Positions 1 through 64,000 of a stretch of DNA of 64,000 bases are shown one piece after another. The stretch's first letter is position 1. Each line of letters starts with the position of its first letter. Both the position numbers and the translations under genes were made by a program. The notes beneath the pieces were generated by a model. It searched no databases and had not been told where the DNA came from. It saw only the letters and a list, made by a program, of their open reading frames with translations. Source of the stretch: Flavobacteriales bacterium BRH_c54 (GTDB taxonomy: Bacteria > Bacteroidota > Bacteroidia > Flavobacteriales_E > Vicingaceae). The stretch lies in the NCBI GenBank assembly GCA_000961845.1, contig LADZ01000054.1:1-64000 (forward strand), in the 5' to 3' direction.

Positions 1-1034
1 CTCAACATTCTGTTAAACAACTACTTGAATCAGGTGTGCAACCAGATATTTTAGCGTTGAGAACAGAACACAAACTTTCTGAAGGGGTAAAAGAAAAAGT
101 AGCGTTGTTTTGCAATATTTCTCCAAAAGCAGTTATAGAAGCAATGGATGCCGACACTATTTATGATGTTCCTTTGTTAATGCAAGAAGAAGAGTTAGAT
201 AAGGTGGTATTAGATAAACTGGGATTATCTTATGGCGAAGAACCTCAACTAGTTGCTTGGAAACAGTTTTTAACTAAACTAAAAAACCCGAAACAAACCA
301 TAAAAATTGGTTTGGTAGGAAAATATACAGAGCTTCAGGATGCTTATAAATCTATTTCTGAAGCCATCATACATGCCGGAGCACACATAGAAACTAAAGT
401 TGAAGTTGATTGGATACATTCTGAAGATATTAATGAAAAAAATGCCAAACAATTGCTTGAAAACTTAAATGGTGTATTAGTAGCCCCTGGTTTTGGAGAA
501 AGAGGTATTGAAGGAAAAATTGCTGCAATAAAATATGCCAGAGAAAATAAAATACCGTTTTTCGGAATTTGTTTAGGAATGCAATGTGCTGTAATTGAGT
601 TTGGTAGAAATGTATTAGGATTAACCGATGCACATTCTACAGAAATGTATCCTGAAACACCATTTCCAGTAATTTATTTAATGGAAAGTCAGAAAAATAT
701 TAGCGACAAAGGTGGTACTATGCGTTTGGGAGCCTACTCTTGCAATGTAAAAGAAAAATCCAATGCTTTTACTGCTTATAATAGTGACAAAATTCAGGAG
801 CGTCACAGACATCGTTATGAATTTAATAACAAATATTTAGGCGAATACGAAAAACAAGGTATGGTTGCTACAGGTTTAAACCCTGAAAACAATCTGGTTG
901 AAATAGTTGAAATTACTAATCACCCTTGGTTTGTGGCTGTTCAATTTCACCCAGAATATAAAAGTACTGTAATTAACCCTCACCCACTATTTTCTGCATT
1001 TATTAAGGCTGCGGCTAATCATCACAACAACTAA
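1..1034 (+). CDS. pyrG: CTP synthase, C-terminal part (cut by window start)
   Basis: CTP synthase aminates UTP to CTP using glutamine and ATP in the cytoplasm. The reading frame is already open at base 3 (residues QHSVKQLLESG...), so the true start lies upstream; about 343 of the usual ~540 residues are present. What remains is the end of the synthase domain plus the whole class I glutamine amidotransferase domain. The nucleophile elbow GICLGMQC has its Cys codon at 570-572, and the FHPEYKS segment near the end carries the catalytic His and Glu. The motif VLVAPGFGERGIEGK is typical of bacterial PyrG. The next gene, yidC, follows after 33 bases in the same direction. The GTG at 36 is an internal codon, not a start. 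Confidence 0.97.
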   Translation, partial: QHSVKQLLESGVQPDILALRTEHKLSEGVKEKVALFCNISPKAVIEAMDADTIYDVPLLMQEEELDKVVLDKLGLSYGEEPQLVAWKQFLTKLKNPKQTIKIGLVGKYTELQDAYKSISEAIIHAGAHIETKVEVDWIHSEDINEKNAKQLLENLNGVLVAPGFGERGIEGKIAAIKYARENKIPFFGICLGMQCAVIEFGRNVLGLTDAHSTEMYPETPFPVIYLMESQKNISDKGGTMRLGAYSCNVKEKSNAFTAYNSDKIQERHRHRYEFNNKYLGEYEKQGMVATGLNPENNLVEIVEITNHPWFVAVQFHPEYKSTVINPHPLFSAFIKAAANHHNN

Positions 1035-1067
1035 TTTTAAAAAATATTTTTCAATAAACCTACATAA

Positions 1068-3029
1068 ATGAGTAAAGGACTAGATAAAAATGGCATAATC
1101 GGACTGGTATTAATTGGAGCAATCCTATTAATTTTTAGTTACTTAACACAACCAACAGAAGAAGAATTGGCAGCCAAAGCCAAAAAAGACAAAGCAGCTA
1201 AGCAAACCGAACAAATAGATAAATCTAATGCTGAAGAAGTAATTTCTCCTGCCGAAAACAAAGAAGATACAACTGCCGATAATACCATTGTTCCTCTAGA
1301 TTCTACAGCTCTAACTACTGGTAAAGATTCTTTATCTAATCTTCAATATCAATTAGAATACGGTCCGTTTGCTAATGCTGCCAATGGCGAAGAAAAAACA
1401 TTTACCCTAGAAAATGACAAAATAAAAGTTTCTGTTTCTAACAAAGGTGGTAGAATAACTTCTGTTGAGTTAAAAGAATATGTTACTTACGATTCTTTAC
1501 CGCTTATCTTGTTTAAAGAAAATCTTTCCAGATTTAATGCAGAACTTTCTATTCCAGGAGTTACAGGTAAAAATTCTTTACGAATTATCAATACCGAAAA
1601 CCTGTACTTCAATACAGAAAATACTTCTTTTGAGGTTGGAAATGGAGATACTAAAAGCTTTTCTCTTAAATTATATACTAGCGATAAAAACAGCTTTATC
1701 GAGTATAAATATACCCTTTCGGGAGATGCTTATTTGGTAGATTTCGATTTTACCACTTCAGGAATGAATGAAATTTTAACTGAAGAGCCTATTATTCAAT
1801 GGCAAATGGTAACTCCTAGTCAGGAAAAGACGATACAAAGTCAGGAAATGGCAAGCACAGCCTACTACAAATATAATACTGATGAAGTTGATTATATTGG
1901 AACTAGTTCTTACGAAAAAGAAGAAATGCTTTCTTCAATGGATTGGATTATGTTTAAACAACAATATTTCAACGCTACATTAATTGCCAAAGACCAACCT
2001 TTCGAAAATGCTAATTCTTTTGTTGAAACAAAACAAGTTCCTGAAGACTTAAAAAATACGCATGTAAAAGAAATGAGTGCAGGAATTACACTTCCTTACG
2101 AGTTTAAAAACAACGAAACATTTTCCATGCAATATTATTTCGGTCCTAACCGATTGGATGATTTAAAAGCTGTAGGTGTAGGATTAGATGAAGCTATTGA
2201 CTATGGTTGGGGAATTTTTGGATGGGTAAACCATTTAATTATTCGTCCGGTTTTTAATTTCCTAATAGGATTTGATATGTCTATTGGTATTGTAATTCTG
2301 TTACTTACCATTATTATTAAAACCTTACTTTTCCCAATTACTTGGAAAACGTACTTGAGTAGTGCCAAAATGAAGGTATTAAAACCCGAAATTGCCGAGC
2401 TTACCGAAAAACATAAAAACGATGCCATGAAAAAGCAACAAGCTACTATGGCATTGTACCGACAAACAGGTGTAAATCCTTTGGCAGGATGTATTCCTAT
2501 GTTAATACAAATGCCCATTTTATTTGCTTTGTTTAGATTTTTTCCGGCAACATTTGATTTACGTCAGAAAAGTTTCCTTTGGGCGGAAGATTTATCTACT
2601 TACGATTCTATTTTAGAATTGCCTTTTGATATTCCATTCTATGGAGCTCACGTAAGTTTATTTACCTTGTTGATGGCTATTTCTATGATTTTCTACACCA
2701 AAGCTAATAGCCAAATGACTGCTGGAGCAGGAATGGAAGGAGCTATGGCAGCTCAAATGAAAATTATGATGTATTTAATGCCAATTATGATGTTATTTTT
2801 CTTCAACAGTTACGCATCAGGTTTAAGTTATTATTATTTAATTGCCAACATGATGACTATCGGACAGCAGTATGCTATTAAAAAATGGTTTATTGACGAA
2901 GATAAATTGTTAGCAAGAATTCAAGCCAATAAAACCAAAGTGAAAAAGAAATCGGGCTTTGCAGCAAAATTAGAAGCCAGAATGAAAGAGGCTCAAAAAT
3001 TGCAAGAGCAACGCAAAAAGAAAAAATAA
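1068..3029 (+). CDS. yidC: membrane protein insertase YidC
   Basis: YidC inserts and folds inner-membrane proteins, alone or with SecYEG. The 653-residue product has the Gram-negative layout: one N-terminal membrane segment (residues ~9-26), a Lys/Glu-rich linker, a large periplasmic beta domain (~90-370), then the conserved YidC/Oxa1 core (~380-620) with several hydrophobic helices. Visible core landmarks are the stretch around FPITWKTYLSSAKM, the cytoplasmic helical loop rich in Lys, and GVNPLAGCIPMLIQMPI. The tail is Lys/Arg-rich, as expected for ribosome contact. The ATG at 1068 gives a short N-region before the first membrane helix. It lies downstream of pyrG and is probably co-transcribed with it. 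Confidence 0.97.
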   Translation: MSKGLDKNGIIGLVLIGAILLIFSYLTQPTEEELAAKAKKDKAAKQTEQIDKSNAEEVISPAENKEDTTADNTIVPLDSTALTTGKDSLSNLQYQLEYGPFANAANGEEKTFTLENDKIKVSVSNKGGRITSVELKEYVTYDSLPLILFKENLSRFNAELSIPGVTGKNSLRIINTENLYFNTENTSFEVGNGDTKSFSLKLYTSDKNSFIEYKYTLSGDAYLVDFDFTTSGMNEILTEEPIIQWQMVTPSQEKTIQSQEMASTAYYKYNTDEVDYIGTSSYEKEEMLSSMDWIMFKQQYFNATLIAKDQPFENANSFVETKQVPEDLKNTHVKEMSAGITLPYEFKNNETFSMQYYFGPNRLDDLKAVGVGLDEAIDYGWGIFGWVNHLIIRPVFNFLIGFDMSIGIVILLLTIIIKTLLFPITWKTYLSSAKMKVLKPEIAELTEKHKNDAMKKQQATMALYRQTGVNPLAGCIPMLIQMPILFALFRFFPATFDLRQKSFLWAEDLSTYDSILELPFDIPFYGAHVSLFTLLMAISMIFYTKANSQMTAGAGMEGAMAAQMKIMMYLMPIMMLFFFNSYASGLSYYYLIANMMTIGQQYAIKKWFIDEDKLLARIQANKTKVKKKSGFAAKLEARMKEAQKLQEQRKKKK

Positions 3030-3041
3030 AACTATACAACC

Positions 3042-3557
3042 ATGAAAAAAATAACATTTATATTATCCTTAACAATATTAAGTATGGCTTGCAAAACGCA
3101 AGAAAAAACACAAAACACTTCCGTAAAAGAAGAAACAAAAAACATACAACAAACAGACTACACTCCTATTAAGGAAAATCTGTTCATCACTATGGAAAGA
3201 ACTCCTTGTTTAGGAACCTGTCCATCTTATGCTATTTGGATTTACAATACCGGAAGAGTGGATTATGAAGGTAGAACTTTTGCAAAAAAAGAAGGTAAAT
3301 ACACCAAAACACTTTCTAAAGATGCAATGGATGAAATTACCAATATGATTAAAGAAATTGGCTTTTTTAATCTGAAGGATAAATACGATGCACAAGTTAC
3401 AGATTTACCTTCTTGTATTATTACTGTCAATATGGATGGTAAAAAGAAAAAAATTCTAGATAGATATGATGGTCCTAAATCCCTTAGAAATTTAGAGAAA
3501 TTGATAGATCATCATGTATTAGATGATGAATTAATAAAAGTGGAGGAATTAAAATAA
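3042..3557 (+). CDS. DUF6438-type lipoprotein
   Basis: A 171-residue predicted lipoprotein. A short Lys-containing N-terminus and hydrophobic run end in the lipobox-like LSMAC, with Cys at residue 17. The mature part contains TPCLGTCPSYAIWIYNTGRV, matching the family signature CxGxCPxY...GxVxYxG that I recognise as DUF6438. The family has no established function; anchoring in the envelope is inferred from the lipobox. It starts 12 bases after yidC and ends 5 bases before the next gene, so all three are likely one transcript. Confidence 0.8.
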   Translation: MKKITFILSLTILSMACKTQEKTQNTSVKEETKNIQQTDYTPIKENLFITMERTPCLGTCPSYAIWIYNTGRVDYEGRTFAKKEGKYTKTLSKDAMDEITNMIKEIGFFNLKDKYDAQVTDLPSCIITVNMDGKKKKILDRYDGPKSLRNLEKLIDHHVLDDELIKVEELK

Positions 3558-3562
3558 AAACA

Positions 3563-4681
3563 ATGGCTGTTAACATAGTAGAAGTTACCCAAAAAAAACA
3601 TTTTAAAGATTTTGTAAATGTTCAGTTTGAAATTTACAAAGGCAACGACTTTTGGGTACCACCCATTAAAAAAGATGAAATAAAAGCCATTCAGCCAGAA
3701 TTTAATCCTGCTTTTAGGTTTTGTAAAGCTAAATTTTGGGTAGCTTATAAAAATGACAAATGTGTTGGAAGAATTGGTGCTATCATTAATGAACAATACA
3801 ACGAAAAAACTGGTGAAAAAGCAGGACGCTTTACCCGATTAGAATTTTTTGATGATGAAGAAGTAGTTAAAAACTTACTTCAAACTGCCGAAGAGTGGTT
3901 AAAAGCTCAGAGAATGACTAAAGTATTAGGACCGTTAGGTTTTACCAATCTCGATCACCAAGGAATGTTAGTAGAAGGTTTCGACCATTTACCATCAGCA
4001 GCATCGGAATACCACTTGCCTTACTACAAAGATTATATGGAAAAGTTGGGTTACCAAAAAGAAATTGATTGGATAGAATTCCGTTTGTTTTTAGAAGGTA
4101 TTCCTGACAAAGCCAAAAGAGTAGCCGAAGTAATAAAAACCAGAAATCAACTTACCGTTAAAAGTTTTACAAAAACAGCTGAATTACAGCCTTTTGCTAT
4201 TAAACTTTTTGAGATTTTAAATGAAGCGTTTAAGGATTTATTTAGTGTAGTACATCTTGATAGAGAAATGATAGACTACTATGTAAAGCGTTATTTATTG
4301 CTACTAAATCCTCAATTTGTAAAATTGATATTTGATAAAGACAACCAATTAGTTGCTTTCATCATCGGTTTACCATCTTTGTCAGAAGGCTTACAAAAAG
4401 CCAACGGAAAGCTTTTCCCATTTGGTTGGTATCATATCCAAAAAGCACTAAACAAACCAAAAGTAGTAGATTTAATGCTTACTGGCATTATGCCCGAATA
4501 CCAAGGAAAAGGCGTTGCTGCCATTTTAATTAATGAATTGCAAGCCGTAATGGAAAAACATGGGGTTACTGAAGTGGAAACTACCGGAATTTTTGAAACC
4601 AACCAAAAAGCTATACAAAACTGGAAAAACTATGAAAACACGCAACACAAAAGAAAACGTTGTTGGGTGAAGAGTTTGTAA
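3563..4681 (+). CDS. GNAT-superfamily-like protein
   Basis: A 372-residue cytoplasmic protein of a type widespread in Bacteroidota and usually annotated as GNAT-like. The N-terminal part (FVPP-like FWVPPIKKDE, then KFWVAYKNDKCVGRIGAIIN around residues 50-75) matches the beta strands before a GNAT acetyl-CoA site. A second GNAT-like block lies near the C-terminus (MLTGIMPEYQGKGVAAILIN, residues ~307-326), where QGKG resembles the Q/R-x-x-G-x-G/A pyrophosphate loop. It may therefore be a double-GNAT protein. The substrate cannot be told from sequence. It is the last gene of the pyrG-yidC run and is followed by a palindromic repeat. Confidence 0.75.
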   Translation: MAVNIVEVTQKKHFKDFVNVQFEIYKGNDFWVPPIKKDEIKAIQPEFNPAFRFCKAKFWVAYKNDKCVGRIGAIINEQYNEKTGEKAGRFTRLEFFDDEEVVKNLLQTAEEWLKAQRMTKVLGPLGFTNLDHQGMLVEGFDHLPSAASEYHLPYYKDYMEKLGYQKEIDWIEFRLFLEGIPDKAKRVAEVIKTRNQLTVKSFTKTAELQPFAIKLFEILNEAFKDLFSVVHLDREMIDYYVKRYLLLLNPQFVKLIFDKDNQLVAFIIGLPSLSEGLQKANGKLFPFGWYHIQKALNKPKVVDLMLTGIMPEYQGKGVAAILINELQAVMEKHGVTEVETTGIFETNQKAIQNWKNYENTQHKRKRCWVKSL

Positions 4682-4689
4682 ACCTACTT

Positions 4690-4722
4690 ACACCTGACAG
4701 GTTTTAAAAACCTGTTAGGTGT
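4690..4722. repeat. palindromic interspersed repeat / bidirectional terminator
   Basis: Near-perfect palindrome in the gap between two convergent genes: left arm ACACCTGACAGGTTTT, right arm AAAACCTGTTAGGTGT, with one G/T mismatch. It can fold on either strand. The sequence matches a CACCTGACAGGTTTTTAAAA-type element that I recall as dispersed in many flavobacterial genomes, so it may be both a transcription stop and a copy of a repeat family. Only one copy was seen in this window. Confidence 0.75.
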
Positions 4723-4756
4723 AATATCAAAGTTAAAAAATAGTAGTTTTTTTATT

Positions 4757-5389
4757 TTAAGTATTAATAATATTTTCTTTAACCGCATAAATGACGATGC
4801 CTGCTGTATTTTTAATATTCAGCTTGTGCATGATGTTTTTACGGTGAGTATTTACAGTATGCGTACTCAAGTACAATTTGTCAGCAATTTCTTTATTGGT
4901 TAATCCATCAGAAATCAATTTAATAATCTCAATCTCTCGTTCCGACAAAGAAATTCCATCGCAATCTAACGTGTTTTCTTGGTTTTTTTCTGATAAAATA
5001 TTAATAACCATTCCACAATAAAACTGCTTACCATTATAAGTATCTTCTAGAGCTTCCAAAATTTCTTGCTTATCGCAATCGTCTAGTAAATAACTGTCCA
5101 CTCCATAACTCAACGATTTATGAATGATTTGTTTTGCCAAAGATGGCGTTATAGCTAAGATTTTAGCACTTTTATAAATCTCTTTAATTTTTTTAACCGC
5201 ATCTAATCCAAACTGCCCTGTAGAATAATCAATAACAACAATATCCGGAAAGTACCTTTTAGAACACTCACACAGATGTTCTATAGAATTAACCACCCCT
5301 AACACCCTATTACGCATCTTGCTTTGCACAATAGTTTTTAAACCTTCGGCAACTATCGGATTGTTATGTGCTATTAAAATATCTATCAT
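4757..5389 (-). CDS. LuxR/NarL-family response regulator with atypical receiver
   Basis: A 210-residue two-domain regulator: receiver (~1-120) plus a LuxR-type helix-turn-helix (~145-205, LSEREIEIIKLISDGLTNKE then IADKLYLSTHTVNTHRKNI), which is an unambiguous GerE/LuxR DNA-binding motif. Asp54 sits at the usual phospho-acceptor place (VVIDYSTG) and Thr81 is present. The usual acidic pair at the N-terminus, normally DD, reads His8-Asn9, and the conserved Lys after strand 5 is replaced by Asp (YLLDDCD). Magnesium binding and phosphotransfer may therefore be altered or lost. No kinase is adjacent; the HisKA_3 kinase at 17810-19177 is of the type that usually pairs with LuxR regulators. A perfect inverted repeat lies 7 bases upstream of the start. 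Confidence 0.9.
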   Translation of the reverse strand: MIDILIAHNNPIVAEGLKTIVQSKMRNRVLGVVNSIEHLCECSKRYFPDIVVIDYSTGQFGLDAVKKIKEIYKSAKILAITPSLAKQIIHKSLSYGVDSYLLDDCDKQEILEALEDTYNGKQFYCGMVINILSEKNQENTLDCDGISLSEREIEIIKLISDGLTNKEIADKLYLSTHTVNTHRKNIMHKLNIKNTAGIVIYAVKENIINT

Positions 5390-5395
5390 AAATCA

Positions 5396-5422
5396 CTTTA
5401 TTTAGACTTAATCTAAATAAAG
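5396..5422. promoter_or_regulatory. perfect inverted repeat upstream of LuxR regulator
   Basis: Two 11-base arms, CTTTATTTAGA and TCTAAATAAAG, separated by CTTAA. The repeat begins 7 bases upstream of the minus-strand start codon at 5389. It could be an operator for autoregulation or an RNA hairpin that limits ribosome access. The rest of the 215-base divergent gap (5390-5604) is AT-rich; near-matches to the -7 box (TATTTTG) occur but no full promoter is convincing. Confidence 0.55.
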
Positions 5423-5604
5423 AGCAAAAATAAAGACAAAAAACCACTTCATCCAAAAAAAAGTGAATAAATATTGTAATATTTTGGACGAACGAAATTT
5501 ATAGTTAAATTTACTCTGTGAAACGACCGTGAATAAAGATTTTTTCACATGGAAATGGTTATTTTGGGAGTTCCGTCTGACCGAATAAAAAAAAAAGTAA
5601 ACAG

Positions 5605-8600
5605 ATGAAACATTTGGTATTGTTGTCAATAATATGTTTTTTGTTACTTGCAAGCAATGTCTTTGCTTCTGGTGAACTTACTTTTATTGAAAACAAAGGT
5701 CAGTGGCACAACAATGTATTGCTTAAATCTGAGCTAAATAGTGGTTTTGTTTATTTAGAAAAAAACCGACTAACTTTCGATTTGTATGATGTTGCCATGA
5801 TAGAAAAATATGCTCATCATCATAATCATTATCAACTAAATGAAATTCCCAACAAACTAAATTGGCACGCTTACAACGTAAATTTTAAAGATGGTAATCC
5901 CAACCCTACCATTATAAAATCCGAAAAAGTATTTGCCTATTTTAATTACTTTTTAGGCAATGATCCCAAAAAATGGGCTTCTAATGTTAAGGGGTACAAA
6001 AAAATTACTTATCAAGAAGTTTATAAAGGTATAGACTTTCAAATGTATTCTACCGATAATTTAAAATACGATTTTATTGTAAAAGCTCGAGCCAATCCCA
6101 ACCAAATTAAGTTAGTTTATAATGGTCAAAATAAACTACAACTCAAAAAAGGTCAATTACATGTTACTACTTCTGTAAATACTATTATTGAAGATAAACC
6201 TTATGCTTATCAGCTCATTAATGGCGAAAAGAAACAAATACTATGTAACTATACACTCATCAATAATGAATTAGGTTTTGAATTTCCTAATGGATACAAT
6301 AAAAACTACGATTTAATTATAGATCCAACTTTAATGTTCTCTTCACTTTCGGGTTCTACAGCTAATAATTTCGGTTATACCGCTACTTTTGATTCTAAAG
6401 GATTTTTATATGCAGGAAGTTCTGCTTTTGGAACGGGTTATCCGGTTACTGTTGGAGCTTACAGCACTACTTTTAATGGTGGTGGTGATGATATTGCCAT
6501 TTCAAAATTTGATACTTCGGGAACTTTTCTAATTTACTCTACTTATATTGGTGGAAGCAATGTAGAGTTACCTCACAGTTTAATTGTAAACAGCTTTGAT
6601 GAATTATTTATTTTAGGAACTACCAGCTCATTTGATTACCCTACGACTACAACTGCTTACGACAATACGTTTAATGGCGGAACTATGAACAATTTGTCAA
6701 ACGGATTAGGAGTAAATTACACCAATGGGTCAGATATTATTGTTTCCAGATTAAGTACCAACGGAACCAGCCTAATTGCCTCAACTTATTTAGGAGGTTC
6801 ACAAAATGACGGACTTAACTCAACAGGAGCGAATACACTAAAATATAATTATGCTGACGAGGTTCGTGGTGAAATTGACATAGATAAAAACAACAACATT
6901 TACATTGTTAGTTGTACCAGAAGTCCCAATTTTCCTATTGTTGGAAATGTTTTTCAACCGACTTACGGAGGTGGAGATATTGATGCTTGTATCATTAAAA
7001 TGGACAATAACTTACAAAATATTATTTGGAGCAGCTTTTTAGGTGGAAACAACCATGATGCAGCATATTCATTAGCGATTGATAGCAATGAAGATTTATA
7101 TTTAACCGGAGGAACTAACTCAACTAACTTTCCTTCATCAACCAATGCTTACCAAAATGTTTTTGTTGGTGGAAGGTCTGATGGTTTTGTTACTCGTGTT
7201 GCTAAAAACGGCAGTCAAATACTTAATTCAACATTTTTTGGATCAACCACTTACGATCAAAATTATTTTATTGAGTTAGATAAAAATGATAATGTCTATT
7301 TATTAGGACAAACAGAAATTACCGACAATACTTTTATTCATAATGTTTTATGGTCGAACCCCGGAAGTGGACAATTTATTGGTAAACTTACCCCTATACT
7401 AGACTCATTAATTTATTCTACTGTTTTTGGTTCAGGAAACGGAATTAATATTTCGCCAACAGCCTTCTTAGTGGATTTATGTAATAAAATTTATTTGTCA
7501 GGCTGGGGAGGCGCTGTAAATCAATCTTCCACCAATAATGCCGGATATACTACAGGAATGCCCATTACACCCAATGCTTTTCAAAACACCACTGATGGTA
7601 GTGATTTTTATGTAATGGTAATGGAAGATGACGCTTCCAACATTAATTACGGTTCATTTTTCGGTGGTCCTGTAAGTTCCGAACATGTAGATGGAGGAAC
7701 CAGTAGATTTGACAGAAAAGGTAAAGTTTATCAAGCCATTTGTGCCGGTTGTGGTGGAAATTCCGATTTACCCATTTATCCGCCTACCAATCCTATGAAC
7801 CAAAATAACCATAGTTGTAACTTGGGTGTTTTTAAAATGGATTTTGATTTGCCTGTGGTAGTTGCCGATTTTGAAGTACCTCCTGTTGGTTGTGCACCTT
7901 TTACCGTAAATTTCAACAATACAAGTTTAACTCAATCTAACACCAATTTCACTTGGAATTTTGGAGATGGAAATGGAAGTTCCCAATTTTCACCTACACA
8001 TACTTATAACAATCCGGGAACTTACACTATTACCTTAATCTTAAACGATACAAACACTTGCAATTTGGCAGATACCACAGTAAAAACTATTTTAATATTA
8101 GGCAGTACCAACACTACCGACTCTACTATTAATATTTGTCCTGGAGAAAGTGTTCAAATAGGAACAACCCCCAATCCTGACCCAAATATTAACTATAACT
8201 GGTCTCCGACAGTTGGATTAAGTGATTCTACCATTTCCAACCCTTTTGCCTCACCAACCAGTTCAACCAACTATCAATTATATATTTCCGATAGCGTATG
8301 TGTGGATACCATTACTTACCCTATTGTGGTGAATACTCCTTTGCTTTCAGTTACTAACGATACAACACTTTGTTACAACGAAACCATTTCACTTTCTGCT
8401 AATTCTTTTGGAACAAGCAACACCTATGTTTGGTCTTCTAATAGCAACTTTACTGACACACTTAATTCTCCTATTACCAACAACACTTATTCTCCACCAA
8501 TCAATATTTCAGGAACTTATTACATTCAAATTAATAACAATGGCTGTACATTATCCGATAGTGTAGAAATAAAAGCCATTGGACAAAGTGGTATTATTGG

Positions 8601-9828
8601 AGCAGATTCCATTTGTTTTGGAGATACGGTTAGCATAACTTACAGCAATACCAATCCGGGAGATAGTACGTATTACGTTTGGTCGCCTTCAGGTCAGATT
8701 TTAAACGGACAAGGAACAACAAGTGTAGATGTTAGCCCAACAACAACCACTACTTTTACCATAATTGCCACTAACGATATTTGCATAGATACTTTAACCC
8801 AACAAGTAGTAGTTACAACAGTACAAATGAGTGTTAGCAATGACACTACGCTTTGTCTTGGCGATTCGGCTGTTACGTTGTTGGCAAGTTCTGCAACAAG
8901 TGGAACAAACATTTTTTGGTCGTCAAATGCAATGTATTCTGACACCTTAAATAATGGCACTGACAGTATTAATGTTAGTCCAACAACTACTACAACTTAT
9001 TATGTTATGGTAAGTGCCGGTGGATGTTCTCGCACCGACAGTGTTACTGTTTATATAGCCAATAATGTAACTTCCATAGCCGATGCTTATATCTGTTATG
9101 GTGATACAACTTCCTTAACCATTAATAACCTTAATCCTAATGATTCACTTTTCCATGATTGGCAACCGAATGCTCAAATTATTTCAGGAGACAGCACGAA
9201 TACCATCATTGTTTCTCCAGTAGCTAACACTACTTTTTATGTGGTTTCAGAAAATAGTGCAGGTTGTTTAATTTGGGACTCTGCTACTGTTTTTGTAGAT
9301 ATGTTGGGAAGTTTAAATATTAATGCTACAGTTGATAATCCGACCATTTATCCCGGAGAAACTACCCAACTACATGCGTCACCAAATGGTTATAATTACA
9401 CTTGGTCTCCTGCTACAGGATTAGACAATCCTAATAGCCAGCATCCAAATGCTTCTCCAACACAAACTACCACTTATACGGTTACCATTTCAGGAACAAA
9501 CTGCGAAAGAACAGCTTCTGTAACCATAGAGGTAAAAGAAATTGTTTGTGATGAACCTGATATTTTTATTCCCAATGCATTTACACCTAACGGAGATGGA
9601 GAAAATGATGTGCTGTTTGTGAGAGGTAAAATGATAGAAAAAATGAATCTCAAAATATACAACCGTTGGGGAGAGTTAGTTTTTGAAACCGATAACCAAC
9701 AAATTGGTTGGGATGGAAAATACAAAGAAGAATTAGTACAACCGAATGTTTTTGTGTATCATCTACAAATTTGGTGTATTGATGGTCAAGAATTTTTTAA
9801 AAAAGGAAATGTAACAGTTATAAGGTAA
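5605..9828 (+). CDS. giant surface protein with PKD domain and T9SS type-B sorting domain
   Basis: A 1407-residue exported protein. It starts with a clear signal peptide (MKHLVLLSIICFLLLASNVFA). Residues ~25-240 resemble the DUF7948 domain (FIENKGQWHNNVLL near the start). Residues ~245-740 hold repeated blades of the SBBP type (YLGGSQNDG, FLGGNNHDAAYSLAID, LYLTGGTNS). A PKD domain follows at ~750-830 (FTWNFGDGNGSSQFSPTHTY), then several Ig-like/PKD-like modules rich in Thr, Ser and Asn. The last ~95 residues (FIPNAFTPNGDGENDVLFV, then IYNRWGELVFETD) form the gliding-motility-associated type-B sorting domain. Such cargo crosses the outer membrane by the type IX system and stays at the surface or is released. 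The PorP/SprF gene follows after one base, the known arrangement for type-B cargo and its dedicated partner. Confidence 0.93.
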   Translation: MKHLVLLSIICFLLLASNVFASGELTFIENKGQWHNNVLLKSELNSGFVYLEKNRLTFDLYDVAMIEKYAHHHNHYQLNEIPNKLNWHAYNVNFKDGNPNPTIIKSEKVFAYFNYFLGNDPKKWASNVKGYKKITYQEVYKGIDFQMYSTDNLKYDFIVKARANPNQIKLVYNGQNKLQLKKGQLHVTTSVNTIIEDKPYAYQLINGEKKQILCNYTLINNELGFEFPNGYNKNYDLIIDPTLMFSSLSGSTANNFGYTATFDSKGFLYAGSSAFGTGYPVTVGAYSTTFNGGGDDIAISKFDTSGTFLIYSTYIGGSNVELPHSLIVNSFDELFILGTTSSFDYPTTTTAYDNTFNGGTMNNLSNGLGVNYTNGSDIIVSRLSTNGTSLIASTYLGGSQNDGLNSTGANTLKYNYADEVRGEIDIDKNNNIYIVSCTRSPNFPIVGNVFQPTYGGGDIDACIIKMDNNLQNIIWSSFLGGNNHDAAYSLAIDSNEDLYLTGGTNSTNFPSSTNAYQNVFVGGRSDGFVTRVAKNGSQILNSTFFGSTTYDQNYFIELDKNDNVYLLGQTEITDNTFIHNVLWSNPGSGQFIGKLTPILDSLIYSTVFGSGNGINISPTAFLVDLCNKIYLSGWGGAVNQSSTNNAGYTTGMPITPNAFQNTTDGSDFYVMVMEDDASNINYGSFFGGPVSSEHVDGGTSRFDRKGKVYQAICAGCGGNSDLPIYPPTNPMNQNNHSCNLGVFKMDFDLPVVVADFEVPPVGCAPFTVNFNNTSLTQSNTNFTWNFGDGNGSSQFSPTHTYNNPGTYTITLILNDTNTCNLADTTVKTILILGSTNTTDSTINICPGESVQIGTTPNPDPNINYNWSPTVGLSDSTISNPFASPTSSTNYQLYISDSVCVDTITYPIVVNTPLLSVTNDTTLCYNETISLSANSFGTSNTYVWSSNSNFTDTLNSPITNNTYSPPINISGTYYIQINNNGCTLSDSVEIKAIGQSGIIGADSICFGDTVSITYSNTNPGDSTYYVWSPSGQILNGQGTTSVDVSPTTTTTFTIIATNDICIDTLTQQVVVTTVQMSVSNDTTLCLGDSAVTLLASSATSGTNIFWSSNAMYSDTLNNGTDSINVSPTTTTTYYVMVSAGGCSRTDSVTVYIANNVTSIADAYICYGDTTSLTINNLNPNDSLFHDWQPNAQIISGDSTNTIIVSPVANTTFYVVSENSAGCLIWDSATVFVDMLGSLNINATVDNPTIYPGETTQLHASPNGYNYTWSPATGLDNPNSQHPNASPTQTTTYTVTISGTNCERTASVTIEVKEIVCDEPDIFIPNAFTPNGDGENDVLFVRGKMIEKMNLKIYNRWGELVFETDNQQIGWDGKYKEELVQPNVFVYHLQIWCIDGQEFFKKGNVTVIR

Positions 9829-9829
9829 G

Positions 9830-10858
9830 TTGGGAAGTAAAAAATCACATATTAGTTGGATTAAAATTTGGGTAATAACATTGTTACCCATGTTTATTTT
9901 CATTAATAAACTAGTGGGACAAGATATTCATTTTTCTCAATTTTTCAATTCTCCCTTAAACCTCAACCCTTCATTAACAGGTAATTTTATTGGAGATATT
10001 CGTTTAGTTGCCAACCAAAGAACCCAATGGAGTTCGGTAACCACACCTTATATTACTTTTGCACTATCGGGGGAATATAGAAACATTTATAATACTTCAT
10101 TAAACGCTGGACTTTCCATTTTTCATGATAAAGCAGGAGATTCTCAATTTTCAACCTTACAAATAGGGATACCAATAAGTTATACCTTATACGTTAATGA
10201 TTCTTCACAAACGGTTCAATTTGGAATACAACCATCTTTTATACAAAGAAGTATCAACTATGACGACCTGAGGTTTGACAATCAGTACGATGGAACAGTT
10301 TATAATTCGGCTTTAGGAAACGGTGAAACTTTTGGCACCAACGGACGCAACTATTTTAACTTGCATGCCGGTATCAGTTGGAACTATTTATTTGCGCAAC
10401 GAAAATCAGTAAATGCAGGTTTTGCTGTGCATAATCTAACCCAACCGGAACAAAGTTTTTTTAGTGGCGAAAGCATTCCTTTAAAACACCGCTATACTTT
10501 TCATGCAGGAACAGATTTGAAGATTCACAACGATTTTGATATTCTTCCGAGAGTGATGTTAGGCTATCAACATAATTATAAAGAAATAATAATGGGCGGG
10601 TCGCTTAGATATCACCTCAACAACGGAAACTATAGAAATCTTTACGGAGGAATTTACTACAGAAATTCGGATGCAGCCTATTTAACTGCAGGAATAGATT
10701 ATCATAATTTTCATTTTAAAATCAGTTATGATATTAATGTTTCATCCCTCGAAGTAGCCAGCAACAACCGTGGCGGATTTGAATTTGCTTTAATCTATAT
10801 TTTTGAAAAATACAGACCGGTTATTAAGCGATATAAAGCTTGTCCGAATTTTATATGA
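9830..10858 (+). CDS. PorP/SprF-family type IX secretion membrane protein
   Basis: A 342-residue outer-membrane protein of the PorP/SprF family. A hydrophobic signal segment (WIKIWVITLLPMFIFIN) precedes QDIHFSQFFNSPLNLNPSLT, the family's characteristic mature N-terminus, and the rest is beta-barrel-like. The likely start is the TTG at 9830, one base after the previous stop; the first ATG (9890) would remove the charged region of the signal peptide. PorP/SprF proteins act with type-B T9SS cargo in surface attachment, so this one is probably the partner of the preceding giant protein. Its stop overlaps the start of the next gene (ATGA at 10855-10858). Confidence 0.93.
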   Translation: MGSKKSHISWIKIWVITLLPMFIFINKLVGQDIHFSQFFNSPLNLNPSLTGNFIGDIRLVANQRTQWSSVTTPYITFALSGEYRNIYNTSLNAGLSIFHDKAGDSQFSTLQIGIPISYTLYVNDSSQTVQFGIQPSFIQRSINYDDLRFDNQYDGTVYNSALGNGETFGTNGRNYFNLHAGISWNYLFAQRKSVNAGFAVHNLTQPEQSFFSGESIPLKHRYTFHAGTDLKIHNDFDILPRVMLGYQHNYKEIIMGGSLRYHLNNGNYRNLYGGIYYRNSDAAYLTAGIDYHNFHFKISYDINVSSLEVASNNRGGFEFALIYIFEKYRPVIKRYKACPNFI

Positions 10859-13098
10859 AAATAAAAATTTGCATATTATTTTTTTTGGTCGGCAGTTTAA
10901 TAAAAATAAACGCCCAAAGCCAATCGCAATTAATAAAAGTAGGTGACCAACTTTTTAATGAAAAAGATTATTATGCAGCATCGCTGTGGTACAAACAAGC
11001 GTTAGATATTGATTCTACATTATTGGAATTAAAATTCAAGTATGCAGAGTCGCTAAGAATGTATAACGATTATGCAAAAGCCGAATGGCAATACTTTTCT
11101 GTTTATAAAGATGATAGAGGTAGAGTTTACCCATTAGCCCCATTTTGGTATTCTATGATGCTAAAATACAATGGCAATTATTTAGAAGCCAAAAAATCTT
11201 TTAAAAGAATAAAAAGACATTTTACTAACGATAGAAAAGGCTTTTATTACCAAAAAGTGATGCAAGAAATTGAATCTTGTGAAAAAGCCATTGAGATTAT
11301 GAAAGATACACTGTTAGTTGATGTGAAAAATATCGGAACAGGAATAAATACCTATAACAGTGAATTGGGAGCTAATTTTATGAATGATAGTTTAATCATT
11401 TATACTTCTTTGCGAGATGAAAAAATGAAGGAAGACAATCAAGTTACAGATACTTCGCTTTACCTAACACGATTATTTACTTCATCCAAAAATAACAACG
11501 ATTGGAACCAAGGAAAAAAGCTCCCTGAAAGCATTAACATCCCCAATTACCATATTGCTAACGGATGTTTAAGTCCTGATGAAAAAACCTTTTATTTTAA
11601 TCAATGTGATAGGAATTTAACTTGTAAAATTTATGCCGTTGCTATAGAAAATGGCGAATGGAAACCACCCGTTTATGAAGTGAAAAACATTAATCTGGAA
11701 GGCTTCACCTCTTCCCAACCTTTTATTACAAAAATTAATAACAAAGAAGTCTTGTTTTTCTCATCAAACCGACCTGGTGGTTTTGGAATGATGGATATTT
11801 GGTACGCACAAAAAAATGGAAGCGAGTTTTCTTCTCCTGTAAATCCAGGTATAAATGTTAACAGTATTGAAGATGAAATAACGCCTTTTTATAACCACAA
11901 AGACAGTTCCTTATATTTTAGCTCTAATTGGCATTACGGTTTAGGAGGGTTTGATATTTTTAAAAGTAAAACCGACTTAATCAGTTTTCAAACGCCTGAG
12001 AATTTAGGATTTCCTATCAATACAAGTGTAAACGATTTTTATTATTACGAACATAATAATATGGTTTTACTAACCTCTAACCGAAAGGGCTCTATGGCCA
12101 AAAAAGGAGAAACTTGTTGCAACGATATTTATTTTTATGAAATTCCTGATACGATTGAACCAGTTTACACCACACTAGAAGAATTAAACAGATATTTGCC
12201 TGTAAAGCTATATTTTCATAATGACTTTCCCGACCCAAGAACACGAGATACAACTACTTTGCAAACCTACGAGCAGACTTACAAAGACTACACACATTTG
12301 TATAACAAATACCGAAGAGAATACAGTGAAGGTTTAAAAAACGAAGAAAAAACCAATGCCGAAGTAGAAATTGATGAACTTTTTTCCAACTATATAGATA
12401 AAGGAATTAAAGATTTAATAATGTTTACACCACTGCTAATTAAAGAATTAGAAAATGGAAAATCCATAACATTAACCGTAAAAGGTTATGCGAGTCCGCT
12501 GTCTAAAACAGATTACAACATAAACCTTACACTTAGAAGGATTTCCAGTTTAATTAATTATTTAAAAGAATACGAAAATGGCATATTAGCACCGTATATC
12601 AATGGGACTGCTGAAAATGAGGCTAAACTCTCCTTTATTAAAGTACCTTTTGGTGAATACCAGTCCAACGAAATTAGTGATGATTTGGAAGATAAAAGAA
12701 ACTCAGTTTACAGTCCGGCTGCTGCTTTAGAACGCAAGATTGAAATTATTGCCATTACTGAACACGATACTAACAAAGTAGCCATGGACGGTTCTGAATT
12801 AGAAAAATTGCCTTTGCTTACTTTTAAAGACTCTATAATAGAATTTGATATATTGTTAGACGAAATGCCTATTAAAATAATTAATAATGGAGAGGCTCCT
12901 TTAAAAATATTTGAAGCCAACTGTAATTGCGATGCATTTGAGGTGATTTTTCCAAAAGAAGAAATTCCTACTTACGAAATACAATATTTAACCTTGAAAA
13001 AAATAAAAGGAATTGAAAATACAGAAAAAAATTGTACCATTACTTTTTTAACGAATACCATTCCTAATAAGAAAGTGCTAGAGATTAAATTGAAGTAA
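10855..13098 (+). CDS. TPR/PD40/OmpA-like protein with C-terminal DUF1573 domain
   Basis: A 747-residue exported protein. The ATG at 10855 overlaps the PorP stop and begins a good signal peptide (MKIKICILFFLVGSLIKINA); an upstream TTG at 10840 is less likely. Domains in order: TPR-like helices (~20-130, LFNEKDYYAASLWYKQALDI), PD40/WD40-like repeats (~150-420, CLSPDEKTFYF, VLFFSSNRPGGFGMMDIW, SLYFSSNWHYGLGGFDIF), a divergent OmpA-like peptidoglycan-binding domain (~520-635, VKGYASPLSKTDYNINLTLRR ending ALERKIEI), then a DUF1573-like beta domain (~660-747, IINNGEAPLKIFEANCNCD). The OmpA part would anchor the T9SS surface complex to the cell wall. The DUF1573 tail is not part of the usual OmpA partner and is noteworthy. 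Confidence 0.88.
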   Translation: MKIKICILFFLVGSLIKINAQSQSQLIKVGDQLFNEKDYYAASLWYKQALDIDSTLLELKFKYAESLRMYNDYAKAEWQYFSVYKDDRGRVYPLAPFWYSMMLKYNGNYLEAKKSFKRIKRHFTNDRKGFYYQKVMQEIESCEKAIEIMKDTLLVDVKNIGTGINTYNSELGANFMNDSLIIYTSLRDEKMKEDNQVTDTSLYLTRLFTSSKNNNDWNQGKKLPESINIPNYHIANGCLSPDEKTFYFNQCDRNLTCKIYAVAIENGEWKPPVYEVKNINLEGFTSSQPFITKINNKEVLFFSSNRPGGFGMMDIWYAQKNGSEFSSPVNPGINVNSIEDEITPFYNHKDSSLYFSSNWHYGLGGFDIFKSKTDLISFQTPENLGFPINTSVNDFYYYEHNNMVLLTSNRKGSMAKKGETCCNDIYFYEIPDTIEPVYTTLEELNRYLPVKLYFHNDFPDPRTRDTTTLQTYEQTYKDYTHLYNKYRREYSEGLKNEEKTNAEVEIDELFSNYIDKGIKDLIMFTPLLIKELENGKSITLTVKGYASPLSKTDYNINLTLRRISSLINYLKEYENGILAPYINGTAENEAKLSFIKVPFGEYQSNEISDDLEDKRNSVYSPAAALERKIEIIAITEHDTNKVAMDGSELEKLPLLTFKDSIIEFDILLDEMPIKIINNGEAPLKIFEANCNCDAFEVIFPKEEIPTYEIQYLTLKKIKGIENTEKNCTITFLTNTIPNKKVLEIKLK

Positions 13099-13620
13099 TT
13101 ATTTCTCAGGTTTTGAATCATCATCAGATGATAAACTCAATAATTTTTGTCTGAACATAAACTCTAACTGTGCATTAACTGTAAGTAAATCTTCTGTAAG
13201 TTTTTTGTTTTCCCTTCTTAAAGTAAAAACTTCAAAAGCCTGTTCTATCAACTTTCTCATATAATCAACATCCCATGGTTTCTGTATATATTTATATACC
13301 TGACTTTTATTAATTGCATCAATAACCACATTGATATCACTATATCCAGTAACCAATATACGAATCATTTCAGGATATTTTTCTTTAATCGTTTCAAAAA
13401 ACTCTATTCCTGTAACTTTTGGCATTCGCTGATCTGAAAGAATAATACTAATTGTACTTGCTTCCTTGTCTAATATTTTTTCAGCTTCTTCTGCATTAAT
13501 AGCTGTATAAATTTTAAAATCTCTCCTAAATGCTGCTTTAAACGAATTTAAGTTTTCTTGTTCGTCATCTAAATAAAGGATTACAGCTTTGTTTTCTTGG
13601 TCTTTTATAGCTTCGGTCAT
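13099..13620 (-). CDS. stand-alone receiver-domain protein
   Basis: A 173-residue single-receiver response regulator with no DNA-binding domain. All phosphorylation residues are present: Asp18-Asp19, phospho-acceptor Asp63 (LSDQRMP), Thr91 region (LVTGYSD) and Lys114 (YIQKPWD). The last ~45 residues look like a coiled coil (RRENKKLTEDLLTVNAQLEF). It closely resembles the receiver at the front of the kinase at 17810 (shared LDDE..NL..FKA..RR.F..YTA and INVVIDAINKSQVYKYI patterns), so the two are probably paralogues in one signalling system. It ends next to the OmpA-like gene's stop (convergent) and is divergent from the ThiF-like gene. Confidence 0.92.
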   Translation of the reverse strand: MTEAIKDQENKAVILYLDDEQENLNSFKAAFRRDFKIYTAINAEEAEKILDKEASTISIILSDQRMPKVTGIEFFETIKEKYPEMIRILVTGYSDINVVIDAINKSQVYKYIQKPWDVDYMRKLIEQAFEVFTLRRENKKLTEDLLTVNAQLEFMFRQKLLSLSSDDDSKPEK

Positions 13621-13644
13621 AATATAAAAAGTTTTTTTTAAAAT

Positions 13645-13670
13645 TATAATAAATAATTTGATTTATTATA
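13645..13670. promoter_or_regulatory. perfect inverted repeat, receiver-gene side
   Basis: Ten-base perfect arms, TATAATAAAT and ATTTATTATA, around a 6-base loop AATTTG. It lies 25 bases upstream of the minus-strand start at 13620, in the 155-base divergent gap. AT-rich arms make chance more likely than for the neighbouring repeat, but two perfect repeats in one short divergent gap are suggestive of regulation. Confidence 0.4.
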
Positions 13671-13689
13671 CCTAAAACATTCAAACAAA

Positions 13690-13711
13690 TACTACGTATT
13701 TTTACGTAGTA
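13690..13711. promoter_or_regulatory. palindromic operator candidate with TACGTA half-sites
   Basis: Nine-base perfect arms, TACTACGTA and TACGTAGTA, separated by TTTT, 65 bases upstream of the ThiF-like gene's ATG and 70 bases upstream of the divergent receiver gene. No second copy was seen in the window. The TAC...GTA symmetry resembles sites bound by NarL/LuxR-type regulators, which is an inference only. It is the best candidate for a shared control site of the signalling module. Confidence 0.55.
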
Positions 13712-13775
13712 AAGGTAGTCTTTTTTTTTGTAATATAGTCTTTTCAAACCAACCTTTAAAGCAAAGAGTTTAGCC

Positions 13776-14936
13776 ATGAAGAACTCCATTAAAAATCAAT
13801 ACTATGAACAATTTTCTTCAAAAACCGACAATGAAGTTTTGTATCCTTCATTTTTTAAATTAGAAGAAGGTAGTAACAGCGACAACTTGCATCAATTAAT
13901 AAAAAACAATCCTCAAATTGTTATTATTGACGAAATTCAAAGTCAGCTGAAGGAATTGATAAAATTAAGACACCCCCAAGAAAAATTTACTGAAAAAGAG
14001 TTATCTCAAAAAATTGAAACTCATTTAGGAGAAACTAAATTAGATAATTATGGTGTTTGGGTCTATTATCCTTGGCGAAATACTTTAGTTCACTTATTAG
14101 ATGAAAAAGAATTTGTAGAAGTTAGAACCAATAGAAACCAAAATAAAATTACTACTACGGAAGAAGAAATTTTAGCCACAAAAAAAATTGGTATTATTGG
14201 GTTATCTGTTGGCAAAGCCATTGCACTTACTATGGCTATGGAACGTATTTGTGGAGAAATTGTATTAGCAGATTTTGATGTTATTGAATTATCTAATTTA
14301 AACAGAATACAGACTGGAGTGCATCATTTTAACATCAAAAAAACGGTTGTTGTAGCACGAGAAATTGCAGAAATTGACCCTTACCTAAAAGTAACTTGTT
14401 ACCATGATGGATTAACAGCAACCAACATAAACGACTTTTTTACCAAAGATAAAAAATTGGATGTTTGTGTAGAAGTATGCGATGGACTTGAGATTAAAAT
14501 TCTTGCTCGCCAAAAAGCTAAGGTTTTGGGAGTTCCTGTAGTAATGAACTCAAGCGATAGAGGTACAACAGATATTGAAAGGTTTGATTTAGATGCTAAC
14601 TTGCCAATTCTTCATGGGTTAATAGAGCATCTAGATTTAAGTAAATTAAAAGAGGCCAAAACAACTAAAGAAAAAGCAATTTATTTATTACCAATGCTAG
14701 GTGTTGACACATTGTCTAAGCGACTACAAACGTCAATGCCAGAAATAGGAAAAACAATTACTACTTGGCCTCAGTTAGCTTCTGGAGTGATTTTCGGTGG
14801 CGGAATATGTACAGATGTTTGCAGAAGAATTTTATTAAATCAATTTTCAAAATCAGGACGCTATTTTGTAGATATTGAAGACCAAATAAATAATGATTTA
14901 GAAGATTATATTTCTCAAAAAAGAAGAAATAGTTAA
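13776..14936 (+). CDS. ThiF/E1-like protein of the Rv1355c (MoeY-like) type, lacking the nitroreductase domain
   Basis: A 386-residue cytoplasmic protein. Residues ~1-130 are a family-specific region with NYGVWVYYPWRNTLVHLLDE, followed by a ThiF/E1-type Rossmann domain (~135-370). The nucleotide loop reads IGIIGLSVGKA (Gly139, Gly142, Gly146), then LADFDVIELSNLNRIQTGV, the D-x-D-x-x-x-x-S-N-L-N-R signature of ATP-binding E1 enzymes (Asp166, Asp168, Asn174, Arg177). The combined pattern matches the mycobacterial Rv1355c family as I recall it; those proteins carry a nitroreductase-like domain after ThiF, which is absent here. E1-like enzymes adenylate a C-terminal carboxylate, but no ubiquitin-like partner or peptide substrate is visible nearby. 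It is first of a co-directional run with an acyltransferase-fold protein and two kinases, which suggests a role in signal production or sensing. Confidence 0.85.
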   Translation: MKNSIKNQYYEQFSSKTDNEVLYPSFFKLEEGSNSDNLHQLIKNNPQIVIIDEIQSQLKELIKLRHPQEKFTEKELSQKIETHLGETKLDNYGVWVYYPWRNTLVHLLDEKEFVEVRTNRNQNKITTTEEEILATKKIGIIGLSVGKAIALTMAMERICGEIVLADFDVIELSNLNRIQTGVHHFNIKKTVVVAREIAEIDPYLKVTCYHDGLTATNINDFFTKDKKLDVCVEVCDGLEIKILARQKAKVLGVPVVMNSSDRGTTDIERFDLDANLPILHGLIEHLDLSKLKEAKTTKEKAIYLLPMLGVDTLSKRLQTSMPEIGKTITTWPQLASGVIFGGGICTDVCRRILLNQFSKSGRYFVDIEDQINNDLEDYISQKRRNS

Positions 14937-14966
14937 TTTTAAAACCGAACAAAAGACAAAAGAAGA

Positions 14967-15713
14967 ATGGAAGAAGTGCAACATAAATTTAGAGTAAGTG
15001 CTTTTAGAGCTGTTGATGAACCAAACTTATGTTCGCAATATGTTAAAGGTCATGTAAAAGTTTTAACAGATTATGGTATATCGAACATTACATCAAATAA
15101 TAATTTATGGGTTAATAATCCCAACATTTATTGTCTAGGATTACACTCTGAATCGAATGAATTAATGGCAGGTATTAGAATTCAACTAGCTGATGGAATA
15201 AATCCACTACCTATTGAGAAAGCCATTGGACATATGGATAGTACAATTTATGACTTGGTTGAAAAATACGCAATCAATGGAGGAATAGGAGAATTATCAG
15301 GATTGTGGGTAAATAACCGATTAAAAGGAATGGCAATAGGTTGGTATATGGTTAGAGCTGCTATCGCCTCATCTAATCAATTAAATTTTAAAACAATGAT
15401 TGGGATATGTGGAGATGTTACATTGAAAATGTTTAATAATGTAGGTTTTACAATTGAAAAAGGATTAGGAAATAACGGTCAATTTTATTATCCAAAAGAA
15501 GATTTAATTGCTCATGCTGTTGGAATATTAGACGCTGTAACGCTTGACAATGCTATAGAGTACGACAAAAAAATAATGCAATCACTAAGAAATAAAGTAC
15601 ATCAAAAAAGAATTGAATCCGACACAAAGATAAAAGTAGATATCGAGTATAATTTAAAATATCCAAAAGTCGTTAGAGTACTTTATAATAAAAAGCTAGA
15701 AACTATAAAATAA
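14967..15713 (+). CDS. acyltransferase (GNAT/autoinducer-synthase-like fold)
   Basis: A 248-residue cytoplasmic protein. Residues ~50-75 (YCLGLHSESNELMAGIRIQLADG) look like the strand pair of GNAT and autoinducer-synthase folds, and residues ~105-145 (GIGELSGLWVNNRLKG, GMAIGWYMVRAA) have the layout of an acidic residue (Glu109), a short strand and an acyl-CoA-binding helix. The end of the domain, KMFNNVGFT, fits the usual last GNAT segment. The order resembles LuxI-like synthases, although no specific LuxI catalytic set can be confirmed. It sits 30 bases after the ThiF-like gene and 6 bases before a membrane histidine kinase. A role in making or modifying a small signal is an inference from this context. 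Confidence 0.7.
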   Translation: MEEVQHKFRVSAFRAVDEPNLCSQYVKGHVKVLTDYGISNITSNNNLWVNNPNIYCLGLHSESNELMAGIRIQLADGINPLPIEKAIGHMDSTIYDLVEKYAINGGIGELSGLWVNNRLKGMAIGWYMVRAAIASSNQLNFKTMIGICGDVTLKMFNNVGFTIEKGLGNNGQFYYPKEDLIAHAVGILDAVTLDNAIEYDKKIMQSLRNKVHQKRIESDTKIKVDIEYNLKYPKVVRVLYNKKLETIK

Positions 15714-15719
15714 AAAGCT

Positions 15720-17822
15720 ATGTTAGTTACTCACAAAAAAAATCGCTTCTTTCTATTTTATGTTTTAATCTTTCTTTCCTCATTTTTTAATTTAAGAGCT
15801 GAAAATATAATCATCGATAATGAAAACAATTTAATCAATATTGGTGGTGATGTTGAAATATATGAAGACAAAACAAATAACTTATCTTTTGAAGAAGTTA
15901 TCTCAAAAGAATTTACTCCATCTAAATCACCTGTCCCAAATCTAGGGATTTCAAAATCTAACTTTTGGATTAAAATACCCATTACCAACAAAACAGAAAG
16001 TGAACATCTTATTCTTGAATTATCATTAGCAATTATAGACCATATAGAATTTTATTATTATACAGATGATAATCAGATAAACGTAATAAAAACTGGAGAT
16101 GCTTATCCTTTTGAAAAGAGAGAATATAAAGACCCTCATTATTTATTTGATTTAAATATTCCAACAGGCGAAACCAAAACTTACTATTTAAATGTTAGAA
16201 GCAATGAAGCCTTACAACTTCCGCTAAAAGTTGGAACAATAATAAATGTTTATGACCAAATAAAAAATAGAGACCTTTTATCTGGAATTTATTTTGGAAT
16301 CATGTTAGTAATGATTTTATACAACCTATTTATTTATTTTTCTGTTAGAGACAAAAGCTATCTTTACTATGTAGTTTATATTATTTGCATTTTACTTACT
16401 CAAACAAGTTTACAAGGATATACTTTTCAATATCTATGGCCAAATAGTGCCTTAATTACAAAGTTCAGCTTAATATTCCTCCCTTCTCTATCGGGAATTA
16501 CAGGCATGTTTTTTATGAACGTCTTTCTTCAAACAAAAGAATTTTCAAAAAGACTTTATAACATCGCTTTTATTTTTGTTATACCTTACCTAATTGCTTA
16601 CGTAATTGCCTTTATGGGAGAACTAGGTATAAGCCAGGCAGTTATTCAACTTAACTCCACAATTATATCTTTATATATGTTAATAATTCCAATTATTATA
16701 TATAGAAGAGGGTTTAAACCTGCAAAATATTTCATTGCGGCTTGGAGTGTATTCCTTCTAGGCGTTTTTGTATTTGTATTAAAAGACATGGAAGTCCTTC
16801 CTTTTAATAACCTAACTAGGTACACTATGCAGATTGGCTCTGCAATTGAAACTATACTTCTTTCATTTGCTCTTGCAAATAGAATAAGTATCATTAGAAA
16901 AGAAAACGAACATCTCATAAAAGAACAAAACATAATCTTAGAACAAAAAGTAAAAGAACGTACTGCCGAATTAAACAAAGCTATCGAAGATTTAAAACAG
17001 GCTCAATCGCAATTGGTAGAATCTGAAAAAATGGCTTCTCTTGGTCAACTTACTGCCGGAATTGCCCATGAAATTAATAACCCTATCAATTTTGTTTCTT
17101 CAAATGTGTTTCCTCTAAAACAAGACATTGAAGATTTAAAAAGCATCCTAAATAAATATGCAGAGATTACTGAAAGTGCTGATTTAAAAAGTAAACTAAA
17201 CGAAATAAATCAACTTAAGAATGAGCTTGATTACGAAATTTTGTTGGAAGAACTCGACACCATAATTCATGGAATAGAAGATGGTGCTAAAAGAACTGCC
17301 GAAATTGTGAGTGGCTTAAGAAATTTTTCCAGATTAGATGAAAGCGAATTTCAAAGTGCCAATGTTAATGATTGCATCAGTACCACTTTAAAAATTATTC
17401 AACCCAAATTGGTCGACATAAAAATTATAACCGAACTTGAAAACATCCCTCCTATTGATTGTTACCCCGGAAAACTCAATCAATTCTTTTTAAACACAAT
17501 AGATAATGCTATTTATGCTGTTAACGCAGTAAAAAAACCTAATCATAAAGGCAAAATTGAAATTACAACAACTCTAAAAAATGACCATATTATAGTTACA
17601 CTAAAGGATAATGGTATTGGCATGGACGAAAACACTAAAAATAAAATTTTCGACCCATTTTTTACTACTAAAGATGTAGGCGAAGGAACCGGTTTAGGCA
17701 TGTCTATCGCTCATGGAATTCTTGAAATGCATCATGCAAAAATTGAAATTGAATCAGAAATTGATAAAGGAACTCAAATAAAAATATTTTTACCCTTAAC
17801 TTTACCGACATGGAAAGAATAA
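15720..17822 (+). CDS. 7TMR-DISM sensor histidine kinase
   Basis: A 700-residue membrane kinase. A signal peptide (~10-27) is followed by a periplasmic 7TMR-DISMED2-like beta domain (~30-175, with LGISKSNFWIKIPITN) and seven membrane helices (~186-390), which is the 7TMR-DISM architecture. A coiled coil (~392-440, KVKERTAELNKAIEDLKQAQ) leads to the kinase core: phospho-acceptor His450 (GIAHEINNPINFV), N box (NTIDNAIYAV), G1 box DNGIGM and G2 box GTGLGMSIAHG. The periplasmic domain of this family is thought to bind carbohydrates or other small ligands. No receiver or DNA-binding domain is attached. The next gene overlaps by 13 bases, so the two signalling proteins are translationally coupled. 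Confidence 0.95.
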   Translation: MLVTHKKNRFFLFYVLIFLSSFFNLRAENIIIDNENNLINIGGDVEIYEDKTNNLSFEEVISKEFTPSKSPVPNLGISKSNFWIKIPITNKTESEHLILELSLAIIDHIEFYYYTDDNQINVIKTGDAYPFEKREYKDPHYLFDLNIPTGETKTYYLNVRSNEALQLPLKVGTIINVYDQIKNRDLLSGIYFGIMLVMILYNLFIYFSVRDKSYLYYVVYIICILLTQTSLQGYTFQYLWPNSALITKFSLIFLPSLSGITGMFFMNVFLQTKEFSKRLYNIAFIFVIPYLIAYVIAFMGELGISQAVIQLNSTIISLYMLIIPIIIYRRGFKPAKYFIAAWSVFLLGVFVFVLKDMEVLPFNNLTRYTMQIGSAIETILLSFALANRISIIRKENEHLIKEQNIILEQKVKERTAELNKAIEDLKQAQSQLVESEKMASLGQLTAGIAHEINNPINFVSSNVFPLKQDIEDLKSILNKYAEITESADLKSKLNEINQLKNELDYEILLEELDTIIHGIEDGAKRTAEIVSGLRNFSRLDESEFQSANVNDCISTTLKIIQPKLVDIKIITELENIPPIDCYPGKLNQFFLNTIDNAIYAVNAVKKPNHKGKIEITTTLKNDHIIVTLKDNGIGMDENTKNKIFDPFFTTKDVGEGTGLGMSIAHGILEMHHAKIEIESEIDKGTQIKIFLPLTLPTWKE

Positions 17823-19177
17823 ATGTTTTATATCTCGATGACGAAGCTTCCAATCTAAAAGCTTTTAAAGCTACTTACAGAAGAATTTTTAATGTCTATA
17901 CTGCACTATCAGCCGAAGAAGGTTATAAAGTACTAAAGCAATTTCCTGTAGAAGTTATTATTGCCGATCAACGCATGCCCGGCAAAACAGGTGTAGATTT
18001 TTTTCAATCCATTTTAGAAACTTATCCTCACCCTATTAGAATTTTACTAACTGCCTATACTGATATTAATGCTGTTATTGACGCCATAAATAAAGGACAA
18101 GTTTACCGATATGTTACCAAGCCATGGAATGATTTCGACCTTAAACTTACCATAGAAAATGCCTATCAATTATATTTATTAAAAGAACAACACAATAAAC
18201 TTAACGCCAAATATCACAAAGTTTTTACCCAAGCAACCGATCCAATCATCCTTTTCGATTTAAAAGGTAGAATTATAGATTATAACAAATCTGCTGTCGA
18301 TTTTATTAAATCTGCCCCGGAAGATAGCTTGAATTTAAAAACTTTTTCTTCTTTCTTCAAAAACAAATCAGACATTGCTAAAGTTGTCAATAAAATTAAT
18401 GAAGACGGCTATATTAAAGATTCTGAATATAAGTTAGTTCTAAAAAATAACGAAGTTAGAAATTGCCTTATTTCCGTAAATTCTATCAATGATAGCTATG
18501 GCAATCCTGTAATTTTTCAAGTAATTATTAAAGATTACACCGAACACCATAGAGTGAACCAACTTTTATTAAAAACCATTATCAAAACTCAAGAAAAAGA
18601 ACGAGAAAGAATTTCAAGAGATTTGCATGATGGAGTAGGACAATCGTTAGCCGCCATTAAACTTCATATTGAAAACATTAAATATGAATCTACACATACT
18701 AAAGAATTAGAAACAATCTCTAACATACTAAAAGACACCATAAAAGATTTAAGAACCATTTGTTACGAAACATTACCTTTAGTACTTTATGATCATGGGT
18801 TAAAAAAAGCTGTTCAAGATTTAATTTCTAAAAACATTTCTCATCAATTAGATATGCATTTGAATTGCGATGACAATCTTCCTGAACTAGGCAAACACCT
18901 TAACATTGCTATATTCAGAATTATTCAAGAATTTATTTCTAATACCATTAAACACGGAAAAGCATCGCTTATAAATATAAACATATCTATAGTGGAAGAA
19001 AACATTTTAATTGAATTAAAAGACAACGGAATTGGTTTTGAAATTGCTGATTTATCAGTTAACCATGGCCATGGAATTCAAAACATTAGAAGCCGAGTAG
19101 AATCTTTTGCAGGAACGTTAGTCATGGAAAGTGCTTTAAAAAAAGGAACTTCATTTTCTATTTTAATTCCTTATTAA
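17810..19177 (+). CDS. receiver-PAS-HisKA_3 histidine kinase
   Basis: A 455-residue soluble protein: receiver (~1-120; Asp10-Asp11, Asp53 in IIADQRMPG, Lys104 in VTKPWND), PAS domain (~135-250, with FDLKGRIIDYNKSAVDF), HisKA_3 dimerisation region with His273 (ERERISRDLHDGVGQSLAAI) and an ATPase domain (EFISNTIKHGKA, DNGIGFEI, GHGIQNIRSRV). HisKA_3 kinases usually phosphorylate NarL/LuxR regulators; none is adjacent, the nearest being the gene at 4757-5389. The receiver is probably a target of the upstream membrane kinase, and the HisKA_3 core would pass the signal on. The ATG at 17810 lies inside the upstream gene. Confidence 0.94.
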   Translation: MERINVLYLDDEASNLKAFKATYRRIFNVYTALSAEEGYKVLKQFPVEVIIADQRMPGKTGVDFFQSILETYPHPIRILLTAYTDINAVIDAINKGQVYRYVTKPWNDFDLKLTIENAYQLYLLKEQHNKLNAKYHKVFTQATDPIILFDLKGRIIDYNKSAVDFIKSAPEDSLNLKTFSSFFKNKSDIAKVVNKINEDGYIKDSEYKLVLKNNEVRNCLISVNSINDSYGNPVIFQVIIKDYTEHHRVNQLLLKTIIKTQEKERERISRDLHDGVGQSLAAIKLHIENIKYESTHTKELETISNILKDTIKDLRTICYETLPLVLYDHGLKKAVQDLISKNISHQLDMHLNCDDNLPELGKHLNIAIFRIIQEFISNTIKHGKASLININISIVEENILIELKDNGIGFEIADLSVNHGHGIQNIRSRVESFAGTLVMESALKKGTSFSILIPY

Positions 19178-19181
19178 GCCA

Positions 19182-20318
19182 ATGCAACGCCTTTTAACTT
19201 TCTTTACATTAATTATTTCATTTTCTTGTGGAGAAATCAATGAATCTATAACTGAACCAACAACCCCATCAGCACAAATTAGTTACGCAAAAGGTTTTCA
19301 TATAGCTTACTTTAAAGATTACAAAATCGTTAACGTTCATCAACCTTGGAAAGGAGAAAATAAAAATCTAAACTATGTGTTGTATGAACATGAAAAACCA
19401 GAAAATGTAGAAGGTATTTTCATTAAAACTCCCATAAAATCTATTGTTTGCTTAAGTTTAACACATTTAGCTTTTATTGAAAAGCTAAATGAAGTTAACT
19501 CCATTAAAGGAATTGCGGGTTGTGATTATGTTAGCAGCGAAGTCATAAAAGAAAAAATTAGTACCAATGTTATCCAAGAAGTTGGTCAACACGAAGTATT
19601 TAACTATGAAATATTAGTAAATATTGCTCCTGATATTGTTATGGCTTATGGCATAGACCAATCTTCAACTGCCAAACTTAATAAATTTGCTTCATTAGGT
19701 TTAACAACTGTTCTAAATGCAGAATATATGGAGTTACACCCTTTAGGCATGGCAGAATGGATAAAATTTGTAGCTGCTTTTTATAATAAAGAACAACTAG
19801 CCGATTCTATTTTTAAACACATAGAAACAGAATACTTAAACGTAAAAAAAACAGTGGCAGATTTAAAAGAACAACCAACTGTTTTTACAGGAATGCCTTG
19901 GAATGGTGCTTGGCATGTTCCGGGAGGAACTTCTTTTCAAGCTCAATTTTTAAAAGATGCCGGAGCAAATTATATTTGGAGCGATAATGATGAAGAAAGA
20001 AGCATCGTAAAAAGCAAAGAAATTATTATTGATGAAGCCCTAAATGCAGATTTTTGGCTCAATGTAAATGCTTTTAACAGTATAGAAGAAATTGTTGCTC
20101 AAGATGCTGTGTTAGCCAATTTTGCAGCTGTTAAAAATCAACAGGTTTATAACAACAACCTAAAAGTAAATGCTGCTATGGGTAATGATTATTGGGAATC
20201 GGGTGTAGTAAATCCACACATTATTTTAAAAGATTTAATAGCTATTTTTCATCCAACAAAAATTGAACATCAGCTTTATTATTATAAAAGATTAGAGAAA
20301 AAATCTTCATCAAATTAA
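19182..20318 (+). CDS. periplasmic substrate-binding lipoprotein (iron-siderophore/cobalamin type)
   Basis: A 378-residue lipoprotein with a lipobox-like LIISFSC (Cys16). The body has the helical-backbone binding-protein fold used for iron complexes and vitamin B12: IKSIVCLSLTHLAFIEKLN, then NIAPDIVMAYG in the first lobe and FTGMPWNGAWHVPGGTSFQA in the second. No permease or ATPase gene is nearby, so it is an orphan. It begins 4 bases after the kinase gene, in the same direction, and so may share its transcript. A ligand-sensing rather than transport role, feeding the kinases, is possible but not shown. Confidence 0.85.
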   Translation: MQRLLTFFTLIISFSCGEINESITEPTTPSAQISYAKGFHIAYFKDYKIVNVHQPWKGENKNLNYVLYEHEKPENVEGIFIKTPIKSIVCLSLTHLAFIEKLNEVNSIKGIAGCDYVSSEVIKEKISTNVIQEVGQHEVFNYEILVNIAPDIVMAYGIDQSSTAKLNKFASLGLTTVLNAEYMELHPLGMAEWIKFVAAFYNKEQLADSIFKHIETEYLNVKKTVADLKEQPTVFTGMPWNGAWHVPGGTSFQAQFLKDAGANYIWSDNDEERSIVKSKEIIIDEALNADFWLNVNAFNSIEEIVAQDAVLANFAAVKNQQVYNNNLKVNAAMGNDYWESGVVNPHIILKDLIAIFHPTKIEHQLYYYKRLEKKSSSN

Positions 20319-20332
20319 ACCCATCACAAACT

Positions 20333-20758
20333 TTGAAAACTCCAAACTGCAATACCATTGAAGCCCTTGAAGCAGATTATTTATATAAAAAACTATCTCA
20401 ACTGCCTAATGCCGGTAACGGACTTTTTACTGCAATAGCTATTTATAAAGATGAAACCATAGCTGTTTTTAAAGGAGAGTTATTAACCGATATACAAGCT
20501 GAAAAGCGAGCATCAGAAGGAAATGATAAGTACTTCATTAATTTACTAAATGGAAGCATCATGGACTCCATGAATGTAACATGCTTTGCTAAATATGCCA
20601 ACGATGCCAGTGGTTTTGCCAATTCAAACTTTAAAAATAATGCGAAAATTACTTTAGATGATAATGATAAGGTATGCATACAGGCAACTAGAAACATTAA
20701 AGCCAATGAAGAATTGTTTTGTAGTTACGGCAAAAACTATTGGAAAAAACATGGTTGA
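20333..20758 (+). CDS. SET-domain protein (putative protein lysine methyltransferase)
   Basis: A 141-residue single-domain protein matching the SET fold. The N-terminal part (LPNAGNGLFTAIAIYKDETI, then VFKGELLT) corresponds to the SET-N segment. The centre (FAKYANDASG) is in the place of the R-F-x-N-H-S motif but is degenerate. The end (RNIKANEELFCSYGKNYW) is the classic E-E-L-x-x-x-Y-G segment, with the catalytic Tyr. SET proteins bind S-adenosylmethionine and methylate protein lysines. No ATG exists near the start, so the TTG at 20333 is the probable initiator. It is the last gene before a bidirectional terminator. Confidence 0.85.
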   Translation: MKTPNCNTIEALEADYLYKKLSQLPNAGNGLFTAIAIYKDETIAVFKGELLTDIQAEKRASEGNDKYFINLLNGSIMDSMNVTCFAKYANDASGFANSNFKNNAKITLDDNDKVCIQATRNIKANEELFCSYGKNYWKKHG

Positions 20759-20790
20759 ATAACATATACAGTATAATTACCTAAAAACAA

Positions 20791-20825
20791 AAAAAGCCCT
20801 GAAAGTTAATATTTCAGGGCTTTTT
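20791..20825. terminator. bidirectional hairpin terminator
   Basis: Fourteen-base perfect arms, AAAAAGCCCTGAAA and TTTCAGGGCTTTTT, around a 7-base loop. It sits between the converging SET-domain gene and gcvP, and the A-rich/T-rich flanks allow it to stop transcription from both sides. Confidence 0.9.
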
Positions 20826-20846
20826 ATTTAATTGTATTTTTAAAAT

Positions 20847-23708
20847 TTAGATTTCAGCATAATCTTCAATTGGGTTACAACTGCAAACCAAGTTTCTATC
20901 ACCATAAGCATCATCTACTCTACCAACAGTTGTCCAATATTTAGCATCTTCTACCCATTTTAATGGAAATGCAGCTTGTTGTCTTGAGTAAGGTTTATCC
21001 CAATTATCAGCTAACAAAACTTTAGAAGTATGTGGAGCATTTTTCAACACATTATTGGTTTTATCGGCTTTGCCTTCAATAATATCATTTACTTCTTCTT
21101 TAATAGCTATCATGGTTTCAGCAAATCTGTCTAACTCTTCTTTACTTTCACTTTCCGTAGGCTCTACCATTAATGTTCCTGCAACAGGAAAAGAAACGGT
21201 TGGAGCATGAAAGCCATAGTCCATTAAACGTTTAGCAATATCACTTACCTCAACACCCGATGCAGCTTTAAAATCTCTACATTCTAAAATCATTTCATGA
21301 GCTACTCTACCTTTATCATTAGTATATAATATTTTGTAATGTTGCTCTAATTTTGACTTTAAGTAGTTCGCATTTAAAATAGCAGCTTCTGTAGAAAGTT
21401 TTAAACCTGCTGTTCCTAACATCTTAATATATCCGTAAGAAATTAAGCAAACATAAGCACTCCCCCAAGGAGCCGCAGAAATAGCTGTTATAGCTTTATC
21501 ACCACCGGTTTTTACAATTACATTAGATGGTAAAAATGGCGTTAAGTGTTTAGCTACTCCAATAGGACCAACTCCAGGACCACCACCACCATGAGGGATA
21601 GCAAAGGTTTTATGTAAATTTAAATGACAAACATCCGCTCCAATATTAGCAGGGTTTGTAAGCGCTACCTGTGCATTCATGTTAGCACCGTCCATATAAA
21701 CTTGTCCACCATTTTGATGTACAATTTCAGTAATCTCCATGATGCTTTCTTCATAAACACCATGTGTAGATGGATAAGTAACCATAATACAAGATAGGTT
21801 AGCAGCATGTTCTTCAGCTTTAGCTTTTAAATCTGCTACATCAATATTTCCGTTATCATCGCATTTGGTAACAATTACTTTCATTCCTGCCATTACAGCA
21901 CTTGCCGGATTAGTTCCATGAGCTGATGAAGGAATTAACGCGATATTTCTATGCGTATCTCCCCTGCTTTCGTGATAAGCTCTAATAACCATTAAGCCTG
22001 CATATTCGCCTTGAGCTCCTGAGTTGGGCTGCAAAGAAACTGCATCGAAACCTGTAATCTCAGCTAAATCATCTTCTAATTTTTTCAACATTTCTTGATA
22101 ACCCTGAGCTTGATTTAATGGCACAAATGGATGAATATTTGCCCAATCTGACCAGCCTAAAGGAATTAACTCTGATGCTGCATTTAATTTCATGGTACAA
22201 GAACCCAAAGAAATCATAGAATGAGTTAAAGATAAATCTTTATTCTCCAATCTTTTGATGTACCTCATCATGTCAGATTCAGAACGATATTTATTAAAAA
22301 TTTCGTGCGTTAAATAAGCAGAAGTTCTTACTAAATCGACTGGTATTCCTTGCACACCTGAATTACTTCCAGCTTGTTTTCCTAATGCTTCTTCAAAAAC
22401 AGCTATTAACGCTTTTATAGTAGCTTCATTTTCTGTTTCTCCAACGCTAATAGAAACATAGCCTTCAGCATAAAAATTAAGGTTAATTTTATTTTCCAAC
22501 GCAATTTTATTGATAGCAGCTTTTTGTTCATTGCTAACTTCATAAGTCAAGGTATCAAAGAAAGTATTATTGACTCTCTTCAAACCTAACCCATCAATTC
22601 CAGCAGCTAGTTGAGCTGTTAACTTATTGATAGTAGTTGCTATATTTTTAATTCCTTCTGCACCATGATAAACAGCGTACATTCCTGCCATTACAGAAAG
22701 CAATACTTGTGCTGTACAAATGTTAGAAGTAGCTTTGTCTCTTTTAATATGTTGTTCTCTGGTTTGTAATGCCATTCTTAATGCTCTGTTGCCTTGTGCA
22801 TCAACAGAAACACCAATAATTCTACCCGGAATTGCTCTTTTAAAAGCTTCTTTAGTAGCAAAAAATGCTGCATGAGGTCCACCATAACCCATTGGCACTC
22901 CAAAGCGTTGAGAACTTCCTACAACAACATCCGCTCCCCATTCTCCCGGAGGTGTTAATAATGTTAAACTCAATAAATCTGCGGCAACAACTACCATGCT
23001 TTCTTTTGCATGAGCTTCAGCAGTAATTTTTTTATAATCATTAATTGCACCTTTAACAGTTGGGTATTGTAAAATGCATCCAAAAACTTTATCGTTAAAA
23101 GCAAAAATATTTTCATCTACAATAATCAATTCAATTCCTAGTGGAGTAGATCTTGTTTTTAAAATATCTATGGTTTGCGGCAAACAATCTGCTGAAACTA
23201 AAAATTGGTTGGCATCACTTTGTTTCAAGGCTTTGCTTCGGCTGTTGTAGGCTAAAATCATTGCTTCGGCAGCTGCAGTTCCTTCATCTAATAAAGAAGC
23301 ATTTGCCAACTCCATTCCTGTTAAATCTATTACTGCTGTTTGATAGTTTAACAACGCTTCTAATCTTCCTTGAGATATTTCTGCCTGATAAGGTGTATAG
23401 GCAGTATACCACCCCGGATTTTCAAAAATATTTCTTTTTATTACTGATGGAGTAATTGTACTATGATAACCTAATCCAATGTAAGATTGATATACTTTAT
23501 TTTTTTCACCTAACTCGGTAATGTGATTAAGGTATTCAAACTCTGTAAGAGGAGCATCTAACTCCAACTCTTTTTTCAACCTGATTTTTTCAGGGATAGT
23601 TTGACTGATTAATTCTTCTATTGAGTTGAGTCCAATTGAAGACAACATTGATTTTTTATCTTCCTCACGAGGACCGATATGTCTGTCTGAAAATTTATTT
23701 GCTGCCAT
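20847..23708 (-). CDS. gcvP: glycine dehydrogenase (decarboxylating), P-protein
   Basis: The P-protein of the glycine cleavage system decarboxylates glycine with pyridoxal phosphate and passes the aminomethyl group to lipoyl-GcvH. The 953-residue length is that of the single-chain (fused P1-P2) form. N-terminal landmarks: DRHIGPREEDKKSMLSSIGL, and GYGGPHAAFFATKEAFKR in the first half. The cofactor lysine lies in HLNLHKTFAIPHGGGGPGVG near residue 700, and PFDWVE-like NPIEDY ends the protein. No gcvT or gcvH gene is next to it, which is common in Bacteroidota. A -7 promoter box lies 37 bases upstream of the ATG. Confidence 0.97.
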   Translation of the reverse strand: MAANKFSDRHIGPREEDKKSMLSSIGLNSIEELISQTIPEKIRLKKELELDAPLTEFEYLNHITELGEKNKVYQSYIGLGYHSTITPSVIKRNIFENPGWYTAYTPYQAEISQGRLEALLNYQTAVIDLTGMELANASLLDEGTAAAEAMILAYNSRSKALKQSDANQFLVSADCLPQTIDILKTRSTPLGIELIIVDENIFAFNDKVFGCILQYPTVKGAINDYKKITAEAHAKESMVVVAADLLSLTLLTPPGEWGADVVVGSSQRFGVPMGYGGPHAAFFATKEAFKRAIPGRIIGVSVDAQGNRALRMALQTREQHIKRDKATSNICTAQVLLSVMAGMYAVYHGAEGIKNIATTINKLTAQLAAGIDGLGLKRVNNTFFDTLTYEVSNEQKAAINKIALENKINLNFYAEGYVSISVGETENEATIKALIAVFEEALGKQAGSNSGVQGIPVDLVRTSAYLTHEIFNKYRSESDMMRYIKRLENKDLSLTHSMISLGSCTMKLNAASELIPLGWSDWANIHPFVPLNQAQGYQEMLKKLEDDLAEITGFDAVSLQPNSGAQGEYAGLMVIRAYHESRGDTHRNIALIPSSAHGTNPASAVMAGMKVIVTKCDDNGNIDVADLKAKAEEHAANLSCIMVTYPSTHGVYEESIMEITEIVHQNGGQVYMDGANMNAQVALTNPANIGADVCHLNLHKTFAIPHGGGGPGVGPIGVAKHLTPFLPSNVIVKTGGDKAITAISAAPWGSAYVCLISYGYIKMLGTAGLKLSTEAAILNANYLKSKLEQHYKILYTNDKGRVAHEMILECRDFKAASGVEVSDIAKRLMDYGFHAPTVSFPVAGTLMVEPTESESKEELDRFAETMIAIKEEVNDIIEGKADKTNNVLKNAPHTSKVLLADNWDKPYSRQQAAFPLKWVEDAKYWTTVGRVDDAYGDRNLVCSCNPIEDYAEI

Positions 23709-23744
23709 AAATAGTTAATAAATTAAGTGAATAAAAAAGGCATG

Positions 23745-23752
23745 CAAATGTA
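23745..23752 (-). promoter_or_regulatory. predicted -7 promoter box for gcvP
   Basis: On the minus strand the sequence TACATTTG matches the Bacteroidota -7 consensus TAnnTTTG, 37 bases upstream of the gcvP ATG. No convincing -33 TTG element at the usual distance was seen. Confidence 0.45.
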
Positions 23753-23843
23753 AGAAAAGTAGCAATACGACTTCATTATTTCCTACTAATAAAATCATTC
23801 TAAACAGATGATTTATTAACCACTTTTCAACTTCATAAAAACA

Positions 23844-23877
23844 AAAAGCTCCAAGTATTAAAATACTTAGAGCTTTT
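23844..23877 (-). terminator. hairpin terminator after the FadL-like porin gene
   Basis: On the minus strand, arms AAAAGCTC-t-AAGTA and TACTT-g-GAGCTTTT (one mismatch) fold into a long stem followed by T-rich sequence. It lies 19 bases past the stop codon of the gene at 23896-25383. Confidence 0.82.
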
Positions 23878-23895
23878 AATGATTAATAAAATTGT

Positions 23896-25383
23896 TTAAA
23901 ACCTAAATCCTAATGTAAACGAAAGATAATGATCAGTCAAATCTACTGTGGCATAATCACCATGTTGCGCAATAATTGAAGTTACTGAATTATATTTTCT
24001 CATAGCATATGCCACATCAAAATAATATTCGTCTTGTTTAATTCCAATACCTGCAGAATATAAATTAGAACCGTAATCTGCATTAAATTTACTATCTAAA
24101 GGATTTCCCTGAAAGCGATATCCGGCTCTAAATCTAAATGGATCTAACCTCCATTCTGTACCCACTCTAATGTTATGTGTACTTTCAAAATTACTTCTAA
24201 TAGCTTGGTTTTCTAGAGAGAAATCTGCTCCAACGCCAAAAGAGTTATCTTGTTTTATTCTTGCTGAAGAATAATCTACATATTCATAATCTACATTCAA
24301 CACTCCATACCGACTGAAAACAAATGCACCACTTGTAATAAAACGATAAGGAGTTGTTACGATGTAATTAAAAGTACCATAGGGAGATTTTTCTGTAAGT
24401 TTTTCTCCATTTTTATTTTCTGAGACCACAGTTGTTTCCCAACTATCAGACAAACCATAAACTGTTGGTGTATGAAAAGCTACACCAAATCTAAACCAAT
24501 CTGAAAAACTATAAATCATACCTAATTTAAAATTAACCCCTGCTCCGGACGTTTTAATGTTTTCATTCACCGAAAAAGCCGTAAAGTCTGTTAAAGTATC
24601 TCCTTCCTCAGAAGTTTCTCTGTAAAACCTATTGTATTCATATCGTACAGAAGGTATGCCTATTAATCCGCCAATAAATAGTTTATCTCCATAATTCCCT
24701 CCCATTGCAAAATAAGTCTCTCCAGAACCACCTTTGGTTTCTATATTGGTTTGTTGTTTTATATTTTTAGAATCTTTAAAAACATGATCAAACTTAGTTG
24801 AGTCAGCTGCCATTGGATTTACCAAATATGTTTGATACCCCAAATTGGCGGTAAAAGGAAACATTTCTGCAATATCTCCACCTTGAGAGAAGTCAAAGCT
24901 ATTTAATTCATTTGTATAAGTTGATAAAAATGAACTATCTGTAGTACTATTAATAGTTACACTTCTGTTGTAATTTGCCAATCTATTATACCCAACACTC
25001 ATATTAAAAGACCTCCAGCCATTACTAGCTTCAAAAGTACCAACGATACCAATATTGCTAAAATGAAAGTTTAATTTTCCGTCTGTTCCCAAAGTGTTAT
25101 CAGCTACACTTTCTGAATAATTATAATGAAATGAAGGAGTAAAAGAAAAATCAGAACTTTTAAAAACTCCTAACCCTCCTGGATTTATACTTAACGAAGA
25201 CATGTTTGCCCCCAAAGCTCCAAAAGAACCTCCCATTGCATTAAATCGTGCATCTCCATAATGTTCTATATTAGAATAACGTAGTACGTCAAATTCATTT
25301 TGAGCTTTACCATTAATAGCAAACCCAAAGAACAACCCTCCAACTAATGCTATCTGAACTAATTTATATTTAGATACTAACAT
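23896..25383 (-). CDS. OmpP1/FadL/TodX-family outer-membrane porin
   Basis: A 495-residue outer-membrane protein with a signal peptide (~1-27, ending at INGKAQ). The mature N-terminus contains GGSFGALGANMSSLSINPGGLGVF, the OMPP1/FadL hallmark NPAGL-type plug motif, here as NPGGL. The rest is a beta-barrel with alternating hydrophobic residues ending in FTLGFRF, whose final Phe fits Omp insertion. These proteins pass hydrophobic compounds across the outer membrane. It is third of a minus-strand run with two tyrosine-rich exported proteins. Confidence 0.92.
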   Translation of the reverse strand: MLVSKYKLVQIALVGGLFFGFAINGKAQNEFDVLRYSNIEHYGDARFNAMGGSFGALGANMSSLSINPGGLGVFKSSDFSFTPSFHYNYSESVADNTLGTDGKLNFHFSNIGIVGTFEASNGWRSFNMSVGYNRLANYNRSVTINSTTDSSFLSTYTNELNSFDFSQGGDIAEMFPFTANLGYQTYLVNPMAADSTKFDHVFKDSKNIKQQTNIETKGGSGETYFAMGGNYGDKLFIGGLIGIPSVRYEYNRFYRETSEEGDTLTDFTAFSVNENIKTSGAGVNFKLGMIYSFSDWFRFGVAFHTPTVYGLSDSWETTVVSENKNGEKLTEKSPYGTFNYIVTTPYRFITSGAFVFSRYGVLNVDYEYVDYSSARIKQDNSFGVGADFSLENQAIRSNFESTHNIRVGTEWRLDPFRFRAGYRFQGNPLDSKFNADYGSNLYSAGIGIKQDEYYFDVAYAMRKYNSVTSIIAQHGDYATVDLTDHYLSFTLGFRF

Positions 25384-25415
25384 AATTTTTTATTTAAATT
25401 CAATTAACGACTTAA

Positions 25416-26762
25416 TTAACGAGGCGACTTTCTACTTCCTCCATAAGAACCTCCACTTCTAGAACCACCACTACTTCCTCCTCCTTTGTTATAACTTCCA
25501 CCACTTCTTGAAGGGGGTGAATAACTTGGTTTTGTGTTAGACTTTGGTGGATTATAATTTTGCTTAGGCGAAGGCTTAGTATAACTCGGCTTAGGGTTGT
25601 TTCTAGGTTGCGGAGTATAGCTAGGCTTCGGATTAGTCTTAGGTACATTATTTCTAGTAGGAGGTGTATAAGGATTTGTTTTAGGTGTATATGGTTTTGT
25701 AGGAGCCGTATATGGTTTAGGATTATTACCTCCTTGTGTTTTAGTTGGTGGTGTATAAGGCTTTGGATTAGTCCCCGCAGGTGTAGGGTTAGTTTTTGGA
25801 GCTGTTCCATAATTATTTTGCTTCACTGGAGTATTCACATTTCCTTTAGTTGGAGCATTAACATTGTTCTTTGGATAACTGCTTATACCACTTTTAGGAA
25901 CGGTGTTCAAACTTGGATTACTCTTAATAGCTTGTTCGTATTTCTCTCCAAAAGTTAACGATTTTCCGCCTGCATTTACTGTAGTAGCTCTTATTCCTCC
26001 GTAACCATCAGAACCTCCTGTATTTCCTCTTTTTCCATAATAATGGCTATTTCTATCATAGCTGTTATAGTAGTTACCTGAAGCATACAATCCATCATAA
26101 TAACCATTCATGTAACCGTGGTTATAACCAGACCAATATGAAGATCCATACCATCCCCAGCCACCACCGTAACCCCAGTGCCATGGACTACCCCAACCGT
26201 AATTCCAGCCCCAGCCGCCACCGTAGTAGCCGCCACCCCAACCCCAACCTACATTCCATCTCCACGGACTTGGGTACCACCATCCATAACTCACATAAAT
26301 ACTCGTTCCATAAAAATACGGATCGTAATTATAATAGTAGTAATTAGTGTAATAATCATCATAATAACCATACCTTCCAGCCGGTCTGTGGAATCGTCTA
26401 ATTCTTGAGGTATATTCATAATCATAATATTCATTATCGAAATCATAATTATCACCATTATAATAATTATTAGTAATTCTTACATTACCATTCTCATCTT
26501 CATAATAAGTGGTAGAATCAGTAATTCCAAGTTGACGATTATATTCTTCTTGAGCTTCTCTTTCTCTTTGGTCATAATAATAATCTGTAGCAGTTGAATA
26601 ATCTGCATCATTTATTTCTTCTTGCTCTTGCTCAAGATAATTAGCTTCATCACTTTTTTTAGATTTTTTCTTTGATGAAGGATAAAAATCATCTTGTGCA
26701 TAAACATTTGCTCCTAAAAAAGTGGCTAATGTTATTAAGGCTATGGTTCTAAGTGCTTTCAT
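25416..26762 (-). CDS. secreted low-complexity protein rich in Gly/Trp/Tyr, then Pro/Lys/Thr
   Basis: A 448-residue exported protein of no known function. Signal peptide ~1-22 (ends ANVYAQ), then an acidic Tyr-rich part (~23-135), a segment of about 85 residues dominated by Gly, Trp and Tyr (~150-235, for example NVGWGWGGGYYGGGWGWNYG), and a repetitive tail of NPKPYTPP- and NPKPSYTP-type units (~300-420) ending in Gly/Ser/Arg-rich sequence. A short conserved-looking stretch (KSLTFGEKYEQAIKSN, ~268-283) breaks the low complexity. Its first mature residues, QDDFYPS, match those of the upstream small gene (QDDFYIE), suggesting related proteins. The composition suggests an extracellular, self-associating or adhesive role, which is unproven. 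Confidence 0.85.
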   Translation of the reverse strand: MKALRTIALITLATFLGANVYAQDDFYPSSKKKSKKSDEANYLEQEQEEINDADYSTATDYYYDQREREAQEEYNRQLGITDSTTYYEDENGNVRITNNYYNGDNYDFDNEYYDYEYTSRIRRFHRPAGRYGYYDDYYTNYYYYNYDPYFYGTSIYVSYGWWYPSPWRWNVGWGWGGGYYGGGWGWNYGWGSPWHWGYGGGWGWYGSSYWSGYNHGYMNGYYDGLYASGNYYNSYDRNSHYYGKRGNTGGSDGYGGIRATTVNAGGKSLTFGEKYEQAIKSNPSLNTVPKSGISSYPKNNVNAPTKGNVNTPVKQNNYGTAPKTNPTPAGTNPKPYTPPTKTQGGNNPKPYTAPTKPYTPKTNPYTPPTRNNVPKTNPKPSYTPQPRNNPKPSYTKPSPKQNYNPPKSNTKPSYSPPSRSGGSYNKGGGSSGGSRSGGSYGGSRKSPR

Positions 26763-26854
26763 GTCTATATATTTTAATATGCTTTACTTTTTCAAATAAT
26801 GTTAATGAAATGTTAACACTTATGAAAAAGCAAACTCTGTGCCAATAATCAATT

Positions 26855-27211
26855 CTACCAAGTTAATATTACAGCTATACTGAAAACAACATTGTAAATG
26901 ATTTCTCCAACAATTTCTCCCGCTACCCTTCTGTTTCTTGCTTTACGTTGCTCTCCCTCTATTACCCTTTCATTTTCAGGACTATATACTTCACCACTAT
27001 TGTATTCATCATTATAATATGTCTCATAGTAATCTTCTTCAGACATATAGTTTTCTTCATCAAAAATTGATACCTCTAACGTATCTGAATCATTGGCTTG
27101 AGAAACTGTTTTTTCACTTTGCTCTTCAATATAAAAATCATCCTGAGCAAAAGCAGAGGTAGAAATTAAAAAGATACTTAGTAAAAAGATTAAAAGATGA
27201 GTCGTTTTCAT
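26855..27211 (-). CDS. small exported acidic protein with QDDFY N-terminus
   Basis: A 118-residue protein of unknown function. Signal peptide ~1-22 (ends SAFAQ), mature start QDDFYIEEQ, an acidic Tyr-rich region (EENYMSEEDYYETYYND), a short basic patch (EQRKARNRRVAGE), and a C-terminal hydrophobic segment (~96-118). It is the first gene of the minus-strand run with the Gly/Trp/Tyr-rich protein and the FadL-like porin; the shared QDDFY start suggests a common origin or partner with the former. Confidence 0.75.
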   Translation of the reverse strand: MKTTHLLIFLLSIFLISTSAFAQDDFYIEEQSEKTVSQANDSDTLEVSIFDEENYMSEEDYYETYYNDEYNSGEVYSPENERVIEGEQRKARNRRVAGEIVGEIIYNVVFSIAVILTW

Positions 27212-27273
27212 ATGTAGATATTTATTACATTAAATCAGTCGCACAGAACTCTATTGATAATTAATTGTTATAA

Positions 27274-27287
27274 GATAATATATTATC
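27274..27287. promoter_or_regulatory. 14-base palindrome in the divergent proS gap
   Basis: Perfect palindrome GATAATATATTATC in the 178-base gap between the divergent small exported gene and proS. AT-rich and short, so chance is possible. Confidence 0.3.
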
Positions 27288-27324
27288 AAGGTCATTTCAT
27301 AATAGATTTAATAAAATTTTAAAC

Positions 27325-27367
27325 TAATTTTGGCACTCATAAAAGTAATTAATTAGTTTGCAAACTA
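27325..27367 (+). promoter_or_regulatory. proS -7 box and leader palindrome
   Basis: TAATTTTG at 27325-27332 fits the Bacteroidota -7 consensus TAnnTTTG. Downstream, within the expected 5' leader, is a perfect 14-base palindrome TAGTTTGCAAACTA (27354-27367), 22 bases before the ATG. No clear -33 TTG was found at the ideal distance. Confidence 0.45.
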
Positions 27368-27389
27368 TCAAAAAATATACCTAAAATAA

Positions 27390-28865
27390 ATGGCAAAAGA
27401 TTTTACTACTCGAAAAGAAGATTATTCTCAATGGTACAACGAAATAGTTGTTAAAGCAGATCTAGCAGAACACTCTGCTGTAAGAGGCTGTATGGTTATC
27501 AAACCTTATGGTTATGCTATCTGGGAAAAAATTCAAGCTCAATTAGACAAAATGTTTAAAGAAACTGGTCATGAAAATGCCTACTTTCCATTATTTGTAC
27601 CAAAAAGCTTATTTGAAGCCGAAGAGAAAAATGCAGAGGGTTTTGCTAAAGAATGTGCCGTTGTTACTCATTATAGATTAAAAACTGACCCTGAAAATCC
27701 ATCAAAATTAATTGTTGACCCCAACGCAAAATTAGATGAAGAGCTAATTGTTAGACCAACTTCTGAAGCTATTATTTGGAACACCTACAAAGGTTGGATT
27801 CAGTCTTATAGAGATTTACCATTATTAATTAACCAATGGGCAAATGTGGTACGTTGGGAAATGAGAACTCGTTTATTTTTAAGAACTGCCGAATTTTTAT
27901 GGCAAGAAGGACATACTGCTCATGCCACCAAAGAAGAAGCCATTGAAGAAGCTGAAAAAATGTTGGAAGTATATGCTACTTTTGCTGAAGAATGGATGGC
28001 TATTCCGGTTTTAAAAGGCTTAAAAACTCCAAACGAAAGATTTGCCGGAGCTGAAGAAACATACTGTATTGAAGCATTAATGCAAGATGGCAAAGCCTTA
28101 CAAGCAGGAACTTCTCACTTTTTAGGTCAAAATTTTGCTAAAGCTTTCGATGTGAAATTCACTTCGAAAGAAGGCAAACAAGAATATGTTTGGGCTACCT
28201 CTTGGGGAGTTTCTACCAGATTAATGGGAGCCTTAATCATGACACATTCTGATGATGAAGGATTGGTTTTACCTCCTAAAATCGCTCCTATCCATGTAGT
28301 AATTGTTCCTATTTATAAAGGCGAAGAACAACTCAACCAAATTTCTGAAAGAGCCTTACAACTTAAAAAAGAATTAGAAGAGAAAAATATTCGTGTAAAA
28401 TACGATGACAGAGATACACACAAACCAGGTTGGAAATTTGCCGAATACGAGTTTAAAGGTGTTCCTGTAAGAATTGCTATTGGACCAAGAGATTTAGAAA
28501 ACGGAACTGTAGAAGTTGCTCGTAGAGACACCAAAGAAAAAGAAATTCTGCAACAAAAAGACTTAGCTCACAAAGTAGAAAATCTATTAGAAAAAATTCA
28601 ACGAAACTTATACCAAAAAGCAATAGATTACAGAGAAGAAATGACTAACAAAGCTGACAGCTGGGAAGAATTTAATCAACTTATTGAAAAAGGCGGTTTT
28701 GTTTTCGCTCATTGGGATGGCACTCCTGAAACAGAAGAAGAAATTAAACAGCAAACCAAAGCCACTATTAGATGTATTCCTTTAAACAACAAACAAGAAG
28801 AAGGTAAATGTATTTTAACAGGTAAACCATCTACCCAAAGAGTAGTTTTTGCTAAAGCTTATTAA
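27390..28865 (+). CDS. proS: prolyl-tRNA synthetase (archaeal/eukaryotic-like, short form)
   Basis: Attaches proline to tRNA-Pro. The 491-residue length and lack of the editing insertion of the long bacterial form place it in the short ProS type. Class II motifs are visible: [19 protein letters not shown] and [20 protein letters not shown] (motif 2), [12 protein letters not shown], and the motif 3 area [13 protein letters not shown]. An anticodon-binding domain follows (~290-400), and the C-terminal zinc-binding-like domain ends in [18 protein letters not shown]. It is followed in the same direction by an unknown gene and by pruA, so two proline-related genes lie within 2.5 kb. Confidence 0.97.
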
Positions 28866-28867
28866 AA

Positions 28868-28876
28868 TTAGAGATT
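28868..28876 (+). repeat. TTAGAGATT intergenic repeat motif, copy 1
   Basis: A TTAGAGATT word just after the proS stop, in the context ATTAGAGATTGGGAATTAAA. The same word occurs just after the stop codons of pyrR and pyrB. It may be a remnant of a tandem GATTAGA-type repeat seen in flavobacterial intergenic DNA. Confidence 0.45.
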
Positions 28877-28909
28877 GGGAATTAAAACCTTGAACCAAAA
28901 AGTTAGAAA

Positions 28910-29602
28910 ATGAAAAAACCAACTACCCACGAACTTATTTTAGACACTCTAAAAGAAAAAGCTTGCTTAAAACAACAAGTATATAAAAAAACATATGCCA
29001 TTTTTCAAGAATTTAAAACTGAGGCCAATAAACTTATTAGTGAGTTAGGGGGAGAAATGTGTGATGTTGATAAAGATGTTACTTTTGAATATATAGACAA
29101 ATCTGATTTTGAATTTCGGATTAAATTTGGGGGAGATGTATTGGTATTTTTTATGCACACCAATGTTTTTGACTTCGATAAATCTCACAACATATGGAAA
29201 TCTTCCTATGTTAAAGAAGATAGACTGAGAACTTACTGCGGAATGATAAACATCTATAACTTTTTAGCAGACTCTTTTAAATATAACAGAGTGGATGACG
29301 TTGGTTATTTGGTGGCTCGTTGCTTCTTTAATAAAGATGAGCACTATTTTGTAGAAGGAAAAAGACAATTAGGTTTTCTCTACAACGATTTCATTAATGA
29401 GACCATTAATACAAAAAAAATAAAAAACATTATTGAATCGTCTATTTTGTATTCTATGGATTTTGATTTATTAACCCCACGATACGAAACCATGAGTACC
29501 GTAAGTGTCCAAGAAATAAACGAAGTTACCTCTATTATTAAACTTAAAACAGGTAAAAGGCTTGGGTTTAAATTTCAAAATGATAATGATGATATTACTT
29601 AA
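28910..29602 (+). CDS. conserved-type hypothetical protein
   Basis: A 230-residue protein that I do not recognise. No signal peptide or membrane segment. It looks globular and mixed alpha/beta, with a likely coiled-coil start (~15-45) and a beta-rich centre (VTFEYIDKSDFEFRIKFGGDVLVFFM). It sits between proS (44 bases upstream) and pruA; codon use is like its neighbours. The context suggests nothing more specific. Confidence 0.7.
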   Translation: MKKPTTHELILDTLKEKACLKQQVYKKTYAIFQEFKTEANKLISELGGEMCDVDKDVTFEYIDKSDFEFRIKFGGDVLVFFMHTNVFDFDKSHNIWKSSYVKEDRLRTYCGMINIYNFLADSFKYNRVDDVGYLVARCFFNKDEHYFVEGKRQLGFLYNDFINETINTKKIKNIIESSILYSMDFDLLTPRYETMSTVSVQEINEVTSIIKLKTGKRLGFKFQNDNDDIT

Positions 29603-29623
29603 TTAGAATAGTAATCAAATTTG

Positions 29624-29654
29624 TTGGCAGACTCTATTAGAGTTGGTAATTTTG
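29624..29654 (+). promoter_or_regulatory. pruA promoter with internal palindrome
   Basis: TTG at 29624-29626 and TAATTTTG at 29647-29654 are 20 bases apart, an excellent match to the Bacteroidota TTG-N19..21-TAnnTTTG promoter. Between the boxes lies the 13-base perfect palindrome ACTCTATTAGAGT (29631-29643), well placed for a repressor or activator. Confidence 0.7.
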
Positions 29655-29695
29655 GTCAGCGAAAAATTTTATAAACACATAAAAATAAAAACACT

Positions 29696-31321
29696 ATGGC
29701 AAATGCATATTTTAATGTACCAATAGCAACAAATGAACCTGTAAAAGGATATGCTCCAGGATCTAAAGAAAAAGAAGAATTGTTAGCCACTTACAAGGAA
29801 TTAAAAAGCAAAAAAATTGAAATTCCTATGGTAATTGGCGGCAAAGCTGTTACTTCTGACGCTCAAGTAAGCATACATCCTCCACACGACCACAAACACG
29901 AATTAGGGTTTTACCACAAAGGAAATACACAATATGTTCACCAAGCTATTGAAGCTGCATTAGAAGCAAGAAAAACATGGGCAAATACACCTTGGCAAGA
30001 TAGAGCTGCTATTTTCTTAAAAGCTGCTGATTTATTAGCCGGACCATATAGAGCTAGAATGAATGCTGCTACCATGCTTTGTCAAAGTAAAAATGCTTTC
30101 CAAGCAGAAATTGATGCTGCTTGCGAAATGATAGATTTTTTCAAGTTCAATGTTCAATATATGATTGATATCTATAAAGAACAACCTGAATCACTTCCCG
30201 GAGTTTGGAACAGAATGGAATACCGACCATTAGAAGGTTTTATATTAGCCATTACACCTTTTAACTTCACTTCTATTTGTGCTAATTTATGTGCTGCTCC
30301 TGCCCTAATGGGAAATGTAGTGGTTTGGAAACCTGCTAACACACAAATTTATTCTGCACACGTAATTATGGAATTGTTTAAGGAAGCTGGTTTGCCTGAT
30401 GGTGTTATTAATATTGTTTATGCTAGCGGACCAGAATTTGGAGAAGCCGTTTTTAAACACCCTGATTTCTCTGGTTTACACTTTACAGGTTCTACAGGAG
30501 TTTTTAAAAACTTATGGAAAACTATTGGCAATAACATAAATCTTTACAAATCTTACCCAAGAATTGTTGGAGAAACAGGAGGAAAAGATTTTATTATTGC
30601 TCACAAATCTGCTGATGCTAAAGAAGTGGCGACTGCTATTTCTAGAGGTGCTTTTGAATTCCAAGGGCAAAAATGTTCTGCTGCTTCTAGAGCTTATATT
30701 CCTTCTAACATTGCTGATGAAGTAATAAAATATGTAAAAGAGGATTTAGCTTCTTTCAAAATGGGTTCACCGGAAGATTTCAGCAACTTTATTAACGCTG
30801 TAATTGATGAAAAAAGCTTTGATAAAATTGCTTCTTTTATTGAATACACTAAAACCAAAGATGATGCTGAAATTATCTGTGGTGGAAAATACGACAAGTC
30901 TGTAGGTTACTTTGTAGAACCAACTGTTGTACTCACTACTAACCCACATTTCAGAACCATGTGTGAAGAAATTTTTGGTCCATTCATGACCATTTATGTA
31001 TATGATGCCGATGGATATGAAGAAACTTTACAATTATTAGATGCTACTTCTGAATATGCCTTAACAGGAGCTATTTTCGCTAAAGAAAGACCAGCCATTA
31101 ACCTAGCTACTAAAGTGTTAGAAAATGCCGCAGGAAACTTCTACATTAATGATAAACCAACCGGAGCTGTTGTTGGTCAACAACCATTTGGTGGAGCTAG
31201 AGCTTCAGGAACAAACGATAAAGCAGGTTCTTATCTTAACCTTATCAGATGGACTAGCCCTAGAACAATTAAAGAAACTTTTGTTCCGGCTAAGGATTAC
31301 AGATATCCTTTCTTAGGATAA
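29696..31321 (+). CDS. pruA: L-glutamate gamma-semialdehyde dehydrogenase (1-pyrroline-5-carboxylate dehydrogenase)
   Basis: Oxidises glutamate semialdehyde to glutamate with NAD, the second step of proline breakdown. The 541-residue protein is the single-function type. Aldehyde-dehydrogenase motifs: FTGSTGVFKNLWK (NAD site), VGETGGKDFII (catalytic Glu) and EFQGQKCSAASRAYIP with catalytic Cys327. No proline dehydrogenase (PutA/PRODH) domain is fused or adjacent. A strong promoter with a palindromic spacer lies upstream and a hairpin terminator downstream, so it is probably a single-gene unit. Confidence 0.96.
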   Translation: MANAYFNVPIATNEPVKGYAPGSKEKEELLATYKELKSKKIEIPMVIGGKAVTSDAQVSIHPPHDHKHELGFYHKGNTQYVHQAIEAALEARKTWANTPWQDRAAIFLKAADLLAGPYRARMNAATMLCQSKNAFQAEIDAACEMIDFFKFNVQYMIDIYKEQPESLPGVWNRMEYRPLEGFILAITPFNFTSICANLCAAPALMGNVVVWKPANTQIYSAHVIMELFKEAGLPDGVINIVYASGPEFGEAVFKHPDFSGLHFTGSTGVFKNLWKTIGNNINLYKSYPRIVGETGGKDFIIAHKSADAKEVATAISRGAFEFQGQKCSAASRAYIPSNIADEVIKYVKEDLASFKMGSPEDFSNFINAVIDEKSFDKIASFIEYTKTKDDAEIICGGKYDKSVGYFVEPTVVLTTNPHFRTMCEEIFGPFMTIYVYDADGYEETLQLLDATSEYALTGAIFAKERPAINLATKVLENAAGNFYINDKPTGAVVGQQPFGGARASGTNDKAGSYLNLIRWTSPRTIKETFVPAKDYRYPFLG

Positions 31322-31340
31322 GAATCTTTCTCAAAAAAAT

Positions 31341-31378
31341 AAAAAAACCAACCGACCTATTTGTCAGTTGGTTTTTTT
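31341..31378 (+). terminator. hairpin terminator after pruA
   Basis: AAAAACCAACCGAC and GTCAGTTGGTTTTT arms with one mismatch and a 6-base loop, followed by a T tract, 20 bases after the pruA stop. Confidence 0.9.
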
Positions 31379-31512
31379 TATTTCACTGACTAGCAGTTAA
31401 TAAGATTTTCTCTTAAAAATAGCAACAAATAAAATACGCTTTCAAATGCTATTTTATTAAAATTCAAAATTATATTTTGCATTTTATACAGAATAAAATA
31501 TACTATAATTAT

Positions 31513-31520
31513 TATATTTG
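31513..31520 (+). promoter_or_regulatory. predicted -7 box for the gamma-lyase gene
   Basis: TATATTTG fits TAnnTTTG, 20 bases upstream of the ATG at 31541, which would give a very short leader. The AT-rich gap upstream (31386-31512) holds several weak inverted repeats such as CAAAAT-TAT-ATTTTG and no clear -33 box. Confidence 0.45.
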
Positions 31521-31540
31521 CCAAATAAAATTTTAAGACT

Positions 31541-32740
31541 ATGAGCAAGAAATTACAACCAGCGGATAACATCCAAGATTTACAATATTTTGGAGAATTT
31601 GGAGGAGTAAATCCATCCATAACAGATTCTTCCACTTTTACTTTTTTAAAAGCCGGAAAAATGGAAGAAATCTTTGAACACGAAATTGAAGGATGTTACT
31701 TATATTCCAGACATTGGAATCCAATGAACAAATACCTCTCTCAAGCCTTAGCTCAATTAGAAGGCACAGAAAGCGCATCTGTTACAGGTTCTGGAATGGC
31801 AGCTATTTCTAATGTAATTTTACAACTTTGTAATGCAGGCGATGAAGTAGTTTCCAGCAGAACCATTTACGGTGGTACTTATGCTTTCTTCAAAAACTTT
31901 TTACCAAAATTCAACATTACAACTAACTTTGTTGATACAACTAATATGGAGTTAGTAAAAAAAGCCATAACACCCAACACCAAAATAATTTACTGCGAAA
32001 CGATGAGCAACCCTATGTTAGAAATCTCTAATATAGCAACTTTATCTAAATTAGCAAAAGAACACAACTGCAAATTAGTGGTGGACAATACTTTTTCGCC
32101 AATGATATTCTCTCCTTCCGAAATGGGAGCTGACATTGTTGTACACAGTATGACTAAATTCATTAACGGAATGAGCGATTGTGTTGCCGGTTGTATTTGT
32201 GGAACTAAGGAATTTATTGATTCTCTTTCTGATGTAAATAATGGAGCAAGTATGTTGTTAGGTCCAGTATTAGATAGTTTCCGTTCTGCAGGTATTCTTA
32301 AGAATTTAAGAACGCTACACATTAGAATGAAGCAACACAGTGCAAACGCATTACACATTGCCTCAAAATTAGACCAAAATGGATTTAAAATAACCTATCC
32401 GGGGTTAGCCAATCACCCACAGCATGAATTGATGAAAACCATGTACAATGAAGAATTTGGCTTTGGCGGTCTGTTTGTAATAGACATGATAACCAAAGAA
32501 AGAGCCAATGTTTTAATGGAAGAAATGCAAAATAACAATGTGGGGTATTTAGCAGTAAGCTTAGGTTCATATAAAACCTTATTTAGTGCTCCGGGTGGTA
32601 GTACTTCATCAGAAATTCCTGAAGAAGAAAGAAAACAAATAGGCTTAACAGAAGGATTAGTACGAGTTTCTATTGGATTAGATAACAACCCTGAACGTAC
32701 TTACCAAGTTATCAAACAATGTTTAGATAAGGTAAGCTAA
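31541..32740 (+). CDS. Cys/Met-metabolism PLP enzyme, methionine gamma-lyase-like
   Basis: A 399-residue pyridoxal-phosphate enzyme of the cystathionine gamma-synthase/methionine gamma-lyase family. The cofactor Lys206 is in VVHSMTKFINGMSD; VDNTFSPMIFSP carries the conserved Asp, and SGMAAISNVILQL the phosphate-binding loop. The Tyr-Ser-Arg segment (YSRHWNP) is also present. Members cleave or make thioether bonds in sulfur amino acids; the Bacteroidota version is usually called methionine gamma-lyase, but cystathionine gamma-synthase or lyase activity cannot be excluded. It is flanked by terminators and probably stands alone. Confidence 0.88.
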   Translation: MSKKLQPADNIQDLQYFGEFGGVNPSITDSSTFTFLKAGKMEEIFEHEIEGCYLYSRHWNPMNKYLSQALAQLEGTESASVTGSGMAAISNVILQLCNAGDEVVSSRTIYGGTYAFFKNFLPKFNITTNFVDTTNMELVKKAITPNTKIIYCETMSNPMLEISNIATLSKLAKEHNCKLVVDNTFSPMIFSPSEMGADIVVHSMTKFINGMSDCVAGCICGTKEFIDSLSDVNNGASMLLGPVLDSFRSAGILKNLRTLHIRMKQHSANALHIASKLDQNGFKITYPGLANHPQHELMKTMYNEEFGFGGLFVIDMITKERANVLMEEMQNNNVGYLAVSLGSYKTLFSAPGGSTSSEIPEEERKQIGLTEGLVRVSIGLDNNPERTYQVIKQCLDKVS

Positions 32741-32763
32741 TTTTATTTTTAAAACAACCATTT

Positions 32764-32801
32764 AATATCTAGGCTTACTGCTAGCAGTAAGCCTAGATAT
32801 T
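32764..32801. terminator. 38-base perfect palindrome
   Basis: The gap after the gamma-lyase gene holds a 38-base palindrome with no mismatch, centred on GCTAGC; half-site AATATCTAGGCTTACTGCT. It folds as a 19-base stem and is followed by T-rich sequence, so it can act as a terminator. Perfect symmetry over 38 bases with no loop is unusual for a plain terminator. Confidence 0.75.
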
Positions 32802-32883
32802 TTATTAACAATTTTGCTTTTTTTGTGAATAACTTTGTTGAAAAACACATTCCCTTAACATTAAATACACCTTAAACATCTTT

Positions 32884-32891
32884 TAGTTTTG
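32884..32891 (+). promoter_or_regulatory. predicted -7 box for the gene at 32915
   Basis: TAGTTTTG fits TAnnTTTG, 23 bases before the ATG at 32915. No firm -33 box seen. Confidence 0.4.
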
Positions 32892-32914
32892 TGTTAATTA
32901 ATTAAACAACAGTT

Positions 32915-33457
32915 ATGTTCACACTATTCAAAAAGAAAAAAATTAAAGAAGATGTTGCTGCTAACATATTTATTAATTCGATTCTCAACACAATAGATAG
33001 TGGATTCCCTGAAATTGCTGGCATTTTAAACGATGCTCCCGAATTTGTGAAATCTCCTCAACTATCCGTTGCTAATGATGATCAATTCACATTAATCATT
33101 TTTGCTGTTAACATTGATTTAATTGACGATTACTTTGATGCTTATGAAAGCGACAGCTTAAAAGCCATAATTTTAGAAAAAACGAGCGAAATTTTTGATG
33201 TAAGCATTGAGGATTTTACTAAAGCCATCAACAATTATCAAAGCTATTTATCTAAAATAAACTTTCCTTCTAAAAACAAAGTTTACGCTATTTCTAAAGC
33301 TATTTTTGGAAAATACAACCTATACGATTTCCAAGATGACTACTTTAAAAACATGAAAAGTCCGAATCCGATGTTATTAAAAAGATTAGATGAAGCTACC
33401 GCCAATTTCGTTTTCAATTGGGAAGCTTTTCATGATAAGTATAATTATAGTAAGTAA
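32915..33457 (+). CDS. hypothetical protein
   Basis: A 180-residue protein without signal peptide or membrane segments. The start MFTLFKKKKIKED is basic; the rest looks mostly helical and acidic (VNIDLIDDYFDAYESDS, AISKAIFGKYNLYDFQDDYF). I do not recognise a family. It has its own -7 box and is followed by a repeat element; neighbours give no functional hint. Confidence 0.7.
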   Translation: MFTLFKKKKIKEDVAANIFINSILNTIDSGFPEIAGILNDAPEFVKSPQLSVANDDQFTLIIFAVNIDLIDDYFDAYESDSLKAIILEKTSEIFDVSIEDFTKAINNYQSYLSKINFPSKNKVYAISKAIFGKYNLYDFQDDYFKNMKSPNPMLLKRLDEATANFVFNWEAFHDKYNYSK

Positions 33458-33459
33458 AA

Positions 33460-33563
33460 GCCCCCTAATCCCCCGAAGGGGGACTTTTCCAACGCTCAAT
33501 GCCAATTCCCATTAACCTTCCCAAAGGGAAGGAATCCCCCTCCTTTGGAGGGGTTAGGGGAGG
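33460..33563. repeat. G/C-rich interspersed repeat: two inverted copies
   Basis: A G/C-rich island in AT-rich surroundings. Copy 1 starts CCCCCTAATCCCCCGAAGGG; copy 2, on the opposite strand, contains CCCCTAACCCCTCCAAAGGA and TTCC. A small hairpin CCTTCCCAAAGGGAAGG lies between. The CCCCTAA-CCCC-AAGGGG pattern is a short interspersed element that I recall in many Bacteroidota genomes. Its position between convergent genes suits a bidirectional terminator. Confidence 0.78.
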
Positions 33564-33570
33564 ATAATTT

Positions 33571-34353
33571 TCATCTTTCATCGCTCTGTATCAACTTCGT
33601 AATTAACTGATACAACTCCTTATTTGGATTATCTTCCAACATCGCTAAATGTTTATTTATTGTTTGCTGGTCATTTCTTTTTGCCGGACCTGTCTGAGCT
33701 TCTTTAGGAGATTGCTTCTTAATTTTATTAGCCGTTTCATTTATCAATGGCAATAAAATAGAAAAATCTATCTTGTTTTTTGTCGTCAATTCATCTGCAA
33801 CCTGATACATATAATTAGAAAAATTACATGCAAAAACGGCTGCCAAATGTAACACCTCTCGTTGCTGCGAATTAAGTTCCACTACTTTATTCGACAATGT
33901 TTTTCCCAGATCAATCAATTCATCAACAACCTCTTTTGAATTACCTTCAATACATAAAGGTACCTCATCAAAAGCTATAGAGTTTTCTTTAGAAAATGTT
34001 TGCAAAGGATAAAAAACACCGCACTTTTCAAATCCACTAAAAACACTCAAGCCTACACTTCCAGAGGTATGCACAACTAATTTATCTTTAAAGGGAAAAT
34101 CCTTTAAAACACTTACTATAGCATCATCATTAACACAAACAATAAAACAATCTACCTCTTTGTTTAACCTATTAAAATCGGCTACCGCCTCTATAAGCTG
34201 CTCAGAATTTAACTTTGCAAGTAACGCTTGTACATTTTCCATTTTTCTACCAATTACCTGAACCAACGTAAACCCCTTATTTACAATCGCTTTAGAAACA
34301 GATGTAGCTACATTTCCAGACCCTATTACACTTATTCTTTTAATTGGTTTCAA
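33571..34353 (-). CDS. Rossmann-fold protein with DUF2520 domain
   Basis: A 260-residue cytoplasmic protein. The N-terminus (RISVIGSGNVATSVSKAIV) is a dinucleotide-binding loop of the G-x-G-x-x-A/G type, as in ketopantoate- and F420-dependent reductases; KLVVHTSGSVGLSVF continues the Rossmann domain. Residues ~130-250 match the all-helical DUF2520 domain (LHLAAVFACNFSNYMY, LLPLINETANKI). Such proteins probably use NAD(P), but the substrate is unknown. The predicted start is TTG at 34353, just before the first strand; no ATG is available nearby. It is divergent from ccsBA. Confidence 0.87.
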   Translation of the reverse strand: MKPIKRISVIGSGNVATSVSKAIVNKGFTLVQVIGRKMENVQALLAKLNSEQLIEAVADFNRLNKEVDCFIVCVNDDAIVSVLKDFPFKDKLVVHTSGSVGLSVFSGFEKCGVFYPLQTFSKENSIAFDEVPLCIEGNSKEVVDELIDLGKTLSNKVVELNSQQREVLHLAAVFACNFSNYMYQVADELTTKNKIDFSILLPLINETANKIKKQSPKEAQTGPAKRNDQQTINKHLAMLEDNPNKELYQLITKLIQSDER

Positions 34354-34391
34354 TATTTCTTTTTTTTAACTTTTCAGCAAGTAAAATTAAC

Positions 34392-34399
34392 TAATTTTG
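34392..34399 (+). promoter_or_regulatory. predicted -7 box for ccsBA
   Basis: TAATTTTG fits TAnnTTTG and lies 62 bases upstream of the ccsBA ATG, in the 108-base divergent gap. The -33 element is not clear. Confidence 0.4.
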
Positions 34400-34461
34400 G
34401 GGCATTATTTAACTTGTATTTTTAAACAACTTCTTTACATAAAATACACTAAAAATTCGAA

Positions 34462-37400
34462 ATGTTTGAACAAATAAAAAACATACTTTTCTCAACAAAA
34501 CTTACTGCTGTTCTTTTATTTATTTTCGCCTTTGCCATTGGATTAGCCACCTTCATAGAAAATGATTACGGCACTCCTGCATCAAAAGCCATTATTTTTA
34601 ATACTAAATGGTTTGAGGTATTAATGGTTTTAATGGCCATTAACTTCTCAGGCAACATTTTTAAATACAAACTTTATAGAAAGGAGAAATTAGCCATTTT
34701 AATGTTCCACCTTGCTTTTGTTATTGTAATTATTGGAGCAGGAATTACTCGCTACATTAGTTATGAAGGAAGCATGCACATTAGAGAAGGTGAAATGAGC
34801 GACAAAATAGTTTCGGCAGATACTTATTTTCAATTTAAGGTGGATGATGAAAAAATGCAATATACTTTTGACAAATTGCTTTTCTTAAACCCCAGGTACA
34901 ATGAAAAGTTTTCGCACAGTTTTACCTTTGAAGGAAAAGAAATAGAAGTAAAATACAAAGATTATATCCCCAATTCTATTGATACGGTTATTCCTACCGA
35001 AAATGGCAAAACCATTTTAGAAATAGTTACTACAGGTCAGAGCGGAAGAGTATCACAATATATTGAAGACGGTAAAATTGTTTATTTTGGTGGAATACCT
35101 GTTTCCTACAATCATAATAAATTTGATGAAACTATTAAGATTAATGATACCGATAGTGGAATAACCATTAAATCTCCTTACGACATTTCGTACTTAAGCA
35201 TGGACGACCAAACTACAGGAATGTTAGACGCTAATGAAACACACTTTTTCACTCAACGAAAATTATATACTGTAAACAATGTCCAGCTGGTTTTTAAAGA
35301 AACACATAAAAACAGTAAAATTGAAAAAATTAGTGCTGATAAAAACAACAAAAATGGAGAGGATGCTTTAGTTGTTGATGTAATCTCCGGTAACGACTCA
35401 AGAGAAGTTACACTTTTTGGTGGTAGAGGTTATGTTTCTCCAAAAACTATTTTCCAACTAAATGGCTTAAATTTTTCACTTGCTTATGGTTCCAAGCATT
35501 TTTATACGCCATTTAAAATTAAATTAAACGACTTTACCTTAGAAAGATATCCTGGCTCTAACAGCCCTTCTTCTTACGAAAGTAACGTAACACTTTATGA
35601 TGAACGTAATGAAGGTTTTGAGCATACCCAACGAATTTACATGAACAATGTATTAGATTATGATGGTTATCGTTTTTTCCAATCTTCTTATGATAATGAT
35701 GAGTTAGGAACGGTACTTTCTGTCAACCACGATTTTTGGGGAACAACAGTTACTTACATTGGTTATTTCTTTCTATTTTTAGGAATGATTTTAACCTTAT
35801 TCAGCAAAAAATCAAGGTTCTTAACCTTAAGAAAAAGCATTGATAAACTGAAAAAACAACGAGTTGCTAACCTATTATTAATTGCAGCATTTTTATCTAT
35901 TCCAAGCACAGCACTTAAAGCACAACACAACCACGACAGTCACCAACATAGCGAAGAAACAGTAATGGATGCTTCGCATGCCCAAAAATTTGGAAAAATC
36001 ATCATTCAATCTCCTGATGGAAGACTAAAACCCATTAATACTTGGGCTTCTGAAGTATTAAGAAAAGTTGCTCGTAAAGATAAACTTAACGGACAAACTC
36101 CCGAACAAGTGCTTTTAGGAATGCTTTATAATCCGAGACATTGGCAAGAACAACCTATGATTTATATTAATAGGAACATAGAGCAACTCCAAAAAGAGTT
36201 AAATGCCAAAAACAACTACGCTACTTTCTTCGATTTTTTTGACCATGATTTTAATTATGTACTGAGCGAACAAGTAAAAGAAGCTACCCGAAAAAAACCG
36301 GGAGAACGCTCTAAATATGATGATGAAGTAATTAAAGTGGATGAAAGAATTAACATTTGCTACATGGTTTATGAGGGAAGTTTATTGAGACTTTTCCCTA
36401 AACACAAAGATCCTAACGACACGTGGTATAGCTTTTTAGATTACAAAAAATTTGAAACACACGATTCTATTTTTGTAAAATCGTTTTTACCTCTATATTT
36501 TAATGCCATTCATCAATCTTTAGATGAAAATAATTGGGAAATTGCCGATAGCACTTTAAAATATTTGGATGATTACCAAAAGAAATTTGGAGCTTCAGTT
36601 TACCCAAGTAAAACAAAAATAAATGTAGAAGTAGCTTACAACAAAATCAATATTTTCAACCTTTTATTTAAGCATTATGCCATTATAGGTATCCTAATGC
36701 TTATCTTCCTTTTTATGGATATTTTTAATCCTAAAAAATGGAAAACTACAGCTATTAACGCACTAAGTATCATACTGTTTCTTCACTTTATAGCTCACAC
36801 AGGTGGATTGGCTGCTCGTTGGTATATTTCTGGACATGCTCCTTGGAGTAACGGTTATGAATCTATGATTTTTATTGCTTGGGCAACATTATTGGCAGGA
36901 TTTATTTTCTCCAAAGCCAATAAAATGTCTTTAGCATCAACAGCAGTATTAGCATTTGTCATCTTATTTGTTGCCAACCTCAACTGGCTCGATCCGGAAA
37001 TTACACCTTTAGTTCCTGTTTTAAAATCATATTGGTTAATGATTCACGTTGCTATAATGACGGGCAGCTACGGATTTTTAGCCTTAGGAGCATTGCTTGG
37101 CTTCCTTAACTTATTGTTGATGATATTTAAAACCAATAACAACAAAAATAGAATTGATAACACCATCAAACAAATCACCTATACCATAGAAATGACCTTA
37201 ATCGTAGGTGTTTTTATGGCTGCCATAGGAACTTTCTTAGGTGGAATTTGGGCAAACGAAAGCTGGGGAAGATATTGGGGATGGGATCCTAAAGAAACAT
37301 GGGCGTTGGTAATTGTAATGTATTATGCCATGTTACTACATTTACGACTTATCCCCGGAGCAAATGGAAAATATTTATTTAATTTACTCGCTGTATTAGG

Positions 37401-37581
37401 AATTGGAGTAGTAATAATGACTTATTTTGGAGTAAATTATTATTTATCAGGCTTACACTCTTATGCCGCAGGAGACAGTATGCCTTTCCCAACTTCTCTT
37501 AAATATTTAATTGTAATTGTTGTAGTTACAGCAATAGCAGCCTATTTTAAAAACAGACATAATAAAATTAAAAAAATATAA
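34462..37581 (+). CDS. ccsBA: fused cytochrome c biogenesis protein CcsBA
   Basis: Exports haem and attaches it to c-type cytochromes (system II). The 1039-residue protein fuses a ResB/CcsB half and a CcsA half. N-terminal membrane helices (~13-35, 55-75, 80-100) are followed by a large periplasmic domain (~105-420), another helix (~430-450) and a second periplasmic part (with a His-rich spot HNHDSHQHSEE). The C-terminal half (~740-1035) has multiple helices and the haem-handling WWD motif WANESWGRYWGWDPKETWA near residue 935. Fused CcsBA is typical of Bacteroidota and epsilonproteobacteria. It implies c-type cytochromes and respiration. Glutamate dehydrogenase follows after 11 bases. Confidence 0.95.
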   Translation: MFEQIKNILFSTKLTAVLLFIFAFAIGLATFIENDYGTPASKAIIFNTKWFEVLMVLMAINFSGNIFKYKLYRKEKLAILMFHLAFVIVIIGAGITRYISYEGSMHIREGEMSDKIVSADTYFQFKVDDEKMQYTFDKLLFLNPRYNEKFSHSFTFEGKEIEVKYKDYIPNSIDTVIPTENGKTILEIVTTGQSGRVSQYIEDGKIVYFGGIPVSYNHNKFDETIKINDTDSGITIKSPYDISYLSMDDQTTGMLDANETHFFTQRKLYTVNNVQLVFKETHKNSKIEKISADKNNKNGEDALVVDVISGNDSREVTLFGGRGYVSPKTIFQLNGLNFSLAYGSKHFYTPFKIKLNDFTLERYPGSNSPSSYESNVTLYDERNEGFEHTQRIYMNNVLDYDGYRFFQSSYDNDELGTVLSVNHDFWGTTVTYIGYFFLFLGMILTLFSKKSRFLTLRKSIDKLKKQRVANLLLIAAFLSIPSTALKAQHNHDSHQHSEETVMDASHAQKFGKIIIQSPDGRLKPINTWASEVLRKVARKDKLNGQTPEQVLLGMLYNPRHWQEQPMIYINRNIEQLQKELNAKNNYATFFDFFDHDFNYVLSEQVKEATRKKPGERSKYDDEVIKVDERINICYMVYEGSLLRLFPKHKDPNDTWYSFLDYKKFETHDSIFVKSFLPLYFNAIHQSLDENNWEIADSTLKYLDDYQKKFGASVYPSKTKINVEVAYNKINIFNLLFKHYAIIGILMLIFLFMDIFNPKKWKTTAINALSIILFLHFIAHTGGLAARWYISGHAPWSNGYESMIFIAWATLLAGFIFSKANKMSLASTAVLAFVILFVANLNWLDPEITPLVPVLKSYWLMIHVAIMTGSYGFLALGALLGFLNLLLMIFKTNNNKNRIDNTIKQITYTIEMTLIVGVFMAAIGTFLGGIWANESWGRYWGWDPKETWALVIVMYYAMLLHLRLIPGANGKYLFNLLAVLGIGVVIMTYFGVNYYLSGLHSYAAGDSMPFPTSLKYLIVIVVVTAIAAYFKNRHNKIKKI

Positions 37582-37592
37582 ATACTAATACT

Positions 37593-38852
37593 ATGAGTGC
37601 AACAATAATAGAAGCTGAACAAATGAAGGAGTTACTTAACAAATTCGAAAATAAACAACCAGAAATAGTTTTTGAATGGAACGATGCTGAGACCGAAGCA
37701 AAAGGCTGGGTAGTAATCAATTCTCTTAGGGGCGGTGCTGCCGGTGGCGGAACAAGAATGAGAGTAGGTTTAGACAAGCATGAAGTAACCTCTTTAGCCA
37801 AAACCATGGAAGTAAAATTTACTGTTGCAGGACCTCCAATTGGTGGAGCAAAATCAGGAATTAATTTCGATCCTAATGATCCAAGAAAAGAAGGTGTTTT
37901 AAGAAGATGGTATGCAGCGGTAACGCCATTGCTAAAACATTATTACGGAACAGGTGGCGATTTAAATGTAGATGAAATTCATGAAGTTATCCCAATTACT
38001 GAAGATTCTGGTGTTTGGCACCCTCAAGAAGGTGTTTTTAATGGTCATTTCCAACCTCGTGAAGCTCAAAAAATAAATAGAATTGGTCAGTTAAGACAAG
38101 GCGTTTTAAAAGTTATTGAAGATCCAAAATATACACCAAGTGTTGAAAGAAAATACGTAATAGCAGATATGATTACCGGTTATGGTGTGGCAGAATCTGT
38201 AAAACACTTTTATAATATTTATGGAGGCAACTTAAAAGACAAAAGAGTAATCGTTCAAGGTTGGGGAAATGTAGGTTCAGCAGGAGCGTATTATTTAGCC
38301 CAAGAAGGGGCTAAAATTGTTGGAATTATTGATAGTGTTGGTGGTTTAATCAAGCCTGAAGGATTTTCTTTATCCGAAATTAAAGAACTATTCTTAACTA
38401 AATTAGGCAATAAACTAAATGCTCCCAACATGCTTTCTTTTGATGAAGTAAATGATAAAATTTGGGATTTAGATGCCGAAGTTTTCTTACCTTGTGCTGC
38501 ATCAAGATTAATTACCCAAAACCAAGTTGAACGAATGATTGCTAAAGGAATGGAAGTAGTTTCTTGTGGTGCTAATGTTCCTTTTGCTGATCCTGAAATA
38601 TTTTTTGGTTCCATTGCAGATTATGCAGATAATCATATTAGTATAATTCCAGATTTTATTGCTAATTGTGGGATGGCAAGAGTTTTTGCTTACTTAATGA
38701 GCAACGATTTAGACCAATTAGAAGACGAAGCTATTTTCTTAGACACTTCAGAAACAATAAGAAAGGCTATTGAAAACACTGCAGCTGAGAATAAATCTAA
38801 AACTAAAATTGCAAAAACTGCCTTCGGTTTAGCCCTAAAACAATTAGTTTAA
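37593..38852 (+). CDS. Glu/Leu/Phe/Val-type dehydrogenase, probably glutamate dehydrogenase
   Basis: A 419-residue dehydrogenase. The substrate part has GGGTRMRVGLDKHEV and FTVAGPPIGGAKSGINFDP with the conserved Lys; the catalytic Asp region is TGGDLNVDEIHEVIP. The NAD(P) domain has VIVQGWGNVGSAGAYYLAQE. The length and motifs fit catabolic glutamate dehydrogenases, converting glutamate to 2-oxoglutarate and ammonia, but leucine/valine dehydrogenase-like specificity cannot be ruled out. With pruA, 6.3 kb upstream, it could complete a proline-to-2-oxoglutarate route. It is 11 bases downstream of ccsBA, probably in one transcript. Confidence 0.88.
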   Translation: MSATIIEAEQMKELLNKFENKQPEIVFEWNDAETEAKGWVVINSLRGGAAGGGTRMRVGLDKHEVTSLAKTMEVKFTVAGPPIGGAKSGINFDPNDPRKEGVLRRWYAAVTPLLKHYYGTGGDLNVDEIHEVIPITEDSGVWHPQEGVFNGHFQPREAQKINRIGQLRQGVLKVIEDPKYTPSVERKYVIADMITGYGVAESVKHFYNIYGGNLKDKRVIVQGWGNVGSAGAYYLAQEGAKIVGIIDSVGGLIKPEGFSLSEIKELFLTKLGNKLNAPNMLSFDEVNDKIWDLDAEVFLPCAASRLITQNQVERMIAKGMEVVSCGANVPFADPEIFFGSIADYADNHISIIPDFIANCGMARVFAYLMSNDLDQLEDEAIFLDTSETIRKAIENTAAENKSKTKIAKTAFGLALKQLV

Positions 38853-38858
38853 AAATTA

Positions 38859-38888
38859 TTGTTTGCAAATAATATTATTGTAGATTTG
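38859..38888 (+). promoter_or_regulatory. nhaD promoter
   Basis: TTG (38859-38861), 19 bases, then TAGATTTG (38881-38888): a good fit to the Bacteroidota promoter. It lies 29 bases upstream of the nhaD ATG. Confidence 0.6.
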
Positions 38889-38917
38889 TCTCCAAATTTT
38901 TCTAAAAACATATAACA

Positions 38918-40273
38918 ATGGAAGTTTTTATAGTAGTAGTTTTCGTTTTAGGTTATTTAGCAATTACGCTTGAACATAGCTTAAAAATTGATAAATTAGT
39001 CCCTGCCCTTGCCATGATGGCGCTTGCATGGACGGGGGTTGCATTCGGATTGCAAGATTTTACAGGTTGGTTCGATTCTCATGCAAGTAAGTTAATAGAA
39101 GGTTTTGTCGACTTTTTACCAGAGGAAAAACACCACTTATTAGAAGCTACGCTACTCCACCATTTTGGAAAAACTTGTGAGATATTAATTTTCCTAATTG
39201 GAGCAATGACTATTGTTGAAATCATCGACCATTTTAATGGCTTTGCTACTATAAAAGGTTTTATCAAAACTAACAAAAAAAGAACCTTATTATGGATAGT
39301 TGCCATTTTGGGGTTTGTTTTATCAGCAATTATTGATAACCTTACTGCTACCATAGTTTTAATAACCATTTTAAGAAAATTATTACCTGATGCTAAAGAC
39401 AGAATATGGTATGCAGGCTTAATTATCATTGCTGCTAATGCTGGTGGAGCATGGTCTCCAATTGGAGATGTTACCACCACTATGCTATGGATGGGCAAAA
39501 AAGTAACTGCCGGAAAATTGGTAGAATATCTAATTGTTCCTTCATTACTGTGTATGGTAATTCCTGTATTAATAGGTAGCTTTTTACCTGCATTTAAAGG
39601 AACTTTTGAAAGTGGTGATGATACTGAACAAGCGACAAAAACAGGAAAATTGATGTTGTATTTAGGCTTGGCTTTAATTGTTTTTGTACCTATTTTCAAA
39701 ACAGTAACCCACTTACCTCCTTATGTTGGGATGATGTTCTCACTTTCAATAGTAGCATTAGTGGCAGAGTTCATTACCAATAAAAAATTTAGCTTAAACC
39801 AAATGCAGCATGGAGAAGATGCGGGACATCATAATAGTCCTACATTTAGAGCACTATCAAAAATTGAAATGCCTTCTATCCTATTCTTTTTAGGTATTTT
39901 AATGACTGTTGCTGCTTTAGAATCTTTAGGGTTAATCTTCAGTTTTGGCCAAGAAGTACAACAAGTAATGTCTAATGAGTTATTCATTTTATTATTAGGA
40001 GCAGGTTCTGCAGTTATAGATAATGTACCATTAGTTGCCGCAAGTATGGGGATGTATGATATGAGTGTTTTTCCAATGGACGACCATGTTTGGCATTTTA
40101 TAGCTTATGCAGCCGGAACAGGAGGAAGTATGTTAATTATCGGTTCGGCAGCAGGAGTTGTTGCTATGGGTATGGAGAAAATATCATTCTTTTGGTACTT
40201 AAAAAACATTGCTTGGTTAGCCTTAATTGGTTATGTAGCTGGCTATGCTTTTATGATGTTTTTCCATAGTTAA
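38918..40273 (+). CDS. nhaD: NhaD-type Na+/H+ antiporter
   Basis: A 451-residue inner-membrane protein with about 12 hydrophobic helices, of the ion-transporter superfamily. It exports sodium in exchange for protons. Landmarks: LSAIIDNLTATIVLITILRK, NAGGAWSPIGDVTTTMLW, and, in the second half, GAGSAVIDNVPLVAAS and AGTGGSMLIIGSAAGVVAMG. The repeated DN motifs (IIDNLT, VIDNVP) are typical of NhaD/ArsB-like antiporters. Presence of NhaD fits a marine or brackish lifestyle. It has its own promoter and is followed by repeat-like hairpins. Confidence 0.92.
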   Translation: MEVFIVVVFVLGYLAITLEHSLKIDKLVPALAMMALAWTGVAFGLQDFTGWFDSHASKLIEGFVDFLPEEKHHLLEATLLHHFGKTCEILIFLIGAMTIVEIIDHFNGFATIKGFIKTNKKRTLLWIVAILGFVLSAIIDNLTATIVLITILRKLLPDAKDRIWYAGLIIIAANAGGAWSPIGDVTTTMLWMGKKVTAGKLVEYLIVPSLLCMVIPVLIGSFLPAFKGTFESGDDTEQATKTGKLMLYLGLALIVFVPIFKTVTHLPPYVGMMFSLSIVALVAEFITNKKFSLNQMQHGEDAGHHNSPTFRALSKIEMPSILFFLGILMTVAALESLGLIFSFGQEVQQVMSNELFILLLGAGSAVIDNVPLVAASMGMYDMSVFPMDDHVWHFIAYAAGTGGSMLIIGSAAGVVAMGMEKISFFWYLKNIAWLALIGYVAGYAFMMFFHS

Positions 40274-40337
40274 GTTTTACTATTTTTCAACCACACAAAA
40301 CATAGCTACTCTAGCAACGTATCCCTTCAATTGGTTA

Positions 40338-40384
40338 AGCCCTGAAAGGGCTATGCCTATTTGGCGATGAATAAAGCTCATCGC
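40338..40384. repeat. two-hairpin element after nhaD
   Basis: The 250-base gap before rpsA holds hairpin AGCCCT-GAA-AGGGCT (40338-40352) and hairpin GCGATGA-ataaagc-TCATCGC (40364-40384). The AGCCCTGAAAGGGCT core is one I associate with an intergenic repeat common in Bacteroidota. It could also terminate nhaD transcription. Confidence 0.55.
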
Positions 40385-40420
40385 AAACTTTTAGATTATA
40401 CAAAATAGTAAAAAGATTAT

Positions 40421-40451
40421 TTTGATAAATAAAGAATAAAACCTACTTTTG
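40421..40451 (+). promoter_or_regulatory. rpsA promoter
   Basis: TTTG (40421-40424), 19 bases, TACTTTTG (40444-40451): an exact fit to TTTG-N19-TAnnTTTG. Transcription would start near 40457, giving a leader of about 90 bases to the preferred rpsA start. Confidence 0.75.
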
Positions 40452-40478
40452 CCCTCCTTAAAAAAGGACGGCCATTTT

Positions 40479-40530
40479 CAGCACATGGTCTTAAACAAAC
40501 CCTCTCTCATTGGTGCTGTGAAGAATGAGA
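40479..40530 (+). ncRNA. putative structured (pseudoknot-like) rpsA leader
   Basis: Two overlapping stems are possible: CAGCAC (40479-40484) with GTGCTG (40513-40518), and TCTCATT (40505-40511) with AATGAGA (40524-40530). Because the 3' half of the first stem lies in the loop of the second, together they make an H-type pseudoknot. The second stem contains an in-frame ATG at 40525, upstream of the preferred start at 40546. Translational autocontrol of S1 is a reasonable guess; no Rfam family match is claimed. Confidence 0.45.
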
Positions 40531-40545
40531 TACAAATTAAATAAA

Positions 40546-42516
40546 ATGACTGATAAAAAAAAGTCTGCCGATGAAGGCAAAGAAAAAAAAGTAGTAGCTA
40601 AAAAAACTACCACTAAAAAAACTGCTGAAACCAAAGAAAAAACGGAAGCTAAAGCCGAAAAAGCAGTTGAAGAAAAAGCAGAAACTCCTGCAAAAGAACC
40701 AGTAAAAAAAGCCGCTCCTGTTGCTAAGAAAAAAGAAGAAGTTAAGCCTCTAGCTGATTTCGATTGGGATAGAATTGGTAAATATGAAGAAACTTACTCT
40801 GCTGCTGAGAAAAAAGAATTAGAAGCTTTGTATGATGAAACTTTAAAAACTATCGGAAACGAGGAGGTTATTGAAGGTACTATCGTTGCTAAAACAAACA
40901 GAGATGTTGTTGTAAACATTGGTTTTAAATCTGAAGGGGTTATTTCTATTTCTGAATTCAGATACAACCCTGATTTAAAAGAAGGAGATAAAGTAGAAGT
41001 ATTCGTTGTAAACCAAGAAGACAAAAACGGACAACTTATTCTTTCTCATAGCAGAGCTAGAGCACTTAAAGCTTGGGATAGAGTTAACGAAGTTCTTGAA
41101 TCTCAAGAAATCGTTAAAGGTTATGTTAAATGCAGAACTAAAGGTGGTCTTATCGTTGATGTATTTGGTATCGAAGCATTCTTACCAGGTTCTCAAATTG
41201 ATGTTAAACCAGTTAGAGATTACGATATTTACGTTGATAAAATCATGGAATTCAAAGTGGTTAAAATCAACAAAGAATTTAAGAACATTGTAGTTTCTCA
41301 CAAAGCATTAATTGAAGCTGAATTAGAACAACAAAAAGTTCAAATTATTTCTAAATTAGAGAAGGGACAAGTATTAGAAGGTATTGTTAAAAACATTACT
41401 TCTTACGGTGTATTCGTTGATTTAGGTGGTGTTGATGGATTAATCCACATTACTGACCTATCTTGGGGAAGAATTAATCATCCGGAAGAAATTCTTGAAC
41501 TAGATCAAAAAATAAATGTTGTTATCCTTGATTTTGATGATGACAAAAAACGTATCGCTCTTGGTGTGAAACAATTACACGAGCACCCATGGGATAAGTT
41601 AGATGCTAACCTATCTGTTGGTGACACTGTTAAAGGAAAAGTTGTTGTTGTTGCCGATTACGGTGCTTTCATTGAAGTAATTCCAGGTGTTGAAGGTTTA
41701 ATTCACGTTTCAGAAATTACTTGGAGTAACCACTTAAAACCAGCTCAAGAATTCTTTAAAGTTGGTCAAGAAGTAGAAGCACAAGTATTAACATTAGACA
41801 GAGAAGAAAGAAAAATGTCTCTAGGTGTTAAACAATTAACTTCAGATCCTTGGGAAGATATCGAAACTAAATACAGTGTAGAATCTAAACACAAAGGAAA
41901 AGTTTCAAATATTTCTGACTTTGGTGTTTTTGTTGAATTAGAATCTGGTGTTGATGGATTAATCCACATCTCAGACTTATCATGGTCTAAGAAAATTAAT
42001 CACCCTTCTGAAATAACAAAACTAGGTGACGAAATTGAAGTAGTTATCTTAGAAATTGACAGAGAAAACAGAAGATTAAGCTTAGGACACAAACAATTAG
42101 AAGAAAATCCATGGGATGTATTCGAAACTGTTTTTGAAGTAGGCTCAACTCACGAAGGAACTGTTACTGAAATCACTCCTAAAGGCTTATACATTGTTTC
42201 TTTACAGTATGGTGTTGAAGGAATCGTTACTAAGAAAAATGCTGAAAAAGAAGACGGTTCATTCTTAGCAGTTGATGAAAAAGCATCATTTGTAATTGTT
42301 GAATTCAACAAAGGAGCTAAGAAAATTGTTTTATCTCATACTCAAACTTTTAGGGAAACTGAGGATGAAGTGAAACCAAAAGCTAAAGGAAAAGCAAAAT
42401 CTTCTTCTAACAGTGCAGTGAAAAAAGTAAATGATAACATCGAAAAAACTACATTAGGTGATTTAGATGCTCTTTCTAACTTAAAAGCTGATTTAGAAAA
42501 AGAAGAGAAAAAATAA
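40546..42516 (+). CDS. rpsA: 30S ribosomal protein S1
   Basis: A 656-residue S1 protein that binds mRNA and helps initiation. A Lys/Ala/Glu-rich N-terminal extension (~1-65) precedes six S1 RNA-binding repeats; typical units are GIVKNITSYGVFVDLGGVDG, GKVVVVADYGAFIEVIPGVE and GKVSNISDFGVFVELESGVD, each with a following LIHI/LIHVS segment. The charged Lys/Ser-rich tail is also usual in Bacteroidota. I prefer the ATG at 40546 (AATTAAATAAAATG context, MTDKKKSADEG) over the in-frame ATG at 40525, which lies in a predicted stem. A strong terminator follows 24 bases after the stop. Confidence 0.95.
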   Translation: MTDKKKSADEGKEKKVVAKKTTTKKTAETKEKTEAKAEKAVEEKAETPAKEPVKKAAPVAKKKEEVKPLADFDWDRIGKYEETYSAAEKKELEALYDETLKTIGNEEVIEGTIVAKTNRDVVVNIGFKSEGVISISEFRYNPDLKEGDKVEVFVVNQEDKNGQLILSHSRARALKAWDRVNEVLESQEIVKGYVKCRTKGGLIVDVFGIEAFLPGSQIDVKPVRDYDIYVDKIMEFKVVKINKEFKNIVVSHKALIEAELEQQKVQIISKLEKGQVLEGIVKNITSYGVFVDLGGVDGLIHITDLSWGRINHPEEILELDQKINVVILDFDDDKKRIALGVKQLHEHPWDKLDANLSVGDTVKGKVVVVADYGAFIEVIPGVEGLIHVSEITWSNHLKPAQEFFKVGQEVEAQVLTLDREERKMSLGVKQLTSDPWEDIETKYSVESKHKGKVSNISDFGVFVELESGVDGLIHISDLSWSKKINHPSEITKLGDEIEVVILEIDRENRRLSLGHKQLEENPWDVFETVFEVGSTHEGTVTEITPKGLYIVSLQYGVEGIVTKKNAEKEDGSFLAVDEKASFVIVEFNKGAKKIVLSHTQTFRETEDEVKPKAKGKAKSSSNSAVKKVNDNIEKTTLGDLDALSNLKADLEKEEKK

Positions 42517-42540
42517 TTTTTCTTTTTTAAAACAATAGTA

Positions 42541-42576
42541 AAAACTGCCTTGATGAATTTCAAGGCAGTTTTTTTT
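42541..42576 (+). terminator. strong hairpin terminator after rpsA
   Basis: Perfect 12-base arms AAAACTGCCTTG and CAAGGCAGTTTT with an 8-base loop, followed by TTTT. Confidence 0.92.
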
Positions 42577-42604
42577 AGATAAAATCAAAAAAATACAACA
42601 TAAA

Positions 42605-42644
42605 TTGCAACTACAAACAACTTAGTATCTATATTTGCAGATAC
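42605..42644 (+). promoter_or_regulatory. pyrR promoter with flanking palindrome
   Basis: TATATTTG (42630-42637) matches the -7 consensus and ends 7 bases before the ATG, so the mRNA may be leaderless or nearly so. A TTG at 42605-42607 is 22 bases upstream, slightly long. An inverted repeat GTATCT-N8-AGATAC (42625-42644) encloses the -7 box and touches the start codon, well placed for an operator. Confidence 0.55.
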
Positions 42645-43193
42645 ATGCAAAGTTCGGATAGAATCATATTAGACCCTAAACAATTTGAACTAACAATCAA
42701 AAGACTATCTCACCAACTTATTGAAAATTATGGTGACTTTAAAGACACTGTTATTATAGGACTTCAACCCAGAGGTTATTTCTTAGCAGAAAGAATTCAT
42801 CAAGAGTTAATGAAAATTGATGCAAAACTCGACATTAAACTCGGTTCGCTCGATGTTACTTTCTATAGAGATGATTTTAGAAGACAAGACACCCCTATTA
42901 TTCCGAACAAAACCGAAATTAATTTTATAATTGAAGACAAAAAAGTTATTCTGATAGATGATGTACTTTTTACCGGAAGAACCATACGCTCCGGATTGGA
43001 TGCTATGCTGGCATTTGGGCGACCAAAAACGGTTGAGTTACTGGTCTTAATAAACCGAAGATATAAAAGAGATTTGCCTATACAAGCAGATTATATCGGG
43101 AAAAATGTACATTCAATTGTTTCAGAAAGAGTTAAAGTAAACTGGAAAAATATTGATAAAGAAGATAAAGTAATTTTATACACACCGGAATAA
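42645..43193 (+). CDS. pyrR: PyrR-type bifunctional regulator/uracil phosphoribosyltransferase
   Basis: A 182-residue phosphoribosyltransferase of the PyrR family. The PRPP-binding loop VILIDDVLFTGRTI lies at ~103-116; PRGYFLAERIHQ is the substrate-side helix, and SLDVTFYRDDFRR is a PyrR-specific segment. PyrR converts uracil plus PRPP to UMP and, in Firmicutes, controls pyr mRNA by attenuation. No attenuator-like leader is seen here, so a regulatory role is uncertain. pyrB follows after 58 bases in the same direction. Confidence 0.95.
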   Translation: MQSSDRIILDPKQFELTIKRLSHQLIENYGDFKDTVIIGLQPRGYFLAERIHQELMKIDAKLDIKLGSLDVTFYRDDFRRQDTPIIPNKTEINFIIEDKKVILIDDVLFTGRTIRSGLDAMLAFGRPKTVELLVLINRRYKRDLPIQADYIGKNVHSIVSERVKVNWKNIDKEDKVILYTPE

Positions 43194-43198
43194 AGTGA

Positions 43199-43207
43199 TT
43201 AGAGATT
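43199..43207 (+). repeat. TTAGAGATT intergenic repeat motif, copy 2
   Basis: GATTAGAGATTAGAAGTTTT begins a few bases after the pyrR stop; the same word follows the proS and pyrB stop codons. Confidence 0.45.
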
Positions 43208-43251
43208 AGAAGTTTTGAGATTAAAATAACGATTAATAAATAACAACATAA

Positions 43252-44178
43252 ATGAGTAAGCTAAGCACCAAACATTTATTAGGAATAAAATACCTTCAGA
43301 AAGAAGATATTAACCTGATTTTTGAAACTGCCGATCATTTTAAACAAGTAATTAATCGTCCAATAAAAAAAGTTCCTTCTTTAAGAGACATTACCATTGC
43401 CAATTTATTTTTCGAGAATTCTACCAGAACCAAGCTTTCTTTTGAACTAGCTGAAAAAAGACTTTCCGCAGATGTTATTAACTTTGCATCATCGAGCTCA
43501 TCTGTTACCAAAGGAGAAACTTTAATAGATACCGTCAACAACATCCTCTCTATGAAAGTGGACATGGTGGTAATGAGACATCCCAATCCGGGAGCTGCTT
43601 ATTTCCTATCTCAACATGTAGATGCAAAAATTATAAATGCAGGTGATGGTGCTCACGAACATCCTACACAAGCACTGCTTGATGGATATTCCATGAGAGA
43701 GAAATACAAAGATTTAACAGGTAAAAACATTATAATAGTGGGAGACATTACCCACTCCAGAGTAGCATTATCCAACATCTTTTGCTTACAAAAAATGGGA
43801 GCTAATGTAAAAGTTTGCGGACCACTTACACTAATTCCAAAATACATTAACTCACTTGGAGTAGAGGTTATTTCCAACTTAAAAGAAGCCTTAGAATGGT
43901 GCGATATTGCTATGATGCTTAGAATACAACTAGAAAGACAAGACACTAAATTTTTCCCATCAATAAGAGAATACACGCAACAATATGGTTTAAATAAAGA
44001 ATTGTTAGATTCACTTTCAAAAAAAATAACCATCATGCACCCGGGACCAATTAACAGAGGTGTTGAGATAACTTCTGATGTAGCAGACAGCAATCAATCC
44101 ATTATTTTAAATCAGGTAGAAAACGGTGTAGCTATACGGATGGCTGTGCTGTATTTGTTGGCAGGAAGGGTGGATTGA
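43252..44178 (+). CDS. pyrB: aspartate carbamoyltransferase, catalytic chain
   Basis: Joins carbamoyl phosphate and aspartate, the first committed step of pyrimidine synthesis. The 308-residue length is typical. The carbamoyl-phosphate loop is NLFFENSTRTKLSFELAEKR, followed by SSVTKGETLIDT; HPTQALLDGY and MHPGPINRGVEI are the aspartate-site segments. No pyrI regulatory chain follows, so the enzyme may be unregulated or trimeric. It is probably transcribed with pyrR. Confidence 0.97.
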   Translation: MSKLSTKHLLGIKYLQKEDINLIFETADHFKQVINRPIKKVPSLRDITIANLFFENSTRTKLSFELAEKRLSADVINFASSSSSVTKGETLIDTVNNILSMKVDMVVMRHPNPGAAYFLSQHVDAKIINAGDGAHEHPTQALLDGYSMREKYKDLTGKNIIIVGDITHSRVALSNIFCLQKMGANVKVCGPLTLIPKYINSLGVEVISNLKEALEWCDIAMMLRIQLERQDTKFFPSIREYTQQYGLNKELLDSLSKKITIMHPGPINRGVEITSDVADSNQSIILNQVENGVAIRMAVLYLLAGRVD

Positions 44179-44199
44179 TTGTGGATTAGAAATTGGAAA

Positions 44200-44208
44200 T
44201 TAGAGATT
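44200..44208 (+). repeat. TTAGAGATT intergenic repeat motif, copy 3
   Basis: GATTAGAAATTGGAAATTAG followed by AGATT begins within 10 bases of the pyrB stop. The region to 44304 is AT-rich, has no further gene, and precedes the cyclophilin gene. Confidence 0.45.
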
Positions 44209-44304
44209 AAAAATCTATCAACCGTGAACTGAAAAAACAACAACTATTAACCTCAAACCTTCAATTAAACTTATAAACTAACATTAAACTTAAAAAATAC
44301 AAGT

Positions 44305-44733
44305 ATGAAAGCAATTATCAAAACGGAAAAAGGAGACATGACCGTAGAATTTTACGAAAAAGACGCTCCTAAAACAGTAGAAAACTTTACCACCTTAGCA
44401 AAAAAAGGTTTTTATGATGGATTGACATTTCACAGAGTAATTCCTAATTTTGTGATTCAAGGTGGATGCCCTGACGGAACAGGTGCTGGTGGACCAGGAT
44501 ATTCTATCGATTGTGAATTGGATGGTGAAAACCAATATCACGATAGAGGTGTTTTATCTATGGCTCATGCCGGAAGAAATACAGGTGGCTCTCAATTTTT
44601 TATTTGCCACAGCAGAAACAATACTGCTCATTTAGACAGAAACCATACTTGTTTCGGCAAAGTGGTAGAAGGTGTTGACATTGTTGACGATATTAGACAA
44701 GGAGATAAAATTTTGAAAATTGAAGTAATGTAA
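44305..44733 (+). CDS. cyclophilin-type peptidyl-prolyl cis-trans isomerase
   Basis: A 142-residue single-domain cyclophilin, without signal peptide and so cytoplasmic. It speeds cis-trans isomerisation of proline peptide bonds. Motifs: TFHRVIPNFVIQGGCPDGTG with the catalytic Arg, MAHAGRNTGGSQFFI, and the HLDRNHTCFGKVVEGVDIVD segment with the substrate-site residues. The length matches small bacterial PpiB proteins. A perfect hairpin terminator follows. Confidence 0.95.
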   Translation: MKAIIKTEKGDMTVEFYEKDAPKTVENFTTLAKKGFYDGLTFHRVIPNFVIQGGCPDGTGAGGPGYSIDCELDGENQYHDRGVLSMAHAGRNTGGSQFFICHSRNNTAHLDRNHTCFGKVVEGVDIVDDIRQGDKILKIEVM

Positions 44734-44770
44734 TTTTAATTTTCTTTATTTTTATACATTCATTTAAGAA

Positions 44771-44805
44771 TAAGAAGCGAAGTCTCTAAAAGGCTTCGCT
44801 TCTTA
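44771..44805 (+). terminator. hairpin terminator after the cyclophilin gene
   Basis: Perfect 12-base arms TAAGAAGCGAAG and CTTCGCTTCTTA around an 11-base loop, followed by an A/T-rich stretch. Confidence 0.85.
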
Positions 44806-44821
44806 ATTAAAAAAATATAGT

Positions 44822-45319
44822 ATGCCAAAATCAGAAACACAAACATTAGTTGAAATGCTTGAATTATCGAGAGATTTAACCAAGTTTTACCTCTCTAAAT
44901 TAAAAGGCAAAGACGAACATAAAATTTTTGAAATTGATGGCAAACAATTTAACAGCATAAGTTGGTTGGTTGCTCATATTACTATTTCAGAAAATTGGTT
45001 ACTATTGGTTTGCACCGGAGGAGAACGTGTTAAAATTCCATGGGCAAGACAATACGGTTTAGGCTCTATTCCTCCTAAAAAAGAAGACGCTCCTTCTTTT
45101 GAAGAAATTTTAAAATACTTTAAAGAAGTGCATCATACTGCTATTAATTATGTTAGCCAATTAACTGATGAAGACTTAAGCAAACCAACCACTAACGGAA
45201 TTACTTTTGGTGGAGAAGATAGCGTAAGAGCAATTATCAAACATGCTATTCGCCACGAATGTGCTCATGCAGGGCATTTAAGCTGGTTATGTAAATTGTT
45301 TGATGTAAAAACCATTTAA
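44822..45319 (+). CDS. DinB-family protein
   Basis: A 165-residue four-helix-bundle protein of the DinB/YfiT type. The expected metal-binding histidines are visible: HITISENWLL in helix 2 and HAIRHECAHAGHLSWL near the C-terminus (His pair spaced as in DinB). These proteins bind a divalent metal; some act as thiol transferases, but most have no known reaction. It stands alone between a terminator and the TraB-like gene. Confidence 0.85.
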   Translation: MPKSETQTLVEMLELSRDLTKFYLSKLKGKDEHKIFEIDGKQFNSISWLVAHITISENWLLLVCTGGERVKIPWARQYGLGSIPPKKEDAPSFEEILKYFKEVHHTAINYVSQLTDEDLSKPTTNGITFGGEDSVRAIIKHAIRHECAHAGHLSWLCKLFDVKTI

Positions 45320-45368
45320 AATAAAAAATCAATTGTTTAGTTTATTATCTAGCAATAATTAAAAATAT

Positions 45369-48300
45369 ATGAAATTACTACCTATTATACTTTCTATTTT
45401 CGCCATAACATCGGTTTATAGTCAAGAAAAATACCAAGGACTGCTTTGGAAAATCTCAGGAAATGGATTAGAAAAAAACTCCTATTTATACGGAAACATG
45501 CACGTAAGTGGTAGAATTGCCTTCCATTTAGGCGAGGAATTTTTCGATGCTATAAATGAAGCTGATGCTATTGCTTTAGAATCAAACCCTATCATGTGGC
45601 TCGATGAAATCTTAGATTCTGAATACGGAAGTGATTATTTAGGAAGTTACGGCATCAACAACCAGCACTACAATGGTTTTTACCAAGAAGCTTTTAAACT
45701 TAAAAAAGTAGATAATAATGTGTTGGGAAATGAAATCTCTACCGATCATTACATGGCTAACTGGTTATTATATAGAGAAAACAAAGCTAATTCAGATTTT
45801 GAAGAAGAAACATTTTTAGATATGTTTATCTATCAAGTAGCTAGCAAAAACAATAAACCTATTTACAGTTTAGAAGATTTTAAACATAATTCCAAATTGG
45901 TTAAGTTAGCTAGCATTCCGGATATGGAAAACAAAGAAACCCCTGAATGGGTAAAAAAACTTACCAAAGATAAATCTGCTTTCGAAATTTTAATGGACGC
46001 TTATAGAAGTCAGGATTTAGATATGATTGATTCTTTACAAGCTGCACTTTCTTCAGACAACTATCTAAAATATATGTTGTATGAAAGAAACATCATAATG
46101 GCAAACCAAATTGACTCTATTATTAAACAAAACATTAGCCTTTTTAGTGGAATTGGAGCTGCTCATTTACCTAAAAAAAATGGTGTTATTGCATTGTTGC
46201 GAACTAAAGGTTACACTGTAGAAGCTTTGCCTGTTACTATTTCAAAAAAATCTAAAAGCCAAATTGAAGAGAACCACAAAAAGAAAAGATTACTTCCTTA
46301 TAACAGCAAGTTTCAATCTGACTTTTTCTCGCTTAATGTACCTGGGAAAATGTACGAAACACCTTCGCATACTTATCAACGGTTATTTTTCTCTCCGGAA
46401 CTTACTAACGGAAGTTTCTTTTTAGTTAACCAACTAAGTACTTATCATTACTTTAAAAGCTATAATAATGGTGATTTCCAAGCAAAAATAGATAGCTTGC
46501 TTTTTGAAAATGTACCGGGAAAAATAATTTCTAAAAAAGAATTTGAGAAAAATGGATTTAAAGCTTTAGACGTACTAAATAAAACTAAATCAGGCAACTA
46601 CCAACGATATCAATTTGTTTTTACTCCATTAAATATTTTAATTTTTAAAATGGGTGGAAAAGATGAATTTGTAAAAAATGAAGGCGACAACTTCTTTAAT
46701 ACCATCACTTTAACACCAATAGCTAAAGATTGGAAAAAAGTACAACCTTTAAAATCTGATTTTGAAGTGGAAGTACCTAATTATTACCATTTTAAAAACA
46801 ATACTAAAATATCATCCTTATACGATCATACCGAATTGGAAGCTTATGATGCCAACGACAATAATTTTTACTATTTAAAAAGAGCTTCCTTATTTGATAC
46901 CCAATTTATTGAACAAGACAGTTTTGAGTTGAACAGAATTGCCGACATGTTTTTAAAGGAATTAAAAATTGATTCATCTACCAAAAACATTAACCTAAAA
47001 AAACAATATCCTGAATTAATTACCCACTCTACCCTACCTGATAGTAGTGGATACATCTCATTAAAAATTGTAATTAAAGGAGCTTATTACTACTTATTAG
47101 CCAATGTGTCTCCTACACAAAAAACTACTAACCCATTTTTTGAATCGTTTACACTAAAAGATTTTTCTTACACTTTTGAGTTTAAAGAAAAATCTGATTC
47201 TTCTATGTTTTTTACAGTAACATCTAACCACCTTTTGCCAAATGATTACGAACAGGTTTATGATATTGCTAGCGACAAAAAAGCTGCAAAAAAGAAAACT
47301 AAAGACACTTCTTTTGAATATAAAATTAAAAACAGTTCATTTTATTCAGAAAACTTCGAACGAATTGATTTAGAATTTATTAAAGAACATCAATACAAAG
47401 AGTTTGAACACATAGATTCTCTTTGGAGCAGTGAAATTAAATACATTCAAAAAACCAATCACTTAGTAATATTAGACTCTTCTTCAACAAAGAAAGGTGA
47501 TATTTTTTCATTAGACATCGTATTTGGTGATACCAACAGCACTAGAACTATAATTGCTAAAATAATTGTTAAACATGCTTCAATATATGTATTAAAAACT
47601 ACCGGAGACAGCATTAGTCAACCAAGCAAATTTATCTCTCAATTTTTTGAAACATTTACACCTTTCGATACTTTAATTGGAAGTTCTGTTCTAGCAGATA
47701 AATCTGAAATGTTTTTTAATGCCATTTATAGTAATGATAGTATTGAAAAAGAAAGAGCATTAGAGTCTGCTAAAAATAGAGTGATTTTTAATAAAGATGA
47801 TGGCAAATACGTTGATCAACTAATGCAAACTATCACCAACTACCCTTTCGGAAGCGATTACATTGAAGCTAAAGAACAACTTATTATGGATTTAGGAAGA
47901 ATTGATAATGATAGAATTATTCCATTTTTAGAAAGCCTATACCCAACAGTAGAAGATACTGCCATGTATCAAATTGCCGTTTTAAGAGCACTTATTCGTC
48001 AGAAAGACAAAGAAGCTTTAAATAAATTTATTAAATTGTTAGATTATGATATTCCGTTGGGAAGTAATAAAGATGATATTAAATATTTATTCCGAGCATT
48101 TGAAGATAGTTTAGCGCTTGCCAGTACAATTTTCCCAAGAGTATTAGATTTTACTTTTGTTGCTGATTACAAAAAACCTATTTACGAATTGCTAGCTCAA
48201 CTAATTGATAGCAATCACATAAAACCAAAACAATACGCTAAGTTTTATAAACAAATTGTAAGAGAAGCTAAAATTGAACTTAAAAGCCAAATAAGCTATG

Positions 48301-48980
48301 AGCAAGCCGAAGGTGCCAAAGAAAAAGATAAAACTTATTACTATTCGAGTTATAAAAATAAAGGCAACGACTTTTTAATTATTTATACCAAACTTTTACT
48401 GCCTTTCTACAACAAAAAAGAAGTAAAAACTTATTTTAACAAGTTGCTAACGGTACAAGATTATAAATTATTAACAGATGTTTATTGCAACATGATTACC
48501 AACAACATTTCCGTTGACAAATCTGTATGGAACTATCTTGCTAACGATGTAATTAATTACGCTTATTTATATCAAGAATTAGCTAAAATTAAACGTTTAG
48601 ATCTTTTTCCTGAAGATGATAACTTAAAGCAAAATATTGCAAAATCTATGTTGTACTCTAGTAGTTTTAATTTTAGTAAAGACACCTTAGAATTTATAAC
48701 TGCAAAAGAGATTACCATTCAAAACAAAGTGAGTCATGTATATTTTTTCAAGAGCAAAAAACCAAAAGATGATAATTGGAGCTTAGATTATATCGGTATT
48801 CATCAAAGTAAAGACAACTTAATTCAAGAAGAAAATTTGGTGAAAGAAAAAAACAATAAAATTGCTAAGGACAAAGACATTGATGAATTTATAAAAGAAA
48901 AAGTAAAATCTATTGAAATAATCGGACACAAAAGAGCAAGAGAAGAAGATGACGGTAGCAGTTATTTTGATTTCTTTTAA
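45369..48980 (+). CDS. TraB/GumN-family protein with large C-terminal extension
   Basis: A 1203-residue exported protein with signal peptide ~1-18 (ITSVYS). Residues ~20-290 form a TraB/GumN (TIKI-like) domain: first GxxH motif YGNMHVSG (His45), ALES (Glu71), the RN..M segment (ERNIIMANQ), and second GxxH motif GIGAAHLP (His266). Such domains are proposed metallopeptidases. A ~900-residue extension follows with no domain I can name; it is rich in Lys, Asp and Ser, with beta-like stretches and then helical parts (for example LAQLIDSNHIKPKQYAKFYK). No sorting domain is visible at the C-terminus. It converges on the phosphatase gene, with 6 bases between. Confidence 0.85.
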   Translation: MKLLPIILSIFAITSVYSQEKYQGLLWKISGNGLEKNSYLYGNMHVSGRIAFHLGEEFFDAINEADAIALESNPIMWLDEILDSEYGSDYLGSYGINNQHYNGFYQEAFKLKKVDNNVLGNEISTDHYMANWLLYRENKANSDFEEETFLDMFIYQVASKNNKPIYSLEDFKHNSKLVKLASIPDMENKETPEWVKKLTKDKSAFEILMDAYRSQDLDMIDSLQAALSSDNYLKYMLYERNIIMANQIDSIIKQNISLFSGIGAAHLPKKNGVIALLRTKGYTVEALPVTISKKSKSQIEENHKKKRLLPYNSKFQSDFFSLNVPGKMYETPSHTYQRLFFSPELTNGSFFLVNQLSTYHYFKSYNNGDFQAKIDSLLFENVPGKIISKKEFEKNGFKALDVLNKTKSGNYQRYQFVFTPLNILIFKMGGKDEFVKNEGDNFFNTITLTPIAKDWKKVQPLKSDFEVEVPNYYHFKNNTKISSLYDHTELEAYDANDNNFYYLKRASLFDTQFIEQDSFELNRIADMFLKELKIDSSTKNINLKKQYPELITHSTLPDSSGYISLKIVIKGAYYYLLANVSPTQKTTNPFFESFTLKDFSYTFEFKEKSDSSMFFTVTSNHLLPNDYEQVYDIASDKKAAKKKTKDTSFEYKIKNSSFYSENFERIDLEFIKEHQYKEFEHIDSLWSSEIKYIQKTNHLVILDSSSTKKGDIFSLDIVFGDTNSTRTIIAKIIVKHASIYVLKTTGDSISQPSKFISQFFETFTPFDTLIGSSVLADKSEMFFNAIYSNDSIEKERALESAKNRVIFNKDDGKYVDQLMQTITNYPFGSDYIEAKEQLIMDLGRIDNDRIIPFLESLYPTVEDTAMYQIAVLRALIRQKDKEALNKFIKLLDYDIPLGSNKDDIKYLFRAFEDSLALASTIFPRVLDFTFVADYKKPIYELLAQLIDSNHIKPKQYAKFYKQIVREAKIELKSQISYEQAEGAKEKDKTYYYSSYKNKGNDFLIIYTKLLLPFYNKKEVKTYFNKLLTVQDYKLLTDVYCNMITNNISVDKSVWNYLANDVINYAYLYQELAKIKRLDLFPEDDNLKQNIAKSMLYSSSFNFSKDTLEFITAKEITIQNKVSHVYFFKSKKPKDDNWSLDYIGIHQSKDNLIQEENLVKEKNNKIAKDKDIDEFIKEKVKSIEIIGHKRAREEDDGSSYFDFF

Positions 48981-48986
48981 GAACGC

Positions 48987-50846
48987 TTAATTCTTTATTA
49001 TCTTTTGTGTTTTTACACTTTTTTCAGTTTGTAAAACGACTATATAAGTTCCCTTAGCTAATGAAGATATATCTAATTTCATATAATTAACTCCTGATTT
49101 GAAATTATTATTAGATAGATAATAAACCTCTTTTCCAAAAATATCAACTATTCTTAACTCTACTTTAGCATATGTACTTTCTAAAGAAAATTGCAAGGTT
49201 ATTTCATCAAATGCTGGGTTAGGATAACTACCAAAAAAAGTTAATTCGTCTTGTTTATTTTCAATTAACCCAACAGCGAAAACTACAGGTGACAAGGGAG
49301 CTTGAACACACATCAACCCATTCCCTTGTGATGGTAAAGAAGCCTGACGAAGAAATCGTTCTCCATCATTTGTATAAAATGCATTTCCCAAGGTTTCATT
49401 ATCTGTTATGGTAGTTACATCATTTACAAAATACCAATCTCCTTGAACTCTTTGTTTGTTTACATCAAGAATTAAATATCCGTGTTTGGTTAAATCTATC
49501 CACTTCATGTGCGAGTTGGAAGATTGAATAATACTAGTTCCTACTGAAAATGGAAATCCCTCAGAAGTAATACTAGTAACAACAAATTCAACACCAGCAG
49601 AATTGGCTCCTGTAGATGGGTTATAATTTCCCAAAGGTATATCGTTTGCCCATGAGGTGTGTATATCGCCTGTAAGCACTACCAAATTATCCACGTTATT
49701 TAACATAACTGCATTTAATAAATTATTTCTCTCAATTGGATAGCCATCCCACTGGTCGGTATTAACGGGTATTCCTGCAATTTTTAATGGAGCTATCATT
49801 ACTTGTTGTCCCAACACATTCCATTTAGCTGTACTACTAGTTAACTCATTTACCAACCAATTATATTGTGTAGCTCCCAACAATGTTCTTGAAGGATCAT
49901 TAAGTAGTGGTGACGTTGCCCCTACTTGCTCTACTCTTCCTTCCAAACGCGTGTCAAGCATATATAAATTGAACAAGTCTCCATAACTAAATTTTCTATA
50001 AATTGAACTATCTGCCCCACCCTTTTCTCTTACTGGCATCCATTCAAAATAAGCTTTTTTAGCATTACTTTTCCTAGCGTACCAACTACCTTCTGTTCCT
50101 ACATCATGATTTCCTGCCCCATCAATATATGAATCATTAGCTGACTCATGATCATCCCAAATTGTAATAAAAGGATATTGTTGATGTAAACGCATTAAAT
50201 CTTCATCTAACCGATAATGAGAATACCTCAACCTATAATCTGTAAGCGATATAATTTCATTTACAGGATCGTTACTTCTTCCATTAATGCTTGCCGAATA
50301 TCCACCAGCTTCATATTCATAAATATAATCCCCTAAATGAATAATAGCGTCCACATCATTACGTTGAGTAATTTTTCTATAGGCATTAAAATACCCGTGT
50401 TCGTAGTTTGAGCATGAAACAACAGCAAAACGCAAACTATCTGTATCTCCTTTAGGAGTTGTTTTTGTTCTTCCTCTAATAGAATTAAAACCTAAAGCAG
50501 AAAAATCATAATAATAACAAGTGTTTGCCTGAAGTCCTGACACATCTACTTTTACGGTTAAATCTTTCATTAAATCAGTAAATATATTTCCTGAAGCAAC
50601 AATAGCAGTCATTCCTGTATCAAGAGCAATCCTCCAGCTAACCGAAATAGGATTTGCATTTATTGTATCAGGTGTTACTCTTGTCCACAAAATAACAGAG
50701 CTATCCGTTGGATCACCAGAAGCTACTCCATGATAAAATGGTTTTAGGGAATTATTAATCTTGTTGTTTCCTTCTTCTCTTTGAGCTATTAAACCAAAGC
50801 TTAAGAAAAGTGCTATCAAAAACAAAAACGTGTTTTTACTATTCAT
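48987..50846 (-). CDS. PhoD-family alkaline phosphatase with T9SS type-A sorting domain
   Basis: A 619-residue secreted phosphoesterase. Signal peptide ~1-21, then a PhoD N-terminal domain (FYHGVASGDPTDSSVILWTR) and the metallophosphatase core: FAVVSCSNYEHGYFNAYRKI, IIHLGDYIYEY, TIWDDHESANDSY and VVLTGDIHTSW are metal-ligand motifs. The last ~75 residues (SYPNPAFDEITLQF ... KGTYIVVLQTEKSVKTQKII) are a type-A T9SS sorting domain, so the enzyme is released or displayed at the surface. It starts one base after the upstream gene's stop, so the two are translationally coupled. Role inferred: phosphate scavenging from organic phosphodiesters or monoesters. Confidence 0.94.
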   Translation of the reverse strand: MNSKNTFLFLIALFLSFGLIAQREEGNNKINNSLKPFYHGVASGDPTDSSVILWTRVTPDTINANPISVSWRIALDTGMTAIVASGNIFTDLMKDLTVKVDVSGLQANTCYYYDFSALGFNSIRGRTKTTPKGDTDSLRFAVVSCSNYEHGYFNAYRKITQRNDVDAIIHLGDYIYEYEAGGYSASINGRSNDPVNEIISLTDYRLRYSHYRLDEDLMRLHQQYPFITIWDDHESANDSYIDGAGNHDVGTEGSWYARKSNAKKAYFEWMPVREKGGADSSIYRKFSYGDLFNLYMLDTRLEGRVEQVGATSPLLNDPSRTLLGATQYNWLVNELTSSTAKWNVLGQQVMIAPLKIAGIPVNTDQWDGYPIERNNLLNAVMLNNVDNLVVLTGDIHTSWANDIPLGNYNPSTGANSAGVEFVVTSITSEGFPFSVGTSIIQSSNSHMKWIDLTKHGYLILDVNKQRVQGDWYFVNDVTTITDNETLGNAFYTNDGERFLRQASLPSQGNGLMCVQAPLSPVVFAVGLIENKQDELTFFGSYPNPAFDEITLQFSLESTYAKVELRIVDIFGKEVYYLSNNNFKSGVNYMKLDISSLAKGTYIVVLQTEKSVKTQKIIKN

Positions 50847-50847
50847 T

Positions 50848-53193
50848 TTAGTTGATTATAAGTTTTTTAGTAATATTCAATCCTTCTTCTTTAATAGATA
50901 CCACATAAACACCTTTTGATAACCCTACTCTTTGCAAGTCAATTGTATTAACTATTTGGGCATTTAGTCGTTTAGAGAAAACCACTTTTCCTGATAAAGA
51001 GTAAATATTTATCCAAGGATTTTTTGAAACGTTACTCAAATCAACATTTAAAACTGTAGATGTTGGATTTGGATAAATATTGATATCATTCCATATCGTA
51101 TTTTCAGCTATAGCAGTTGTGGCAACCATGTGATAACTAATATGTAATACTGGAGCTTTATTAGCTTCTCCATCAAAAGCTTCCGCAGTTCTAGTTCCTG
51201 AGCCTTCTATTAAAAAAACCATTGCATTATTTACGCTCCAATTAGTGTTATCAATTATTTCTTGTACAATTTGCTTTAAATCAGGTGTTCTTTGATTAAC
51301 ACCAGCATCACCAGCATTATTCCATGCAGGTATATTCCATGTAACTTGGTTGTTTGTTTTGGTTCTGGCAGAAATATTATAAGGCAAATCATAAAACGGT
51401 GTTCCATTATGATTTTTTTCACCATAAACAATAGATATAGCTGATGCTGATTCAGTTTCATCAACAGTGAACTGAATATAGGCTGTATCGATAATTGCTC
51501 CAACCGGAATATTTAAATTTCTGAACCTCATGCCTACCCATTGATTCTCATCAGAAATTGGCCAGATATTATCTTCAATAGAAATTTCTAAGTCTGAACT
51601 AGTAATATCCATATCTCCATCTGCCTTATCTTCTTCTGCATCGTCATTACTTGCAATAACTTGGGAAGAAATTGCTACATTTCCTGAATAAACAAAAATT
51701 TCATCTAATTCAAAATATCCATCATTATCATAAGCAACCGCTTTTATGGTAGTGATTCCATTTGCAGGTATCGTATAATTAGCGTTCCAAGGAGAGGTTA
51801 AATCTGTAAAAATTAAATTACCATCAACATAAAACTCTACTTTCTGCACAGTTCCATTAGTATCTACAGCATTTGCCTGAATAGTAACGACTTGTGATTG
51901 ATTAAAATAAGCATTGTTTTGAGGAGAAGTAATATTTACTAATGGTCTTCCTTGATATTTTGGATTCTCAATTATAACTACATCTCCATTAGATGGATTC
52001 CAAACATCTAAATTTGTTGGAATAACAAATGGATTATTATCATTGACTACCCCAACGGATAATGCATTATCAGTAGCAATAGTTCTTATTTCAATTTTTT
52101 CTTTATATAAGTGTATCCAATGAAAAGAATTAAATTTTGCACTGTTTCTCGTCCAAGATTTATTATCATCATTATTTCTAAGAGGAGCTCCCCAACATCC
52201 CTCACCAATATAAACTGTTCCATTTAAGGTATCTTTCATAAAACCTTCATCATTCCCTGAAACAGTAGATGGCTTTACCGGCCAAGTAGACTTTACGGTG
52301 TGAGCATCACATTCTACCACAACATTCATGTTAAAATCATAAAATGGCTGTGCCCAATTTGCATATTGATCGTTTCCTTCACTTTTGCTAGAGACATGAG
52401 GACGCATAGGTTTATGGTACTGTGCTAATCTCCATTCGGTGGCTTGATGATTTTGTTGTAAGTCATTTAGTAGCCATGAAGACTGATTTCCAGAAATAGC
52501 ATATTCCGTGTTTAGTGTATAAATTCTTGCCATATCGCCACCAACATTAAAAGCATAAATGGCATTAGGGTCAATTACATCAAACATTTTATAAATATCA
52601 TCATTGCTCCATTCGTGGTTTCCTCTTGCAGGAATTAAAGGATACATTCTGCCATCAGCCGAAATAGTTAATTGCCAATCATCAAACCACTCATCCCATT
52701 CACTATCTAAATTTAAATCTGTCATATCTCCACCAAACATAATAAAGTGAGGTCTAATTTTACTAACTAACAAGTTAGCATTTTGTCTAGCCAAAGGATT
52801 AGTTCTACTATCACCACCTGCTATTACAGATAATGGTGTGTTACTATTATTTGGTAAGGTTTTAAACCAAAAACGACTACTTGTTCCATCACTATCTTTA
52901 ATTACAAAATAATAATTAGTGTTAGGCTGTAAACCTGTTAGTCTAGAAAATTTATGAGTCATTCCTTTGTAGCTTTCGGTCCTATCAACACCATGCTGAA
53001 ATGTATAAGCCGACCAATTTGTTCCATGGTCAATCACATCATAATACACTATGGGATTTGAACCGGAAGCCTGAACCCATTGTACTACAATAGATGTAGC
53101 AGGATCAGTCCTGTAAACTAATCGATATTTTTCTGTGTTAGCTAAAAGCGATGTGCTTATAAAAGCGAATAAAATAAGTAAATTTCTTTTCAT
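50848..53193 (-). CDS. metallophosphoesterase with fibronectin/Ig-like domains and T9SS sorting domain
   Basis: A 781-residue secreted protein. The ATG at 53193 begins the signal peptide (MKRNLLILFAFISTSLLA); the longer GTG start at 53223 is rejected. Residues ~20-110 form a purple-acid-phosphatase-like N-domain (TSIVVQWVQASG, GLQPNTNYYFVI). The metallophosphatase core (~120-350) has AGGDSRTN, MFGGDMTD, ARGNHEW and YHKPMRPHV, giving the Asp, Asn and His metal ligands. An Ig-like domain follows (VNITSPQNNAYF..., ~405-480), a jelly-roll-like domain (~500-690, with FRNLNIPVGAIIDTAYIQF), and a type-A sorting domain (NIYPNPTSTVLNVDL to the end). It forms an operon with the PhoD-like gene. Confidence 0.93.
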   Translation of the reverse strand: MKRNLLILFAFISTSLLANTEKYRLVYRTDPATSIVVQWVQASGSNPIVYYDVIDHGTNWSAYTFQHGVDRTESYKGMTHKFSRLTGLQPNTNYYFVIKDSDGTSSRFWFKTLPNNSNTPLSVIAGGDSRTNPLARQNANLLVSKIRPHFIMFGGDMTDLNLDSEWDEWFDDWQLTISADGRMYPLIPARGNHEWSNDDIYKMFDVIDPNAIYAFNVGGDMARIYTLNTEYAISGNQSSWLLNDLQQNHQATEWRLAQYHKPMRPHVSSKSEGNDQYANWAQPFYDFNMNVVVECDAHTVKSTWPVKPSTVSGNDEGFMKDTLNGTVYIGEGCWGAPLRNNDDNKSWTRNSAKFNSFHWIHLYKEKIEIRTIATDNALSVGVVNDNNPFVIPTNLDVWNPSNGDVVIIENPKYQGRPLVNITSPQNNAYFNQSQVVTIQANAVDTNGTVQKVEFYVDGNLIFTDLTSPWNANYTIPANGITTIKAVAYDNDGYFELDEIFVYSGNVAISSQVIASNDDAEEDKADGDMDITSSDLEISIEDNIWPISDENQWVGMRFRNLNIPVGAIIDTAYIQFTVDETESASAISIVYGEKNHNGTPFYDLPYNISARTKTNNQVTWNIPAWNNAGDAGVNQRTPDLKQIVQEIIDNTNWSVNNAMVFLIEGSGTRTAEAFDGEANKAPVLHISYHMVATTAIAENTIWNDINIYPNPTSTVLNVDLSNVSKNPWINIYSLSGKVVFSKRLNAQIVNTIDLQRVGLSKGVYVVSIKEEGLNITKKLIIN

Positions 53194-53355
53194 AACATAT
53201 AATTTTAATGCAAAAGAACACACTCAATATCTACTTAATGTAAGTTGAATTTTAAATCATTTTTATATTACAAAATGTACATATATCAATATTTAAAAGA
53301 GACTTAATAATGATTTAATAAAAAAAATTAGTCTTATCTATAATATTGCTGTTCG

Positions 53356-54210
53356 ATGAAAAAAACTGAAACTATAATTAAAATCACTTTAGTATTGCTT
53401 TTATTGGGCAGAACAATTCAACATCTTTTTTTCGATTCTCCCATAAGAGGAGTTTTATACAGCAAACACTTTGTAAATCCTATTTTACAATTACTTAATA
53501 TTAACTTTAATGATTACATTAATTCTCCCAACTTAGATGATTCCATTAACACTGTAATTATTATAATAGGTATACTATTTTTAACTTTAAGTGGATTAAC
53601 CCTACTCTTATATCAACTAAACAATACCGCAAAAAAAATTGTACTTTATTTTTCTTGTTTTATGCTTGTATTAATAGCTTTTGGATATTTCAAAGAAAAA
53701 TCATTAAGCATAGGTCAGTTTTTTGAATATTCATCTCAAATGTTTTTGCCTTTATTCTTCCTAATTAAAAAACAAAAACAATTATTTTTTTTTAAACTCA
53801 CTATAGGAATAACGTTTTTTTGTCACGGGTTATATGCTATTGGTTACTATCCTATTCCAGCAAATTTTGTTCAGATGATAATATCAGGTACAAGTTTTAA
53901 TAATGAACAAGCATTCATATTCTTACATCTTGTTGGAGTGCTAGATTTTATTTTTGCAATAGCCATATTTATCCCTAAAATTGAAACTCCATTTTTATGG
54001 TATGGAGTCATTTGGGGTTTTCTAACCTCATTTGCACGTATATATACAAATGTTTATGTTGATTTTTTCTCATCCACTTTGTTTTATTGGATTTATGAAT
54101 TTTTGGTAAGAATTCCTCATTTTATAATTCCACTTTATTTAATTTTGATGAAAAAAAATAATCTTTCTTTCTTAAAAAGAAATATTTTTAACAGGAGGAT
54201 TGCCAATTAA
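53356..54210 (+). CDS. DoxX-like polytopic membrane protein
   Basis: A 284-residue inner-membrane protein with about eight hydrophobic helices and many aromatic residues; short basic loops. Length and layout resemble DoxX-type proteins, though no diagnostic motif is certain. Function unknown. Its 3' end overlaps the rpmE2 promoter. Divergent from the phosphoesterase operon across a 130-base AT-rich gap where no firm promoter was found. Confidence 0.6.
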   Translation: MKKTETIIKITLVLLLLGRTIQHLFFDSPIRGVLYSKHFVNPILQLLNINFNDYINSPNLDDSINTVIIIIGILFLTLSGLTLLLYQLNNTAKKIVLYFSCFMLVLIAFGYFKEKSLSIGQFFEYSSQMFLPLFFLIKKQKQLFFFKLTIGITFFCHGLYAIGYYPIPANFVQMIISGTSFNNEQAFIFLHLVGVLDFIFAIAIFIPKIETPFLWYGVIWGFLTSFARIYTNVYVDFFSSTLFYWIYEFLVRIPHFIIPLYLILMKKNNLSFLKRNIFNRRIAN

Positions 54211-54229
54211 AAAAATATTACTAAATTTG
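54200..54229 (+). promoter_or_regulatory. rpmE2 promoter
   Basis: TTG (54200-54202), 19 bases, TAAATTTG (54222-54229): excellent Bacteroidota-type promoter, overlapping the last codons of the membrane-protein gene and 37 bases upstream of the L31 ATG. Confidence 0.75.
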
Positions 54230-54266
54230 CCTCCCCTTAGAAAATACAAGATTTAAATTTAAAAAA

Positions 54267-54521
54267 ATGAAAAAAGAAATACATCCGGAAAATTACAGAT
54301 TAGTAGTATTTAAAGACATGTCTAATGAATACTCTTTTTTAAGTAGATCAGCTACTAACACTAAAGAAACTATTGTTTGGGAAGATGGTAATGAATATCC
54401 TTTGGTTAAATTGGAGATTTCTCATAAGTCTCACCCATTTTACACAGGAAAAATTCAATTGGTGGATACTGCAGGACGTATTGACAAATTTAAAAACAGA
54501 TACGGAAAGCATTCTAAATAA
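54267..54521 (+). CDS. rpmE2: 50S ribosomal protein L31, type B
   Basis: An 84-residue ribosomal protein of the large subunit. The start [20 protein letters not shown] and the later [20 protein letters not shown] match bL31. It lacks the four-cysteine zinc site of type A L31, so it is the zinc-independent type B. It has its own promoter and a terminator. Confidence 0.96.
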
Positions 54522-54540
54522 ATTAATCTTAACAGATTTT

Positions 54541-54575
54541 AAGTCCTTTCGTTATTGCGGAAGGGCTTTTTTTTT
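54541..54575 (+). terminator. hairpin terminator after rpmE2
   Basis: Stem AAGTCCTTTCG / CGGAAGGGCTT (11 pairs including two G-U) around a 6-base loop, followed by a run of T. Confidence 0.88.
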
Positions 54576-54604
54576 GTACTTTCGAAAACAAAACAACACT
54601 ACAG

Positions 54605-55783
54605 ATGAACGTCATTTTTTTTGAAACCAACAGAGAAAGCTTACTTCCTTTAGTTTTTGCTAAACCTATTGCCAAACTTAGAGTTGGCATCACCACCATT
54701 GAAGAAAAATGGATGGATTTTTTGTCTGTAAGCGAAGAAAATATTTCTTACCTAACAGAAACTTATCTTTCAAAAAAATTTAAACTGAATACTGCTAAGG
54801 AGAATTTATTTATCAATGGTAGTTTTTTACCAACATCAGAACTTGTTGCTTTTATAAAAAATGAACTTCAACTAAACGAAGCCCTTATTTGCAATGATGA
54901 AATTGTAGTAGCAAAAACAAACTTAGAAATTTTTAATTCCGAATCCTTTGAAAATCTAATTGATATAACAGATTTCTATTTAACTTCAATTAGCACTGTA
55001 ACTGATATCTTCACAACAAATCACGAAGCTATTGAACAAGATTTTGAAAGATTGACTAAAAATAAAAAATCTGCAAAAGCCAACGAAACTAACACCATAA
55101 TTGGAAACAAGGTTTTTATTGAAGAAGGTGCTACAATTACTGGATCCATTCTAAACAGTAATTTTGGAGCCATCTACATTAGTAAAAATGCCGAAATTAT
55201 GGAAGGCAGCTTAGTTCGAGGCCCTTTTGCTCTTTGCGAAAATGCTACCTTAAAAATGGGAACAAAAATTTATGGAGCTACTACCATTGGTCCTCACTCA
55301 AAAGTTGGTGGAGAAGTTAACAACTCTGTAATTCAAGGATATTCCAATAAAGGACACGATGGCTTTTTGGGAAATTCTGTTATAGGAGAATGGTGTAATT
55401 TAGGTGCCGACACCAATAATTCTAACTTAAAAAACAATTATGGCGAAGTAAAATTATGGGACTATACTTCTAAAAAATTAGAAAACACACGTTTACAATT
55501 TTGTGGATTAATTATGGGAGATCATACAAAATGCGGCATAAATACGATGTTTAATACTGGAACTATAGCAGGTTTTTCGGCTAATATTTATGGTAGTGGT
55601 TTTCAAGATAAATTTATTCCATCATTTTCTTGGGGAGGAAATGGAGAAACTACAACTTACCAATTAGAAAAAGCCCTTGAAACTGCTGAAAAAGTTATGG
55701 AAAGAAGAGGTATACTACTTACCAAAGAAGATAAAGCTATTTTTGCTGCCATACATCAGCAAACTTCTGAATACAGAAAGTAA
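54605..55783 (+). CDS. GlmU-like sugar-nucleotide transferase family protein (alternative Bacteroidota GlmU)
   Basis: A 392-residue cytoplasmic protein. The N-terminal half (~1-180) is a divergent nucleotidyltransferase-like region without a clear GlmU G-x-G-T-R-M signature. The C-terminal half (~170-350) is a left-handed beta-helix made of hexapeptide repeats (IGNKVFIEEGATITGSIL, IYGATTIGPHSKVGGEV). The pattern GEWCNLGADTNNSNLKNNYG is characteristic. I recognise it as the family called GlmU in Bacteroidota, which may make UDP-GlcNAc for envelope synthesis. It is followed by lon after a 121-base gap. Confidence 0.9.
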   Translation: MNVIFFETNRESLLPLVFAKPIAKLRVGITTIEEKWMDFLSVSEENISYLTETYLSKKFKLNTAKENLFINGSFLPTSELVAFIKNELQLNEALICNDEIVVAKTNLEIFNSESFENLIDITDFYLTSISTVTDIFTTNHEAIEQDFERLTKNKKSAKANETNTIIGNKVFIEEGATITGSILNSNFGAIYISKNAEIMEGSLVRGPFALCENATLKMGTKIYGATTIGPHSKVGGEVNNSVIQGYSNKGHDGFLGNSVIGEWCNLGADTNNSNLKNNYGEVKLWDYTSKKLENTRLQFCGLIMGDHTKCGINTMFNTGTIAGFSANIYGSGFQDKFIPSFSWGGNGETTTYQLEKALETAEKVMERRGILLTKEDKAIFAAIHQQTSEYRK

Positions 55784-55812
55784 AATCCGCCAAAAATTCC
55801 GATTTACATTAA

Positions 55813-55829
55813 TTGGCACAACCCTTGAA
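55813..55829 (+). promoter_or_regulatory. sigma-54-like promoter element upstream of lon
   Basis: TTGGCACA-N4-TTGAA: the -24 box TTGGCAC is an exact match to the sigma-54 consensus; the -12 box reads TTGA instead of TTGC, with correct spacing. It lies about 90 bases upstream of the lon ATG. No -7 TAnnTTTG box is seen in the gap. Confidence 0.45.
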
Positions 55830-55904
55830 TCATTGATATTGCTGAATTTTCAGTACTATTTTATTTTTTATAATGTCAAATTGACTTATTAATTTTTTAT
55901 TACA

Positions 55905-58373
55905 ATGAAAGACACATTTAATTTCGACAACCTTACTATTTCAAATATAATTGATGACGACACAGAATTTATCCCTCTTTTATCTTCTGATGATGAAGAT
56001 CAAATGAATTCTGAAGAAACACCTAAAGAACTACCCCTACTTCCTTTAAGAAACACCGTTTTATTTCCTGGTGTAATTATTCCCATAACTGTTGGAAGAG
56101 ACAAATCCATAAAGCTTATAAAAGAAGCTTATAATGGAGATAAAACACTTGGTGTTGTTGCTCAAAAAAACGATGCTATTGAAGATCCTGAACCAAAAGA
56201 TTTGAATGAAATCGGAACAGTTGCCCATATCTTAAAAATGCTTCGTATGCCCGATGGGAACACCACCGTTATCATTCAGGGTAAAAAACGATTTAAAATA
56301 AAAGAATTCACTCAAACAACTCCTTATTTAAAGGCTAGAGTTAAAGAATTTAATCAGTTAGAAAAACCTGAAGGTAGAAAATTTAATGCTCTGGTAAGCT
56401 CTATTAAAGATTTAGCTACTCAAATTATTCAACAATCTCCAAGTATTCCTACCGAAGCGACTTTTGCTATTAAAAACATAGAAAGTCCTACTTTTTTAAT
56501 CAACTTTATCGCTTCTAACATGAATGCAGGAGTGAAGGAAAAACAAACCTTACTAGAAATTCCTGAATTACAAGAGAGAGCCAATTTATTATTACAACAC
56601 TTAACCAAAGAACTTCAGTTACTAGAATTAAAAAACGATATTCAGTCTAAAGTCAGAACAGATTTAGACAAACAACAAAGAGATTATTTTCTTAATCAAC
56701 AAATTAAGCAAATACAAGAAGAACTTGGTGGCGATCCTCAACAACAAGAAATTGCTGAGTTCAGAAAAAAAGCCAAAACAAAAAAGTGGAACAAAACAGT
56801 CAAAGAACGTTTTGAAAAAGAAATTGGCAAACTTGAAAGACTAAATCCACAAGCGGCAGAATATTCTGTTCAATCTAACTATATTGAAACCTTATTAGAA
56901 CTCCCTTGGGAAAAATATTCTAAAGATAATTTTGATTTAAAAAGAGCTCAACGTATTTTAGATAGAGACCATTATGGTTTAGAAAAAGTTAAAGAAAGAA
57001 TTATTGAGCACTTAGCCGTACTAAAACTAAAAGGCGATTTAAAATCTCCCATTCTTTGTCTTTACGGGCCCCCAGGAGTTGGAAAAACCTCTCTTGGCAA
57101 ATCTGTTGCCGAAGCGTTAGGCAGAAAGTATATAAGAATGTCGTTAGGTGGATTAAGGGATGAAGCAGAAATTAGAGGTCACCGAAAAACTTATATTGGG
57201 GCAATGCCGGGAAGAATTATTCAAAGTTTAAAAAAAGTAGAATCCTCTAACCCTGTTTTTGTTTTAGACGAAATAGATAAAGTTGGAGCAAGTCATCAAG
57301 GTGATCCATCTTCAGCTTTATTAGAAGTTTTAGACCCCGAACAAAACGATAGTTTTTATGATAACTTTTTAGAATTAGATTACGATTTATCTAAAATTTT
57401 ATTCATTGCTACCGCCAATTCATTATCAACCATTCAGCCTGCACTTAGAGACCGAATGGAAATTATTGAAATGAACGGCTACACAATTGAAGAAAAAGTA
57501 GAAATTGCTACAAGACATTTAATTCCTAAGTTGATACAAAACCACGGGCTACAAAAAAATCAATTGCAAATCCCTAAAAAAGTAATTGAGAAAATAGCAA
57601 GTGAATATACAAGAGAATCTGGTGTTAGAAATTTAGAAAAGAAACTAGCAAAAGTTGTTCGTCAAAAAGCCAAACAAATTGCTATGGAAGAAGAAAACTA
57701 TAACCCAAAAGTAGTAATGGACAACCTTGTTGATTTATTAGGTCCGGGACATTCAAAAGACAAATACCAAGGCAATGATGTTGCCGGAGTTGTTACAGGG
57801 TTAGCATGGACTTCTGTTGGTGGCGATATTTTGTTTATAGAAACCAGTTTAAGTAAAGGAAAAGGAAAACTTACCCTTACTGGAAATTTAGGTGATGTAA
57901 TGAAAGAATCTGCAATTATAGCACTCGCTTACCTTAAAGCTCATGCCGATATTCTTGATATTAGTCCGGAGACTTTTGATAAATGGGACACTCACATTCA
58001 CGTTCCTGAAGGAGCAACGCCAAAAGATGGACCTTCGGCAGGAATCACTATGCTTACAGCCTTAGCATCGGCATTTACACAACGTAAAGTAAAGGCTAAT
58101 TTAGCTATGACTGGTGAAATTACATTGAGAGGCCGAGTATTACCTGTTGGTGGAATTAAAGAAAAAATATTGGCTGCAAAACGTGCTGAAATCAAGGAAA
58201 TCATTCTTTCTAAAGATAATGAAAAAGACATCAAAGAGATAAAACAAGATTATTTAACAGGTCTTAAATTTCACTATGTAGAAAATATGACCGAAGTAAT
58301 TGATTACGCACTTACCAAACAAAAAGTAAAAAATGCTATTAATATTACTGAAAAACAACAATTAAGAAATTAA
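55905..58373 (+). CDS. lon: Lon protease (endopeptidase La)
   Basis: An ATP-dependent serine protease that removes damaged and regulatory proteins. The 822-residue LonA protein has an acidic N-terminal extension, the Lon substrate-binding domain (~40-240, [19 protein letters not shown]), the AAA+ module with Walker [10 protein letters not shown] (~388-396) and Walker [13 protein letters not shown], and the protease domain with catalytic Ser711 (DGPSAGITM) and Lys754 ([12 protein letters not shown]). The N-terminal extension (~1-35) is acidic and typical of this phylum. Regulation: the gap upstream contains a sigma-54-like element. Confidence 0.97.
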
Positions 58374-58448
58374 TAATCAGTGATTTAATTTTATTAACAA
58401 TGTTGATAATTATTAATAATTAATTCGCAGTTAGCACTCATAAAAAAT

Positions 58449-58456
58449 TACTTTTG
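58449..58456 (+). promoter_or_regulatory. predicted -7 box for dnaN
   Basis: TACTTTTG fits TAnnTTTG, 41 bases upstream of the dnaN ATG. The -33 element is not clear (GTTAGC near 58430). Confidence 0.45.
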
Positions 58457-58497
58457 TTACACTTATAAAACAAGACAATTAAATAATTTACATACAT

Positions 58498-59619
58498 ATG
58501 AAATTTATAGTAACAAGTACAGCATTATTAAAAAAACTACAACAAATTAGTGGCGTATTAAGTACCAACAATACATTGCCAATTTTAGATAATTTTTTGT
58601 TTGAGATAAAAGACGGAGAACTATCTGTTACCGCTTCAGATTTAGAAACAACTATTTCCACAAAGCTTAGTATTGAATCTAAAGAAGATGGAATTATTGC
58701 TATTCCAGCTAAGTTATTGTTAGATACCTTAAAAACTTTTCCTACTCAACCACTTACTTTTACTATTGATAGCAAAGATTTTGGTATCGAAATCACATCT
58801 GATGAAGGAAAATATAAATTGAGTGGTTTAAATGGTGAAGAGTTTCCCAAAACTCCTGAAATTGAAAAGCCATCAACCATAAAAATTAATGCCGACATTA
58901 TTGAAAATGCTATCAACAAAACATTATTTGCTACAGGTAATGATGAGTTAAGACCTGTTATGTCAGGAGTATTTTTTGAATTAAATAATGACGACATCAC
59001 TTTTGTAGCAACAGATGCTCACAAGCTAGTAAAGTATAGAAGAACAGATTTAGGAGCCAAAACAGGCTCTTCATTCATCTTTCCTAAAAAACCTTTAACC
59101 TTACTGAAAAACATTTTAAGTAATGTTAGCGATGACGTAACTATAAAATACAACGAAACCAACGCAGCTTTTGAATTTGAATCTACTAAACTAATTTCTA
59201 GATTAATTGATGGTAAATATCCAAACTACAATGCTGTAATTCCAACAGAAAACCCTAATGTACTTACCGTTGAAAGAAGTAAATTTTTAACTGCCTTAAA
59301 AAGAGTAGCGATATTCTCTAACAAAACGACCCACCAAATAAAACTTAAAATGTCAGGCAGCGAATTACAAATTTCTGCTGAAGATTTAGACTTTTCTAAT
59401 GAAGCCGTTGAAAGACTTACTTGCCAGTTTGAAGGTGAAGATATGGAAATAGGATTTAATGCAGCATTTTTATTGGAAATGTTAACCAATTTAACATCAG
59501 ACAATGTTAGTATTGCGATGTCTGCTCCAAACAGAGCCGGGATTTTAACCCCTATAGAAAAAGAAGACGACAACGAAGAAGTGTTGATGTTGGTAATGCC
59601 TGTAATGTTAAACAACTAA
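58498..59619 (+). CDS. dnaN: DNA polymerase III beta sliding clamp
   Basis: The ring that tethers DNA polymerase III to DNA. The 373-residue length is typical of DnaN. Three repeated clamp domains are seen; landmarks are STNNTLPILDNFLFEIKDGE (domain 1), NAINKTLFATGNDELRPVMSGVFFEL (domain 2) and FPKKPLTLLKNIL plus the C-terminal VLMLVMPVMLNN, the usual end of the protein. dnaA and recF are not adjacent, so there is no sign of the replication origin here. A peptidase gene follows after 22 bases. Confidence 0.97.
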   Translation: MKFIVTSTALLKKLQQISGVLSTNNTLPILDNFLFEIKDGELSVTASDLETTISTKLSIESKEDGIIAIPAKLLLDTLKTFPTQPLTFTIDSKDFGIEITSDEGKYKLSGLNGEEFPKTPEIEKPSTIKINADIIENAINKTLFATGNDELRPVMSGVFFELNNDDITFVATDAHKLVKYRRTDLGAKTGSSFIFPKKPLTLLKNILSNVSDDVTIKYNETNAAFEFESTKLISRLIDGKYPNYNAVIPTENPNVLTVERSKFLTALKRVAIFSNKTTHQIKLKMSGSELQISAEDLDFSNEAVERLTCQFEGEDMEIGFNAAFLLEMLTNLTSDNVSIAMSAPNRAGILTPIEKEDDNEEVLMLVMPVMLNN

Positions 59620-59641
59620 GAAGGCATAACTCTTCAACATC

Positions 59642-60571
59642 ATGAATTTTGATTTACTTCAACAACTTTGTAAAATTCATGCTCCTTCCGGTAGTGAAGA
59701 AGCGATGACAACCTTTCTTTTAAAACACATCAAAAAAGAGCAAAAAAACTGGAAAGTTCAACCTGAAATTTTAATAGGGGAAGACTTTCAGGATTGTATT
59801 ATACTGATTTTCGGAGAACCAAGAACAGCTATTTTTGCTCATATGGATTCTGTTGGATATACAGTTGGATATGACAATAATCTAATTAAAATTGGTGGTC
59901 CTTCTGCTAAAAAAGGAGCTAAATTAGTTGGAGAAGATAATCAAGGAAAAATAACCTGTACACTTGAAGCCATAGAAGACGAACATGAATTTTTAACCTT
60001 TTCGGCAAAATACAAAAGAACAATAGATAGAGGCACAACACTTACTTATCAACCTAATTTTAGAGAAGACAACAACTATATTCAGTGTTGTTATATGGAC
60101 AACCGTTTAGGTGTTTGGAGTGCTTTAGAAGTTGCCAAAACCTTAGAAAACGGAGCTATTGTATTCTCAGCCTGGGAAGAACATGGAGGAGGAAGTATTG
60201 GTTATTTAGCCAAATTTTTATACGAAGGCTTTGGTGTAAAACAAGCATTAATTTCAGATATAACTTGGGTAACAGAAGGAGTAAAACATGGAAAAGGCGT
60301 TGCTATTTCTATGCGAGATTCCGGAATACCAAGAAGAAGCTACATTAATAAAATTGTTGATTTAGCAACAAAAAGTAAAATTCCTTTTCAACTTGAAGTA
60401 GAAAGTGCCGGAGGAAGTGATGGTAATGCACTGCAACGTTCTCCCTACCCATTCGATTGGTGTTTTATAGGTGCGCCCGAGGACAATGTTCACTCTCCTG
60501 ATGAGAAAGTACACAAGAAAGACATCAAAGCCATGGTGGGGATGTATCAGTATTTAATGAAGACATTGTAA
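59642..60571 (+). CDS. M42-type metallopeptidase (aminopeptidase-like)
   Basis: A 309-residue cytoplasmic peptidase of the M42/M20-related group. It has the di-metal pattern: AHMDSVGY (His ligand, Asp), YMDNRLGV (bridging Asp), WEEHGGGSIG (catalytic Glu and Glu ligand), and APEDNVHSPDEKV (last His ligand). The length is a little short for M42. Substrate not determined; aminopeptidase or deblocking activity is likely. It lies 22 bases downstream of dnaN in the same direction. Confidence 0.85.
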   Translation: MNFDLLQQLCKIHAPSGSEEAMTTFLLKHIKKEQKNWKVQPEILIGEDFQDCIILIFGEPRTAIFAHMDSVGYTVGYDNNLIKIGGPSAKKGAKLVGEDNQGKITCTLEAIEDEHEFLTFSAKYKRTIDRGTTLTYQPNFREDNNYIQCCYMDNRLGVWSALEVAKTLENGAIVFSAWEEHGGGSIGYLAKFLYEGFGVKQALISDITWVTEGVKHGKGVAISMRDSGIPRRSYINKIVDLATKSKIPFQLEVESAGGSDGNALQRSPYPFDWCFIGAPEDNVHSPDEKVHKKDIKAMVGMYQYLMKTL

Positions 60572-60612
60572 GAAGTCCTTACAATATCATCTTCATACTC
60601 CAAATATATAAA

Positions 60613-60972
60613 TTAATAATACACCACTTTTTGAACATCAACTACATTGTTGTTTTCATCAAGTACTTTTACAAAATAAACACCTTTATTTCCTAAACTA
60701 GATAAATCTATACTGTTATTTATTGAATTAACATAAACTATTTGACCTAACAAGTTGTTAATCTCTATTTTATATCCTTTTGTATTTGCTTTGTTTTCTA
60801 TATTAACTGCAATAGTAGAATTGGTAGGATTAGGATAAATCTGAACGTTTGACATATATTTTTGTTCCTCAATTGAAACAACTCCTTCATTACATAAAGC
60901 TAGAATTTCATTTGCTGCCAATGCTCTATTATATATTCTTACATCATCTATATTTCCATAAAAAAATTTTAT
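60613..60972 (-). pseudogene. 3' remnant of a LamG/T9SS type-A surface protein gene
   Basis: A minus-strand frame open from base 60972 to the TAA at 60613, with no ATG near its start and a stop (TGA) just upstream. Its first residues (YGNIDDVRIYNRALAANEIL) match the C-terminal end of a LamG/concanavalin-like lectin domain, and the rest (VQIYPNPTNSTIAVNIENK ... KGVYFVKVLDE) is a type-A T9SS sorting domain. The main body and signal peptide are missing, and upstream sequence shows no further LamG coding. It is therefore a truncated relic, not a working small gene, although a short product from the TTG at 60921 cannot be excluded. Confidence 0.75.
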
Positions 60973-61233
60973 TCATCTTATTTGATTTCAAATTAACACT
61001 AATGAACGGATTTCGCAAATTAAGTTGAATTAAAAAATTAAATTTTATTTCACTAAAAAATGTAGATTTGAATTGTTGACTAAATAATCCATTTATTTCT
61101 ACTCTAAACAAAAAAACAAGCTAAAAGGTTAAAATTACTATTACTAGTATAACTAAAAATTTGAGAAAATATAGTAATATTGTATTGCTGTTAATATGAT
61201 AGTTTAATCGAAAAGTTACTAGTTTTAAGAAAA
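60973..61233. other. AT-rich gap before the polysaccharide genes
   Basis: 260 bases without a gene. Very AT-rich. I found no good promoter, repeat or RNA motif, and no LamG coding sequence that would extend the neighbouring remnant. It is probably the point where the older gene was lost and the polysaccharide genes begin. Confidence 0.6.
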
Positions 61234-62331
61234 ATGAAGTTACCAAAACTGATTACTCAAACCAAACCATTTACACCAAATATAGAAGATTATTTTGATA
61301 AAATCAGATATATGTTTGATGTTTCTTGGTTTACCAATCATGGGAAATTTGTAACAGAATTCGAACAAAAAATGGCCGAATATTTCGATTCCAAATATTT
61401 TGTACTAGTAACAAACGGAACAATAGCAATACAATTAGCTATCCGAGCTCTTGGTCTGAAAGGAGAGATAATAACAACCCCTTTTTCTTATGTTGCAACA
61501 ACATCATCAATTGTTTGGGAAAACTGCATCCCTATTTTTGCCGATATTTCTCTAACCAATTTAAATATTGATTGTAGTAAAATTGAAACCTTAATTACGG
61601 ATAAAACTTCTGCAATATTAGCTACAAATGTTTTTGGTTACCCTTGTGATTTTTCAGCGTTAAAAAAAATTGCAGAACAATATAACCTTAAATTAATTTT
61701 TGATAATGCTCATGGATTTGGTTCTAAAAAAAATGGACAATCTTTGATGAATTTTGGAGATGTATCTACAATTAGTTTTCATGCTACAAAACTATTTCAT
61801 AGCATTGAAGGTGGTGGTATTTCTTGTAACTCGAAAGATACTTACGAAAAACTATTATTATTAAGGAATTTCGGACACACCTCTCCTATTAGTTTTGATG
61901 GACTAGGTATTAATGCAAAAATGAATGAAGTGTGTGCTTCAATGGGATTATGTAATTATCCATATATCGATAAAATTTTAATAACCCGAAAAAATCAATG
62001 GCAATATTATTTTAATCATATAATAAATAAAAAAATTACCAAACTAATATATAAAAATATAGATATAGAGTATAATCATGCTTATTTCCCCATAATATTA
62101 GACTCCGAAATAACAACATTAAAATTATATGATTTTTTATTAAATAATAATATTCAAACTAGAAGATACTTTTATCCTTCTCTGAACAAATTAAATTACG
62201 TAGATTATATAAGTTGCAAAAACTCTGAGAATATTAGTTCTAGGATTTTATGTTTACCATTATATTTTGATTTAACAGAAGAAGAACAATCGATAATTTG
62301 TGAATTAATTAATAATTTTAAAATATGGTAA
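61234..62331 (+). CDS. DegT/DnrJ/EryC1/StrS-family sugar aminotransferase
   Basis: A 365-residue pyridoxal-phosphate enzyme that adds an amino group to a keto-sugar nucleotide. Family motifs: LVTNGTIAIQLAIRALGL (cofactor pocket), TPFSYVATTSSIVWENCIPIFAD, and the Schiff-base Lys in FHATKLFHSIEGGGI. Compared with WecE, VioA and related enzymes it could make a 4-amino-4,6-dideoxy sugar. The next two genes, an acetyltransferase and a WecF-like transferase, fit a dTDP-Fuc4NAc pathway (WecE-like step), but the sugar is inferred from context. The region is visibly more AT-rich than the core genes, suggesting transfer. Confidence 0.92.
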   Translation: MKLPKLITQTKPFTPNIEDYFDKIRYMFDVSWFTNHGKFVTEFEQKMAEYFDSKYFVLVTNGTIAIQLAIRALGLKGEIITTPFSYVATTSSIVWENCIPIFADISLTNLNIDCSKIETLITDKTSAILATNVFGYPCDFSALKKIAEQYNLKLIFDNAHGFGSKKNGQSLMNFGDVSTISFHATKLFHSIEGGGISCNSKDTYEKLLLLRNFGHTSPISFDGLGINAKMNEVCASMGLCNYPYIDKILITRKNQWQYYFNHIINKKITKLIYKNIDIEYNHAYFPIILDSEITTLKLYDFLLNNNIQTRRYFYPSLNKLNYVDYISCKNSENISSRILCLPLYFDLTEEEQSIICELINNFKIW

Positions 62332-62963
62332 TTATAGGAACAGGAGGTTTTGCATTAGAATCTTATGAAGTTTTATTAGAACAAAATTTTAAAGGAGAAA
62401 TTATATTTTATAACGACATCGATCCTCTTTTTAAGTTTAATATTCCACAATTAAAAAACTCCCAAATAATACGCTCTTATAATGAACTAAAAGAATATTT
62501 TAAAGTTAATGATACTAAATACATTCTTGGAGTCGGCAATCCAAAAGTAAGAGAACTACTATTTAAAAAATTTAATAAAATAGGAGGAACTGCCTTTAAC
62601 TTAATATCTCCTATGTCGAAAATAGGTAATTTACAAAATGTTTTAGGAACAGGAGTCAATATAATGACAGGAACAATTGTTACTTCAGATATAACTATTT
62701 CTAATGGAGTCTTAATTAATCTTAATTGTACAATTGGTCATGGCTGCAAAATAGGGAAATTTTCAGAAATTTGTCCTAGCGTTAACATTTCAGGTAATTG
62801 CCATATAGGTGACAATGTTTTCATTGGTACAGGGGCAACTATTATTCCGAATATTAAAATAGGATCTAGAGCAATTATTGCCGCAGGAAGTGTTGTTATT
62901 AAAGATGTTGAAGAGAATACAATGGTTGCAGGCAATCCAGCTACTTTTAAAAAATTAATTTAA
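62325..62963 (+). CDS. PglD/NeuD-type sugar O/N-acetyltransferase
   Basis: A 212-residue enzyme of the NeuD/PglD family. The N-terminal ~90 residues are a Rossmann-like sugar-nucleotide domain (MVIIGTGGFALESYEVL). The C-terminal half is a left-handed beta-helix (ISNGVLINLNCTIGHGCKIG) with the catalytic His of GHGCKIG; NPATFKKLI ends the protein. In PglD this His activates the sugar's 4-amino group for acetyl transfer from acetyl-CoA. It overlaps the aminotransferase gene by 7 bases, as expected if it acetylates that enzyme's product. Confidence 0.9.
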   Translation: MVIIGTGGFALESYEVLLEQNFKGEIIFYNDIDPLFKFNIPQLKNSQIIRSYNELKEYFKVNDTKYILGVGNPKVRELLFKKFNKIGGTAFNLISPMSKIGNLQNVLGTGVNIMTGTIVTSDITISNGVLINLNCTIGHGCKIGKFSEICPSVNISGNCHIGDNVFIGTGATIIPNIKIGSRAIIAAGSVVIKDVEENTMVAGNPATFKKLI

Positions 62964-62964
62964 T

Positions 62965-64000
62965 TTGACAAAATGGAATTTACATATCTTTAATGACTCT
63001 TTAGGAGTTTTTACTACTAAAACTGTACAATTTTCAGAAAAAATTTCAACCAATAATTATTATTTAAATTTAAATAATAATTGTCGTACTAAACATGAAA
63101 AAGTTAGTTATTCTAATCTAAAAAAATTTATAACCAATAATCAAAACATACAACTTAGTAAAGTTATATACCATTCTTTTCATGTTTATAATACTAAAGA
63201 AATAGATATACTAAAAAAACACTACAACAAAAATTCCATCCAATTTATATGGATTTTTTGGGGATTTGAATATTATCAGTTACCACACAAGTTAAAAGGT
63301 AAATATTTAAAATTTTCTAAACCATTCTATTATAGAAAATTAATTTCTTTTCATTATAATTATTTTATATATTTTCTAAAGAACAAAGTAAAATATCCTT
63401 TTTATCTTGGTAAAGAAAGTTTTGAAAAATATTTCAACGAGTTTGATATATTTTGTTCATTTATAAAAGGTGATTATAATGAGGTTATGAAACATAACCC
63501 TAATGTGCAATATATCCAATTAGCTTATTTATCATTAAATGATTTCCCAAACATAACACTAGATTTTAACAGGGTAAAAAAAAACATTATGGTTGGACAT
63601 GCGGGTTCTCCAATTCTAAATCATTATGAAATAATACTATTGCTTAAAAAATTAAAAGTAAAAAATAAAATTATAATACCTTTATCATACGGTAAAAAAG
63701 CATACATCAGATTATTAAAAAAAGCCATTGAAGGGTTAAAAATAAATAATATAGAGTTTGTAACAGACTTTATGCGTTTAGAAGACTATTATAATAAACT
63801 TGATGAAATTGGCATCTTTATTTTAAATTCTAAAAGGCAAGAAGCTTTAGGAAATATAGTATTTTTATTATGGAATGGCACCAAAATATTTCTATCTGAT
63901 AAAAGTTCTACATATAAAACATTAAAAGAACTAGGATATCATATCTATAGCATAGAAAATGATTTAAATGCCTTCACTCTAGAACCTCTTTCTGAAAAAG
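62965..64000 (+). CDS. WecF-like TDP-Fuc4NAc:lipid II transferase (cut by window end)
   Basis: Open frame from a TTG one base after the previous stop, running off the window (about 345 codons seen); no earlier ATG is in frame. The product resembles the Glyco_transf_56/WecF family: IQFIWIFWGFEYYQLP corresponds to the WGADLY region, KNIMVGHAGSPILNHYEIIL to the VGNSGDRSNEH region, and KIIIPLSYGKKAYIRLL to the PMGYPPNNEAYIEEV region of WecF. These enzymes move a 4-acetamido-fucose from its dTDP carrier to a lipid-linked sugar. Membrane-associated action is inferred. With the two preceding genes this forms a likely polysaccharide sub-pathway. Confidence 0.82.
   Translation, partial: MTKWNLHIFNDSLGVFTTKTVQFSEKISTNNYYLNLNNNCRTKHEKVSYSNLKKFITNNQNIQLSKVIYHSFHVYNTKEIDILKKHYNKNSIQFIWIFWGFEYYQLPHKLKGKYLKFSKPFYYRKLISFHYNYFIYFLKNKVKYPFYLGKESFEKYFNEFDIFCSFIKGDYNEVMKHNPNVQYIQLAYLSLNDFPNITLDFNRVKKNIMVGHAGSPILNHYEIILLLKKLKVKNKIIIPLSYGKKAYIRLLKKAIEGLKINNIEFVTDFMRLEDYYNKLDEIGIFILNSKRQEALGNIVFLLWNGTKIFLSDKSSTYKTLKELGYHIYSIENDLNAFTLEPLSEK

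Follow-up and report, generated by a model that had tools for sequence, protein, structure and literature searches.

A conserved Bacteroidia gene module that links a predicted N-acyl amino acid synthase to a 7TMR-DISM sensor kinase: a candidate autoinducer circuit

What are a ThiF-like protein and an acyltransferase doing in the same run of genes as two histidine kinases? The question is raised by positions 13099–20758 of the window, the whole stretch of 64,000 nucleotides analysed here, from Flavobacteriales bacterium BRH_c54. An earlier note on this DNA had proposed that the two enzymes could make a small signal, sensed by the kinases and/or by a binding lipoprotein encoded next to them. Its account of the gene set, coordinates and domains agrees in full with the present analysis, and the gaps it gave between the genes (30, 6, -13, 4 and 14 bases) were obtained again on re-measurement. 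The features are as follows.

13099..13620, minus strand: lone receiver-domain response regulator of 173 aa, divergent, without a DNA-binding domain (Response_reg, 64.5 bits)
13691..13710, no strand: perfect 20-bp palindrome ACTACGTA-TTTT-TACGTAGT, a candidate operator, in the receiver/ThiF intergenic promoter region
13776..14936, plus strand: predicted ThiF-like carboxylate-activating cyclase of the Rv1355c/TrzS family, 386 aa, without a flavin oxidase domain (NF005901)
14967..15713, plus strand: GNAT-fold N-acyltransferase, a predicted N-acyl amino acid synthase, FeeM/TrzA-like (predicted structure, fold search, profile comparison)
15720..17822, plus strand: membrane sensor histidine kinase with 7TMR-DISMED2 (125.6 bits), 7TMR-DISM_7TM (184.9 bits), HisKA (29.8 bits) and HATPase (79 bits) domain matches
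17810..19177, plus strand: soluble REC-PAS-HisKA_3-HATPase relay kinase, without a DNA-binding domain (domain matches)
19182..20318, plus strand: Peripla_BP_2 substrate-binding lipoprotein, accessory (domain match)
20333..20758, plus strand: small SET-domain protein, accessory (SET domain match)

The conserved core of the locus

A scan with short exact patterns recovered only three relatives, and a different genome search was used in its place. The counts cover 56 loci in about 18 families and 36 genera, with L134 excluded since L078 and L134 are seemingly one contig under two labels. The earlier note had called for a search for ThiF–GNAT–7TMR-DISM adjacency: the acyltransferase and the sensor kinase are neighbours, in the same direction, in 56/56 loci, and ThiF adjoins the acyltransferase in 49. 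The divergent lone receiver lies less than 700 bp away in 43 of the 56. The proposal had also been made to depend on co-occurrence of these families in other Bacteroidota, and it withstands this check: ThiF, the acyltransferase, the 7TMR-DISM kinase and receivers are found together in about 18 families. Among 295 Bacteroidia genomes, the acyltransferase and the sensor kinase (totals 55 and 57) are shared by 52 (Fisher 4e-48), the acyltransferase co-occurs with ThiF (Fisher 2e-45), and no full-length kinase match above 400 bits was seen in a genome without the acyltransferase. The distribution is patchy, at about 19% of the sampled Bacteroidia; a search for the acyltransferase in a plasmid collection gave no match.

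The conserved core comprises the lone receiver, ThiF, the acyltransferase, the 7TMR-DISM kinase and a REC-kinase. The lipoprotein and SET-domain genes, which had been counted as members, lie beside the module in just two of the loci read, those of the window's nearest relatives (L004 and L005); they are therefore regarded as accessory and were dropped from the module. The REC-PAS-HisKA_3 form is a lineage variant: in most other families it is replaced by a REC-HisKA protein of about 360 aa, often with a CheY-like receiver.

Predicted synthesis of an N-acyl amino acid derivative

By itself, the sequence of the window acyltransferase matches no Pfam or NCBIfam model, the FeeM and Autoind_synth models of Pfam included. 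For 50 members of the GNAT family, the matching families listed do not include Autoind_synth (the LuxI family model), and weak matches to Acetyltransf_1 (Pfam) occur. A search of the PDB by sequence alone was empty; matches came from a fold search with the AlphaFold model (pLDDT 93.2, pTM 0.91), in which the top 12 Foldseek matches in the PDB (best E 6.8e-8) are without exception FeeM or AHL synthases. FeeM (2G0B) and AHL synthases, for instance BjaI (5W8C), come closest in structure, and these two were also reported as nearest to TyzA. Comparison of profiles with Rhodococcus proteins in the TrzA position gave a remote match (E 2e-5 over 171 columns). Its family and predicted structure assign the acyltransferase to the FeeM/AHL-synthase type of GNAT. 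A Streptomyces GNAT encoded beside ThiF (L182) was rejected as a relative, belonging by profile to a different acyltransferase family.

The ThiF protein matches the Rv1355c-family model NF005901 with E 2.6e-139, residues 15-379 aligning with profile positions 4-346 of 722. The score of 465.6 bits is just below the whole-protein cut-off of 476 because the oxidase half is missing; the generic ThiF model gives only 60 bits. Of the thiamine/molybdopterin equivalogs, NF006395 gives 65.7 bits (cut-off 159), and the protein falls short of all the other cut-offs as well. Asp236, corresponding to the catalytic Asp of Rv1355c-type cyclases, is invariant in 39 module ThiFs, as it is in actinobacterial TrzS-like proteins. 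In most relatives the protein is a 744-781 aa fusion with a nitroreductase-type oxidase. A search across the window genome, run without a positive control, gave no oxidase match, and the known desaturated oxazolone is therefore an unlikely product there. In one locus with no ThiF adjacent to the acyltransferase (L118), a ThiF-oxidase gene is found elsewhere in the genome (L195), beside unrelated genes.

ThiF proteins of the TrzS/Rv1355c family act with TrzA to form N-acyl oxazolones (PMC12856293, PMC10404671), and the published biochemistry of TrzA/TrzS, TyzA/B/C and OxzA/B strongly supports the earlier suggestion that the ThiF protein and the acyltransferase together make a small molecule. 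By homology, the acyltransferase would N-acylate an amino acid with a fatty-acyl group, following which ThiF would adenylate the free carboxylate and close the N-acyl amino acid into an oxazolone ring. Relatives that have the oxidase domain would desaturate the product as well; in the window genome it is probably a saturated ring or an opened form. This chemistry is well supported by homology, and is more certain than the sensing of the product.

ThiF is absent, and its slot is taken by a methyltransferase adjoining the acyltransferase, in L101, L107, L114, L135, L142 and L148 (a soluble SAM methyltransferase in four loci, an ICMT-type enzyme in two), so that one type of sensor goes with different enzymes that might cap the carboxylate. 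Sensors from the four modules with a soluble methyltransferase group in a single clade with 100/100 support. Identities and quick trees hinted at a swap of the SAM-methyltransferase/sensor cassette; this is not claimed, because a single origin withstands the AU test for both the GNAT (p 0.146) and the kinase (p 0.282). The O-methyltransferase gene of L149 was considered as a further ThiF replacement and rejected; it is probably an extra gene, since ThiF and the divergent receiver end another contig of the same genome (L196).

Proposed sensing, relay and output

It seems probable to us that the module is a self-contained autoinducer circuit with a signal derived from an N-acyl amino acid, probably of the oxazolone type. 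The hydrophobic product would build up and be sensed by the 7TMR-DISM kinase, a step that is helped by covariation of sensor and synthase: with the kinase half corrected for, partial Mantel correlations with the sensor half are 0.43 for the acyltransferase and 0.39 for ThiF. Acyltransferase distances correlate with the kinase half too (0.37), and shared ancestry alone could be behind part of the sensor correlation. In 16 module genomes the best match to the sensor kinase is inside the module, any second match being far weaker. To judge from the domains, the kinase may pass phosphate to both the lone receiver and the REC domain of the REC-PAS-HisKA_3 kinase, in a PhcBSRQ-like arrangement. The distances of the lone receiver track the kinase domain (partial Mantel 0.50 given the sensor) and not the sensor (0.11 given the kinase, not significant).

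Output probably runs through a LuxR-type response regulator whose gene lies on contig C57 here and adjoins the REC-PAS-HisKA_3 gene in sister lineages. The HisKA_3 kinase would signal to this regulator, which would bind the TAMGTATTTWTACKTA palindrome at the promoters of the synthase genes and of the regulator gene itself, as well as at secreted-protein genes. The palindrome, of which none is expected by chance within the window, recurs exactly or nearly so between the receiver and ThiF genes in L004, L005, L067-L070, L073, L074, L079 and L080. It is found 5' of the LuxR-type regulator gene in three species of the genus, a sequence-level hint of a link between operator and regulator, and also upstream of predicted secreted-protein genes. 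The scan covered six genomes of one family; the window genome has 20 operator sites against 4 control matches, the enrichment being judged against a reversed-pattern control only.

A different reading, which we consider rather unlikely, is that the enzymes make a non-signalling N-acyl amino acid or oxazolone lipid for defence, membrane or stress functions, and that the kinases sense something else, such as a glycan, and switch production on. DISMED2 domains, common in 7TMR-DISM kinases, were originally proposed as carbohydrate binders, so the kinase might sense another ligand; a part in signalling has not been proven for the oxazolones of mycobacteria, and the methyltransferase and FAD-oxidase additions would fit a natural product selected to diversify. 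However, in about 18 families a single kinase orthologue is tied to the synthase, one to one and all but obligately, the synthase covaries with the sensor half as described above, and the relay is arranged like the Phc quorum-sensing operon. Far less probable is modification of proteins, for example of the kinases, by acetylation or E1-like conjugation, with no diffusible product. Both superfamilies contain such enzymes, and weak Acetyltransf_1 matches and E1-type matches for ThiF are seen, but the acyltransferase structure is closer to FeeM/AHL synthases than to protein acetyltransferases, the module showed no ubiquitin-like protein, ThiF favours the Rv1355c model over the generic one, and small-molecule cyclase activity has been demonstrated for one Rv1355c-family member. 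A chance cluster of housekeeping genes (ThiF/MoeB, a generic acetyltransferase, unrelated two-component genes) is scarcely credible: short gaps are frequent in bacterial genomes, but a canonical ThiF-family gene lies separately on contig C33 (277 bits), gene order and content are kept across the families, and the patchy distribution is unlike that of a housekeeping gene.

Returning to the autoinducer circuit, the chances seem evenly balanced that it represents a class-wide quorum-sensing family of Bacteroidia, in which a FeeM-like synthase works with an exchangeable carboxylate-modifying enzyme, the signal is an oxazolone (a methyl ester in the methyltransferase variants), a 7TMR-DISM kinase is the reader and a LuxR-type regulator gives positive feedback via the 20-bp palindrome. 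No earlier description of the module was found in the literature searched. The biosynthesis of oxazolone lipids is known and their function is not established; their authors remarked on the likeness of the products to cell-cell signals and speculated on signalling (PMC12856293, PMC10404671). Linkage to a dedicated sensor kinase, seen in about 18 families, would be the strongest genetic support for oxazolone signalling. It would also provide Bacteroidia with a signal-synthase/receptor pair, suggest a class of ligands for 7TMR-DISM receptors, and offer a candidate operator and target genes open to immediate testing. From the methyltransferase variants, different signals are predicted, each with a sensor that differs accordingly.

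Comparison with known systems

The window acyltransferase has the predicted fold of FeeM and LuxI-type AHL synthases; it differs in its sequence (~13% identity, no FeeM or Autoind_synth Pfam match) and in its ThiF partner. The clusters for stieleriacine, kyonggic and thalassotalic acids, N-acyl dehydrotyrosines from Pseudomonadota, Actinomycetota and Planctomycetota, likewise have ThiF and nitroreductase genes, and in some cases a methyltransferase gene, together with an N-acyl amino acid synthase, but no histidine kinase is mentioned in their description (PMC12479983).

Close in chemistry are the N-acyl oxazolone pathways TrzAS (Rv1356c/Rv1355c), TyzACB (Mycobacterium tuberculosis) and OxzAB (Pseudoalteromonas rubra) (PMC12856293, PMC10404671). 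As in these, an N-acyltransferase of predicted FeeM fold and a ThiF-like cyclase with a conserved Asp are encoded next to each other, and most module relatives carry the fused flavin oxidase domain. In contrast, the module adds a dedicated sensor kinase, a REC-kinase and a receiver; its acyltransferase is a remote relative, the window copy is without the oxidase and some relatives have a methyltransferase for ThiF.

Close in layout is PhcBSRQ of Ralstonia, a quorum-sensing operon for methyl 3-hydroxy fatty acid signals (PMC8578825, PMC6989110). In both, the signal synthase, or its putative equivalent, adjoins the sensor kinase, and a REC-kinase without a DNA-binding domain is accompanied by a lone receiver resembling the receiver of the REC-kinase. 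A Phc-like kinase on a plasmid (L186) is without a 7TMR-DISM domain. PhcB is a SAM methyltransferase and Phc output runs through the LysR regulator PhcA, whereas the window module has a predicted N-acyl amino acid synthase with ThiF, and the output of the module is probably a LuxR-type response regulator.

Conservation and setting of the module

The module is conserved. The acyltransferase is present in 55 of the 295 Bacteroidia genomes sampled, and the surrounding DNA carries a recurrent block in the order lone receiver, ThiF, acyltransferase, 7TMR-DISM kinase and REC-kinase; the ThiF protein is usually 744-781 aa long, with a fused nitroreductase-type flavin oxidase. The earlier note had proposed a search for this adjacency; in all 56 loci in which the acyltransferase and the kinase are both intact (about 18 families and 36 genera), the two are co-directional neighbours. 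ThiF is adjacent in 49 of these loci, and a divergent lone receiver lies nearby in 43. Across the 295 genomes, the acyltransferase (55), the kinase orthologue (57) and ThiF (52) co-occur almost perfectly: 52 genomes have both acyltransferase and kinase (Fisher 4e-48) and 49 have both acyltransferase and ThiF (2e-45), although the number of families is the safer measure, since Fisher values ignore genome relatedness. The exceptions include contig ends, incomplete genomes, weak partial kinase matches and the methyltransferase variants described below.

In the window, the gene list, strands, coordinates and gaps (30, 6, -13, 4 and 14) first read from the sequence were all confirmed, and domain searches returned the same domain assignments. 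The contig belongs to a 2.9-Mb genome, and the window's two closest relatives in searches are Flavobacteriales MAGs (loci L004 and L005), the only other loci among those read in which the lipoprotein and SET genes also lie beside the module. Just 5' of the module (9830-13098) lie genes for a PorP/SprF-type protein and for a TPR protein resembling PorE/CHU_0125, both retained in these relatives. At another locus, L071, two acyltransferase copies (7394-8146 and 10613-11368) flank ThiF within a single module, which suggests two acyl or amino acid specificities.

Predicted chemistry of the synthase half

The window acyltransferase alone gave no family match. Its AlphaFold model, built with 50 relatives, has a pLDDT of 93, and the 12 nearest PDB structures in a fold search are all FeeM or acyl-homoserine lactone synthases; the modelled fold is FeeM-like. 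FeeM is an N-acyl amino acid synthase. FeeM 2G0B and BjaI 5W8C, reported as the nearest structures to M. tuberculosis TyzA in the TyzA paper, are likewise among the top matches here. Compared profile against profile with the Rhodococcus proteins in the TrzA position, next to Rv1355c homologues, the acyltransferase family aligns over 171 columns (E 2e-5).

The window ThiF matches the Rv1355c family model with an E of 2.6e-139, and the module ThiF is by sequence of the TrzS type. Rv1355c is TrzS, which together with TrzA forms an N-acyl oxazolone from acyl-CoA and tryptophan; ATP-dependent cyclisation is the task of its ThiF half, desaturation that of its oxidase half, and Asp217 is required (PMC12856293 and PMC10404671, on the TrzAS, TyzACB and OxzAB pathways). 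The aspartate of the CD motif is invariant across 39 module ThiFs (Asp236 in the window) and in actinobacterial TrzS-like proteins; Asp236 is the putative counterpart of Asp217, as aligned to homologues rather than to TrzS itself. Following the published biochemistry of the homologues, the module would make an N-acyl amino acid derivative, probably of the oxazolone type. Since the window ThiF is without the oxidase half, and a search of its genome with a relative's oxidase (run without a positive control) found no oxidase elsewhere, a saturated oxazolone or its opened form is expected there.

Some loci have a different enzyme between the acyltransferase and the kinase, and no ThiF: a soluble SAM methyltransferase in L101, L114, L142 and L148, and an ICMT-type methyltransferase in L107 and L135. 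Genome-wide searches covered five of the six variant genomes (G056, G146, G178, G227 and G314) and found no ThiF match in any of them. Because ICMT-family enzymes methylate carboxyl groups, ThiF and these methyltransferases may be alternative means of capping an N-acyl amino acid at its free carboxylate; methylation by the class I enzymes could, however, fall on another position. In L080 the same slot holds a FAD_binding_4 oxidoreductase (6434-8008; 525 aa), and ThiF is reduced to a 156-aa fragment.

Proposed sensing of the product and a candidate regulon

The 7TMR-DISM kinase would sense the synthase product. In the four modules with a soluble methyltransferase, the sensors fall into a single clade (support 100/100); the corresponding acyltransferases and kinase domains are ungrouped in free trees, with grouping not rejected (p 0.146 and 0.282, respectively). 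In partial Mantel tests on 40 loci, where p 0.0005 is the floor, the sensor correlates with the acyltransferase (0.43, p 0.0005) and with ThiF (0.39, p 0.0005) when the kinase is controlled for, while the lone receiver follows the kinase given the sensor (0.50) and not the sensor given the kinase (0.11, p 0.18). The acyltransferase also correlates with the kinase given the sensor (0.37). This is the pattern to be expected of a sensor that reads the product and a receiver that docks on the kinase, and it is suggestive only.

The loop would be closed through a LuxR-type regulator. A sequence scan of the window identified a candidate operator:

13691-13710, gap between the receiver and ThiF genes, perfect palindrome ACTACGTATTTTTACGTAGT

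Its core recurs with at most two mismatches in the same gap of L004, L005, L067, L068, L069, L070, L073, L074, L079 and L080. With at most one mismatch, the window genome has 20 matches versus 4 for the reversed control, and two sister species have 20 versus 7 and 19 versus 6; the excess shrinks or disappears in three genomes from further out in the family (5 versus 5, 14 versus 1 and 12 versus 6). By sequence, the copies are conserved, operator-like sites. On another contig of the genome, one of them precedes the gene for a LuxR-type response regulator (REC + GerE; C57:79540-80190) by about 100 bp, an arrangement kept in genomes G008 and G012. The C57 regulator and its counterpart next to the L072 module cluster with support 100/99; the L072 regulator gene also has a site in its promoter. 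In L068 and L069, a regulator of the same type directly follows the REC-PAS-HisKA_3 gene.

The sites in the window genome are nearly all intergenic, and their neighbours include type IX secretion sorting-domain proteins, a GH18 protein and several proteins whose N termini resemble signal peptides. A secreted-protein regulon, predicted here from motif matches in AT-rich DNA, would fit quorum sensing. On contig C43 (L211, 4771-5944), two tandem sites occupy the intergenic region shared by divergent genes for small LytTR DNA-binding proteins.

Relation to known systems

The synthase and signalling halves are each of a known kind, and their combination appears new. We found no published description of the module; this novelty is provisional, because the literature search missed most subscription journals and bioRxiv.

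On the Streptomyces plasmid NZ_CP109497.1 (L190, 3167-6081), the genes for a ThiF of the module family and for a beta-ketoacyl-ACP synthase III overlap, possibly a different acyl donor system. On NZ_CP109451.1, also from Streptomyces (L182, 6926-8724), an oxidase-free ThiF overlaps an ordinary GNAT gene behind a MerR regulator, a bare synthase-like pair with no adjacent kinase. The TrzA/TrzS-like pairs of Rhodococcus plasmids (L183, L192 and L193) have a signalling neighbour, a GGDEF gene, much as c-di-GMP genes lie beside TrzA/TrzS in M. tuberculosis.

A Phc-like operon of a methyltransferase, a kinase and two receivers is found on a conjugative plasmid of the soil bacterium Paraburkholderia graminis (L186, 2660-7035); the window receiver has one of its better plasmid matches in a receiver of this operon. 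The Ralstonia PhcBSRQ operon itself encodes a methyltransferase, a sensor kinase, a receiver-kinase without a DNA-binding domain, and a lone receiver resembling the receiver of that kinase (PMC8578825, PMC6989110). The module is assembled from parts of the same kinds, a likeness of layout only.

Follow-up and report, generated by a model that had tools for sequence, protein, structure and literature searches.

The gene rpsA, which encodes ribosomal protein S1, is preceded in the window (the whole stretch of 64,000 nucleotides analysed here) by interlocking complementary sequences. Do these form a conserved RNA structure, and could S1 control its own production through it? An earlier note had described two perfect stems, of 6 and 7 pairs, interlocked as an H-type pseudoknot before rpsA, and both are exact in the window sequence: CAGCAC (40479-484) pairs with GTGCTG (40513-518), and TCTCATT (40505-511) with AATGAGA (40524-530). 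A third helix, which the note had missed, is formed by GGCCAT (40470-475) and ATGGTC (40485-490). Since CAGCAC sits in the loop of this helix, the first stem of the note is a loop-loop (kissing) helix between two hairpins. The hairpins are named P1 and P3, P3 being the second stem of the note, and the kissing helix joining their loops is named P2. The hallmark of an H-type pseudoknot, a loop of one stem pairing outside it, is found for P2 with P3 and also for P1 with P2. The gap between P2 and P1 is 0 nt and that between P3 and P2 is 1 nt; judging by this pairing and spacing, P1, P2, and P3 could be stacked on one another as a single compact body. The features of the locus are as follows.

40422..40424, + strand: TTG, -33 element of a Bacteroidetes-type promoter (sequence; spacer to the -7 element 19 nt).
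40444..40451, + strand: TACTTTTG, -7 element (TAnnTTTG; sequence).
40470..40475, + strand: GGCCAU, 5' strand of P1 (sequence, nested fold, anchored fit; P1 also tested blind).
40479..40484, + strand: CAGCAC, 5' strand of the kissing helix P2, within the P1 loop (sequence, anchored fit, blind test).
40485..40490, + strand: AUGGUC, 3' strand of P1 (sequence, nested fold, anchored fit).
40491..40504, + strand: linker UUAAACAAACCCUC, A-rich and conserved in part, its last letter before P3 a conserved C (65/67 supported leaders).
40505..40511, + strand: UCUCAUU, 5' strand of P3 (P3 cells 100% paired, 25 leaders).
40513..40518, + strand: GUGCUG, 3' strand of P2, within the P3 loop (P2 cells 86.9% paired, 25 leaders).
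40524..40530, + strand: AAUGAGA, 3' strand of P3, containing a non-conserved in-frame ATG at 40525 (sequence, anchored fit, alignment).
40530..40535, + strand: AUACAA, a conserved motif at nt -16 to -11 relative to the AUG, the first A being the closing base of P3.
40546..42516, + strand: rpsA, ribosomal protein S1, start 40546 (NCBIfam NF004953, E 1.5e-264; start chosen from conservation).
42540..42576, + strand: terminator-like hairpin and T run after rpsA (14-pair inverted repeat, program-listed on the - strand; T run on the + strand too).

The exact promoter match claimed in the earlier note holds for the Bacteroidetes type (TTG, 19 nt, TACTTTTG), whereas a sigma-70 promoter scan gave none at the rpsA leader. 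In the window 18 nt separate the -7 element from P1; the supported leaders with a measurable distance number 63, and in every one of them this element precedes P1. TAnnTTTG occurs at a suitable distance in 177 of 215 distinct rpsA leaders. The transcript probably carries rpsA alone. The gene is flanked by nhaD upstream and pyrR downstream in the window; elsewhere the neighbours vary while the leader is kept, nhaD being near 2 and pyrR near 7 of 29 positive loci. An attenuator was considered and rejected, as no terminator-like site is listed on the + strand between the promoter and the AUG. AGGAG does not occur between P3 and the AUG in the window, so that the leader is without a Shine-Dalgarno sequence, as in the gammaproteobacterial rpsA operator.

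The note had also suggested that the second stem hides an alternative start, the ATG at 40525. This ATG does lie inside P3 and in frame in the window, and it is in frame in the nearest relatives (L003, L099, L100), but as a start it is not conserved even in the genus: the corresponding ATG is out of frame or runs into a stop in L002 and in L107, L108, and L110 of the same genus, and most other leaders form P3 from sequences without an ATG. The alternative start was rejected on these grounds, and it is very improbable that P3 serves to hide it. Comparison of the leaders instead places the rpsA start at 40546 and marks the ATG at 40525 as a by-product of P3 pairing.

To judge the fold beyond the window, rpsA leaders were drawn from 80 named loci, from the window's family (46 genomes), and from its class (149 genomes); an order-level genome search gave the same 46 genomes as the family-level search. 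The first extraction yielded leaders from 203 of 241 loci, and 19 of 26 failed loci were added later, the other 7 having no ATG. Removal of duplicates left 196 distinct leaders, later 215.

The nested minimum-energy fold of the window leader holds the P1 hairpin and P3 and leaves the AUG unpaired. Its folding energy is ordinary (z 0.47); this nested fold is not unusually stable, and the signal lies in pseudoknot topology and conservation. When two stems were sought without constraint and ranked on energy only, the signal was weak, with 22 of 196 leaders better than all of their 40 shuffles. The reason is that P1 with P2, rather than P2 with P3, often scores best, and adding the third helix and an AUACAA anchor resolved it. 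In a three-helix search blind to motifs, 63 of 196 leaders reached a summed stacking energy of -30 kcal/mol or lower, as against 9.5 expected from dinucleotide shuffles. P3 ended at UACA in 71 leaders, something the search had not sought; AUACAA is held by 80 of the 196. The anchored test used 79 of these 80, with 200 dinucleotide shuffles each. The window leader (L095) beat 200 of 200, 51 of the 79 beat all of theirs, and 67 passed at the 5% level; among the 12 that failed are lineages in which P1 or P2 is weak or absent (for example L156, L167, L180).

The kissing helix and P1 were each tested blind. Fits of P1 and P3 that ignored P2 were obtained for 76 of the 79 leaders (72 distinct), and the loops of the same leader then paired at a mean of -9.64, compared with -4.30 for loops swapped between leaders; 38 of 51 divergent leaders reached -8 or better, as did 8.0% of swaps. 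Likewise, the arms of P1 paired at -8.23 within their own leader and at -4.48 when swapped (70 distinct leaders). The close spacing seen in the window recurs, with a P2-P1 gap of 0-1 nt in 69% of supported leaders (19% in shuffles) and a P3-P2 gap of 0-2 nt in 69% (30% in shuffles).

The check proposed in the note was covariation in the rpsA leaders of relatives, whose absence would have spoken against the knot. Covariation is strong. The family alignment holds 25 of 29 leaders (L100, L106, L108, and L110 were near-identical, and L088 was outside the anchored set), and it was made from sequence only (MAFFT), with the structure taken from the window alone. Changes on both sides are found in 18 of 19 window-derived pairs. 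Overall, 84.4% of structure cells pair, as against 71.4% in shuffles and 34-50% when the structure is slid along the alignment. Per helix, the paired cells amount to 100% for P3, 86.9% for P2, and 63.3% for P1, the last being low partly because MAFFT misaligns P1. RNAalifold run on alignment A1 recovered P3 alone, which is what a nested-only program should give. Chance complementarity without function, for which the nested z-score of 0.47 could be cited, is excluded by the anchored test, the blind tests of P2 and P1, and the covariation across families, and its probability is practically nil. A covarying fold before the gene, the conserved structure looked for in an autogenous ribosomal-protein leader, is thus present at rpsA.

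Certain letters are conserved along with the fold. AUACAA occurs in 83 of 215 leaders (12.9 expected), and its end lies 9-15 nt from the AUG in 59 of 67 supported leaders. A U pairs with its first A in 66 of the 67, and a C stands directly before P3 in 65. The linker of supported leaders is A-rich and often reads (U)GUUUAAC. The related UGUYUAAC, found in 44 of 215 leaders (1.0 expected), belongs in many leaders with the knot to the linker between P1 and P3; its presence also in short knotless leaders of Bacteroidales suggests that it may be an older element. These Bacteroidales leaders (L007, L013, L043, L073, and L114 among them) share an AUAAUGUCUAACUUAYUAAUU-like sequence.

How specific is the structure to rpsA, and how far does it spread? 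A covariance model, R1, built from P1 and P3 only, found a single match at E<0.01 in each of 41 family genomes out of 46, always immediately in front of rpsA. Four of the remaining five have no full-length or N-terminal rpsA in the assembly, and in the fifth (L088) the three helices, missed by R1, are visible by eye. Within the family genomes, to which this result applies, the element is found with its own gene and not elsewhere. Class-wide R1 is weak: outside the family it matched 10 of 149 class genomes at E<=1. Of four weak or off-contig matches, three look like chance and one (G109 C182) resembles the beginning of an rpsA gene that is divided over two contigs. Because R1 fits the window's family closely and picks up few members elsewhere in the class, spread was judged from the leaders instead. 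Among the usable leaders of the class sample, 41 of 114 are supported by one of two tests, as are 21 of 53 families, counting that of the window; these counts take in two 0-of-200 results without AUACAA that look spurious (L219, L025), and family f57 is probably there by chance. In five families (f4, f16, f29, f30, f35) the three helices occur but AUACAA does not. The carriers with names among the leaders that pass a test include Fluviicola chungangensis (L080), a Crocinitomicaceae bacterium (L069), and several assemblies named as Flavobacteriia, Bacteroidia, or Bacteroidales (L026, L036, L055, L060, L065, L074, L076); by eye, the leader of Acidiluteibacter ferrifornacis (L005) matches that of L089, itself among those that pass. 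Across Bacteroidia, then, rpsA is preceded by one and the same knot of three helices, built from differing sequences, and many Bacteroidia rpsA genes are without it.

Other types of rpsA leader were seen as well. In families f2, f37, and f38 (L125, L138, L147, L175, L221, L222, L224, L226, L231) the leaders are short, often with a small hairpin, and end in a Shine-Dalgarno-like AAAGGAG before the AUG, reminiscent of rpsU control, even though such sequences reportedly go unused by Bacteroidia ribosomes. Outside the class, in the same phylum (f67 and f69; L261-L268, L271, L273, L275-L278, L280), another H-type pseudoknot stands before rpsA: the loop CUCUC of a covarying 7-pair hairpin pairs with GAGAG, followed by purine-rich AAGGAA and the AUG. 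In this comparison set 12 of 18 leaders were used, five near-identical ones and one with an unsure start being left out. Five of the seven hairpin pairs change on both sides among the 12; CUCUC and GAGAG are invariant, so the second stem is without covariation support. Four of these loci were scanned with Rfam, and no match lies over the leader. At L116:1191-1276 there is a Flavo-1 RNA (RF01705, 73.3 bits, above the gathering score), with about 100 nt between it and the rpsA leader that follows.

These observations establish the RNA structure and tie it to rpsA, and what it is for may be approached from the ribosome. Bacteroidia ribosomes hide their anti-Shine-Dalgarno (PMC9976891). Modelling has placed domain 4 of bS1 close to mRNA nt -12 to -15, and in F. 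johnsoniae initiation is helped by adenines at -12 and -13 (PMC6847099). AUACAA, at -16 to -11 in the window, adjoins this modelled position. S1 binds H-type pseudoknots, from a SELEX ligand through natural mRNAs (PMC7708055, PMC10931766), and represses its own mRNA in gammaproteobacteria (PMC10931766). A conserved fold beside the presumed S1-mRNA contact thus probably lets S1 control its own production, and we put the probability that the leader is an autogenous operator for S1 at about 70%, the S1 binding and the direction of control being predicted. The mechanism could be the following. The leader folds into hairpins P1 and P3, with loops joined by P2 and a body ending at AUACAA (nt -16 to -11). 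Bacteroidia ribosomes, generally without Shine-Dalgarno pairing, probably rely on 30S-bound S1 touching the mRNA near -12 to -15. When S1 is scarce, 30S-bound S1 would grip AUACAA and the leader, and initiation would follow. When S1 is in excess, free S1 would cover the pseudoknot and AUACAA, docking of the 30S subunit would be blocked, and translation of rpsA would fall.

The main rival, which we consider unlikely, is a constitutive translation enhancer or standby site, in which the folded body helps 30S-bound S1 to dock and raises rpsA translation with no feedback. The unpaired AUG of the window fold would suit it, as would the precedent of tisB mRNA, which needs a 5' pseudoknot for S1-dependent standby (PMC7708055), but it leaves unexplained why, among many highly translated genes, only rpsA has the element in the family genomes. 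Less likely still is a leader that senses a ligand other than S1, be it another ribosomal protein, an assembly factor, or a small molecule: the conserved letters around P3 would suit any specific binder, yet in the window rpsA is served by a promoter and a terminator of its own, its neighbours differ elsewhere, and S1 is known to bind pseudoknots (PMC7708055). Returning to the autogenous operator, a wider form of it seems possible to us, at somewhat less than even odds. The leaders would then belong to one RNA family that spans the class, and S1 would gauge its own abundance by means of a double pseudoknot with kissing loops. This knot would display UACAA (-15 to -11), copying the site at which S1 docks on mRNA, and would be nature's equivalent of the S1 pseudoknots obtained by SELEX. 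If the rpsA leaders outside the class have related S1 pseudoknots, regulation of S1 through pseudoknots would extend to all Bacteroidota.

The gammaproteobacterial rpsA operator is a specific hairpin fold around the AUG (a detail from E. coli), of a topology that probably differs from that of the window leader. The two share the gene, the lack of a Shine-Dalgarno sequence, and a probable competition of free with 30S-bound S1 (PMC10931766); the available part of that source describes no pseudoknot, whereas in the window three interlocked helices precede a start that is left unpaired. The S1-binding pseudoknots (SELEX ligand, rpsO mRNA, tisB mRNA, tmRNA, preQ1) are alike in being pseudoknots bound by S1 (PMC7708055). 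Unlike the window leader, they are not operators for S1 itself; the leader adds a third helix and kissing geometry, its S1 binding being putative. In the autoregulation of rpsU (bS21) in Flavobacteriales a ribosomal protein also controls its own start on ribosomes that hide the anti-Shine-Dalgarno; it works through a Shine-Dalgarno sequence and not an RNA fold (PMC9976891). Published leaders of Bacteroidetes and Flavobacteria (S4, S15, S16, L13, L19) are likewise structured ribosomal-protein leaders of the same phylum, but none is for S1, and rpsA, bS1, and pseudoknot are absent from the text (PMC7247131).

With Rfam 15 there is no match in the window at gathering scores and none over 40380-40620 at E<=1, and none of 28 related loci has a hit over its leader that reaches the gathering score of a family; weak sub-threshold matches (enteric sRNA and amino-acid leader models) overlap that of L119. 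No description of such an rpsA leader was found in the full texts searched, most subscription papers and supplements lying outside this scope. The words rpsA and bS1 are absent from a 2020 survey of ribosomal leaders, and rpsA from a 2010 survey of 104 motifs. By these searches the ribosomal-leader family and its architecture are new; autogenous ribosomal-protein leaders are already known as a kind.

For F. johnsoniae there are published purified bS1, ribosomes, and gfp reporters (PMC9976891), so the operator idea can be tested. If it is true, kissing loops between neighbouring hairpins would be added to the architectures of ribosomal-protein autoregulation. Bacteroidia choose their starts mostly without Shine-Dalgarno pairing, S1 being the suspected substitute, and a conserved rpsA leader ending at the presumed S1 contact would offer a natural, mutable S1-RNA interface in Bacteroidia ribosomes.
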